Source of the DNA: Nitrospinaceae bacterium
GTDB taxonomy: Bacteria; Nitrospinota; Nitrospinia; Nitrospinales; VA-1
Length of the DNA stretch: 42,450 nt
Assembly (NCBI GenBank): GCA_029261695.1
Contig: JAJDAV010000038.1
Location: 1 to 42,450, forward strand
Reading direction: 5' to 3'
This document shows positions 1 to 42,450 of this stretch, in pieces (the stretch's first letter is position 1; each line of letters starts with the position of its first letter). The position numbers and the translations under genes are program-made. Under the pieces are notes generated by a model. The model was not told the DNA's origin. It saw only the letters and a list, made by a program, of their open reading frames with translations, and ran no database searches.

Positions 1-31
1 CCCGGGGCTTTGACGTTGGGACACTGATAAT

Positions 32-1918
32 TCAACTTTGCTTCTCGTTTGGAAGCTTTGGATTGGAGACTTCTTGTTGTGACACAAGCTTCTTCACATC
101 ATCGGAAAGACTGACTGTCATCTGAGTGAACGGTATTACCAGATCGTTGTCATTACAAATTTGCACCAAGTATTTATTAACGTCCCATTTTAACGGGTAA
201 TAATCCTCCCCATACAAGCCATCTACTTTCACTAGGATAATAAGATTTAAAGAGCTGGCACCAGCACTTTCAAAGTTGACGTGTAAAGATGTGATGACTG
301 AAGGTTCTTTATTATAATAATATGTTAAATAATTTTTCAGTCCCTCTTCGAACATTTTGGGTAATTCATTGCAGACTCGAGATTGAGTGCCATAATCTAA
401 CCCAAAAGTAATGACGAGACGATAGCCCTGAGATAGGTTTCTTGGTTTTTGGGATAGGAAATCTGAGGTTGGATAATATTTCAATGACGCGTAATTGTAG
501 AGAGTCACTTGCTCCATGGTTTGTCTTTCTACTCGACCATAAGTTCCATCATCAAGAAAAATCCAATCTCCTTTTTGAGTGGGGAACCAAGATTCTGAGT
601 CAACCACAGGTCGAGAATGATGATCAATGAGTTCCCCAACAGGCATTCGTATCATTCCACCTTCAAGCTGATCGTTAATAAGCGTGGTATAAAGTCCAAT
701 TTCTTTTACATAAAATGGAACTCCCTTCCAGATCATGCGTTCCCCTTCTCTTACCGTTCCCAGGTTCATAATGATTCTTAATTCCTTTAAAAGACCGGGG
801 ATCAATTGCCGGGAAGTCCAGGCCAGAGCCATTATGATTAATATGGCGATGCTCAGTAGCAACCAATCATCCAATAAGTAAAGTGAGATTAAACTGGCGA
901 GAGCACAGACGATTACAATAGAAATATTGGCAACTGTTTTAACGAGTCTACGTAATTGCGGATTGAGTCTGTTAAAAATAAAGGGACGTTGATTTAAAGC
1001 TCCATAAACTCGGAGCAATCCCCACCAAAGCCCTAAAAATGTCATTGAGGCTATTAGTAGATTTTTGCCTCGTTCCTGAAAAAAATTACTCAGTGCTCTA
1101 CTTATCACCCCTAAAACAGATATTTGTTTGGTTTGAACTTGCGAAAGACTGCGCTCCGCCTCACTAAGTTTCAGCTTTAAAATTTCAGGATTATATTTTG
1201 ATTCAAGCTTGTTCAATTGCTTTCGATACGCTTGTAATACTTGCTGGTCAACGGGGTGCTTTGAATTTTGAGAATTCAATAATAGATTAATGCTGATGCC
1301 CGCTTCTTGATATTTGGCAATCTGTAGTTTTAAAAGGGTGATCCTGGCTTTGAGCTTGTCAATTCTGCGCGGCTTTTCTGAAATTTCGTGAACGGCCTGC
1401 AAAAGTGGCATGGTAAGCTCTTTCAATTCATCCAACCAATTCATTTCCGCTTCAGTATCTTTAAACAAGTCCTCTTTATTAATTCGGGAGGCAATAACTT
1501 CAAAATCCTTGTTTAGTTCCTTCCTTGCATTTCTTAATTCTTCAATTCTGTCCGTCGCTTCTTTATTTTGAGTTCCTGCTTTCAATGCCTCAAGCTCAGC
1601 TTTTATGGCTAATTTTCTATTAATAATTTGCAATAATTGATTTCTGATTGTTTGCAAATCAATCTCAGAAAGGACATATTGTCGGGAAGAGGTGGAGCTT
1701 TCTTGTGAAAAAGTGTTTGGAGGGGTAATCACTCCCAAAAGGGCCCCTAAAACGATCAACAAGCCCAAAAATTTCTTGCTAACACCTTTGGCAAGAGGAA
1801 AAGCTAAAGAGCAAATTCGAAATAAATTAATAAACATAACGAACAAGACAGATAAAGGTTGGTTTCTTGGTAAGACAAGTTTATTCTCGTCATTATATGC
1901 CCCAAACAACCGGATCAT
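32..1918 (-). CDS. MscS-like mechanosensitive channel with periplasmic coiled coil
   Basis: Probable small-conductance mechanosensitive channel of the inner membrane, releasing solutes on osmotic downshock. The 628 residues show a hydrophobic N-terminal segment (about 50-65), a charged coiled-coil region (about 80-260), three membrane segments (about 286-306, 325-348, 350-370), then the MscS middle beta region and an alpha/beta C-terminal domain ending in an IPFTQMTVSL stretch like the conserved IPFPQ end of the family. The beta region appears twice in tandem (about 387-437 and 446-497). The second copy, with GDWIFLDDGTYGRVE and a later PRNLS, matches the family pattern best. The start is uncertain: no clear ribosome site precedes 1918, and an internal ATG at 1837 would place the hydrophobic segment nearer the N-terminus. 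It is divergent from the dnaJ-like gene. The family call is firm; ion selectivity is unknown. Confidence 0.85.
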   Translation of the reverse strand: MIRLFGAYNDENKLVLPRNQPLSVLFVMFINLFRICSLAFPLAKGVSKKFLGLLIVLGALLGVITPPNTFSQESSTSSRQYVLSEIDLQTIRNQLLQIINRKLAIKAELEALKAGTQNKEATDRIEELRNARKELNKDFEVIASRINKEDLFKDTEAEMNWLDELKELTMPLLQAVHEISEKPRRIDKLKARITLLKLQIAKYQEAGISINLLLNSQNSKHPVDQQVLQAYRKQLNKLESKYNPEILKLKLSEAERSLSQVQTKQISVLGVISRALSNFFQERGKNLLIASMTFLGLWWGLLRVYGALNQRPFIFNRLNPQLRRLVKTVANISIVIVCALASLISLYLLDDWLLLSIAILIIMALAWTSRQLIPGLLKELRIIMNLGTVREGERMIWKGVPFYVKEIGLYTTLINDQLEGGMIRMPVGELIDHHSRPVVDSESWFPTQKGDWIFLDDGTYGRVERQTMEQVTLYNYASLKYYPTSDFLSQKPRNLSQGYRLVITFGLDYGTQSRVCNELPKMFEEGLKNYLTYYYNKEPSVITSLHVNFESAGASSLNLIILVKVDGLYGEDYYPLKWDVNKYLVQICNDNDLVIPFTQMTVSLSDDVKKLVSQQEVSNPKLPNEKQS

Positions 1919-2167
1919 TAATAAAAAACGTTATTAGGTGCATTTTTAATGCGCTGTTCGGGTTTGGTCAAAATCTATAACGGCAACCTCCTATATTGGA
2001 TATATCGCGTGTAAACCGAGATCATATATTGTGAAATATTAATAATTATTTTTATTAAAATCATTTCTGCCTGACTTTGAGGTGTTACTTTTTTCAATAC
2101 GAATTTTTTCTTTTTATTTCTTAATTCGACTCACTATTAATAATAATGCTGTGTAGGAAAGATTCAG

Positions 2168-3115
2168 ATGAGCAAAACCCCTTATGAAATTCTTGGTGTG
2201 AGTAATACAGCCACAGAAGATGAGATCAAGGCTGCATACCGCAAGCTTGCAAAAAAACATCATCCAGATCTAAATCCAGATGATAAAAATGCTGAAAATA
2301 AATTTAAGGATATCTCTGCAGCACATGACTTCTTGAAGGATCAGAAAAAGCGTGCGTCCTATGATCGTGGAGAAATAGATGCAGAAGGCAAACCAAAAGG
2401 GTCAGGAAAAAGTCAAACAGGTGATCAGAGTAACAGGCAATATTACCGAGACTATGCAGGAGGGCCAGGTGGAGAGCGGTATTATTCTTCTGCAAACAAC
2501 ATCAATCCAGAAGACCTTGAAGGGATTTTTGGGTCCATGTTTGGTGGCGGGAAATCTGGAACCAATTTTGAGGACCTTTTCCAGCAACAACAAAGTGCGG
2601 ATGTCCATTACAGCCTTAATATTGAGTTCATGGAAGCCGCCCTTGGTGCAAAAAAACAAGTCACTATGCCCGACGGAAAAACTCTAAAGATTGGTATTCC
2701 AGAAGGCGTACGAGAAGGGCAAAAGCTCCGTCTGAAAGGGCAGGGTAAAAAAATGAAGGATGGACGTCAGGGTGATGCTTATGTCGAAGTTCATATGTCA
2801 CCACATAAATTATTTGTGCGTAAATTGAAAGATGTTTTTTCAGAGGTCCCTATTGGCATCAATGAAGCTATTCTGGGAGATACCATTGAAGTGGAAACTA
2901 TTCACGGTTCGGTAAATGTAAAAATCCCTAAATCTACCGATTCTGGAAAAAGATTCAGATTGAAAGGTAAAGGAATTAAGGGTGGAAATCATTATGTGGA
3001 TGTGAAAATTGTGATCCCGAATGAGGTGGACGAGGATCTAGAAAAAGCTTTAAAGGACTGGGCGGAAAAACACGATTATAACCCACGCGAAGAAAAAAGA
3101 AAGGAGAACGCATGA
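2168..3115 (+). CDS. cbpA: CbpA-type DnaJ co-chaperone
   Basis: Hsp40 co-chaperone that stimulates DnaK. The N-terminal J domain (about residues 4-66) carries the HPD tripeptide at 32-34. A Gly/Phe-rich linker follows (about 95-140, with FGSMFGGG), then the two C-terminal substrate-binding beta domains. The four CxxCxGxG zinc repeats of classical DnaJ are absent, which together with the 315-residue length fits CbpA (class B). GGAAAG lies upstream of the ATG at a workable distance. The stop overlaps the next start in ATGA, and that next gene resembles the CbpA modulator CbpM, which supports the CbpA assignment. The DNA-binding activity known for E. coli CbpA is not shown by the sequence alone. 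Confidence 0.92.
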
Positions 3116-3447
3116 GGAGAATTGATGAGGTTTTAGCAGAAATCGATCATTTTTCAGATCGTGCTATTCTAGAAGATTTTATTGCGCGTGGTTGGGTGTG
3201 CCCCTTGCGTGATCAAATAGATTATGTTTTTGAGGAGGTTGACATATCACGCATAAGACTTGTATGCGAACTGCATATTGATATGAATTTCGGATTTGAG
3301 ACGGTTGATATAATCCTTTCTTTAGTGGATCAGCTTTACGAAAGCAGGGCTCGTTTTGACAAACTTGCAAAAGCATTGAATGAGCAGCCGGAAGATGTGC
3401 GTAATGCGGTATTAAAATCTTTTAAGGGAAATACCCCTTCAAATTAA
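3112..3447 (+). CDS. cbpM: CbpM-like modulator of CbpA
   Basis: Small (111 residue) mostly helical protein whose start overlaps the cbpA stop by four bases (ATGA), so the two are probably translationally coupled. In enterobacteria CbpM binds the J domain of CbpA and blocks its co-chaperone activity. The [13 protein letters not shown] stretch followed by an acidic, helical core with [15 protein letters not shown] resembles the MerR-like fold of the CbpM/YccV-type modulators. The assignment rests on this resemblance, on size and on gene order. An unrelated small regulator is possible but less likely. Confidence 0.75.
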
Positions 3448-3578
3448 GTGCTATTTTTTTTGGGCATGTAAGTCTTTCTATTCTGCGGAAGTATTTTCCC
3501 ACCTCAAAGATTAATGAAACTTTTAATAAGTTGTTACTTTCGTTGTCTTATAGTGAATACATTTATTAATAAATTATC

Positions 3579-4823
3579 TTGGATAAAAAATTGAAAATTG
3601 TTCTGGCTCCAATATTTGCTCTTTTGCTTTCTGTGGTATTTCTCCTTACGGGTAACGGCCTGCAAGGGATTCTTACTCCCATAAGAGCAAACTTGGAAGG
3701 ATTTCCTGCTATGGCCCTTGGCATGTTAGGTTCTGCTTATTTTGTAGGCTTCGTATTGGGCTGTTTGGTTTGCCCTTATGTCGTTAAGAGGGTTGGTCAT
3801 ATTCGTTCATTTGCAGTACTTGCGGCAATTGGGTCTGCAACGATACTTCTCCAATCTCAATTTGTCGATCTGATGGTTTGGGGAGCTATGCGAGTAATGA
3901 TGGGGTTTTGTTTCGCCGGTCTAACTATGGTTATTGAAAGCTGGCTTAATGATAAAACCAATAATGAGACTCGCGGTCGGGTTTTATCGGTTTACACGGT
4001 GATAAACTTGACAGTAATTACATTAGGCCAATTGATGATGAACTTGGCTTCTCCATCTCAGGCCACTCTTTTTATTTTTGTATCTATACTGTTTTCGATT
4101 TCCATACTTCCTGTTGCCTTAACAGAATCGATGGCACCTCCTCCGATTTTGACCGTCAAGATAAGACCTCATTGGTTGCTCAATGCTTCCATTATGGGAT
4201 GTGCAGGTTGTTTTAGTGTCGGACTGGCAAACGGAGCTTTTTGGACGCTCGCACCAGTATTTGCGCAAGAAAGTGGAATGTCAATTAAATCGGTAGCTAT
4301 TTTTATGAGTGTCGCTGTAATGGGAGGAGCACTATCACAATGGCCTTTGGGGAAATTTTCTGACACGATGGATCGGCGCAAGGTTATTGGTTTTTGTTGT
4401 TTGTTAGCAGCCTCTATGGGGCTGGGATTGGTCTTTATACATGGACATTCTGTAACCGGCATGTGGATTTTAATTTTTTTATTTGGTGCATTTACATTTC
4501 CTCTTTACTCCTTAAGTGTTGCTCATGCAAATGACTCAGTAAATCGAGAAGATTTTGTGGAGGTTAGCAGTGGGTTGCTTTTAATTTTTGGAGTTGGCGC
4601 AATACTAGGGCCACTTTTTGCATCAAAGCTTATTCAAAGTTTTGGCCAACCCATGCTGTTTTTATTTACCGCAATCGTGCATGGTTTTACTGGTATTTTC
4701 TCATACTATCGAATTACCAAGCGAGAACAGGCTCCAATAGAAGAACGGGAAAGTTTTGTTTCCATCCCGCAAACTTCACCCGAATTGAATTTACTGGACC
4801 CACGATCCAAAGAGCAGTCATAG
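3579..4823 (+). CDS. MFS transporter, YcaD-like
   Basis: Inner-membrane major facilitator superfamily transporter of 414 residues with about twelve hydrophobic helices in two sixfold halves. The A-like loop motif is recognisable (GCLVCPYVVKRVGHIRS, about residues 60-76), as is a second-half equivalent (GKFSDTMDRRKVIG). The overall pattern, including VIESWLNDKTNNETRGRVLS, resembles the YcaD-like branch, whose substrates are not known. The start is TTG; no earlier in-frame start is evident and the first helix begins directly after it. Only 15 bases separate it from the downstream antiporter gene, so they are probably co-transcribed. Confidence 0.85.
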   Translation: MDKKLKIVLAPIFALLLSVVFLLTGNGLQGILTPIRANLEGFPAMALGMLGSAYFVGFVLGCLVCPYVVKRVGHIRSFAVLAAIGSATILLQSQFVDLMVWGAMRVMMGFCFAGLTMVIESWLNDKTNNETRGRVLSVYTVINLTVITLGQLMMNLASPSQATLFIFVSILFSISILPVALTESMAPPPILTVKIRPHWLLNASIMGCAGCFSVGLANGAFWTLAPVFAQESGMSIKSVAIFMSVAVMGGALSQWPLGKFSDTMDRRKVIGFCCLLAASMGLGLVFIHGHSVTGMWILIFLFGAFTFPLYSLSVAHANDSVNREDFVEVSSGLLLIFGVGAILGPLFASKLIQSFGQPMLFLFTAIVHGFTGIFSYYRITKREQAPIEERESFVSIPQTSPELNLLDPRSKEQS

Positions 4824-4838
4824 GGAGACTATAGAAAA

Positions 4839-6011
4839 ATGCATGGAGTAACAGATTCCATTGAATTTCAGATGAGCCTTTTGCTTTTTACAGCACTTGG
4901 AGGTTATCAAATTGCAGCTAGGATTGCTCAACCTGCTGTTGTCGGAGTCATGTTGGCCGGCATAGTTATCGGCCCCAGTGTTCTAGGTTGGGTGATGTAC
5001 ACCGACTTTGTAAAAAGCATTGCTCACTTGGGAGCTATTATTCTTCTCTTTGTTATTGGATTAGAGTTTAAGTTAAAAACAATCAGCAACTGGAGATATG
5101 GCGTTATCGGGCTTTTTGGGGTTTTAGTCCCTTGGATATGCGGGTATCTTCTTGCTCAATATTTTGGGTTCGAACCTAAAAAAGCCATCATAGTTGGAGT
5201 CGCTCTAACTGCCACGAGCATTGCAATTACTGCCGATGTATTTCGAGAAATGGGAAAGCTTAAGACTGAAGCGGCTAAGGCAATCATTGGTGCTGCGATC
5301 ATTGATGATGTTTTGGCACTTTTGGCCCTCGCCGTTTCTCAACAAATGGCGTCATCAACAATATCAGGTGGTCTCATAATTATGATGGTGATTAAGGCCG
5401 TTATATTCCTTGCCGCCGGAGCTTATTTTGGGCGAGTATTTATTTCTAAATTTGTTGCAAAAATGAGTGCTTCGAATAAATCCACTCAATTCCCGGAGTT
5501 TCTATTTATTTTCACCATGATGATGGCCTTCTTTTATGCCATGTGCGCAGAATTGATGGGCCTTTCTGCCATTGTGGGAGCTTTTGTGGCTGGCGTGTCT
5601 TTTGAGGGTGTTACCCCAAAAATTCGCAAGCATCTTAAAATAGGAACTGAACACCTAAGAATAATTTTTGGATCTATCTTTTTCATTTCATTGGGAATTT
5701 TAGCAGACGTGAAAGCCTTTACCTTTGACACAATTGGGTTTTTATTGGCATTAACGGTAACAGCGATACTGACAAAACTAATCGGTTGTGGGCTTCCTGC
5801 CAAACTATTGGGCATGAACAACCAAAATTCTTTCGTTGTAGGTTTGGGTATGGTTCCTCGCGGTGAGGTGGCGATGATCATTGCACTCCTTGCTCTCAAT
5901 GAAAAAATTATTGAACAACCCATTTACGTCGCACTAGTGATGATGAGTTTGCTGGCAACTTTGATTGTCCCTCTTATTCTTAAAAATTGGGTTTATGCCA
6001 AAGAACAATGA
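4839..6011 (+). CDS. Kef/CPA2-type cation:proton antiporter
   Basis: Inner-membrane sodium/potassium:proton exchanger of the CPA2 family. The 390 residues form roughly 12-13 membrane helices, with the family's unwound-helix region (ALTATSIAIT, about 126-135) and the following IIGAAIIDDVLALL segment, whose paired aspartates are the expected ion and proton site. There is no C-terminal RCK/TrkA-N domain, so this is a membrane-only form rather than full-length KefB/KefC. GGAG precedes the ATG. The 3' end overlaps the next gene by 17 bases. Substrate ion cannot be told from sequence. Confidence 0.88.
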   Translation: MHGVTDSIEFQMSLLLFTALGGYQIAARIAQPAVVGVMLAGIVIGPSVLGWVMYTDFVKSIAHLGAIILLFVIGLEFKLKTISNWRYGVIGLFGVLVPWICGYLLAQYFGFEPKKAIIVGVALTATSIAITADVFREMGKLKTEAAKAIIGAAIIDDVLALLALAVSQQMASSTISGGLIIMMVIKAVIFLAAGAYFGRVFISKFVAKMSASNKSTQFPEFLFIFTMMMAFFYAMCAELMGLSAIVGAFVAGVSFEGVTPKIRKHLKIGTEHLRIIFGSIFFISLGILADVKAFTFDTIGFLLALTVTAILTKLIGCGLPAKLLGMNNQNSFVVGLGMVPRGEVAMIIALLALNEKIIEQPIYVALVMMSLLATLIVPLILKNWVYAKEQ

Positions 6012-7230
6012 ATTGAAGACCCCGCAAGCAAATAAGAACACTGCCGCCACCCAAACAGGAGTTAAAAATAGTTTGCATCCCGAAGGCCAAAATCAACGTA
6101 ACAATCTATTGCATGAATTAATCGATCTATCTTCAGATATATTTTTCAAAATTGATTTGAATGGTTTTCTGGATTACCTGTCTCCTTCCGCTGAAAACTT
6201 AATAATAGGGGGAAAGGAAAAGTGGAATAAGGATAGTAAATCCTTTTTGACCGACAACCCAATCAACAAAGAATCCCTTGATAAAATATTATTGCAAGTG
6301 CAACAAGGACAACTCGTAACTCCCTGCAGATTAGAAATTCACGGCAAAGAAGGGAATAAGGTTACATTGGAAATAAATGGAAAACCTATTTATGAGAAAA
6401 AAAAGGTTGTAGCTTATGCAGGCTTGGGTTGTGATGTTTCTAATTTACTAGAAGCAGAAAAATCCCTAGAGACACAAAAAAAACAGACTCAAAGAGAACT
6501 GGAATTAGCAGCCCATGTTCATTCCACCTTAATACCCCCCAATCTTGAAAATGACCGGGTTAGCATTGCTATTAACTACCTTCCTGTTTCTGGAGTCGGA
6601 GGAGATTATACAAACTACAAACTATTAAGCGATGGGAACATTATTTTTATTATTGGTGATGTAACAGGGCATGGCGTTCCAGCCGCTTTATTGGTGAACC
6701 GACTGGACTCTGAATTTGAACGGTTGGCGAAGGGAAAACCTCAACCAGGCAAACTTCTCAATAGGTTTAACAATTTCATCAAGGAAAACTTCGATGGAAC
6801 TCGAATGTTTTTAAGTGCCTTTTGTGGGCTCATTAATTTCACAACGATGAAATTCACCTACTCCAATTATGGGCACCCACCTCAATTTCTGTTTCAAGCT
6901 AGCAACTCCAATATCTTAAGTCTACCAGCGCAAACCCATTTAGTGGGGCTTTCTCATCAGAAATCAAATATAAACTTCGAGAGTATTTTAGATATCGAGT
7001 CAGGAGATCGAATTTTTTGTTACACAGATGGAGTGGTTGAAGCAGACCAGTCCGATTTCGAAATGTTTGGTTACGAAAGATTAAAAGATTTTATCGTTAA
7101 AAATCAGCAATTATCTATTACTGATTTCAATGAAGGACTGATTGGAGAAGTAATGGATTTCAGCTCAAATAAACTGGATGACGATACTTGTATTTTGAGC
7201 ATAGATATAAAGAATCCACAACACCCTTAA
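5995..7230 (+). CDS. PAS-SpoIIE (RsbU-like) protein phosphatase
   Basis: Predicted cytosolic PP2C-type serine phosphatase controlled by a PAS sensor. From the ATG at 5995 the protein has 411 residues. A PAS domain lies at about 30-140 (ELIDLSSDIFFKIDLNG at its start), a short helical linker follows, then the SpoIIE/PP2C domain from about 180 with metal-site motifs GVGGDYTNY, GDVTGHGVPAALL, YTDGVVEA and DDDTCIL. Such enzymes usually dephosphorylate anti-sigma antagonists in partner-switching pathways. No antagonist or kinase is visible nearby. A longer frame from a TTG at 5965 exists, but it would encode the tail of the antiporter gene in another frame, so the ATG is preferred. It overlaps the antiporter gene and probably ends that operon. 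Confidence 0.88.
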   Translation: MPKNNELKTPQANKNTAATQTGVKNSLHPEGQNQRNNLLHELIDLSSDIFFKIDLNGFLDYLSPSAENLIIGGKEKWNKDSKSFLTDNPINKESLDKILLQVQQGQLVTPCRLEIHGKEGNKVTLEINGKPIYEKKKVVAYAGLGCDVSNLLEAEKSLETQKKQTQRELELAAHVHSTLIPPNLENDRVSIAINYLPVSGVGGDYTNYKLLSDGNIIFIIGDVTGHGVPAALLVNRLDSEFERLAKGKPQPGKLLNRFNNFIKENFDGTRMFLSAFCGLINFTTMKFTYSNYGHPPQFLFQASNSNILSLPAQTHLVGLSHQKSNINFESILDIESGDRIFCYTDGVVEADQSDFEMFGYERLKDFIVKNQQLSITDFNEGLIGEVMDFSSNKLDDDTCILSIDIKNPQHP

Positions 7231-7264
7231 ATGTTTCCCCCTGTTTCTACTCCCCTTAACCCGT

Positions 7265-7651
7265 TTAAAACTGGAACCGGAAAATGGTTGCAGGTTTGGA
7301 GTCGAAATCTCTACCCTTTCTCGAATAGGGGTCCCAATCGTCTGCTTCTTTCTCTGGGTTGTAGTAATAAGGCTTGAAACGTTTGTCTTCGAACCTACCC
7401 CTTTTTTTATTTTCTTTGGTCAGAGGGTCTTCCGCACGCCAGGATTGCTTCGGTTGCTCAGGCTCTCTCCATTCTCTTAAAGGATCGTAGAGCTCATCTG
7501 AAAGGGGGGCTCTTCGGTCATTATTAAGTTTGGGTGCTTGGGGAGCAGCTAAAACGGTCACGCTAACCCAAAACGATAAAAAAATTATCGTTAGAGCTAC
7601 TAAAGAAAAGTTATTATCTTTCGTGTTTACGGTAAATACTTCTTGCGCCAT
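7265..7651 (-). CDS. Small secreted protein, unknown function
   Basis: I do not recognise this 128-residue protein. It has a hydrophobic segment (about 17-34) ending in LAAPQ, consistent with a signal peptide with a long N-region. The mature part is very polar, rich in Arg, Asp, Pro and Tyr, without cysteines, and ends in FRFQF. The only plausible ATG lies 25 bases inside the 3' end of the upstream solute-binding protein gene, which suggests translational coupling. No later in-frame start would keep the signal segment. It converges with the phosphatase gene with a gap of 34 bases. An envelope protein working with the binding protein is possible, but this is a guess from position only. Confidence 0.6.
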   Translation of the reverse strand: MAQEVFTVNTKDNNFSLVALTIIFLSFWVSVTVLAAPQAPKLNNDRRAPLSDELYDPLREWREPEQPKQSWRAEDPLTKENKKRGRFEDKRFKPYYYNPEKEADDWDPYSRKGRDFDSKPATIFRFQF

Positions 7652-8451
7652 TTTAATGATTTAAACCAATAGTCGTGGGTTGATATCAGCCAGGTATCGC
7701 TTTCTCTGGCAATAATCCAGGAATTGAGAAAATTTAAGAAATCCGGATCACCTTTTTGAACAGCAAAACCTGCCTTTGTAATTAGTAACGGTATACTCAA
7801 AGGCAGATCAATTTTGTCTGGATGTTCTAATGCAATAAATTGTGGAATGGGTTTGGATTCCATATAAACGTGAACTTTCCCGGAAACAAGATCGTCCCCC
7901 ACCTCTTTTGAGGTTTTATATTTTACTATTGAGGCGTTCTCAAAAAGCTGCTTGGCTAACTCTTCCGATACAGTTTCTGCTACCACACCTATTTTGACCT
8001 TTTCCTGGTTCAACTCCTCCAGCCCACTTACGTCTTTTGTTAAAAAGAGGTTAGTCGCGATATTGATGCCAGCTGTTGCGTAAGGTTGGCTGAAGTTTAT
8101 TTTCAGTGCCCGTTGAGGAGTGATAGCCATTCCTGAAATAATGATATCAATTTCCCCGCCCATGAGTGCAGGCATCAGTTTATCCCAATCATGAGAAATG
8201 AATTTCGGAGTCAGATTCATATCTTTTGCCAGCTTGGTAGCAACATCGATCTCAAAACCTGCCAGAGTTCCTTTTTTATCTTTAAAAACCCATGGAGTGA
8301 AATGAGCAACTCCAATTCGGAGAGTTCCCGATTTTAGTAGGCCTTGGAATTTTGAAGAGGGAAGCGACTCAGCTGAAGAGGCGGATTGGCAAAAGACCGC
8401 CACAAGAAAAACAACAAAACTATAAATTGCCAGATTTTTTTTTATACCCAT
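7627..8451 (-). CDS. Periplasmic amino-acid-type solute-binding protein
   Basis: Member of the bacterial extracellular solute-binding family 3 (PF00497). An N-terminal signal peptide runs to about residue 27 (ending ASSAES). The mature part shows LRIGVAHFTPWVFKD, GFEIDVATKLAKDM and GGEIDIIISGMAITPQR, the usual order for ligand-gripping lobe 1, followed by the lobe 2 crossover. Length (274) is normal. No ABC permease or ATPase gene accompanies it, so it may serve a distant transporter or act as a sensor. Its end overlaps a small secreted protein gene on the same strand. The ligand cannot be deduced. Confidence 0.87.
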   Translation of the reverse strand: MGIKKNLAIYSFVVFLVAVFCQSASSAESLPSSKFQGLLKSGTLRIGVAHFTPWVFKDKKGTLAGFEIDVATKLAKDMNLTPKFISHDWDKLMPALMGGEIDIIISGMAITPQRALKINFSQPYATAGINIATNLFLTKDVSGLEELNQEKVKIGVVAETVSEELAKQLFENASIVKYKTSKEVGDDLVSGKVHVYMESKPIPQFIALEHPDKIDLPLSIPLLITKAGFAVQKGDPDFLNFLNSWIIARESDTWLISTHDYWFKSLKWRKKYLP

Positions 8452-8524
8452 AATAGAACTTTCAATTTAAAAAAAAGTTAAAGAAATAATATGCTCAAAG
8501 TAGTTTTCTTGATCGTTATGATTC

Positions 8525-9574
8525 TTAATTAGATGTATTCATTTTTTTATCATGTATCATGAGCCATACTTTCGCCCGATCCTGAGCATTGGTAATTAGT
8601 TCAGGAGTCATTTTTTCTTCGATCAGATCTCTTTTAATTATTGCATCCTTATGCCCATTTGCCCCTGCAATGTTCCACCATTTGTGGGCTTCAATATAAT
8701 CTTTTTCTACGCCCTGCCCCGTAACATATCTATTCCCCAAATTGTATTGCGCACTGGCATATCCCTGCTCTGCTGCCGCTCGAAACAATTTTACAGCTTC
8801 TTGATAATCCTTAATAACTCCTCCATTACCCTTTAAATATATCAACCCGAGATTGTTCAGTGCTACTTTATATCTTTGGGCCGCCGATTTTCTAAACCAT
8901 TTAATCGCCTCTCTGTAGTCTTGTGTTACTCCATAACCATTCAAATACATCAATCCGAGATTATTCTGAGCCACAGCATGCCCTTGTTCGGCCGATAACC
9001 TGTACCATTTCTCGGCCTCCGGGTAGGCTTTAACGTTTTCCTTATTATCATCGTAAATATATCCGAGACTAAATTGAGCTTCGGCATATCCCTGTTTCGC
9101 CGAAAGTTTGTACCAATGTATTGCTTCCTTGAAATTTTTCCTGACTCCTTTACCGTGGTAATACATCGACCCTAAAAGAAACTGCGCCTTTGCATTTCCC
9201 TGTTCCACAGCCAATTCATACCATTTGATCGCTTTTTTATAATCTTGATTAACCCCTGAACCAAGGTCATACATTGAGCCAAGAAATACCTGAGCCAAAA
9301 CATTACCCTGCTTAGCCGACTTCAAGAGCCATTTGATTGCTTCATCGTAGTCCGGGTCTTCTTCGTTACTGTAAATTACTCCAAGGCTATATTGAGCCTG
9401 ATCATTACCTTGCTTGGCAAATGGCTTCAGTTTTTCCAATGCAGTGATGTAATCACCACGCTTAAAAGCACTTATTCCATCGTGATAGCTATCTGCAAAC
9501 GCAGGTAATGTCAAAAGCAGCATTCCAAGAACTACAGGAATAATCTGCTTACATTGTTTAATGACTCTTCTCAT
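8525..9574 (-). CDS. Sel1-like repeat protein, exported
   Basis: Probably periplasmic or surface-anchored scaffold of about eight Sel1-like (SLR) repeats, each near 36 residues with the AQxxLGxxYxxGxGVxxDYxxAxxWxxxAAxQG pattern. From the ATG at 9574 the protein has 349 residues, beginning MRRVIKQCKQ and a hydrophobic stretch ending LPAFADS, a convincing signal peptide. An upstream start at 9643 would add 23 residues in front of that signal and overlap the cytochrome gene, so it is not chosen. Repeats run to about residue 325 and a short helical tail follows. It lies 29 bases downstream of cytochrome gene B on the same strand and may be co-transcribed. SLR proteins mediate protein contacts; the partner here is unknown. 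Confidence 0.82.
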   Translation of the reverse strand: MRRVIKQCKQIIPVVLGMLLLTLPAFADSYHDGISAFKRGDYITALEKLKPFAKQGNDQAQYSLGVIYSNEEDPDYDEAIKWLLKSAKQGNVLAQVFLGSMYDLGSGVNQDYKKAIKWYELAVEQGNAKAQFLLGSMYYHGKGVRKNFKEAIHWYKLSAKQGYAEAQFSLGYIYDDNKENVKAYPEAEKWYRLSAEQGHAVAQNNLGLMYLNGYGVTQDYREAIKWFRKSAAQRYKVALNNLGLIYLKGNGGVIKDYQEAVKLFRAAAEQGYASAQYNLGNRYVTGQGVEKDYIEAHKWWNIAGANGHKDAIIKRDLIEEKMTPELITNAQDRAKVWLMIHDKKMNTSN

Positions 9575-9603
9575 AATTTGGTAGCTACAGGAATTTCTGA
9601 AAG

Positions 9604-10047
9604 CTATTTTGCAAATTTTCTTAGATAGGATACAACTTGCCAAGTCTGATTATCGTCAAGAGCCGCAAAACCCATCATGCCAGTTCCTTTAGATCCGTTC
9701 CTGATTATCCAAAACAGTTGACCGTCTGGAATATCTTCCATCATGGCCAAGCACGAAAAGTCCCTCGGTTTTGGATTCATCCCTTTTGCCATGGCTCCAT
9801 CCCCCCGACCTTTCATTCCATGACATTGAACGCAAGCCAATGGTTTTGCATCCTTTTGATAAAGCTTTTCGCCTGCGGCAATGGTTTCAGGCGATGAACC
9901 AAGAGGATTAATTTTTTTGTAATTGCTATCAGGCGCTTGAGGAGTTGTTCTTTTTTGAACGCAATCTTCAGCTAAAGAAACGGACACATTGAAGAATAAA
10001 GACAAGACCACGACAACCACCAAAAATAACCTGTTTAGAAAATTCAT
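9604..10047 (-). CDS. Periplasmic monohaem cytochrome c (copy B)
   Basis: Small exported class I cytochrome c, a likely periplasmic electron carrier. From 10047 it has 147 residues: a signal peptide to about residue 26 (ending SLAED), then haem-binding CVQCH, the following GMKGRGDGAMAKGMNPKPRDF, and a candidate axial Met in GTGMMGF before the C-terminal helix VVSYLRKFAK. The start is set by a strong AGGAGGG ribosome site at 10051-10057. An in-frame ATG at 10068 lies before that site and is rejected. A decayed relative lies at 11203-11490, and just upstream is a remnant of cytochrome A. No oxidase or reductase gene is nearby to name the redox partner. Confidence 0.9.
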   Translation of the reverse strand: MNFLNRLFLVVVVVLSLFFNVSVSLAEDCVQKRTTPQAPDSNYKKINPLGSSPETIAAGEKLYQKDAKPLACVQCHGMKGRGDGAMAKGMNPKPRDFSCLAMMEDIPDGQLFWIIRNGSKGTGMMGFAALDDNQTWQVVSYLRKFAK

Positions 10048-10050
10048 ATT

Positions 10051-10057
10051 CCCTCCT
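10051..10057 (-). promoter_or_regulatory. Shine-Dalgarno AGGAGGG of cytochrome B
   Basis: Read on the minus strand, AGGAGGG lies three to four bases before the ATG at 10047. It is the strongest ribosome site I noticed in the window and decides the start of cytochrome B over the in-frame ATG at 10068. Confidence 0.7.
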
Positions 10058-10080
10058 GAGATGATCAAAAAAATAATTTT

Positions 10081-10208
10081 TTACTTCACACACTTATTCA
10101 TTCTTAAAACGAGGTAGGCAATGCTTCTGGGAAATCTTTATACTCATTATAAGAAGTAAAGCCTGTTAGAATAAAAAAATACAAGAAATACCCGCAAAAT
10201 TTTTCAAA
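10081..10208 (-). pseudogene. Cytochrome A remnant with internal deletion
   Basis: Read on the minus strand from about 10208, this stretch encodes FFILTGFTSYNEYKDFPE and LPTS, matching the first about 35 residues of cytochrome A (FFIASGFANYKEYKSFPE and TPTS) without gaps. At 10104-10106 it hits a stop. In another frame it then continues VLRMNKCVK and a stop at 10081-10083, matching the last residues of A (ALRINNCIK and stop); 23 of 30 bases agree there. The middle of the gene, about 170 codons including the haem site, is missing. The start codon is no longer clear. It ends 33 bases before the ATG of cytochrome B, much as gene A ends 37 bases before the B-like pseudogene. It cannot make a cytochrome. 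Confidence 0.8.
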
Positions 10209-10356
10209 AAATTATTATAAGATTTAGGATTTAAAAAAACGCATTCAAAATGCTGTTTTCTTTTACTATTAATGCTCCTTATACTATTAGACTGTAGACT
10301 TAGCATTAAAAGTCACAAAATTAAAAATTCATATAAACATTACTCATGAAAATACC

Positions 10357-11073
10357 ATGCCAATCAAAAACTTAGCCAATGCTAAGCTTACGAATTCCAA
10401 TTTTCAGGGGCAAGACTTTAATAAGGCCGACCTAAGAAATGCGGATTTAAGCGGATCAAATTTAAGGGGCGCGAGCCTGAAAGAAGCTAACCTCACTGAT
10501 GCGAAATTGAGGCGAGCGGATTTAAGCGGAGCAGATTTGAATAACGCGATGTTATACAAAGCCGATCTCTCTGAAGCTGACCTTAGTGGCGCAGATTTGA
10601 CTCATGCTAATTTAAGGGAAGTTAAATTAATTGAAACCAACTTGAGCAGTGCCAATTTGAATCGATCGAAAATTACAGGAGCTAACTTAAAGCAGGCGAA
10701 TTTAAGACGCTCAAGCTTGAGAGCTGTTAACTTAAGAGGTTCAACTCTTCCAGAGGCCGATCTATCCGAATCTGATTTTTCAGGGATACTTCAAAAAATC
10801 CCGAAAAAATATGAAATATCTGATCTAAGCGGAACAAATTTGACCAATGCAAAACTCATTAATGCAAAAATGCAGAGAGTCGATCTCAGCGGAGCCGACC
10901 TGATCGGGACAAACTTGAGCGGTGCCGATTTAAGACAGGCTAATTTGAGCGGTGCCGATTTGAAAGGTGCAATCCTTAAAGGTGCAAAGCTTAAAGGAAC
11001 GGATTTGCGAAAGGCCAATTTGGAGGGAGTAAAGTTAACTTTTCTTCAAAAATGGTTTGCAATAATTGATTAG
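10357..11073 (+). CDS. Pentapeptide-repeat protein
   Basis: Right-handed quadrilateral beta-helix protein of 238 residues built almost wholly of A(D/N)LxX pentapeptides. By direct count there are 28 uninterrupted repeats (residues 5-144, seven full coils), an 11-residue break (LQKIPKKYEIS), then 14 repeats (156-225) and a 13-residue tail. There is no signal peptide or membrane segment, so it is probably cytosolic. Some proteins of this shape mimic DNA and bind gyrase (Qnr, MfpA), but the break, lack of a distinctive loop pattern and context do not support naming it so. It is the only plus-strand gene between the two duplicated cytochrome units. No strong ribosome site is seen before the ATG. 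Confidence 0.85.
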   Translation: MPIKNLANAKLTNSNFQGQDFNKADLRNADLSGSNLRGASLKEANLTDAKLRRADLSGADLNNAMLYKADLSEADLSGADLTHANLREVKLIETNLSSANLNRSKITGANLKQANLRRSSLRAVNLRGSTLPEADLSESDFSGILQKIPKKYEISDLSGTNLTNAKLINAKMQRVDLSGADLIGTNLSGADLRQANLSGADLKGAILKGAKLKGTDLRKANLEGVKLTFLQKWFAIID

Positions 11074-11160
11074 TCGCCATCCCCAACCAAAACTCCAAGC
11101 AAAACTACGTTCACGGATTAAAAAAAACTTTACACCACAAAATCCAATTCCAGCTAAGAC

Positions 11161-11181
11161 AAAAAAGCTTCTATCGAAGCT
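11161..11181 (-). terminator. Intrinsic terminator of the decayed cytochrome unit
   Basis: AGCTTC (11166-11171), a four-base loop, and GAAGCT (11176-11181) form a perfect six-pair stem. On the minus strand it is followed at once by a run of T (complement of the A run from 11161). It lies about 20 bases past the last stop of the B-like pseudogene, in the right place to end that old transcript. The stem has few GC pairs, so strength is uncertain. Confidence 0.6.
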
Positions 11182-11202
11182 AAATAGGAACAGATCATAC
11201 CC

Positions 11203-11490
11203 CTACAGTAAGAGTGACGGCCTTAATTCTTTTACCATCAGACCATCCCCTTTGCCTTTAATGCCTTGGCATTGAACGCAAGCCAACGGTTTTGCATCCT
11301 TTTGATAAAGTTTTTTTCAAGCAAGAACAACCCCAGAGTTCTCCCCCAGCGAATTCGTTGGTTTTAGTATTTTTTCGCGTGCTTGAAGGGTTGACCTTTC
11401 CTGTCTGCAATCTTCTGCCAGTACAAATGTAGAGATTTAAGTTAAAAGGAAGAAATGATTAAAATATATAAAGCCACTAAAAATTTTCAT
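11203..11490 (-). pseudogene. Decayed paralogue of cytochrome B
   Basis: Read on the minus strand from an ATG at 11488-11490, a hydrophobic leader and AEDC begin as in cytochrome B. The leader holds a TAA at about codon 18, and a TGA replaces the Gly codon before KLYQ. Beyond this the match is nearly exact: KKLYQKDAKPLACVQCQG against GEKLYQKDAKPLACVQCHG in B. The distance from AEDC to KLYQ is 31 codons in both. The haem-ligand His of CxxCH is Gln here. The C-terminal half, including the axial Met region, is gone: after MVKELRP comes a short unrelated tail and TAG. Two nonsense codons, a lost haem ligand and truncation show that it is not functional. Confidence 0.9.
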
Positions 11491-11527
11491 CCCTTCTACT
11501 TTCCATACAATTCTCGACAGCTGAAAA

Positions 11528-12172
11528 TCACTTTATGCAATTATTTATTCTTAAAGCGATAATAGCCAAATATTCCTTTTTGTTTTCGGTTGTTTTTGTA
11601 AGCATCACATGCACACGAGCCAATTTGGAATTTTTTTCATTAAAAATTTTACGCATAGCCGTAAAATCGGGTGTCAAAGTAATTTCCCCTGCCTTCAAGC
11701 TTGCCGAAAATAATTTAGGCTTATCCTTTTCAACATTAATTTGCCCTCCTATATCAATATTTTCCAATGAAACCACTTGGGGGATATTTAAACAGGTGCT
11801 TATCGTAATGTAATTTTCCGTCAAGAAAGAACGAACATAAGAAATCACATCATCAATTTGTTTGTCATTCAGGTTAAATGCAGGCATCCCCGTAAAAGGA
11901 ATCCCATCTTTAATAGCTGTATACATACTTTGATAAGGCACACCTTTCATCTCTTTAAAGGAAGTAAAGTTTCTAGGCTTAGGCTCCAAACCTTGTGCCA
12001 AGAAACCATCTCCAACGCCACTATGACCATGGCACATTGGACATCCCATTTCTTGATAAATCAAGTGTCCCTTTGAAGTAGGGGTGGGTTCGGGAAAACT
12101 TTTATATTCTTTATAATTGGCGAATCCTGATGCGATAAAAAACGAAACTAGAATAATGGTAATTTTTTTCAT
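11528..12172 (-). CDS. Cytochrome c with C-terminal extension (copy A)
   Basis: Exported monohaem cytochrome c of 214 residues. A signal peptide covers about residues 1-18 (ending SGFAN). The haem domain has CPMCH, followed by GHSGVGDGFLAQGLEPKPRNF and a candidate axial Met in PFTGMPAF, with helix VISYVRSFL. It shares the GDGxxAxGxxPKPR(N/D)F segment with cytochrome B, so the two are related. After about residue 125 there is an extra, mainly beta-like region of some 85 residues that I do not recognise, with two further single cysteines. It lies downstream of the sigma-54 activator gene on the same strand, with a gap of about 190 bases. A remnant of a second copy lies at 10081-10208. Confidence 0.88.
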   Translation of the reverse strand: MKKITIILVSFFIASGFANYKEYKSFPEPTPTSKGHLIYQEMGCPMCHGHSGVGDGFLAQGLEPKPRNFTSFKEMKGVPYQSMYTAIKDGIPFTGMPAFNLNDKQIDDVISYVRSFLTENYITISTCLNIPQVVSLENIDIGGQINVEKDKPKLFSASLKAGEITLTPDFTAMRKIFNEKNSKLARVHVMLTKTTENKKEYLAIIALRINNCIK

Positions 12173-12364
12173 TTGAGTGATTTTAAAGGTTTAAAAAAAA
12201 TCTATTAATATTAAATAGATACTTCAAACATCTGGCTTCTTCCATTTATTTTTTAAATTTTACGTATTAAAAAAACTCTTAACTACGAAGGAAGAACAGA
12301 TTTATTATTTCCCAGGAAAATAGTTATTATTTTCAACTCATTTATGGAGAGAACTTTTTCAATA

Positions 12365-13741
12365 TTATGTCTGCGAGCTAGTTTCCCCGTATTCGTTGAG
12401 TTTATTGCGAAGGGTGCGGATGCTGATGCCTAAGGAATCGGCAGCTTTTGTTTTGTTGCCATTGACTTCTTCCAATGTCTGCATGATAAGCTCTTTTTCC
12501 ATTTCATAAATGGTTCCCGACAATCGCGGAGCGGATTTATCTTTCGATTGCAGTTCTTCATCGAAAAACAAATGCGTTGGCAACATTGTGTCGCCCTGAC
12601 ACATCAGACAGGAACGCTCTACAATATTCCCCAATTCACGTATGTTTCCCGGCCAACGATATTTTTTAAGTAGGCTCAGCGTTGCTGAATCTATATTTAT
12701 AGGAGATTTACCATTCTCCTCGCAAAACTGTTTGGCAAAATTTTCCACGAGAACTGGAATATCATCGATTCTCTCTCGCAATGGAATCAGGTTTAAGGGA
12801 ACCACATTCAATCGGTAATACAAGTCTTCACGAAACTCCTGATCATGTATGCGCTTTCGAATATCGCGATTGCTGGTAGCGATCACCCGCACATCTACTG
12901 GGATGGGTGCCCTTCCACCAATCTTATCGACCTCATGCTCTTGCAAAACCCGAAGAAGCTTAGCTTGCAGAGGCATAGACATCTCTGTCACTTCATCCAA
13001 CAACAATGAGCTGCTATTGGCAAGTTCAAACTTACCTTCCTTGCTTTCTGTTGCTCCTGTGAACGACCCTTTTTCATGGCCAAACAATTCTGACTCAAGC
13101 AAACCTTCGGGCAATGCTGCGCAGTTTACAGCCATAAAAGGCTTCTCGGACCGTGGACTACATTGATGAATATATCTTGCAAATAATTCTTTCCCCGTTC
13201 CAGTTTCTCCCATGATGAGCACAGTGGATTTGCTGAACGCCACGTTTTCGGCAAATTGCAGCAGCTTTTTCATCTCCTCATTTTGGGTAACGATTCTTTT
13301 CATCTCCCCCAATGATTCGGTTTGTGTAGAAGGACGAGGTGTTGCAGGAATAAAGCTACCGGGGTCTAGAAACGCTCGCTTAACGGTTGAAACTAATACA
13401 TCCGCTGAAAACCCGGAGCCTTTGATTAAATAATCAAACGCCCCTTCCTTCATAGCTTCAACAGCGTTATCTATTGTTCCATATGCTGTCATAACCACTA
13501 CCTGGGTTTTTGGAGATTTCTCTTTCACCGCACGTAGTAATTCCAAGCCATTCAATTTTGGCATACGAACATCGGTTAGAACCAAGTCGAAACTTCCATC
13601 TTCCAATTTTCCTAATGCCTGCTGCCCGTCTTCAGCCAAAGTGAGCTGGTAATTTTCTCTTTTCAGCGTGGTCTCTAATGCCACCCGCATTTCGGACTCG
13701 TCATCAACAATTAGAATTTTTTTGGATGCATTATTTTTCAT
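12365..13741 (-). CDS. Sigma-54-dependent response regulator, FleR/FlrC-like
   Basis: NtrC-type transcription activator. From the ATG at 13741 it has 458 residues: a receiver domain with phospho-acceptor Asp about 57 (LVLTDVRMPK), an AAA+ sigma-54 interaction domain with Walker A GETGTGKE, the sigma-54 contact motif in the GSFTGA form, and Walker B LLLDEV, then a Fis-type helix-turn-helix (GNKTKAADSLGISIRTLRNKL). In the receiver the invariant Lys is followed by GSGF instead of the usual PF. The start at 13741 is preferred to 13753, which has no spaced ribosome site; either start overlaps the kinase gene. The receiver and its partner kinase resemble flagellar FlrC/FleR, but no flagellar genes are in the window to confirm this. 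Confidence 0.9.
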   Translation of the reverse strand: MKNNASKKILIVDDESEMRVALETTLKRENYQLTLAEDGQQALGKLEDGSFDLVLTDVRMPKLNGLELLRAVKEKSPKTQVVVMTAYGTIDNAVEAMKEGAFDYLIKGSGFSADVLVSTVKRAFLDPGSFIPATPRPSTQTESLGEMKRIVTQNEEMKKLLQFAENVAFSKSTVLIMGETGTGKELFARYIHQCSPRSEKPFMAVNCAALPEGLLESELFGHEKGSFTGATESKEGKFELANSSSLLLDEVTEMSMPLQAKLLRVLQEHEVDKIGGRAPIPVDVRVIATSNRDIRKRIHDQEFREDLYYRLNVVPLNLIPLRERIDDIPVLVENFAKQFCEENGKSPINIDSATLSLLKKYRWPGNIRELGNIVERSCLMCQGDTMLPTHLFFDEELQSKDKSAPRLSGTIYEMEKELIMQTLEEVNGNKTKAADSLGISIRTLRNKLNEYGETSSQT

Positions 13742-15005
13742 CGAAATTCTCATCCCAACTGGGAATTTTTACTGTAAAAGAAGTTCCCTTCCCCTCTTCA
13801 CTCACTGCATCTATTGTTCCCTGATGCGCTTTAATTATATTGTGGGATATGGCCAAACCGAGCCCTGTACCCTTATCTTTTGTAGTGAAAAAAGGATTAA
13901 ATATTTTTGCAAGATTATCCGCAGACATCCCCACACCATTATCTGCAACTGTAACAGAAATATACTGACGAGTTGCAGATCCTTTTTCTGGACTTTGGTT
14001 GGGGACAGATGATTTTTGAGTGATAAGGCTTAACTCTCCTCCATCTGGCATCGCCTGGATTGCATTATTGATAAGATTTGGAAATACCTGGCGCAATAGT
14101 TCTCTGTCCCCATTCGCCAATAAAGTGCCCTGTCCTGATTTTCGAATCACTTTAATATTTTCTGGAACACGAGCATTACCGATTCCCTCCAAGCATTCGG
14201 TCAGCAACTGGTTAATATCACACTGCTGGCGAGAGGGTTGCGCGGATTTTGCAAACAATAGCAAAGTTGAAATGATGCGATCCATATTCTGCACACCTGC
14301 TCGGATATGCTGCACCAGATTTTCTTTTTCAGTATCTCCTTCTAAATCTTTTTTGAGCAGTGAAGCGAACAGCTCAATACTTCCTAAAGGATTTCTTATT
14401 TCATGGGCGATGCCTGCGGCCATTTCTCCCATTTCTCGTAATCTTTGATTTCGCTGGGCAAGTTCTTCCATTTTGCGGAATTCAGTCATATCCTGCAAAA
14501 TTAATATAGTACCGATCTGCCCACCGTGATTATCCCACACTGGAGATGCAGAGACACGAACGTGCAGGGTCCCCCCATTCGCGCTGGGAATATCCTTGTC
14601 TTGGCTTATAGTTTCGCCACGGTTTTTTCCCAACCTTGCGACTACTGGTTCAAATAATGGAAACACTTCATTTAAAGTTTTCCCCAAACAACCTTGAGGT
14701 TTTATGCCGGTTAAAACTCCAGCGGTTTTATTATAGGTGGTAATAATTCCTGCCCGATCTACGACGATAACTCCGTTGGTTTGACTTTCTAATATATCGT
14801 TCAGGTAATTTTTTACCCGTTCCTTTTCCGCCAGGTTTTTTTCAAGCTCATCATTTTTATCGGAAAGCTCCAGATCTAGCTGTTTGACTCTTCCTTGAAG
14901 CTCATCATAAGAATTTTGCAACTGCGCGGTGACTTCGTTAAAAGCCTCCATATTCTGAATGAGTGTTTGGATTTCTTTACTTTTGTCGCCGCCAGGGTTT
15001 GTCAT
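13731..15005 (-). CDS. PAS sensor histidine kinase, FleS/FlrB-like
   Basis: Two-component sensor kinase of 424 residues with no membrane segment, so cytosolic. An N-terminal coiled coil (about 15-65) leads into a PAS domain (about 68-180), then a HisKA domain with the phosphorylated His near 201 (AAGIAHEIRNPLGS) and an HATPase domain with N box NLINNAIQAMPDGG, G1 DNGVGM and G2 GTGLGLAI. The coiled coil plus PAS layout, with NSYDELQGRVKQLDLEL, resembles the FlrB/FleS kinases that phosphorylate FlrC/FleR. The response regulator gene overlaps its 3' end, and the TPR gene is 49 bases upstream, giving a likely three-gene transcript. Confidence 0.9.
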   Translation of the reverse strand: MTNPGGDKSKEIQTLIQNMEAFNEVTAQLQNSYDELQGRVKQLDLELSDKNDELEKNLAEKERVKNYLNDILESQTNGVIVVDRAGIITTYNKTAGVLTGIKPQGCLGKTLNEVFPLFEPVVARLGKNRGETISQDKDIPSANGGTLHVRVSASPVWDNHGGQIGTILILQDMTEFRKMEELAQRNQRLREMGEMAAGIAHEIRNPLGSIELFASLLKKDLEGDTEKENLVQHIRAGVQNMDRIISTLLLFAKSAQPSRQQCDINQLLTECLEGIGNARVPENIKVIRKSGQGTLLANGDRELLRQVFPNLINNAIQAMPDGGELSLITQKSSVPNQSPEKGSATRQYISVTVADNGVGMSADNLAKIFNPFFTTKDKGTGLGLAISHNIIKAHQGTIDAVSEEGKGTSFTVKIPSWDENFDEK

Positions 15006-15054
15006 AGGAAGGATTGCAGTGGGTTTCCAATCTATACTTATTATAAATTAAAAA

Positions 15055-17649
15055 TCATCCTTCTTTTAATTGTTTTTCCCATTCCTGGATATTAGCACTA
15101 GACTGAGCAGCACGTTTGAGAATAGGGTCAGCATTTTGGGCATCGACCAGTTTGTTTATCCCCTCCTTAGATTTTTCTATATCCCCCTCCTGCTTATAGC
15201 TTTCAATCAATAAATAGTCCGCCCATTCTTTAAGCGGGTTTTCCGGAAAAAGCTCTTTTGCGGACTCGAATGCAGCAACCGCAGCCTTAAATCGATTGAT
15301 CTTAAACAGTGAGGTACCCAAGTGATAATAGGATTTTTGGATATAATCGGGAACAACCCTCTCTTTCCTATCATATTCGGCAATTGCATTTTGGTAGGAC
15401 TGAGCCGCTTCTGCATATTTTTTCATTACTGTTTTGACTTCTGCAATTAGATAGTGAACCTCTGCTTTATTTTTAGACAATCCGAGTAGTTCTTCGTACA
15501 TTGTTAACGCGCCAATGAGATTCCCGTTTCCTTCATGAGCCTGGGCAAGAAGTTTTTTGGCTTCATTCAATCTTTTACTACGCGGAAAATTCTTAACAAA
15601 GGAACGACCCACCATTATGGCTTCATCAAAACTTTTTTCTTCAAGGTGTATTTGGCCCAAATTCAGAAAAATTCTATCTCGATATGTTTTCTCGGAATCA
15701 AGCATCTTAACTTTCTCATAAAACTTTACTGCTTCAGGAAACATCCCAATGGCTTGATAGGCTTCTCCCACCTGCAACAAGGTCTTGGCATTTTTAATAT
15801 TCTCAATAGGTAAACTAACAAAATCACTATAAGAATAAAGTATAGGCAACATGCCTTTTTGTTTGGAATATTTATCTACCAACGCAATGAGAGCCTGTTT
15901 AACAAACCTTTCAGCCTCTTGCGAATAGCGGGATTCTGGTCCTAGCGGGAAAAGTTTTTTAAATTCATCAATGGCTTTCAAGTAATTCTGTTCCAGCAAA
16001 TAAGCAATGCCACGGCTCAAAGTCACCTCAGCCAGTATCTCCACGCTTTTTGCTTCCTGGGAAATTTTTTCGTAGGTAGGAAACGGTTTGTAGTAATAAG
16101 AAACATCGAAAACTATATCGTTTACTTTTAAGCGTGGACTGCGAATACCAATATCAGCCATACGGATTCTTCCATACTGGGTGTCTGCGCTGTCTTCTTT
16201 TACAACATTCTCATCTTTATCAAGCACCGGTTTTCCTTCTTCATCCAGTTTAGCTACCTGTTTTTTGCTGGATTCATCAAACACCGCCAAAGCATTTTGA
16301 TAGCTTCCCTGGAGCAAATAGGTATCACCGACTTTGTTCAAGGCTTTATGTGCATTTTCTGAAAGTGGATCCAAATTTAAAAGATTGAAGTAATGCTTTC
16401 GGGCTTTACTATATTGTTCCTCGGAAAAATAAATTTCCGCCATTTTAAAATTTATTTCGGGTTTTTCATTGAGCTCGCCTGGCCAGCGTTTGGCACCTGT
16501 CTCATAAATTTCAAGGGCTTGCTTATAATCGTTTTTCTCGAAAAATCGATTGGCAATCTCAAAAATACCTGCTTTAGCATCTATATTTTTTGGGTCGCTC
16601 CTAAGTATCAATTGAAACGCATCGAAAGCTTCTTTAAACCTTTCTTCTTTCATCAACATTGCAGCCAGGCTATTCTCTCGCGTTTGATTATATAAACTTT
16701 TCTTTTCTGACTTGAGACCCTGATTGTAAAGAGTTCTAGCCTCAAGCCTATAGCCTATGTCATCGTAAATCGTCGCAACCTTTAGAAGAGCGTGGTCATA
16801 AAATTTTGACTTGGGGGCCTTTCTCATAGCGACCTGATAAGCTGCAAGCGCCTTGTCGTAATTTGGGTTTAGTTCCTTAAAGGTTTTGCGATATTCAGCT
16901 TCTGCCTTCAAATACAGAGTTTGCCCAAGATATTTACTTTGTGGATATTTTTCTGAAAACTCCTGTAAAACTTTTGCAGCAGAGGGATAGTTTTGACTTT
17001 GAAATTCTTTTAAGGCTTTTTGAAATTCATCCCATCCGTTTTGCACTTTTTCCTGCTCATTCTTACTAACAAGGTCTCGAATTTTTTTTGGGGTGAAACC
17101 TGCCAGTCTTACCCTTTTATCTGGAAAAAAATTACCTTTTTCTTTCTTTTTACGAATACCTTTTTGAGCTTTTCCTCCTGAAGCCGCTGATGGCAATCCT
17201 CCGATTTTTGCTTTTAATATCGGCTTGCTCTCTCCTTTTAAATCAATAATAATTTGAGGTTTTTCAGGGTTCATGGAGTGGAAAAACCGAGTATTGGATT
17301 TCTTTAAAATAAAAGACACTTTTACTTTTCCAGCTCGTGCACTAACCGTAAACTGCTCAAGGTTTTTATCATTAAAAGCTTTGCTTCTAACCCTTGGGCC
17401 ACTCTGGGTATCGGGCAAGGTCAAAACTATGCGCTTTTCTGAAAAGTTGGCATCTACTTGATATAGAACCGGCTCTGTCAAATCGATTAATATTCTCGTA
17501 TAAACAGGGTGGGGACCGATTTTAACGGTTTTAAGGATTGGACCTTCCCTGTAAGCCTCTTCCTGAGCCGAGATTTCTGGTATTGATATTAATTGCGTAA
17601 ATAACAATGCAAAGATCAATGCCAGTCTGAATTTGGGTTTTATCAACAT
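15055..17649 (-). CDS. Exported TPR protein with N-terminal AMIN-like domain
   Basis: Large (864 residue) periplasmic or envelope protein. A signal peptide ends near residue 28 (EISAQEE). Residues about 38-140 look like an AMIN domain (TRILIDLTEPVLYQV, PQIIIDLKGES), a fold that targets peptidoglycan or secretion and pilus machinery. The rest, from about 200 on, is a long series of TPR-like helical repeats (YPSAAKVLQEFSEKYPQSKYLGQTLYLKA is typical in content), broken by a charged insert near 470-540. Such proteins are usually scaffolds. It heads a minus-strand group with a sensor kinase and a sigma-54 activator. The TPR call is firm and the AMIN call likely; the function is unknown. Confidence 0.82.
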   Translation of the reverse strand: MLIKPKFRLALIFALLFTQLISIPEISAQEEAYREGPILKTVKIGPHPVYTRILIDLTEPVLYQVDANFSEKRIVLTLPDTQSGPRVRSKAFNDKNLEQFTVSARAGKVKVSFILKKSNTRFFHSMNPEKPQIIIDLKGESKPILKAKIGGLPSAASGGKAQKGIRKKKEKGNFFPDKRVRLAGFTPKKIRDLVSKNEQEKVQNGWDEFQKALKEFQSQNYPSAAKVLQEFSEKYPQSKYLGQTLYLKAEAEYRKTFKELNPNYDKALAAYQVAMRKAPKSKFYDHALLKVATIYDDIGYRLEARTLYNQGLKSEKKSLYNQTRENSLAAMLMKEERFKEAFDAFQLILRSDPKNIDAKAGIFEIANRFFEKNDYKQALEIYETGAKRWPGELNEKPEINFKMAEIYFSEEQYSKARKHYFNLLNLDPLSENAHKALNKVGDTYLLQGSYQNALAVFDESSKKQVAKLDEEGKPVLDKDENVVKEDSADTQYGRIRMADIGIRSPRLKVNDIVFDVSYYYKPFPTYEKISQEAKSVEILAEVTLSRGIAYLLEQNYLKAIDEFKKLFPLGPESRYSQEAERFVKQALIALVDKYSKQKGMLPILYSYSDFVSLPIENIKNAKTLLQVGEAYQAIGMFPEAVKFYEKVKMLDSEKTYRDRIFLNLGQIHLEEKSFDEAIMVGRSFVKNFPRSKRLNEAKKLLAQAHEGNGNLIGALTMYEELLGLSKNKAEVHYLIAEVKTVMKKYAEAAQSYQNAIAEYDRKERVVPDYIQKSYYHLGTSLFKINRFKAAVAAFESAKELFPENPLKEWADYLLIESYKQEGDIEKSKEGINKLVDAQNADPILKRAAQSSANIQEWEKQLKEG

Positions 17650-17899
17650 ATTCTCTATTTTTGGCTTTTTTTCATTATATATAGCAAATTTGATACCATT
17701 TATTTATTCCCAGAGGATCAGAGTACCTTTAAATCGCGGAAACCTAAATTTCTAAACGTTTTAACCGTAAATATAGTATAAGCGATCTATTATTTTATTC
17801 GACATTTTCATTGGAAACATGATGCAATAAGAGTCAGAATTTTGACTTTAATCCATTTTTTTAGTTAACCTATAAAGGCTATCCACCTCGGAGCAAAGT

Positions 17900-18979
17900 A
17901 TGAGCGTACCCGAACACTTGAAATGGCAAGAGTCTGAAACAGTTCGGAATTTGTTGAAAAAACAAAACAACCTGCTGGGTGACTCCCTGGAAGCGCTGGA
18001 TCATCTGATCTACTTGCAGAAAAGCATCAACCTTCTCAGCTCTGAGGAAATAAGCAGGGTCATGGCAGAGAAGTTGCCATACATTTTATCTGTAAAATAT
18101 TTTTCTTTTTTCTTGTTTGATAAAGATCGTAAAAAATTACGCCTCATGAGTCATAACCACCCCGACCTGCAACCAGACCTATCCATTTATCAGAACGATT
18201 CTCCAATTATGAAAGAATCCATGGCGTCTGGCAGATATATTTTTGAGCAAGATTTCGCTAGCTCAAGATATTTCCGCGGTCGAAGGAATAAATTGTTTAA
18301 TAGTGATTTTTTTGTTTCCATTCCTTTAATGATCGAAAATGAAATTATTGGGGTTCTGAATCTCAATGATAACGATAAAGGCTTTTATAATGTTGGCGAT
18401 TTGGATTTCGCTTTGAATGTTTCTGAGTTTGTTGCTCTTTCAATTAGTAACGCCTTACTATTCGAAACTGTGGAAAGACTTTCGGTTACAGATGGATTGA
18501 CGGGCCTCGATAATCACCAACATATGCAGTCTCTTTTGAAGAACGAAGTAATTCGTTGCCAAAGGTATTCCTCTTCCCTATCCATAATTATGATGGACAT
18601 TGACCATTTTAAAAATGTGAATGACACCTATGGTCATCAGAAAGGAGATGACATTCTTCTGGACTTTGCATCGACTATGAAAAAGTTTTGTCGTTCCAAC
18701 GACGTCGCCGCTAGATACGGCGGTGAAGAATTCATCCTAGTACTGCCTGAAACAAAAGTTAAGGGTGCTTTTTATATTGCTGAGAGAATTAGAGAAGAAA
18801 TGGAGAGCCAGATTTTTAATCACAAGGGAAAAGATTTCAATGTAACGGTCAGTTGTGGAATTGCCGAGTTCGATTCGAACCTCACCAAAAACCCGGCCGA
18901 TCTTATCAAGGTTGCTGATCAGGCCTTGTACAAAGCGAAACATGAAGGCAGAAACCGCACGGTCATAGGGTCTCCATGA
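17900..18979 (+). CDS. GAF-GGDEF diguanylate cyclase
   Basis: Predicted cytosolic diguanylate cyclase of 359 residues making cyclic-di-GMP. A GAF-like sensor (about residues 40-190, FVSIPLMIENEIIGVLNLND) is followed by a GGDEF domain opening with LSVTDGLTGLDNHQHM, with MMDIDHFKNVNDTYGHQKGD and the active-site GGEEF (about 274-278). No RxxD inhibitory site is evident just before GGEEF (the five preceding residues are DVAAR), so product inhibition there is doubtful. GGAG precedes the ATG. The stop overlaps the start of the HDOD gene in ATGA, so the two are coupled. Confidence 0.92.
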   Translation: MSVPEHLKWQESETVRNLLKKQNNLLGDSLEALDHLIYLQKSINLLSSEEISRVMAEKLPYILSVKYFSFFLFDKDRKKLRLMSHNHPDLQPDLSIYQNDSPIMKESMASGRYIFEQDFASSRYFRGRRNKLFNSDFFVSIPLMIENEIIGVLNLNDNDKGFYNVGDLDFALNVSEFVALSISNALLFETVERLSVTDGLTGLDNHQHMQSLLKNEVIRCQRYSSSLSIIMMDIDHFKNVNDTYGHQKGDDILLDFASTMKKFCRSNDVAARYGGEEFILVLPETKVKGAFYIAERIREEMESQIFNHKGKDFNVTVSCGIAEFDSNLTKNPADLIKVADQALYKAKHEGRNRTVIGSP

Positions 18980-19815
18980 AAAAATCACTTCATAGCTTCC
19001 GATCAATAAACAATCTGCCTTCCCTTCCTGAGCAGATTAACAGCGTGCTTGTGGCTACAGGCTCTACTTCGTCGATGGATTATAATATCGTAGAAATTAT
19101 TCAATACGATCCTTCAATGGCGCTTAGCGTTTTAAAAGTCGCTAACAGCCCGGTTTATGGTTACTCCAAGAAAATTTCTTCCTTACAACAAGCAGCCGGT
19201 CTTTTAGGCCCTGGTGCGATTAAAAATATTATTCTGCGCACACCTATTCTTGAAAGATATTTAACAAACCATAAAGATGCCCCTCCTGTAGATTTTTGCT
19301 CTCTCTGGTTGCATTGTGGGATTACAGCATCACTGTCTGGTGGACTGGGACGTTTGATTGGAGGCCTGGAATCAGATGTTTGCTTTACCGCAGGTTTGAT
19401 TCACGAAGCAGGGGTAATAGCATTATCTGCCTTTTATCCACAAGAACTGGCTGAAGCCTTTGAAACTTCAAAAAAAGAAAAGATAAGCTTACTTGATGCC
19501 GAAAAAAAAGTTTTTGGCTTTAGCAGCTCGGAAGTAAATAAGGAACTAATGACCGCATGGAATTTCCCTGATTCTCTTTTAGAGTCGGATTCAGGCATAA
19601 CCTCCCAAACTTCTAAACTGGGGGCGGTGGTGGCACTGGCAAAACTGCTTGCCAGTGAATGGGATTACCCCAACTGCCTTCATTCTCACAATGAACCGAG
19701 CAAAGAAAGTTTATTGAAATCTCTGAAAATAACAGCTGATGATTTATCTGAGTGGGAACCAGAACTTAAAAGGTATGCGCTACTTGCTATCAGCTGTTTA
19801 AAAAAAGGCGGTTAA
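18976..19815 (+). CDS. HDOD-domain signalling protein
   Basis: HDOD proteins are non-catalytic relatives of HD phosphohydrolases, found in signalling and motility control. The 279 residues show the domain throughout: LPSLPEQINSVL at the start, IVEIIQYDPSMALSVLKVANSPVYG, and LHCGITASLSGGLGRL with FTAGLIHEAGVIAL, where HEAG stands at the place of the HD pair. The start overlaps the diguanylate cyclase stop by four bases. The 3' end meets the HD-GYP gene head-on, sharing a TTAA that gives a stop on each strand. Confidence 0.88.
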   Translation: MKKSLHSFRSINNLPSLPEQINSVLVATGSTSSMDYNIVEIIQYDPSMALSVLKVANSPVYGYSKKISSLQQAAGLLGPGAIKNIILRTPILERYLTNHKDAPPVDFCSLWLHCGITASLSGGLGRLIGGLESDVCFTAGLIHEAGVIALSAFYPQELAEAFETSKKEKISLLDAEKKVFGFSSSEVNKELMTAWNFPDSLLESDSGITSQTSKLGAVVALAKLLASEWDYPNCLHSHNEPSKESLLKSLKITADDLSEWEPELKRYALLAISCLKKGG

Positions 19816-20780
19816 AGGTCTGGCCCCATCAGACTAATAAAGCTATTGAGGAGCTTGGGATCAAAATCATTGATCATTTGTTTTTTCATAATGACAAGTG
19901 TATCAAAAGCACTTAATGCTTTTTTATAAGATCGTCTAGTTGTTAGCGCATCGTATACATCCATGATTTTGCAAATACGAGCATAACGATGAATCTCCTC
20001 ACCTTCTATCCCATTTGGGTAACCCCCGCCTTTGAATTTCTCGTGATGCTCTGCGGCCATCCTCACTACATTATGGGTATAACATTTCATTCCTGTCAGG
20101 ATTTCACTACCCGCTGAAGTATGGATTTTCATTAATTCGAATTCTTCATCACTGAGCTTCCCACTTTTATTTATCAGGGCATGGTCCACTTTTGCTTTAC
20201 CCACATCGTGCAACATCCCCCCCAAAGAAAGCTGGCGAGTATCGCCTTTACTCATTCCACTTTTTACACCGTATGTCATGCAATAAAGGCCAACATTAAC
20301 GCTGTGGGTATAGGTGTAATAATCTTTACTCGTGATGGCTGCGATTCCATGAAAACCCGCTTCAGCAGTGGTCATACAGTCTTCCATCATATCCATCACT
20401 TCTTCGGATGCTTCCAGAATCTTTTCTGAGGTGTTATTTTCAAAAAACTCTTTCATAACACCTTTGGATACTTCGTAAATTTTTTCGGTTTTCTCTTTTA
20501 ACGGAATATCAGGATTTGAAACCATCGCCTTTAATGAGGCTGTAGCATATTTGTAATACTTGAAGAGATCTTCCTCATGAATGAAAAAGTCCTGATCAGT
20601 ACCATCTTCGAGAAGTCTTCTTACTTTATCTTGGTGCTCAGGATCGGTACTGGCAAATTTGACGTACTTAATGGTTCCAAAGCTTTCCGTTTGATAAAAA
20701 ATATCGAAGGACTCACCACCCCCCTTGGCAAGAAAGCCGATGTCAATCTCTCTAAATTTCCCCTCTTTTTCCTCAGCCAC
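19812..20780 (-). CDS. HD-GYP cyclic-di-GMP phosphodiesterase
   Basis: Predicted metal-dependent enzyme that degrades cyclic-di-GMP. Of 322 residues the first about 120 form an uncharacterised domain, in the position of DUF3391 in other HD-GYP proteins. The HD-GYP domain follows, with MLHDVGKAKVD, MKIHTSAGSEIL, the EHHEKFKGGGYPNGI signature and KIMDVYDALTTRRSYKKAL. The signature has Lys where Asp is usual (HHExxDGxGYP), but metal ligands appear intact. The start is GTG with GAGG at 20786-20789 in good position. It converges with the HDOD gene, next to a diguanylate cyclase gene, so opposing cyclic-di-GMP enzymes are grouped here. Confidence 0.9.
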   Translation of the reverse strand: MAEEKEGKFREIDIGFLAKGGGESFDIFYQTESFGTIKYVKFASTDPEHQDKVRRLLEDGTDQDFFIHEEDLFKYYKYATASLKAMVSNPDIPLKEKTEKIYEVSKGVMKEFFENNTSEKILEASEEVMDMMEDCMTTAEAGFHGIAAITSKDYYTYTHSVNVGLYCMTYGVKSGMSKGDTRQLSLGGMLHDVGKAKVDHALINKSGKLSDEEFELMKIHTSAGSEILTGMKCYTHNVVRMAAEHHEKFKGGGYPNGIEGEEIHRYARICKIMDVYDALTTRRSYKKALSAFDTLVIMKKQMINDFDPKLLNSFISLMGPDL

Positions 20781-21118
20781 TTGAACCTCAAGTATTACAA
20801 ATAGAAAATCTCCCCGAATAGGCCAGTCTATCTAGGGGCCAAAATTTCAAAAGAAAGGGGAGAAGTTAAAGATTTTTTCTAATAGCTTGAAAGGGATTAT
20901 AAACCTATTGCCCGCCAAATGAAATCAAGTTTTTCTTAGATTAAAAAACAAGGTTTTAAAATCGTACAGGTGACACTTGATTTCGAATAAATAACTTTAA
21001 AAAAATCAAAACCTTCCATACCCCTCAAAAAAAACTCTGAACTTCTACGCCATTTTAATTAATAAAATAGAAATCCCACTATGGGTATCAATCCCAATAT
21101 TATTTGCCTCCCCTAAGA
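20781..21118. other. Intergenic stretch without a gene
   Basis: AT-rich 338 bases between the HD-GYP start and the end of the peptidase gene, both minus strand. It should hold the HD-GYP promoter. I see no convincing coding frame, no strong hairpin with a T run and no repeat. Confidence 0.5.
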
Positions 21119-22921
21119 TCAATATGCCTCATTTATTCTAGTCACCATATGAATTATTGATCGCGTGCAACCCAGCAAATCAGGAATCGATAGACTTTCA
21201 CCAGGTTCATGCATTTTTGCATCTGGATCATAAGCCCCCAAGCACAAAGGTTGCACATCCCCCAGAGCTCGCATTAGTTTTTCAACAAATGGAATAGTGC
21301 CTCCACATCCATATAAACAAGATTTTTGGTTAAATCCCTTCTCAAGTGATTCAAGCATCAAAGGGAAAACAGGATGAGATATTCCGGTCATCCAGGGAGA
21401 AGCACCCTTATCCTCATTTATTTTTAGCTCAAATCCAGTGGAAATATTCTGCAAAAGGTATTTTTTAAGTTTTTCAGCAGAAGGTTTATCTTTATTTCCA
21501 GGGGCTAGTCGTAATTCGACAAGTGCCTTGGCAGAAGAGTCATCATAGAGGCGTGGTTGCAGATCTTGATCTACAAAAAGTGACTGGACTGATATAGATT
21601 CATCCGCCACGATTTTTTTCAGGTCCGAGTGCAAAGTTCCATCGACAGAAATCAAGTGATCGATCATCTGCGCTAACTGAATCTCTGGAATTGGCACAGG
21701 ACCTCCATTGACTCCTGAATGTGGATCTTTTGAAGACGACTGCAAAATAATGTCAATAATAGCCGGTGAATCACTAACCCCATTCACCAATAATTTTAAA
21801 TTATAAGAATTTTTTTCTTTCAGAATGGCTTTAATCTGTTTTATTAAGTTACCTGAATCATTTGTTTTCGGAAATTCCAAACGTGCCCCGGCAGTCCCTA
21901 AAATAACACTCCCTGTTATACGGTGACCCGGACGAGCGTTTGCAAAAGAGGTCCTTAATTGCGCAATCAAAATTGAAGCTATATCCTCGGATACTGTAAG
22001 ACGGGTCTCCGGTAAAACTCCAGCCGTTTCTCTAAGAGCTGCAACAGAGGTCGGTACAAATGAATATCCTTCCCTTTCATTCTCCGTAACGGGTTGGTCC
22101 AAGCTTGAAATTTCCTCGATGGCAAGTGAATGATCGGCTTGAACCAAAGTTGAAAGGAGCTTATATAATGCCGTTTGTTCATCAAAAGGTACATTTGCAG
22201 AATTCCTGGAAACAGTGATTTCCATTTGGATTATTCCGCGCAATGAAGTTGTCAAACCTGGAATACCTTGAGCGGGGTTCACCACATCCGTTATAACCAC
22301 GCAGTCAATATTTGAAAAAAAAGTTTTATTCTCGCTAATCTGATCTATCAAACTATGGGAACCGCTTTCCTCTTCGGTTTCAAAAATCACTTTAATATTG
22401 CAAGGAAGTCTGGAAATTTCGCTGGCCCCTCCAACCGTTTCCAGGAGGGCATCAATTGACATGCCAATGGAAACCACTCCGCTCAAATCATCGGCGGCTC
22501 CTCTTCCAAAAGCACGAGATCTATCTTCATTCCATCTCAACGTGGTTGGGGGAGTTCCTTCCCATTTCTCAAATTTTTCGTTATCCATGTAGGGTTGCTT
22601 ATCCAGATGCGCATAAAAAAGAAGTGTTGGTTTATCCTCATCAACATGAATCTGTGCCATTAAAATGGGGAAGGGATGTTTGCCGTCTGAATCATTTATT
22701 TGAACCTGGGGAAACCCAATTCCAAGCAAGTATTTTTTTGCACACCCAAGAATTTCTTTCATATCTGTGGGAACAGCTCTGTCTCCCTCAAATTCATTTA
22801 CCCCAAAACTTCGACTGTCAATTCCAACCATATCCTCCAGAACTTTTAAATGTGCTCGGACCAGAGGAGAATCCATTTCAATTTTTTCACAAGCCTTTAC
22901 ACTGATTTCTTCAGGTTTCAT
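21119..22921 (-). CDS. M20-family metallopeptidase
   Basis: Cytosolic two-zinc amidohydrolase of the M20/ArgE/DapE/carboxypeptidase family (600 residues, long for the family). Expected metal ligands appear in order: His and Asp in FYAHLDKQP (about 100-108), Asp in GRGAADDLSG, the Glu pair in FETEEESGS, Asp in VVITD and the late His in KMHEPGES near the C-terminus. The inserted dimerisation region lies between. The layout fits dipeptidase-like members; the substrate is not clear. It stands alone: upstream is the divergent glycan cluster and downstream a long gap. Confidence 0.87.
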   Translation of the reverse strand: MKPEEISVKACEKIEMDSPLVRAHLKVLEDMVGIDSRSFGVNEFEGDRAVPTDMKEILGCAKKYLLGIGFPQVQINDSDGKHPFPILMAQIHVDEDKPTLLFYAHLDKQPYMDNEKFEKWEGTPPTTLRWNEDRSRAFGRGAADDLSGVVSIGMSIDALLETVGGASEISRLPCNIKVIFETEEESGSHSLIDQISENKTFFSNIDCVVITDVVNPAQGIPGLTTSLRGIIQMEITVSRNSANVPFDEQTALYKLLSTLVQADHSLAIEEISSLDQPVTENEREGYSFVPTSVAALRETAGVLPETRLTVSEDIASILIAQLRTSFANARPGHRITGSVILGTAGARLEFPKTNDSGNLIKQIKAILKEKNSYNLKLLVNGVSDSPAIIDIILQSSSKDPHSGVNGGPVPIPEIQLAQMIDHLISVDGTLHSDLKKIVADESISVQSLFVDQDLQPRLYDDSSAKALVELRLAPGNKDKPSAEKLKKYLLQNISTGFELKINEDKGASPWMTGISHPVFPLMLESLEKGFNQKSCLYGCGGTIPFVEKLMRALGDVQPLCLGAYDPDAKMHEPGESLSIPDLLGCTRSIIHMVTRINEAY

Positions 22922-23179
22922 ATCAAAATTTATTCTAATAAATTAATATTCACATTATCCATTTACCACAACCAATATACTTTGCTTAAAACTTGATAAT
23001 GGGTCTTCTGCTGGATACTAGCATAGAGCCAGACAAACACTTTCCCGCATTTAGCGCAAGATCAACCACTTCCTTTACTTCAATTACCTCTTAGTATAAA
23101 ATTAAAAACTCAAAGGATCTGCAGTCTTGATCAAGACTCAGCTCAAGTTTTCGCCGACTCACTTTCTTACCCTATATTG

Positions 23180-23452
23180 ATGATCCAAAAACTCAAAAAC
23201 TTATTCAAACTATATAAAATTATCAAAACTCGTGGGAACCGAAAGCTAATTCGTCACTCTCGCAAACAATTAATAGATTTTATTCTTTGCAAAAATGATT
23301 TAAACCAAAAGTCTTTTATTCAAGCCATGTTCTACTGGCTAAATATGCTCAAGGGATTAAACGTTCTTGTGTGGCGCCTTGAAACTTTCGGTTTTTTATA
23401 CAGTCCCATCCTGAGTAATGAGGATAAAAAAAGACTGAATCAGTATCTTTAG
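23180..23452 (+). CDS. Small basic hypothetical protein
   Basis: Not recognised. The 90-residue product from the ATG at 23180 (a TTG directly before it is less likely) is rich in Lys, Arg, Leu and Ile, with a moderately hydrophobic middle (AMFYWLNMLKGLNVLVWRL) and no signal peptide. It lies 77 bases before a GT-C glycosyltransferase gene on the same strand. The amino-acid make-up looks protein-like, but with no homologue in mind and no clear ribosome site I hold it as a moderately likely gene. Confidence 0.45.
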   Translation: MIQKLKNLFKLYKIIKTRGNRKLIRHSRKQLIDFILCKNDLNQKSFIQAMFYWLNMLKGLNVLVWRLETFGFLYSPILSNEDKKRLNQYL

Positions 23453-23529
23453 GCTTTTCAAAAATCTCCTTACAACATTAAGCCTCTTACAAATAAGTTC
23501 TCACTCCAACTAATTAATCTGAAAAAATT

Positions 23530-25005
23530 TTGAATACGATACTGAACAATAAAACCTTTCAAATATATTTCCTCGTTTTCATTTCCCTACTGATTATGCT
23601 CGGCCGGCAATTGGATACAGGCATAACTAATTTCGACGATGCCTTTTATGCTCAAAAGGCAAAAGAAATTTACGAATCTGGTAACTTGTGGATAGTCACC
23701 CTTGGGGGAATACCTGATTTTGCCAATCCACCACTACCTTTCTGGATGATGGCTCTTTCATATAAAATATTTGGAGTCTCCAGTTTCGCTGCAACCTTTT
23801 TCTCTGCGTTGTTTGGCACAGGTATTGTAGTTTTGACTTTTCGTATCGCAGATCATCTGTACAAAGATTCTTGGATTTCTTTTGCCGCACCTTTGATCTT
23901 GATTTTCCCAGGGATCTATATTGACTCTGCCAGAAGGGCTATGGTCGATATTCCCCTCGCTTTTTTTGTCACATTGGCGTTATTCGCCTTTCTTAAAGCA
24001 AAAAACCACAAACCGTGGTATCTGCTTTTCGGACTCTCTACCGCGGGAGCAATTTTATCAAAAAGCGTCCTGGGAATCTTTCCTTTTGCCATTGCCTTTT
24101 TTTACTTAGTACTTAGTCGCCAATGGAAAGAAATAATAAATCCCTTTTTAGTTATCGGGACCCTATTGGGTTTAGGTTTGGGATCCACTTGGCACTTGAT
24201 CAATTGGCTGGAATTTAAACAGGAGTTTTCGAGCACTCACTTTGGAGTTTTTATTTTCAATCGCGGGTTTGGAGAAATCGAAAACACTTTTTATTTCTTA
24301 GGCTATGCTAAAGATTTTTTACGCAACTACTGGCCCTGGCTACCTTTCGCCCTAATCGGCTTATTCCAGTTTGCCAAACGCGGATTCATTGAAAAAGATG
24401 AAAATTCCCTTTTTCTTTTTCTCTGGCCAACTGTTGTATTTGCAATTATGAGCACCAGTGAAAATCATACCCTCCGCTATGTAATTATGATTTTCCCTGC
24501 ATTATCTATTGTTATGGCCAAAACATTTTCAGACTGGCTGGATGCTGCCTGGAAAGAAAGAATGATAGCAGGCTTAGTGGGAATTGCTTGTCTAACCACT
24601 TTGTTTGTGAATGCAACACCCGTTCAGGTAAAAGTAACCTTAGGTAACAGCAGCAAGGAAGTTCGCAACCTTGCATCGATCATCAACCTCAACATCCCGG
24701 AGAATACAAAAATAGGAAACTTTAAGCTTTCTCACTGGAACCCAAAACACTCAATGCTATTTTATTCTGACAGGGATTTAGAACCCCCGATCACCGACAA
24801 AGAAGAGTTGCTAAAGCAATCGCAAAGCAACCCTAAAAAAATGTGGCTAACAGGAACGGCCGAATTTAAATCTTTAAGCTCACAAACACCTGGAAGTTTT
24901 TATTTAATCCAGGCAAATTCTAAATATTCATTTTTCACTTCATTTACAAACAGGGATTCCGTCAAATATGACTTTTCAGAAATGAAAATACCTCACGTCA
25001 AATAA
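23530..25005 (+). CDS. GT-C membrane glycosyltransferase, PMT/ArnT-like
   Basis: Polytopic inner-membrane glycosyltransferase expected to use a polyprenyl-phosphate sugar and act on the periplasmic side. The 491 residues have a first helix (about 10-22), then the catalytic first loop with acidic FDDAFYAQKAKEIYESG and NPPLPFWMMALSYKIFGVS, typical of the PMT_2 family (GT39/GT83 like). Further helices and RRAMVDIPLAFF follow, and the last about 110 residues are a soluble periplasmic domain. The start is TTG; the next Met lies after the first helix. It converges with a second GT-C gene, with only four bases between the stops. Confidence 0.85.
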   Translation: MNTILNNKTFQIYFLVFISLLIMLGRQLDTGITNFDDAFYAQKAKEIYESGNLWIVTLGGIPDFANPPLPFWMMALSYKIFGVSSFAATFFSALFGTGIVVLTFRIADHLYKDSWISFAAPLILIFPGIYIDSARRAMVDIPLAFFVTLALFAFLKAKNHKPWYLLFGLSTAGAILSKSVLGIFPFAIAFFYLVLSRQWKEIINPFLVIGTLLGLGLGSTWHLINWLEFKQEFSSTHFGVFIFNRGFGEIENTFYFLGYAKDFLRNYWPWLPFALIGLFQFAKRGFIEKDENSLFLFLWPTVVFAIMSTSENHTLRYVIMIFPALSIVMAKTFSDWLDAAWKERMIAGLVGIACLTTLFVNATPVQVKVTLGNSSKEVRNLASIINLNIPENTKIGNFKLSHWNPKHSMLFYSDRDLEPPITDKEELLKQSQSNPKKMWLTGTAEFKSLSSQTPGSFYLIQANSKYSFFTSFTNRDSVKYDFSEMKIPHVK

Positions 25006-25009
25006 GGCG

Positions 25010-26842
25010 CTACTTATTCACCATTAAATAAATTTCCTCGGTAGCATTTAATATACCCCTCAGTTCCCCCCTATTAAACAAACCCGTTATTTCTTTTGCC
25101 TTAACTCTTGTTTTTTTTCCAATTTTATCTGTCATTAAAACTTCCATAGTCGAGCTTGAAGTCTCCCGCTGCCAATCCGATTTCTTTATGACAAGATATA
25201 TTCTCTGGTTCGTATTTAAAAACCTCTTTAATTCATCTGGAGAATGTAACTTCACTACAGTTCGCCCGGTTAAAACCCCTAGCCTCGCTCTATGGCTCCC
25301 CAACTTGTAAACTGCAATCGGGCCGCTAAAATTTTCATGGGCAATATGATTCGCAAAATTTTTCATAGGATATCGACTCGCAGAGGGAAGAACATCTCCG
25401 CTTAACGAGCCAAAAACTAATACCAACACCAGCCCCAATGAAAACACCAATTTATTCACAGACTTAACTCTTGCAAACCAAATTAACGATACAGCACCCA
25501 CAATAAAAATTAATGGCAGGTAAAACATTTTAGTTGGTATCGAATTAAAAACCAAAATCCCAGCAACAGTTAAAATTGAAAAAACTAAAAAAATTATTGC
25601 AGTGGTAAAAATTGCTCCCCTAAATCCAAAAACTTTTAATCCCCAAGAGCTTCTTTCGACCTCCGCGAACAACCGAGCTGTCAAAATAGCAACTGCAGGA
25701 CAACTGGGAAGCATATACCGGCTATGCTCCACCCTGAGAAGAGTAAACAAAGCCAAACAAACAATTATCCATATATAACAAATTGCAACAGGCTCATTAC
25801 CTTCTTTGAAAATTTGCTTTACATGCTTCCAAGTATTCCCCCCTACTCCCTTTATTTGCTCAAATAAACTTGAGCCTTTTTCTCTAACATAGTCCAAAAA
25901 CCCCAATTGCTTAATTACTGCAAGAATAAAAAACAATGACCAGGGGAGCTGGTAGCGAAATAAAACACCAAAGTAGTAAAAACTAAATGGAGTACTATGG
26001 ACCAATCGATTCTTAATTTCATTTCCAACAATATGATTTTTAAACTCTTCCCCATGCATCCAAAACATAGCCACAAACCAGGGTAGAATTATTACTGCTA
26101 GAATTAATACCCCTTGCACAACACGCAATTCCCTAAACCAGTTTTCTCTTCTTATACCAATTAAAAACCCCAAAACTGTTAGACTTGGGATGAAAATTGC
26201 GGGCGGCCCCTTAACCATAAATCCCAAGCCCATTGAAAGATAAAAAAGGTAGGCGTAAACGTTTTTCTTAAAATCCGTTTGAAATAAAAGCACAAAAAAA
26301 TATAAAGCTAGAAGTATGAAAAAACTCAACGCCATATCTGTTGTTGACCATCTGGAAATCTGGAAATGCAGATAAAGAGATGGCAAAATAAAAGCACTGA
26401 ACATACCCACCCTGCTATCAAACAGACGACAAGCCAGCATAAAAATCAAACCCACACTTAATGCACCAAAAAGCGCTGAAGGCAAACGCGCAGAGGCTAA
26501 GCTGACACCAAAAACTTTATAAGATGACGCCACCATCCAATAATATAAAATGGGTTTTGCAAAACGCTTTTTGTCATGGTAGACAGGAGTAATATAGTCA
26601 TCCGACTCAACCATGCGCAGAGACGATTCCACATAAAAATTTTCGTCCGCATGGTAAGGAGGAACTTCTCCAAGTTTATAAATCAACACCAAAAAACAGA
26701 AAACCATCCAGAGGCATAAATATAGTTTTTCAGCTGGCTTTATTGATGGAGACATTTGAAGGCTTGGCATAGGCAGGAATGAATTAAAAAAATAGGCTCT
26801 TACTAAAGATAAAATGCCGAAAAACTGATAAATATTATACAC
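25010..26842 (-). CDS. GT-C membrane glycosyltransferase, ArnT-like
   Basis: Inner-membrane GT-C enzyme of up to 610 residues, the closest in this window to ArnT (lipid A aminoarabinose transferase) in layout. The first periplasmic loop has PPYHADENFYVESSLRM with the acidic DE pair, and RFAKPILYYWMVASSYKVFG follows; about a dozen helices and a C-terminal periplasmic domain complete it. The start is uncertain: GTG at 26842 gives a long N-terminus, while the ATG at 26755 (MSPSIKPAEKLYLCLWM) lies closest to the first helix. The sugar and acceptor are unknown. It is the only minus-strand gene in this part and is divergent from the 795-residue enzyme. Confidence 0.85.
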   Translation of the reverse strand: MYNIYQFFGILSLVRAYFFNSFLPMPSLQMSPSIKPAEKLYLCLWMVFCFLVLIYKLGEVPPYHADENFYVESSLRMVESDDYITPVYHDKKRFAKPILYYWMVASSYKVFGVSLASARLPSALFGALSVGLIFMLACRLFDSRVGMFSAFILPSLYLHFQISRWSTTDMALSFFILLALYFFVLLFQTDFKKNVYAYLFYLSMGLGFMVKGPPAIFIPSLTVLGFLIGIRRENWFRELRVVQGVLILAVIILPWFVAMFWMHGEEFKNHIVGNEIKNRLVHSTPFSFYYFGVLFRYQLPWSLFFILAVIKQLGFLDYVREKGSSLFEQIKGVGGNTWKHVKQIFKEGNEPVAICYIWIIVCLALFTLLRVEHSRYMLPSCPAVAILTARLFAEVERSSWGLKVFGFRGAIFTTAIIFLVFSILTVAGILVFNSIPTKMFYLPLIFIVGAVSLIWFARVKSVNKLVFSLGLVLVLVFGSLSGDVLPSASRYPMKNFANHIAHENFSGPIAVYKLGSHRARLGVLTGRTVVKLHSPDELKRFLNTNQRIYLVIKKSDWQRETSSSTMEVLMTDKIGKKTRVKAKEITGLFNRGELRGILNATEEIYLMVNK

Positions 26843-26919
26843 TTAATCTAATTTATACTTTTAATTTTTAGACCTCCCAATCCTCAATAACTTAATATCT
26901 AATTCACTGGAATCGCTCA

Positions 26920-29307
26920 TTGTCTGAATCAAATCCGAATAACTTATCTCAAGAAAAACATTCCGTCACCTCTCGACCTCTAGTCGACTTGCATCATTTA
27001 TTCTTACTCGCTATCGTTTTGTGGATTTTTGGCGGAAACGCGATATGGATGCTTTTAGATATTCGCCCCCCCTCTTATGATCAGGGACTCCACCTTTTTC
27101 GAACTCATAATTACTGGGAGGCCATGAGCTCTGGCTCAGCAGACTGGTGGCTAGATATGTTAAACGTGGAACCCTTCTACCCGCCCTTTTATCATTTATC
27201 CCTAATCCCTCTTTCCCTGATTTTTGGTTTCACATTGGATACCGGGGTCATTGGAAATTCCATATATATGGCAATATTGGTTCTTTCCACTTATGGAATA
27301 GGCAAGATTTTATATACCAGAAACGCAGGGTTAATCGCCGCGTTCCTAGTCTCTTCTTATCCGATAATAGTCAGCATGTCACGAGAGTATGTTATCAGCG
27401 TCATGCTCACTTCCATGACAACCCTTGCCTACTATCTTTTTTTAAAATCTGATAATTTCGAGAACAAAAAATATTCTCTTTTCTTCAGTTTTATTTTTGC
27501 TTCAGGCCTAATGGTTAAATGGACCTTTTTTATTTACATCCTGCCAGCGGTATTAGCAGGCCTTTGGGGATATAAAATTGGCTTCCGCGAAAGAGTCATT
27601 CAATGGACATATTATTTGGGAATGATAATTGCGCTATTAATTATTCCCTTTTTTATACTTATTATTGGTGAGTTTCGGTGGGCTCTAATAATTCTCGAGT
27701 TCCTATTTATCTGGGCACTGGTAAAAAGTTTTCCTCATGCATCTATTTCTACGCAAAAAGCAATAAACCTGATTTCACTTTCATGTATATCGGTTTTGAT
27801 TTGTTTTCCATGGTACTCCCATAACTTAATAAATATTCTAATTGGGATGTCGAAATTCGCTTTTCCTGGTGTCATTCTAAAAGGGGATATGTCATGGAAC
27901 CTTCCTGTCTGGTTTTTTTATCTAACAGCAATGATTAGACAGATGGGAATACCAATGTTAGTGATATCTGTAATTAGTTTTATTTTTTACTTATTCAAAA
28001 AAGATCGATTCAATTGGACGTTATTTGTCTGGGTTATTTTTCCAATTGTTGTTTTTACCTTTGTAGATAATAAGGGTGCAAGGTATACCATGGCCACTTT
28101 ACCAGCCATTGCTTTGATCACTGCTGCAGTCTTAACTCAGGTAAACACCATTGCTCTACGAAAATTCCTATATTTAATCACGGGAATCACAGCTCTGGGA
28201 ACGGCAGTTTCCTCAGGTTTCATCCCCGGCCATTTCCCCCAGCTTTCACTTGGCGATAAAAATATCCCCATTACACAGTCCTGGCCCATCAATCCTATTC
28301 TCGATGATATTATCGAGGAAGCAAAACCTAAAAAGGGGGAGTTTATCGCCGTTCGAACCCTGGCAAACTTCGCATACTTCCAAAGAGGAGCCTTTAGAGA
28401 TTTTGCAGCTTTTAGAGAATTGCCCATTGCAATGAAAGGCGTAAAAAGAAATGTAGGAGAAATGACAGATTTTTTTATAACCCGATCAGGAGAGTTTAGC
28501 TATCAATCGGCAAACGCCATCAATGCAAGAAACCTTCTCATAAGCGACCCCGCCCTTACAAAATCTTTCAAACTATTTCGCAGCTATCCCCTCCCCGATG
28601 GTAACAAAGGTCTTGTCTACAAATTTGACATGGAACCCGCAAAAGACCTAACAGGGACAACTGATTTAAAACTAATAGAAGAGAAGTTGAAAGTTGCATT
28701 AGCCAACTACCCTATATATGGGGTCAAAAATGGTGTCAACATGACCATAACAATTTCTCCCACAGAAAACCCTCAAGACATCTATTATGGGCGGTATAAA
28801 TCCATCCATGTTAGAGCCGACTCCGCTGTAAGCAATAAAGTAAAAATTCATGACTTTGAATTATTATTCGAAAATGTTCAAATCAATATTTACGATCTCC
28901 TTTTAAATGGACGATTCATACTTTTTGATCTTGAAAAATTGACACCTCGCGGAACAATCCATTTTTCTGATCTTGAAGAGGCCGCAGCTATAGCTATGAA
29001 GGGGAAGGGAAATATAAAAGTCAGTGGTTCTAAAGATTCCCTCACAATTAAAGCCAAATACTTTTTATCTCAAGATCAAGTAGCTGAAGGAGAAACAAAA
29101 ATCAATATACTAGTTGATCCTGGCAAAAAAATCTGGCCTGATTTTGAATATCTCAAACTAGGCCCACTGGATATCCCCCCACTATTTATCCGTCGAATAA
29201 CAAAGGGAAAAATGTTTCTTCACCCGACACCTGGCTGGCCATTGACAACGAATATACAATCTTTAAAAATCTCTTCACGCAAATTTGAAATCAACCCAGA
29301 TATTTAG
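26920..29307 (+). CDS. GT-C glycosyltransferase fused to DUF2993/LmeA-like domain
   Basis: Large (795 residue) enzyme. Residues about 25-430 are a GT-C membrane part with the acidic first loop (RPPSYDQGLHLFRTHNYWEA) and EPFYPPFYHLSLIPLSLIFG, like PMT-type enzymes. A periplasmic stretch follows to about 575. From there to the end the protein is soluble and beta-rich, with GRYKSIHVRADS, IYDLLLNGRF and TIHFSDLEEAA, in the order seen in DUF2993 (LmeA-type) proteins, some of which bind phospholipid. I infer a transferase carrying a lipid-binding module. The start is TTG; no Met precedes the first helix in frame. The next gene begins seven bases after its stop. Confidence 0.78.
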   Translation: MSESNPNNLSQEKHSVTSRPLVDLHHLFLLAIVLWIFGGNAIWMLLDIRPPSYDQGLHLFRTHNYWEAMSSGSADWWLDMLNVEPFYPPFYHLSLIPLSLIFGFTLDTGVIGNSIYMAILVLSTYGIGKILYTRNAGLIAAFLVSSYPIIVSMSREYVISVMLTSMTTLAYYLFLKSDNFENKKYSLFFSFIFASGLMVKWTFFIYILPAVLAGLWGYKIGFRERVIQWTYYLGMIIALLIIPFFILIIGEFRWALIILEFLFIWALVKSFPHASISTQKAINLISLSCISVLICFPWYSHNLINILIGMSKFAFPGVILKGDMSWNLPVWFFYLTAMIRQMGIPMLVISVISFIFYLFKKDRFNWTLFVWVIFPIVVFTFVDNKGARYTMATLPAIALITAAVLTQVNTIALRKFLYLITGITALGTAVSSGFIPGHFPQLSLGDKNIPITQSWPINPILDDIIEEAKPKKGEFIAVRTLANFAYFQRGAFRDFAAFRELPIAMKGVKRNVGEMTDFFITRSGEFSYQSANAINARNLLISDPALTKSFKLFRSYPLPDGNKGLVYKFDMEPAKDLTGTTDLKLIEEKLKVALANYPIYGVKNGVNMTITISPTENPQDIYYGRYKSIHVRADSAVSNKVKIHDFELLFENVQINIYDLLLNGRFILFDLEKLTPRGTIHFSDLEEAAAIAMKGKGNIKVSGSKDSLTIKAKYFLSQDQVAEGETKINILVDPGKKIWPDFEYLKLGPLDIPPLFIRRITKGKMFLHPTPGWPLTTNIQSLKISSRKFEINPDI

Positions 29308-29313
29308 AAAACT

Positions 29314-30450
29314 GTGAAAATCTGCATTTTGTGTTTTGATCTTTCTAATAATTCACTGGGCCGAGCAGGGCTACTAGCAATGGCTCTTACTCCGCAACAT
29401 GAAGTGGAAATTATTGGCCCTTCCAGGTCCGGTGAAATTTGGCTCCCTATGAAAGAAATGGGAATCCCGATCCGTCTTTATCCATGGAAAAGGTATCCTT
29501 TCTTTATTTCAACAATAAGAAAAATGATAAAGGATATTGACGCAGATTTACTAATCGCCTGCAAATTACGACCCACTAGTTTTGGAATTGCATTGATAAA
29601 GAAATGGACAACAAAAATTCCTGTTCTCGTTGACATTGATGATTGGGAACTGGGGTTTTTATACCACTCAGGGTTTTGGGGCAAAGTCGGTCGTTTCTTA
29701 AACTTTTCCAACCCTAACGGGTTACCCTATACTTGGCTTATGGAACGTTTTACTGGTTTTGCAGATTCAATCATTGTAAGCAACCGTTTTCTTCAAAATA
29801 AATTTTCGGGTTCTTTGGTTTATCATTGTCGAGACACATCTACACTCGATCCCAGCAAATTTGATTCGAGCACCATAAAAGCCAAACTCGGACTAAAAAA
29901 CAAGCGAGTTGTAATGTTCTTGGGAACACCACGAGCTCACAAAGGGATTCAAGAACTATTCATGGCAATAGAAAAAATTAATGACCCCCTTGTAAAACTG
30001 GTATTAATTGGAACTGATTCTTCCGTCCAAATGCATATTGACAAGATGAAAACTAATCGAGACAAGGTAGTTGTTTTCCCTAAAATACCTTTTAAGGAAT
30101 TACCGGAACACCTTGCAGCAGCTGATATCCTTGTCATTCCACAGAGGCAAACCACTGACACTGAAGGACAAATTCCCGCAAAACTATTCGATGCCATGGC
30201 GATGGCCAAACCCATCATAACCACTCCAATTTCTGATATTCCAGAAGTGTTGGATGGGAATGGTTTTTTGATTGAACCTGGGAACCCGGATCAACTTGCA
30301 AAAACCATTGATTATATTTTTGCAAACCAGGAAGAAGCTCAACAAAAAGGTCAAAACGCACGAAAACGCTGCCAGGAACTTTATGACATTAAAGTTATGC
30401 AATCAGAACTGACCTTACAAATTAAGAATATAACCACCAACCACCCTTGA
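29314..30450 (+). CDS. GT4-type glycosyltransferase
   Basis: Cytosolic GT-B fold enzyme of 378 residues using a nucleotide sugar. The C-terminal Rossmann half has VVMFLGTPRAHKGIQELFMA and the ADILVIPQR plus GQIPAKLFDAMAMAKPIITT donor-binding region typical of family GT4. The N-terminal half carries DADLLIACKLRPTSFG and VDIDDWELG. The start is GTG, seven bases after the previous stop, so the genes are surely co-transcribed. The sugar is not predictable from sequence; the setting suggests lipopolysaccharide or other surface glycan. Confidence 0.87.
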   Translation: MKICILCFDLSNNSLGRAGLLAMALTPQHEVEIIGPSRSGEIWLPMKEMGIPIRLYPWKRYPFFISTIRKMIKDIDADLLIACKLRPTSFGIALIKKWTTKIPVLVDIDDWELGFLYHSGFWGKVGRFLNFSNPNGLPYTWLMERFTGFADSIIVSNRFLQNKFSGSLVYHCRDTSTLDPSKFDSSTIKAKLGLKNKRVVMFLGTPRAHKGIQELFMAIEKINDPLVKLVLIGTDSSVQMHIDKMKTNRDKVVVFPKIPFKELPEHLAAADILVIPQRQTTDTEGQIPAKLFDAMAMAKPIITTPISDIPEVLDGNGFLIEPGNPDQLAKTIDYIFANQEEAQQKGQNARKRCQELYDIKVMQSELTLQIKNITTNHP

Positions 30451-30465
30451 TTCAGGATCTGGATA

Positions 30466-31524
30466 TTGGAATTTCAATTAAAAGACCACATTAAGCCTGA
30501 CGCAAAAATCCTCCTGATAAAACTCAGGTCGATTGGCGATGTTGTCTACAACACTGCGGTTTATGGCCCTATAAAAAAGCATCTTCCAAATGCTCACCTG
30601 ACCGTGTTAGTTGAGTCTGCATCCTATGAAATAGTAAAAAATCATCCCGACGTAGACCAAGTTCTCTGCTTTAGAAAAACCTCTTTTTTTGAGCAGTTTA
30701 AATTCTATTTGAATCTTATTTTTAGCCGATACGATGTGGCTATCGAAATGCACGAAGGAACACGAGGGGCTGTAATGTGTTTCCTTTCTCGTGCTCGTTA
30801 CAAAATTGGAAATATTTTTGCGAAACGCTCATTTCTCTATAACACCAAAATAAATTTTTCAGATTTAAAACCAGCTCTTCCTCTGGACTATCAAGTTGCT
30901 TTGATAGAAAAAATGGGAGTCCCCATGGATAACCCCCAACCTGTTGTTCATATCACTGAGGCATGGCGAAAAAGTGGACGCGACTTATTGGCCGCTAATA
31001 ATTTTTCCCCAGAAAAACCCTATTGCATCATTCATCCAGGAGCCCGAAAATATGATCAATGGCAATTCGAAAAGTTCGCAGAAATTGCAGAATATTTTTT
31101 TACCCGGTTCAATTTGGGAATTATTCTGACCTGCGGCCCTGGGGAGCTGGAACAAGCCGAAAAATTGATTCAATGCCTACCAAAGAATGTTCCATATACT
31201 TTTATATCCACCGAACTTTCTGTGCTACTCGGAATCACCGCTTCCGCTAAATTTGTAGTGTGCCATAATGGGGGGTATATGCATGCTGCCTCTGCAATGG
31301 GGATACCGGTGGCGGCATTGTTCGGATTAACCGATTATAGAATCTGGAAACCTCTCGGGAAAAAGAGTGTTGTTCTACATAAAGACATTGATTGCTGGCC
31401 TTGCAGTTCAAAAACAATGAAACAGGTTTGCTGGGACGGCAAACCAGAATGCAAAGAATTGATTTCCCCTGATGATGTAATTAAAAGTATCCAAAAAATT
31501 TGCCCCGAATTTTTGGATAAATAA
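30466..31524 (+). CDS. GT9 family heptosyltransferase-like enzyme
   Basis: Member of glycosyltransferase family 9 (WaaC/WaaF/WaaQ type), which adds heptose to lipopolysaccharide core. The 352 residues open with KILLIKLRSIGDVVYNTAVYG, the family's N-terminal signature, and continue with YCIIHPGARKYDQWQFEKF and VCHNGGYMHAASAMGIPVAALFG, the donor-binding region. Four cysteines lie close together near the C-terminus (CWPCSS, VCWDGKPEC). The start is TTG with GGATCTGGA before it. Neighbouring GT4 and methyltransferase genes support a core or capsule role. Confidence 0.88.
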   Translation: MEFQLKDHIKPDAKILLIKLRSIGDVVYNTAVYGPIKKHLPNAHLTVLVESASYEIVKNHPDVDQVLCFRKTSFFEQFKFYLNLIFSRYDVAIEMHEGTRGAVMCFLSRARYKIGNIFAKRSFLYNTKINFSDLKPALPLDYQVALIEKMGVPMDNPQPVVHITEAWRKSGRDLLAANNFSPEKPYCIIHPGARKYDQWQFEKFAEIAEYFFTRFNLGIILTCGPGELEQAEKLIQCLPKNVPYTFISTELSVLLGITASAKFVVCHNGGYMHAASAMGIPVAALFGLTDYRIWKPLGKKSVVLHKDIDCWPCSSKTMKQVCWDGKPECKELISPDDVIKSIQKICPEFLDK

Positions 31525-31538
31525 TTGGAGCACTGATT

Positions 31539-32225
31539 GTGGAAGAAAAAGAAGAATCATCCCCTTTGAAGTCTGATGCCAAATCCGAAAAACCCGATAG
31601 GGATATTCGAATTCTTGCCGATTTTTATTCCAAACACCATCTCAATGGAAATCGAAGAAATCAATCGGTATCAGAAGAAAAACGTTCGCAGCTATTCAAA
31701 GAATGGATGGGAAAAAATAAAAAAGTTTTAGACATGGGTTGCCGAGACGGCATATTAACTAGACATTTCATTGAAGAAAATGATGTAACAGGTCTGGATA
31801 TTGACAAACAAGCCCTAGAAGCTTGTCGTAAAAATTTAAACATAGAAACCAAATGGGCCGACTTCAGCCTTCAAATCCCATTACCGGCATCATCATTTGA
31901 TGTTGTTGTGGCGGGTGAAGTGTTGGAACACCTACCCTACCCAGAAATTACCGTGGCCGAAGTATCACGTATTCTAAAACCCAATGGATTATTCATCGGT
32001 TCCGTCCCAAACTCTTACCACCTCAAAAACAGGTTGCGGGTTTTAAAAGGACGGCTTATTGATTACGATCAAACTCATTTACGTGCCTACAATGTAATGC
32101 TTCTAAAGCAATACCTTGAAAAAGAATTTGTGATTGAAGAGCTGACCAGCTGCCGTGGAAAATCCGCATTTCTTTCTATTGCGTGGTTTGGAAGGGATCT
32201 TGTTTGGAAATGCAAAAAAAAATAA
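31539..32225 (+). CDS. SAM-dependent methyltransferase, class I
   Basis: Class I methyltransferase of 228 residues. Motif I is VLDMGCRDGILTRHF, motif II includes VTGLDIDKQALEACRKN, and motif III-like VVVAGEVLEHLPYPE with EVSRILKPNGLFIGSVPN follows (Methyltransf_11/25 type). The first 50 residues are polar, charged and perhaps disordered. The start is GTG, with TTGGAG eight bases upstream. It lies between glycosyltransferase genes and probably methylates a sugar or glycan end, by context only. Confidence 0.87.
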   Translation: MEEKEESSPLKSDAKSEKPDRDIRILADFYSKHHLNGNRRNQSVSEEKRSQLFKEWMGKNKKVLDMGCRDGILTRHFIEENDVTGLDIDKQALEACRKNLNIETKWADFSLQIPLPASSFDVVVAGEVLEHLPYPEITVAEVSRILKPNGLFIGSVPNSYHLKNRLRVLKGRLIDYDQTHLRAYNVMLLKQYLEKEFVIEELTSCRGKSAFLSIAWFGRDLVWKCKKK

Positions 32226-32364
32226 CTTTTGGAACCTGAACACTCTATAGAAATTCATTTAAAATTCCGAAAGCGCAACCAGCATCGACAACACTGGGGG
32301 AGTTATGCTAAATTAGCCCCCGGCTGCAATCAATAAACGTTCATAATATAATTAAGGTTTCTTA

Positions 32365-33486
32365 TTGAAATCGCTTCATATTCTTCATTCCGAATCGGCA
32401 ACAGGTTGGGGCGGGCAGGAAATTCGAGTATTCCAGGAAAGCCAATTATTACTGGAGAGAGGCCATCGAGTCTCCCTAGTTTGTCAACCGGATAGCTTTC
32501 TCTGGAAAAAAAGTCAAACAATTACTTCCTCCAGTTTTCAATGTTACACCTTGCCCATGAAAAGCCCGGCAAATCCGGTTTCTATTTTTTCTTTTCTAAA
32601 AATCCTTAGAAAAGCCAAGCCGGATATTATCCATACCCATAGTTCAATAGATAGCTGGCTGGCTGGATCTACTGCAAAGCTACTTGGCGTGCCTGTTATT
32701 CGCAGTCGCCATATTTCAATACCCATCAATGGAGTATTTCCAAATAACTTATTGTACTCCTGGCTTCCCAAAAAAATCGTTACCAGTGGTGAGGTAATTT
32801 CTAAGGTTGTCTTAGGTGTTTCCGGGGTTAAGCCTGAAAACGTAAAATCTGTTTCAGCGGGTGTAGATTTTCGCCGCTTTGACTTTAAAACAGATGGCTC
32901 AAAAACTCGAGAAGAGTTGGGAGTAAAATCGGGTCAAATCTTGATCGGAAAAATTGGAGTAATTCGGGGCTGGAAAGGTTATGACTATTTATTAGAGGCC
33001 GCTCCAATTGTTCTGAAAAAATATCCCGAAACAAAATTTGTTTTTGTGGGTAGAGGGCCTGGTTTTGAGCAAACAAAATCCATCGCTAAATCTTTAGGCC
33101 TTGAAAGTATCGTCACTCTTTTAGGACATCGAGATGATATTCCAGAAATAATGGCTGGCTTGGATATTCAAGTTTTAGCATCCTATGCAGGTGAGGGAAC
33201 CCCTCAAGTAATTCCGCAGGCGTTCGCCATGAAAATTCCCCTAGTTGCAACTCGGGTTGGCTCTGTGCCAGAAATGCTCGGGCAAGGAGAAAGAGGGATT
33301 CTAGTAGAGCCCAAAAACTCAATTGATCTGGCAAATGGAATAATAAGGTTAATTGAGAACCCAAAGATTAGAACCCAGGTCGCAGAAAAAGGCTTTGAGT
33401 TTAGCCAAAAAGAATTGAGCATTGATCGAATGATAAATGAAACCCTAGCCATTTATGAAGAAGCATTGAATCATAAATCTAATTGA
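32365..33486 (+). CDS. GT4-type glycosyltransferase
   Basis: GT-B enzyme of family GT4, 373 residues. The N-terminal domain has LHSESATGWGGQEIRVFQES and PDIIHTHSSIDSW. The C-terminal domain has IGKIGVIRGWKGYDYLLEAA, KFVFVGRGPG, and the donor-binding GEGTPQVIPQAFAMKIPLVAT with the expected acidic residues. The start is TTG with AAGG seven bases before. A gap of 139 bases separates it from the methyltransferase, in which GGGGG (32296-32300) and CCCCC (32317-32321) could pair. The donor is unknown. Confidence 0.87.
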   Translation: MKSLHILHSESATGWGGQEIRVFQESQLLLERGHRVSLVCQPDSFLWKKSQTITSSSFQCYTLPMKSPANPVSIFSFLKILRKAKPDIIHTHSSIDSWLAGSTAKLLGVPVIRSRHISIPINGVFPNNLLYSWLPKKIVTSGEVISKVVLGVSGVKPENVKSVSAGVDFRRFDFKTDGSKTREELGVKSGQILIGKIGVIRGWKGYDYLLEAAPIVLKKYPETKFVFVGRGPGFEQTKSIAKSLGLESIVTLLGHRDDIPEIMAGLDIQVLASYAGEGTPQVIPQAFAMKIPLVATRVGSVPEMLGQGERGILVEPKNSIDLANGIIRLIENPKIRTQVAEKGFEFSQKELSIDRMINETLAIYEEALNHKSN

Positions 33487-33507
33487 ATATTTTTTACAAA
33501 GCTTGAA

Positions 33508-34638
33508 ATGAAAATTGCCATTATTCGACAAAAGTTTGTTCTTTATGGTGGCGCAGAACAATTTGCGGATGGGTTTATCCATCAACTTGCAGAAGCAGGA
33601 CATGAGGTTCATATTTTTGCCAATCGTTGGACCCCTTCCCATCACAACAATATTCACCACCATTTTATAGCCACCCTGAACTTCAACGCATTTTTTAGAA
33701 CCCTTTCTTTTGCCAGAAACGTGGCAAAAAAAATCCATGAAGAAAATTTCGACATTGTACAGAGCCATGAAAAAACATGGAGCCAAGATGTCTACCGGGC
33801 AGGAGATGGTTGCCACATAAAATGGCTGCATCAAAGAGGAAAGCAAATTTCTCTGATAAAAAAACTTTTTCTTTTTCTAAATCCCTTTCACAGATTAGTT
33901 CTTAATCTGGAAAAAAATATTTTCGAATCGGGTCAGTGTAAAAAGATAATAGCTATTTCCCAAATGGTAAAAGAAGATATATTAGAAAATTACAAATGCC
34001 CTGCTGACAATATTTCTGTTGTATACAATGGCGTAGACCTCAAGCGGTTTCATCCCGGCAATAAAAATTTATATCGCGAAAAAATTAGAAAACAACTGGG
34101 AATTCCAGAAAACTCAGTTTTAATATTGTTTGTTGGCTCTGGATTTGAAAGGAAGGGCTTGAAGTTTCTACTTCAATCCACCAAACATTTAAAAAATAAG
34201 GACTGGCATTTGCTTTTATTGGGAAAGGGGAACTTTGGAAAGTTCATGAAGTATGCGCCTGCGGAAAAACAAAATCAAATCACTACTAAGGAGCCGGACC
34301 CGGAAATTGAAAAATATTATGCGGCCGCAGATATTTTTATACTACCATCAATTTACGAACCTTTCGGCAATGCCAACCTGGAAGCTTTAGCAACAGGTTT
34401 ACCCGTTATCACAACTAAATATTGTGGAGCAGCTAATATCATTGATCACCAAAAAAATGGCCTTGTTGTTGAAAACCCTTATAACCCTGAAGAAATTGCT
34501 GAAAAAATCCAATTCCTATTTCCCTCATCAACCAGAGAGACCATGGGCAAAAATGCACGGGTACTCGCTGAACAATTCCCCTTCAAAAGGAACAACAGTG
34601 AAATGCTTGAGATTTACAACAGCCTGATCTCGACTTAA
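33508..34638 (+). CDS. WaaG-like GT4 glycosyltransferase
   Basis: GT4 enzyme of 376 residues that resembles WaaG/RfaG, the lipopolysaccharide core glucosyltransferase. It opens with IAIIRQKFVLYGGAEQFADG, has the segment VYRAGDGCHIKWL that I associate with WaaG-like enzymes, then VVYNGVDLKRFHPGNK, LFVGSGFERKGLKFLL and the donor-binding IYEPFGNANLEALATGLPVITT. The ATG is 21 bases after the previous stop. It is the last gene of this plus-strand glycan run; the next 380 bases hold no gene. A core-sugar role is likely but the exact sugar is not established. Confidence 0.85.
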   Translation: MKIAIIRQKFVLYGGAEQFADGFIHQLAEAGHEVHIFANRWTPSHHNNIHHHFIATLNFNAFFRTLSFARNVAKKIHEENFDIVQSHEKTWSQDVYRAGDGCHIKWLHQRGKQISLIKKLFLFLNPFHRLVLNLEKNIFESGQCKKIIAISQMVKEDILENYKCPADNISVVYNGVDLKRFHPGNKNLYREKIRKQLGIPENSVLILFVGSGFERKGLKFLLQSTKHLKNKDWHLLLLGKGNFGKFMKYAPAEKQNQITTKEPDPEIEKYYAAADIFILPSIYEPFGNANLEALATGLPVITTKYCGAANIIDHQKNGLVVENPYNPEEIAEKIQFLFPSSTRETMGKNARVLAEQFPFKRNNSEMLEIYNSLIST

Positions 34639-35018
34639 CCTTTGAACTTTTAAAACAAAATTTCTCCCATCTATCTGTTAAGTCGCAACGAGCAATCAAA
34701 TACCTTTCCCTGTTTTTCATAAGGGTTCCTTTAAATTCCCCAATACCCCCCCCAGAGACCTTCGGTTCTTTAGCCTCTGTTAAACCTTTATTCTCCTCAG
34801 ATCTTTTAAAAGCTCATTAAACAAGTAATTATATTTATGCTGTTTAGAAAAAAGCATCATAGGAAATTAATGCTTGTTGCAGTTTCCGGTAACAGAGTGC
34901 AGAATTATATACATATGGAGGGCTGGGGAAAGAATTGATGAACCGGCCGTTTCCTGAGCCAAAAGGGTCCAACCGGAGCCATCAATTTATGCAGCAACTT
35001 AGTGAATTAATATCAAAC
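34639..35018. other. Intergenic stretch without a gene
   Basis: About 380 bases between two genes whose 3' ends face each other. I see a run of eight C near 34745 and an imperfect inverted repeat (CAGAG to CTCTG) after it, without a T tract. No reading frame here looks like a protein. Confidence 0.5.
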
Positions 35019-35249
35019 TCAACCCTTGGAATGAGTGCCATCACACATGGGGGAGTTTCCAGTTTTACCACAGTCACAAACTGCCATACGTCTGGCCTCT
35101 TCTACTACGAATTCTTTTGGAACTTTTCCCGTAGCCTTCGCGCTGTGAGATCCATCGCAATAAGGCTTATTAGCGGATTCACCACAAGTACAGTAATTTT
35201 TGATACCGGGAGTTTCATCAATAAACATCGGAGCATTTTCATAGGCCAT
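35019..35249 (-). CDS. CDGSH-type iron-sulfur protein with two motifs
   Basis: Small (76 residue) soluble protein holding two CDGSH zinc-finger-like motifs, each expected to bind a 2Fe-2S cluster through three Cys and one His: CTCGESANKPYCDGSH (about 20-35) and CDCGKTGNSPMCDGTH (about 58-73). Bacterial relatives are thought to act in redox or iron-sulfur handling. An AAAGGA site lies upstream of the ATG. It is transcribed opposite to the flanking glycan genes and divergently from the SDR-SRPBCC gene, so it is probably an independent unit. Confidence 0.9.
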   Translation of the reverse strand: MAYENAPMFIDETPGIKNYCTCGESANKPYCDGSHSAKATGKVPKEFVVEEARRMAVCDCGKTGNSPMCDGTHSKG

Positions 35250-35371
35250 AAGATTTTCCTTTAATAAAGAGTAATTTAAAAACTAACGGTACAGATTATT
35301 TTTTACAAGTCAACAATTATAAGTTCTGAACCATTTAATACTTTAAACATTCAAAAAACTAAAATAAATAC

Positions 35372-36730
35372 ATGAAAATTCTTGTCACCGGTGCAACTGG
35401 TTTTGTAGGTAAAACACTGCTTCCCTTACTGGCAGAAAAGGGGCACGAGATTATCACCCTTACCCGAGACGCAAAATCTGCGCAGGTTAAACTTCCCATT
35501 GATTGCAAAATAATTGAATGGAACGAAAACTTAATTCATATTGAAGATGAGATTGATGCAGTAATCAACCTATGCGGAGAAAATATTGCCAGTGGACGAT
35601 GGACTTCAAAAAGAAAAAAAACCATTTACGACTCAAGAATATTATCGACTCGCCACCTTGTTGAATATTTTCGGAAAAATTCTCACCCGATAAAAACTTG
35701 GATTTCTGCATCCGCTATAGGAATTTATGAAAGCCCTATTGTACCGGACGAATCGTCACCTTTTGGAAACGAGTTTCTCGCTAAAGTTTGCTCCGACTGG
35801 GAACAAGAAACCTTTAAGGCAAAAGAACTAAATATACGCACCGTTGCTTTCCGTATAGGAATGGTGTTGGGATTCGATGGTGGCGCAATGGAAAAATTAT
35901 TGCCCATTTTCAAACTCGGCTTAGGTGGAAATATAGGGAACGGCAATCAGTGGATGAGCTGGATTCATGTTCGCGACCTTGCGGGTCTAATAGTCGAAGC
36001 CCTAGAAAACCCAGCTTATAAAGGTGCCATAAATGCCGTAAGCCCAAAACCCGTGACCAACCGAGATTTCACATCCACGTTATCTGGCACACTCAAAAGA
36101 CCCGCGATTTTTCCTGTTCCTTGTTGGGTTTTAAAATTGTTATTTGGAGAAATGTCTCAGATTCTAATCAATAGTCAAAAAGTTTCGTCGAGCATTGTAA
36201 AAAGTTTGGGTTACAAGTTTATTTACCCAAATTTAGACAGTGCATTAAAAATCATCTGCGATCAAACTGGACACACCTTGATAAATGAACAATGGGTTCC
36301 ACAACCCCTTGATAAAGTTTTTGAGTTTTTTACCGATCCATTAAATCTAGAAAAATTGACCCCTGAATTCTTGCAATTCAAAATTCTTAAAGTAACTTCC
36401 TCGCCCATTCAAGAGGGAACGCTTCTCGATTACAGCTTGAAGATCAGAGGTATTCCCGTCCGCTGGCAATCTAAAATCACAGGCTTCACCCCAGGAGTTC
36501 GCTTTTCCGACATGCAAACAAAGGGGCCTTACCATTTTTGGCATCATACCCACGAGTTTTATGAAAAAAATGGCGGGACGCTTATTCGAGACAAAGTACT
36601 CTATAAACTACCGGGCTGGGTTCCGGGCGATATTTTTGTTCACTGGCTTATCAGAAGGGATTTAGAAACAATTTTTTTATACAGGCGGGAAGTAGTAAAG
36701 AAGTTGTTCCATTCAAGTGAAAACGATTAA
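35372..36730 (+). CDS. TIGR01777 SDR protein fused to SRPBCC domain
   Basis: Residues 1 to about 300 form an extended short-chain dehydrogenase of the SDR39U1/YfcH (TIGR01777) type: GATGFVGKTLLP nucleotide loop, NLCGENIASGRWTSKRK, SASAIGIYES and WMSWIHVRDLAGLI. Residues about 305-450 form an SRPBCC (START-like) ligand-pocket domain with FFTDPLNLEKLTPEFLQFKI and GPYHFWHHTHEF. Total length 452. YfcH-type proteins usually lack the C-terminal domain, so this is a fusion; the substrate is unknown. It is divergent from the CDGSH gene. Its stop overlaps that of the minus-strand GT2 gene in a shared TTAA. Confidence 0.87.
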   Translation: MKILVTGATGFVGKTLLPLLAEKGHEIITLTRDAKSAQVKLPIDCKIIEWNENLIHIEDEIDAVINLCGENIASGRWTSKRKKTIYDSRILSTRHLVEYFRKNSHPIKTWISASAIGIYESPIVPDESSPFGNEFLAKVCSDWEQETFKAKELNIRTVAFRIGMVLGFDGGAMEKLLPIFKLGLGGNIGNGNQWMSWIHVRDLAGLIVEALENPAYKGAINAVSPKPVTNRDFTSTLSGTLKRPAIFPVPCWVLKLLFGEMSQILINSQKVSSSIVKSLGYKFIYPNLDSALKIICDQTGHTLINEQWVPQPLDKVFEFFTDPLNLEKLTPEFLQFKILKVTSSPIQEGTLLDYSLKIRGIPVRWQSKITGFTPGVRFSDMQTKGPYHFWHHTHEFYEKNGGTLIRDKVLYKLPGWVPGDIFVHWLIRRDLETIFLYRREVVKKLFHSSEND

Positions 36731-37758
36731 ATCCAACCACGAACACAAACCCAATATACTTTAAGGATGGGATTCAAAAAATAATCCACCAACGGGTTTT
36801 TTAATTCAGTTACTGCAATTGTATCTTGATACAACTTGATAATTTCTTTATCCGCCACTTTTCTTGTGGACTGAATTTTTCTTCTTTTTCTACTTATTTT
36901 GATGGATTGTTCAGCAATTTCCAAATAGCTCTTCATCTTCAGGAAAAACCACCCATGAAATATTGAATGAACAATTTGCGCCAATTCAACCAAGGCGACT
37001 GCTGGCGCGATCAACCATAGAGTTTTACATTCAAAGTTTTTCAATAAAATATGAAGCCTGTTTTTTTCTGATCTATAAAATTTTAAAACACCCTTGTTAA
37101 AATTATAATGGTGATTACAAACAGAGGCTGGTGCCACCATCAGCTTCCAACCCATCATCCTGATTCGCCAAGATAGATCGTGATCCTCATGATATAGAAA
37201 TAAATCTTCATCAAATCCTCCGACTTCTTCATATACCTCGCGCGAGAACATAAAAATTCCTCCACACGCAGACTCTATCAAAGATAGATCAGGTTCATCC
37301 GGTTGACCAATCAAATTAGGGCAGGCAATTCCTGTGTAATTGACAAGCACTCCATACGAGTTAATTTTCGCCGTCTCTTTTAAACTATCATTATCCGGGT
37401 AATACAAAATTTTTGGAATTGCAGCACCCACAGAAGAATCCAAATCCAGCAATATGGCAAGTTGGCGAATGCAATCTGCCTGCAAAACTAAATCGTTGTT
37501 CAAGAATATAAAATAATCACCCTCGGCCCGCTCGAAACCCTTGTTGACTGCCGTGCCAAACCCCAGGTTCCTCCCGTTTTCAATTAACTTCACCGAGGGG
37601 AATTCATTTTTCACCAAAGCTTGAGATCCATCTTCAGATCCATTATCTACCACTAGGACTTCATAATTTTCGTAATCTTGCTCTGCCAATGATCGGAGGC
37701 ATCCGGAAAGAACATCTTTTCCGTTCCAATTTACAACTATGACGGAAACTTTTTTCAT
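36727..37758 (-). CDS. GT2 glycosyltransferase, rhamnosyltransferase-like
   Basis: GT-A fold enzyme of 343 residues. The family 2 features are clear: SVIVVNWNGKDVLSGCLRSL, VVDNGSEDGS, NLGFGTAVNKGF, FLNNDLVL with the metal-binding region, and GGFDEDLFLYHEDHDLSWR, typical of WbbL/RfbF-like rhamnosyltransferases. A hydrophobic stretch near 245-272 may attach the protein to the membrane. It is transcribed leftward at the end of a group of glycan genes on the minus strand. Confidence 0.88.
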   Translation of the reverse strand: MKKVSVIVVNWNGKDVLSGCLRSLAEQDYENYEVLVVDNGSEDGSQALVKNEFPSVKLIENGRNLGFGTAVNKGFERAEGDYFIFLNNDLVLQADCIRQLAILLDLDSSVGAAIPKILYYPDNDSLKETAKINSYGVLVNYTGIACPNLIGQPDEPDLSLIESACGGIFMFSREVYEEVGGFDEDLFLYHEDHDLSWRIRMMGWKLMVAPASVCNHHYNFNKGVLKFYRSEKNRLHILLKNFECKTLWLIAPAVALVELAQIVHSIFHGWFFLKMKSYLEIAEQSIKISRKRRKIQSTRKVADKEIIKLYQDTIAVTELKNPLVDYFLNPILKVYWVCVRGWI

Positions 37759-37825
37759 TCGGCGCTTTACTCAATAAGGTTTGGAGGGAGAAGGATATTA
37801 ACGCGCATCAAGAATATGCCATTAA

Positions 37826-38986
37826 TTAATCTTTACTTTTATTAATTAAGCTGAGCAAAAAGTTGGAAGAAAACTCTGCAAAATGGCGATGACCAATTTC
37901 ACTGAAATGACCATCATTAGGAATAAAATTTTGCATTAAAAATGCATCATCAATTTTCTTAAACAAATCAAATGCATTAAAATGAGCTATTCCCTGTGAT
38001 CCCAAAAAATTATCAAATTGTTTTAAGGGCAACTCAGGAAAGTTGCGGTACTGATGAGCTCCCCCAAAATGGATTACCGCAAGTTTTCCTCCATTAGCCT
38101 GAACTTCTTGATTGAGTTTAACGAAAAGTTTTCTTGTTAGCTCCCAGCCCTCCGAATCAAAGAAGAACAAATCATCAAAAATAGAAACCGTATCCACCTT
38201 ATATTCTGGAGAGGCCTTGGGTTTTTCTTTTGCATCTGCCTTTTTATTTTTTGGTACACCCTTAACTTCCGGTGCTTTCTTCATATAATCCGGCAAAAAC
38301 ATTCTTTTAAAATAATGTTCAAGATGGTTATATTTCGTCCGTGTAAATTGATATAAAGCACTATTATTCCAAAGCCATTTATTAAAGTTTTTTCGCTTCG
38401 CCTGGAACAACTTAAACCAACCCACCTCATATTCATCCAATAGAGGACTCATGCTCCCACTTTTGAATTTATCTATATTATTTCCAATGTCGTTACACCA
38501 ACAGAAAGCAACAACCGTAAGGTCGGGTTTGTATTTTCGAGCTTTAACATGGAACATTTGCATCTGTTGCCAGGTTCCTGTCCCACCAACTCCAAAATTA
38601 ATTACCTCGACTCCTCCAGGCACTTTGTTTGACAAACCTTTTTCCCACACCCCCGCAAATTTTAATTCCGGCTCCACTGCTTCTGCCGATGTAAAGGAGT
38701 CTCCTAATAAAGCTATACGGTACTTCCCAGGCAGATGCTCTACAGGATATGCCTTTCCAAGCAATCCATCCGCATTAACTTCAACATGCATCTTTATCTT
38801 ATTTTCCGTGAGGAATCCTTTTGTTTCTGGACAATAAGATCGGCCCATCACTGGGTGGTAACAAAGAACACGATTGGGTTCAAATTTCCAGAAGGCCCTG
38901 ACACCAAATTCCATAATAAAAAGAAAAAATAATATGGGTATCGCTGAGAAAATAAATATTTGTTTTTTAGAAAACTTTCTGCTCAT
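37826..38986 (-). CDS. Membrane-anchored SGNH/GDSL hydrolase-like protein
   Basis: A single N-terminal membrane segment (about 9-30) is followed by an SGNH-hydrolase-like domain in the periplasm. The four blocks are present: LLGDSFTSAEA with the nucleophile Ser, NFGVGGTGTWQ with Gly, CWCNDIGNN with Asn, and PNDGHFSEIGH with the Asp-x-x-His-like pair. Between blocks III and V is a basic, Lys/Pro-rich insert (about 230-260). The 386 residues are long for a simple esterase. Such proteins may acetylate or deacetylate surface sugars, as in AlgX/AlgJ-like proteins, but that is inference. Its ATG overlaps the GT4 stop by one base (TAATG). Confidence 0.83.
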   Translation of the reverse strand: MSRKFSKKQIFIFSAIPILFFLFIMEFGVRAFWKFEPNRVLCYHPVMGRSYCPETKGFLTENKIKMHVEVNADGLLGKAYPVEHLPGKYRIALLGDSFTSAEAVEPELKFAGVWEKGLSNKVPGGVEVINFGVGGTGTWQQMQMFHVKARKYKPDLTVVAFCWCNDIGNNIDKFKSGSMSPLLDEYEVGWFKLFQAKRKNFNKWLWNNSALYQFTRTKYNHLEHYFKRMFLPDYMKKAPEVKGVPKNKKADAKEKPKASPEYKVDTVSIFDDLFFFDSEGWELTRKLFVKLNQEVQANGGKLAVIHFGGAHQYRNFPELPLKQFDNFLGSQGIAHFNAFDLFKKIDDAFLMQNFIPNDGHFSEIGHRHFAEFSSNFLLSLINKSKD

Positions 38987-40065
38987 TATTTATCCGTCAG
39001 GGAATTTTCAAAATATCTAACTAAATGCTCGCAATTTGCCCCCCATGAAAATTGTTTTATCTTTTGATAACCATTTTCCGACAATTTGAGTCTCAGCGAT
39101 TCATTCGTCAAAATCCGAATAAGATTTTCTGCAAGTGCTTCAGGGCTTTTTGGGGGGGAAACCAGTGCGGTTTCATCATTAATAGCGTAATCACGACTTC
39201 CCCCTGTATCCGTTGTTACCAGTGCCGTGCCGCACATCATTGCCTCCATAGCAGGCATCCCAAGGCCTTCGTACCAACTGGAACATAGAAAAGTTCCACA
39301 CGAGGAATAAATTTTTCGAAGCGCTTCACCTGTAGGGCGATAATGATACTCAAACGTAAAACCCGCTTCTTCATATAAAGGAGTAGGGTCTTGAACCTTT
39401 TCACCAAAAACCACAAGATCAACTTTGCAGTTTTCTGAACGAACTTTCTTTATAGTCTCAATTGCATCCTTATAACCTTTCCAATCATAATCATGGTGAA
39501 GCATGCATACTCTTGAAGCCGCCGCCTCATTTTTTTCTTCCCTATAAAAAACATCCTGATTAACAGGGGTGACTAAAACTTCTGCCTCTTGATGATACTG
39601 TTCCTTGAGGATATCTTTTAGCCAGGTTGATATAACCATTTTTCGGAAGGGCAAATGATACGTTTGCTGAGCCTTGCTTTTATCACGTGTCCACAGGCTT
39701 TCATGATGTTGGACGAAGTAAAACTTCTCCCCCTTACTATCTGGAAATGTCGCAGAAAAATCTGCTGTTTGCCAGGCTGTCGACAGTAAAATATCTGATT
39801 CAGGAATCAAACTTTGATCATTGATCGATAGAAGTTCAATCGGAATTTGGTTATCCATCCAGTCAATTACATCAGGAGATAAAACAGTAACCTGTTTATT
39901 TAAAAATCTTGGCCAGTGATCTATCCGATACCATCGAGCTGGTTTTGCAAGAACAAACCAACGCACCGTATGCCCCATTTGTTTCAAACGGTTTGCATAT
40001 TCGAATAAAGCGCGATTGCCTCCGCTTATCCTTGCATATTGACTGGCGAGAAATGTTATTTTCAT
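38986..40065 (-). CDS. GT4-type glycosyltransferase
   Basis: GT-B enzyme of 359 residues. The N-terminus has FLASQYARISGGNRALFEYANRL, with the glycine-rich acceptor loop. The C-terminal domain has HHDYDWKGYKDAIETI, and the donor-binding SSWYEGLGMPAMEAMMCGTALVTTD, as in GT4 of the mannosyl/rhamnosyl type. It is directly upstream of the SGNH gene (one-base overlap) and 86 bases from the cupin gene. The donor sugar is not known. Confidence 0.87.
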   Translation of the reverse strand: MKITFLASQYARISGGNRALFEYANRLKQMGHTVRWFVLAKPARWYRIDHWPRFLNKQVTVLSPDVIDWMDNQIPIELLSINDQSLIPESDILLSTAWQTADFSATFPDSKGEKFYFVQHHESLWTRDKSKAQQTYHLPFRKMVISTWLKDILKEQYHQEAEVLVTPVNQDVFYREEKNEAAASRVCMLHHDYDWKGYKDAIETIKKVRSENCKVDLVVFGEKVQDPTPLYEEAGFTFEYHYRPTGEALRKIYSSCGTFLCSSWYEGLGMPAMEAMMCGTALVTTDTGGSRDYAINDETALVSPPKSPEALAENLIRILTNESLRLKLSENGYQKIKQFSWGANCEHLVRYFENSLTDK

Positions 40066-40151
40066 GGGATAGGTTATTCAGGCAGGATAATTCTGAACCA
40101 ACAATAATGGGTTACGTTATTTAATCTATAGCATTGAGTAGATATTGAAAA

Positions 40152-40556
40152 TTATTCTAATATTTTTTCATAAAAAGTATCAGGATCTTCCGGGTCAAAA
40201 GATTCATTAGAATACACTATTAATACCATATCTCCTTCACCAATATTCTTGATAGCATGAATGGCACCGGGTTCGATTTTGATTGTCTTCAGATCATCTA
40301 CCCCCATTATTACTTCACGAGTCTCTCCTGTTTCCCGATCCTTCAGCAATAACAAACCTTTTCCCGTTGGCACACAAAACCATTCCACCTTACGGGTATG
40401 ATAGTGGTTGCCGCGAACTTTCCCAGGATAAGCAACAGAAACATGAAGTTGCCCAAATTCTTTACAACCTTCAGGCAACTCGCCTCCAAGAACTTCTATC
40501 AGCCAACCTCTTTCATCGGCTTTCTTATCCAGATCAAGAATTTCTATATTTTTCAT
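40152..40556 (-). CDS. Cupin sugar epimerase-like protein (CapF C-terminal type)
   Basis: Single-domain cupin of 134 residues. VRGNHYHTRKVEWFCVPTGKGLL carries the cupin metal-ligand pattern (His-x-His and Glu), and IEPGAIHAIKN the second. The sequence resembles the C-terminal cupin of CapF (PF14667-like), which epimerises nucleotide-linked keto sugars, and less closely FdtA/WxcM sugar isomerases. Its ATG follows the stop of the SDR gene at once (TAAATG), and that SDR resembles the CapF N-terminal domain, so the two probably form one enzyme from two genes. Substrate is unknown. Confidence 0.8.
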   Translation of the reverse strand: MKNIEILDLDKKADERGWLIEVLGGELPEGCKEFGQLHVSVAYPGKVRGNHYHTRKVEWFCVPTGKGLLLLKDRETGETREVIMGVDDLKTIKIEPGAIHAIKNIGEGDMVLIVYSNESFDPEDPDTFYEKILE

Positions 40557-41402
40557 TTATTTTACCCTTCCAAAATAAGTCAGGCAACGCTCAATCCCTT
40601 GTGAAAGAGATATCTCGGGTTTCCAGTTAAAATCTCTCATAAATCTAGAAGCGTCACAACAATATGATATTTGATCTTCTGCGCCCGGGTTAAACTCTAT
40701 CGGCACGTTACCCTCAATTCGCTGGATAGCATTTACAATTTTTATTAATGAGGTAGCCTTTCCCGTGCCTACATTATAAGCTTTTCCCGTGTGTCGCTTT
40801 TCACTAAAGCCCGCAAGCACAAAGGCTCGCACAACATCATCAATATAATTAAAATCGCGGCCTTGCCTGCCTTTTCCGTTTATTTGTAGGGGCAGTTTCT
40901 TTTTTGCCCTCTGACACAAGGTCGCTACAACTGAATTGTAGTTTGGGCGGCATCCAGGACCATAAACATTTGTCATTCTTAATATTGTGTGGGAAATACC
41001 GGAAATACGAATTAAATCTTCTGCCGATTTTTTACAAATCCCATATATCGATTCTGGCTGTAAAGCATGGGACTCAGAAATTTTCCCCTCTTTATTCTTT
41101 AAGCGATAGACCTGCGATGACGAAGCAAAAACAATTTGTGCCGAAGTTTTTCCGTGCTTCTTAATCGCTTCCAGCAACCTCAAAGTACCCGTTACATTTC
41201 CAGTTAGGATATCCTCATTGGTTCCCCGGTTTACCCCCCCCAAGTGAAAAAATAAATCCACTCCCGACACAAATTTTTTAAGCTGCAATATAGAAGGAAG
41301 CGACCTGCCACGAGGAAGGGAGACTACTTCACCATACCCCTTTACCGCAGCCGTAAGATGGGAGCCAATAAAACCCGAAGCTCCTGTTACACCGATACGC
41401 AT
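40557..41402 (-). CDS. SDR nucleotide-sugar reductase/epimerase, CapF N-terminal-like
   Basis: Extended SDR enzyme of 281 residues. The nucleotide loop is GASGFIGSHL; FASSSQVY carries the catalytic Ser region and YGICKKSAEDL the Tyr-x-x-x-Lys pair. LGGVNRG and RPNYNSVVATLCQRAKK resemble the matching segments in CapF/WbjC, the reductase that makes UDP-N-acetyl-6-deoxy-talose toward N-acetylfucosamine. Unlike CapF, it ends with a normal GalE-like C-terminal part (FNWKPEISLSQGIERCL), and the cupin is a separate gene next to it. The 5' end overlaps the next SDR by 16 bases. Confidence 0.82.
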   Translation of the reverse strand: MRIGVTGASGFIGSHLTAAVKGYGEVVSLPRGRSLPSILQLKKFVSGVDLFFHLGGVNRGTNEDILTGNVTGTLRLLEAIKKHGKTSAQIVFASSSQVYRLKNKEGKISESHALQPESIYGICKKSAEDLIRISGISHTILRMTNVYGPGCRPNYNSVVATLCQRAKKKLPLQINGKGRQGRDFNYIDDVVRAFVLAGFSEKRHTGKAYNVGTGKATSLIKIVNAIQRIEGNVPIEFNPGAEDQISYCCDASRFMRDFNWKPEISLSQGIERCLTYFGRVK

Positions 41403-42334
41403 GAATCCTGAATTTGAAGTTTCACTTTTTCAATTCCCTCTTCAAGGCTTACTTTTGGTTCCCAACCGAGTATAGATTTGGCTTTGGAATAATCACAAAG
41501 AAGTTTTATAATTTCCGCCTGCGGGTGATGATGCTCCACCAGCTTGATCCGGGTTTCATCTGGACAAACCATTCGAGCAAGATCGATAACTGCCACATCT
41601 TTTCCAAGACCAGCGTTGATCACTTGCCCGAAAGCCTCTTCACATAAAGATGCCTTATAAAGAAAGTCCGTACAATCTTCAACATAAAGCAGGTCGCGCG
41701 TTTGCTTCCCATCTCCATATACCAGCAAGTCTTCCCCATTTAGCATTTTCCTAGCGAAAATAGAAACGACTCCACCTTCCATATTATATTTTTGGTAAGG
41801 CCCATAGGTATTGAAGGGACGGCAGATTACCACCGGCAAACCGTAACTGTGGTAATAAGATTCTGCAAGTATCTCAGCAGAAAGTTTCGAGGCGGCATAA
41901 GGGGAGCATGGTTTGAGAGGGTGCTGCTCACTGATAGGCTTATCACTCTGCGCCATGTCATAAACCATGCATGTACCCATGAGCATGACACGAGAACCTA
42001 AAGCGCGGCATTCTTCCAACACATTAAAGGTCCCCGTAATATTCAGGTCGTAGGCTTTTTTCGGATTCTCCAAGCTCTCATGAACATTGATTTGCGCGGC
42101 GAGATGGTAGACCACATCCGGCTTAAACTCAAAGAGAGAGTGCAGAGCCTTTGCATTCAGCACATCATCGTAGACCACTTTTTTAAGTAGGGGATTCGAC
42201 TTGAATTCATCCAGGTTACTTTCCCTGCCGTTTTCAAGATTGTCGATCACAAAAACTTCAACCCCTTCATCCAGCAATCGCTTCACCAGCCAGCGGCCAA
42301 TGAAACCTGCCCCACCCGTAACTAAAGCTTTCAT
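41387..42334 (-). CDS. NAD-dependent epimerase/dehydratase (GalE-like SDR)
   Basis: Extended SDR nucleotide-sugar epimerase of 315 residues. GGAGFIGRWLVKRL is the NAD loop, VYHLAAQINV and LMGTCMVYDM follow, YAASKLSAE is the catalytic Tyr and Lys, and CRPFNTYGPYQ and LLYVEDC are family features. The start at 42334 is chosen because ATGA there overlaps the stop of the upstream partial SDR gene; an in-frame ATG at 42352 lies inside that gene. The C-terminus has LGWEPKVSLEEGIEKV. It probably makes a UDP- or dTDP-sugar for the neighbouring glycosyltransferases. Confidence 0.88.
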   Translation of the reverse strand: MKALVTGGAGFIGRWLVKRLLDEGVEVFVIDNLENGRESNLDEFKSNPLLKKVVYDDVLNAKALHSLFEFKPDVVYHLAAQINVHESLENPKKAYDLNITGTFNVLEECRALGSRVMLMGTCMVYDMAQSDKPISEQHPLKPCSPYAASKLSAEILAESYYHSYGLPVVICRPFNTYGPYQKYNMEGGVVSIFARKMLNGEDLLVYGDGKQTRDLLYVEDCTDFLYKASLCEEAFGQVINAGLGKDVAVIDLARMVCPDETRIKLVEHHHPQAEIIKLLCDYSKAKSILGWEPKVSLEEGIEKVKLQIQDSCVSV

Positions 42335-42450
42335 ACCCATTTTTTGTACCATTCGATTGTCCGTTTCAATCCCGTCTCAAGATCGTATTCCGGCTTCCAA
42401 CCCGTTTTTTGTTCTATCACTGAATAATCCGCTTCCAGCGACATCAGGTC
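42331..42450 (-). CDS. SDR epimerase, C-terminal part, cut by window edge
   Basis: Reading the minus strand from the right edge gives 39 codons ending in TGA at 42331-42333. The residues TGWKPEYDLETGLKRTIEWY match the usual C-terminal end of extended SDR sugar epimerases (GWxPxxxLExGLxxTIxWY). Only the tail is visible; the rest lies outside the window. The stop overlaps the next ATG by four bases, so it belongs to the same operon. This makes three SDR genes in a row. Confidence 0.8.
   Translation of the reverse strand, partial: DLMSLEADYSVIEQKTGWKPEYDLETGLKRTIEWYKKWV

Follow-up and report, generated by a model that had tools for sequence, protein, structure and literature searches.

The cytochrome genes described here probably derive from two adjoining two-gene cassettes, each of which has lost a different gene. 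They lie in a window of 42,450 nucleotides, the whole stretch of DNA that was analysed, which is contig C38 of a Nitrospinaceae genome (3.07 Mb in 220 contigs, about 89% complete). Read along the minus strand, A comes first in intact form (11528-12172), followed by a broken B (11203-11490), a broken A (10081-10207) and finally an intact B (9604-10047). The spacer from the A stop to the start of broken B is 37 bp (11491-11527). That from the broken A stop to the start of B is 33 bp (10048-10080) and carries an AGGAGG ribosome-binding site at 10052-10057. A first-pass annotation of the window had described these four pieces, the two spacer lengths and the loss of a different gene from each copy, and all three descriptions hold: the spacers are read directly from the sequence, the remnants match A and B above shuffled sequences, and each broken gene carries its own set of lesions. 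Given two A-to-B adjacencies, near-equal spacers and opposite losses, two former A-B cassettes are the simplest account. The locus would formerly have held two complete cassettes, each coding for two small exported monoheme cytochromes c. In the first, B was lost to stops, a missing heme histidine and truncation. In the second, A has a changed start codon, a slip of the frame and an internal deletion of ~0.5 kb that joins its two ends out of frame. As a different gene was affected in each cassette, an A and a B in working order would be left, 1.5 kb apart.

Gene A encodes an exported monoheme cytochrome c of 214 amino acids with the heme motif CPMCH. It matches PF00034 over residues 34-115 (E 2e-10, 42.3 bits, cut-off 21.3), and is followed by a C-terminal extension of ~95 residues without a Pfam match. 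Named homologs of the protein come from Nitrospinaceae and Nitrospina metagenome-assembled genomes. The closest A, in the sister species (genome G008), is 84% identical over the full length, and the changes between the two fall 24/10/70 at codon positions 1/2/3. This bias toward third positions implies that intact A is being maintained. Gene B encodes an exported monoheme cytochrome c of 147 amino acids with the heme motif CVQCH, also matches PF00034 (E 1e-11, 46.4 bits, cut-off 21.3), and is 60-68% identical to its best homologs in the family. Signal peptides are apparent by eye in both proteins. With one CxxCH-bearing domain each, above curated Pfam cut-offs, both are assigned to the class I cytochromes c; neither meets an NCBIfam equivalog. 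Downstream of B on the same strand is a gene for a Sel1-repeat protein (8525-9643), whose annotated start codon, TTG, lies in an overlap with the end of B. This protein has no close homolog in the genus, the best match being 50%.

Broken B holds the frame of B over about 90 codons. Read in that frame from ATG to TAG, it gives MKIFSGFIYFNHFFLLT, ISTFVLAEDCRQERSTLQAREKILKPTNSLGENSGVVLA and KKLYQKDAKPLACVQCQGIKGKGDGLMVKELRPSLLL, each ending in a stop. Two of these stops are internal, the heme motif has changed from CVQCH to CVQCQ, with glutamine in place of the heme-ligand histidine, and the last third of B is absent. The alignment to B is gap-free from residue 25 on, and over residues 25-92 a tblastn search of a small database gives 57% identity with E 6e-21. 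The local alignment scores 147, and shuffled sequences reached 41 at most.

In broken A, the beginning of the gene runs into its last codons in a different frame. In the N-terminal part (10111-10207), which was identified by alignment to A, TTG replaces the ATG of A and is followed by a frame slip within a run of T, after which the remnant reads GFTSYNEYKDFPEALPTS where A has GFANYKEYKSFPEPTPTS. This part then runs straight into TTAAGAATGAATAAGTGTGTGAAGTAA, which reads LRMNKCVK and a stop (10081-10107), compared with LRINNCIK and a stop in A. Since the two pieces are in different frames, ~0.5 kb has been lost from the middle of the gene. The N-terminal part together with the leader (10208-10356) scores 70 against A, a value matched by one of 1000 shuffles, and 100 against the A of the sister species, which none of the shuffles matched. 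The terminal word scores 34, where A's own end scores 44 and the best chance word scores 18 in a background of 2566 stop-ended nine-residue words from the six frames of the window. This remnant demonstrates that B was once preceded, at a distance of 33 bp, by an A gene that had an end of its own, which strengthens the case for two cassettes.

The assembly is in 220 pieces and the genome is rich in cytochrome c genes (26-28 matches), and it could be argued that the decay is unrelated: that the remnants reflect chance similarity, other cytochrome paralogs or an assembly artefact. This is very improbable. The matches are specific to A and B, lie far above shuffles, and fall in the right order and at the right spacing; moreover, the copies differ in sequence, so neither repeat collapse nor a chimera made from one repeat can produce them.

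The sequences preceding the two A copies are less alike than was first thought. The leader of broken A is similar to the noncoding sequence that precedes A in the sister species (score 40, matched by 5 of 500 shuffles), and the leader of intact A resembles neither. An upstream similarity between A and broken A, noted earlier as a GATTT/TTTAAAAAAA stretch, scores 29 where the shuffle mean is 33.6, and is not upheld. Scans for promoters and terminators gave as many hits in shuffled sequences as in the real one; a terminator-like hairpin downstream of broken B is among these hits. The survivors would presumably each be expressed from their own former leader.

Between the copies, and convergent with broken B, lies a gene on the plus strand (10357-11073) for a pentapeptide-repeat protein of 238 amino acids (PF00805, E 7e-71). 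It is one of many such genes in the genome and was absent from the first-pass description. Its position between the copies is unexplained and counts against the two-cassette explanation. B is likewise followed by a convergent pentapeptide gene in G025 (L072, 5329-5757) and in G066 (L111, 1985-3352). The ends of those two genes match each other and not the gene in the window. The idea that such a gene was ancestrally next to B was rejected on account of this mismatch and of the pentapeptide hits, at least 64 in each of the two genomes, which make coincidence possible.

The divergence of the copies bears on how the cassettes arose. A simple tandem duplication of the operon that took place recently within the host species would account for tandem copies with the same order and similar spacers, and an 85-bp stretch at the heme site of broken B is indeed nearest to B (70 of 85 positions; other homologs share 65 or fewer). 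However, B and broken B have diverged at 37 of 68 third codon positions, a level within the 31-42 of 68 found between B and its homologs from other genomes of the family. This divergence equals that seen between genera, and a simple recent tandem duplication is therefore not supported. For comparison, 70 of 215 third positions differ between A and the A of the sister species. A also shares fewer bases with broken A (114 of 191) than with the sister's A (145 of 198), and the unlike leaders of A and broken A again speak against a recent event. In a tree of A leaders and ends, A groups with the A of the sister species (support 88/91), leaving broken A outside, and forcing A and broken A together is 7.4 log units worse, which is borderline (AU p 0.059). 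The B tree, used for dating, gave no resolution. A recent duplication is judged unlikely from these comparisons. The divergence of the cassettes is indicated, not proven, to predate the split of the host species from its sister, as dead genes evolve faster, third positions saturate and the alignments are very short. Of the tandem A-B duplication put forward in the first-pass annotation, the two adjoining cassettes and their reciprocal loss stand; a simple recent event does not fit well with the divergence, the borderline A tree, the intervening pentapeptide gene, and the occurrence of A alone in the closest relatives.

The cassettes are probably old copies, or one of them came from outside. 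The latter case is a form of the two-cassette explanation and is covered by the same probability: a diverged A-B cassette would have arrived from a different lineage of Nitrospinaceae beside the resident one, and reciprocal decay would have followed. This is possible but is not the favoured form of the explanation. It would suit the between-genus distance of the two B copies, the rearranged surroundings, and the patchy occurrence of close A genes, which are found in 2 of 9 genus members. In addition, A is nearest to that of the sister species, yet B is not nearest to the B genes of genus mates and is slightly closer to genus g8. Against this, no donor cassette was found, old duplication with losses gives equal divergence, the B tree is unresolved, and the base composition of the cytochrome stretch shows nothing unusual. 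The idea that the surviving A and B come from cassettes of different origin, one resident and one acquired, and so form a mixed electron-carrier pair through reciprocal loss, can be offered tentatively at most.

Surroundings were compared across relatives, with 46 genomes of the family surveyed. An NtrC-type regulator borders A in the window, and other genes follow this regulator in two genus mates, whose downstream sides were read well or in part; the stretch is therefore rearranged, either in the genome of the window or in those of these genus mates. In the sister species the homolog of the regulator at 12365-13753 is followed by formate-tetrahydrofolate-ligase-like and flagellar genes with no cytochromes (L090), a break in synteny. 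Upstream of A in the sister species (L066, upstream of 9180) there is a tRNA gene whose anticodon, as read by eye, is CAT; it is a possible insertion point. B homologs elsewhere lie beside GroEL- and GlgC-like open reading frames in two genus mates (by eye), and one adjoins a DUF4405 gene in G025. The antiporter gene at 4824-6008 was considered as a link to G024 and rejected, as other genes intervene there (RimK-like and desuccinylase-like open reading frames, by eye). Its best matches are in genomes without A-B at that place, and it was not counted as a synteny link.

In support of the two-cassette explanation, five further genomes of the order contain an A-like gene paired with a B-like one, making the two-gene cassette a known arrangement. 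G024 is the one genome in which B directly follows an A-like gene, a distant A, and the reverse order, B and then an A-like gene, is found in G038, G051, G023 and G036. This pairing of cytochrome types recurs, with varying order and neighbours. A and B do adjoin in relatives, as the first-pass reading required, but always with a distant A-like gene. The close A homologs (84, 67, 61 and 59% identity) have no B neighbour, although G022 and G018 lie near contig ends with the downstream side partly seen. None of the 46 family genomes was found to have two cassettes or a close A adjoining B, which counts against the explanation, as do the solitary A of the closest relatives, the lack of resolution in the B tree and the borderline A-tree test. 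In G048 two A-like cytochrome genes (L098, 4445-5116 and 6426-7205) lie on the same strand, 1.3 kb apart, and form a further pair of neighbours in this family.

From their domains and relatives, A and B are most likely small periplasmic electron carriers, whose likeliest role is to work as a pair. The biology involves nothing beyond ordinary duplication, or else acquisition, followed by decay in a genome rich in cytochromes, and points to no new system. The locus alone adds little to cytochrome biology. Its interest is that both dead genes are recognisable, making it a readable intermediate in which a two-gene bacterial unit was split and neither function would have been lost. The survivors should also be treated with caution as partners, as they may not be the original ones. 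In the literature that was searched, nothing relevant described a pair of pseudogenes like this one in Nitrospinaceae before.

Among known systems, the best solved match of both proteins is a two-domain cytochrome, the redox partner in a joint structure with an HAO-like protein (PDB 6h5l chain B), which we take to be the Kuenenia kustc0458/kustc0457 pair. A matches best to the first domain of this chain (E 1.8e-13) and B to the second (E 6e-17). The Kuenenia redox partner carries its two domains in one protein, whereas two separate monoheme genes are present here. No multiheme gene is found among the open reading frames around the cytochromes in the window, and hence no octaheme HAO-like neighbour. 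Co-elution of the HAO and its redox partner, kustc0458/kustc0457, is described in Kuenenia (PMC11897245). Distant A-like genes adjoin a multiheme gene only in G040, G041 and G043, that of G043 being an octaheme, HAO/IhOCC-like one. In these three genomes (L026, L025 and L024, respectively) the multiheme HAO/IhOCC-like gene flanks the A-like cytochromes together with one for a carboxypeptidase-regulatory-like protein, forming a small module that recurs in the order. Like the class I cytochromes c (PF00034 Cytochrom_C, PF13442 Cytochrome_CBB3), both A and B contain a single domain of this kind, and A differs by its C-terminal extension. Reciprocal loss in duplicated bacterial operons is the closest parallel for the locus as a whole. 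The copies here are probably old rather than recent and have a pentapeptide-repeat gene between them, but the locus shares with such operons adjacent copies, opposite losses and one working set.
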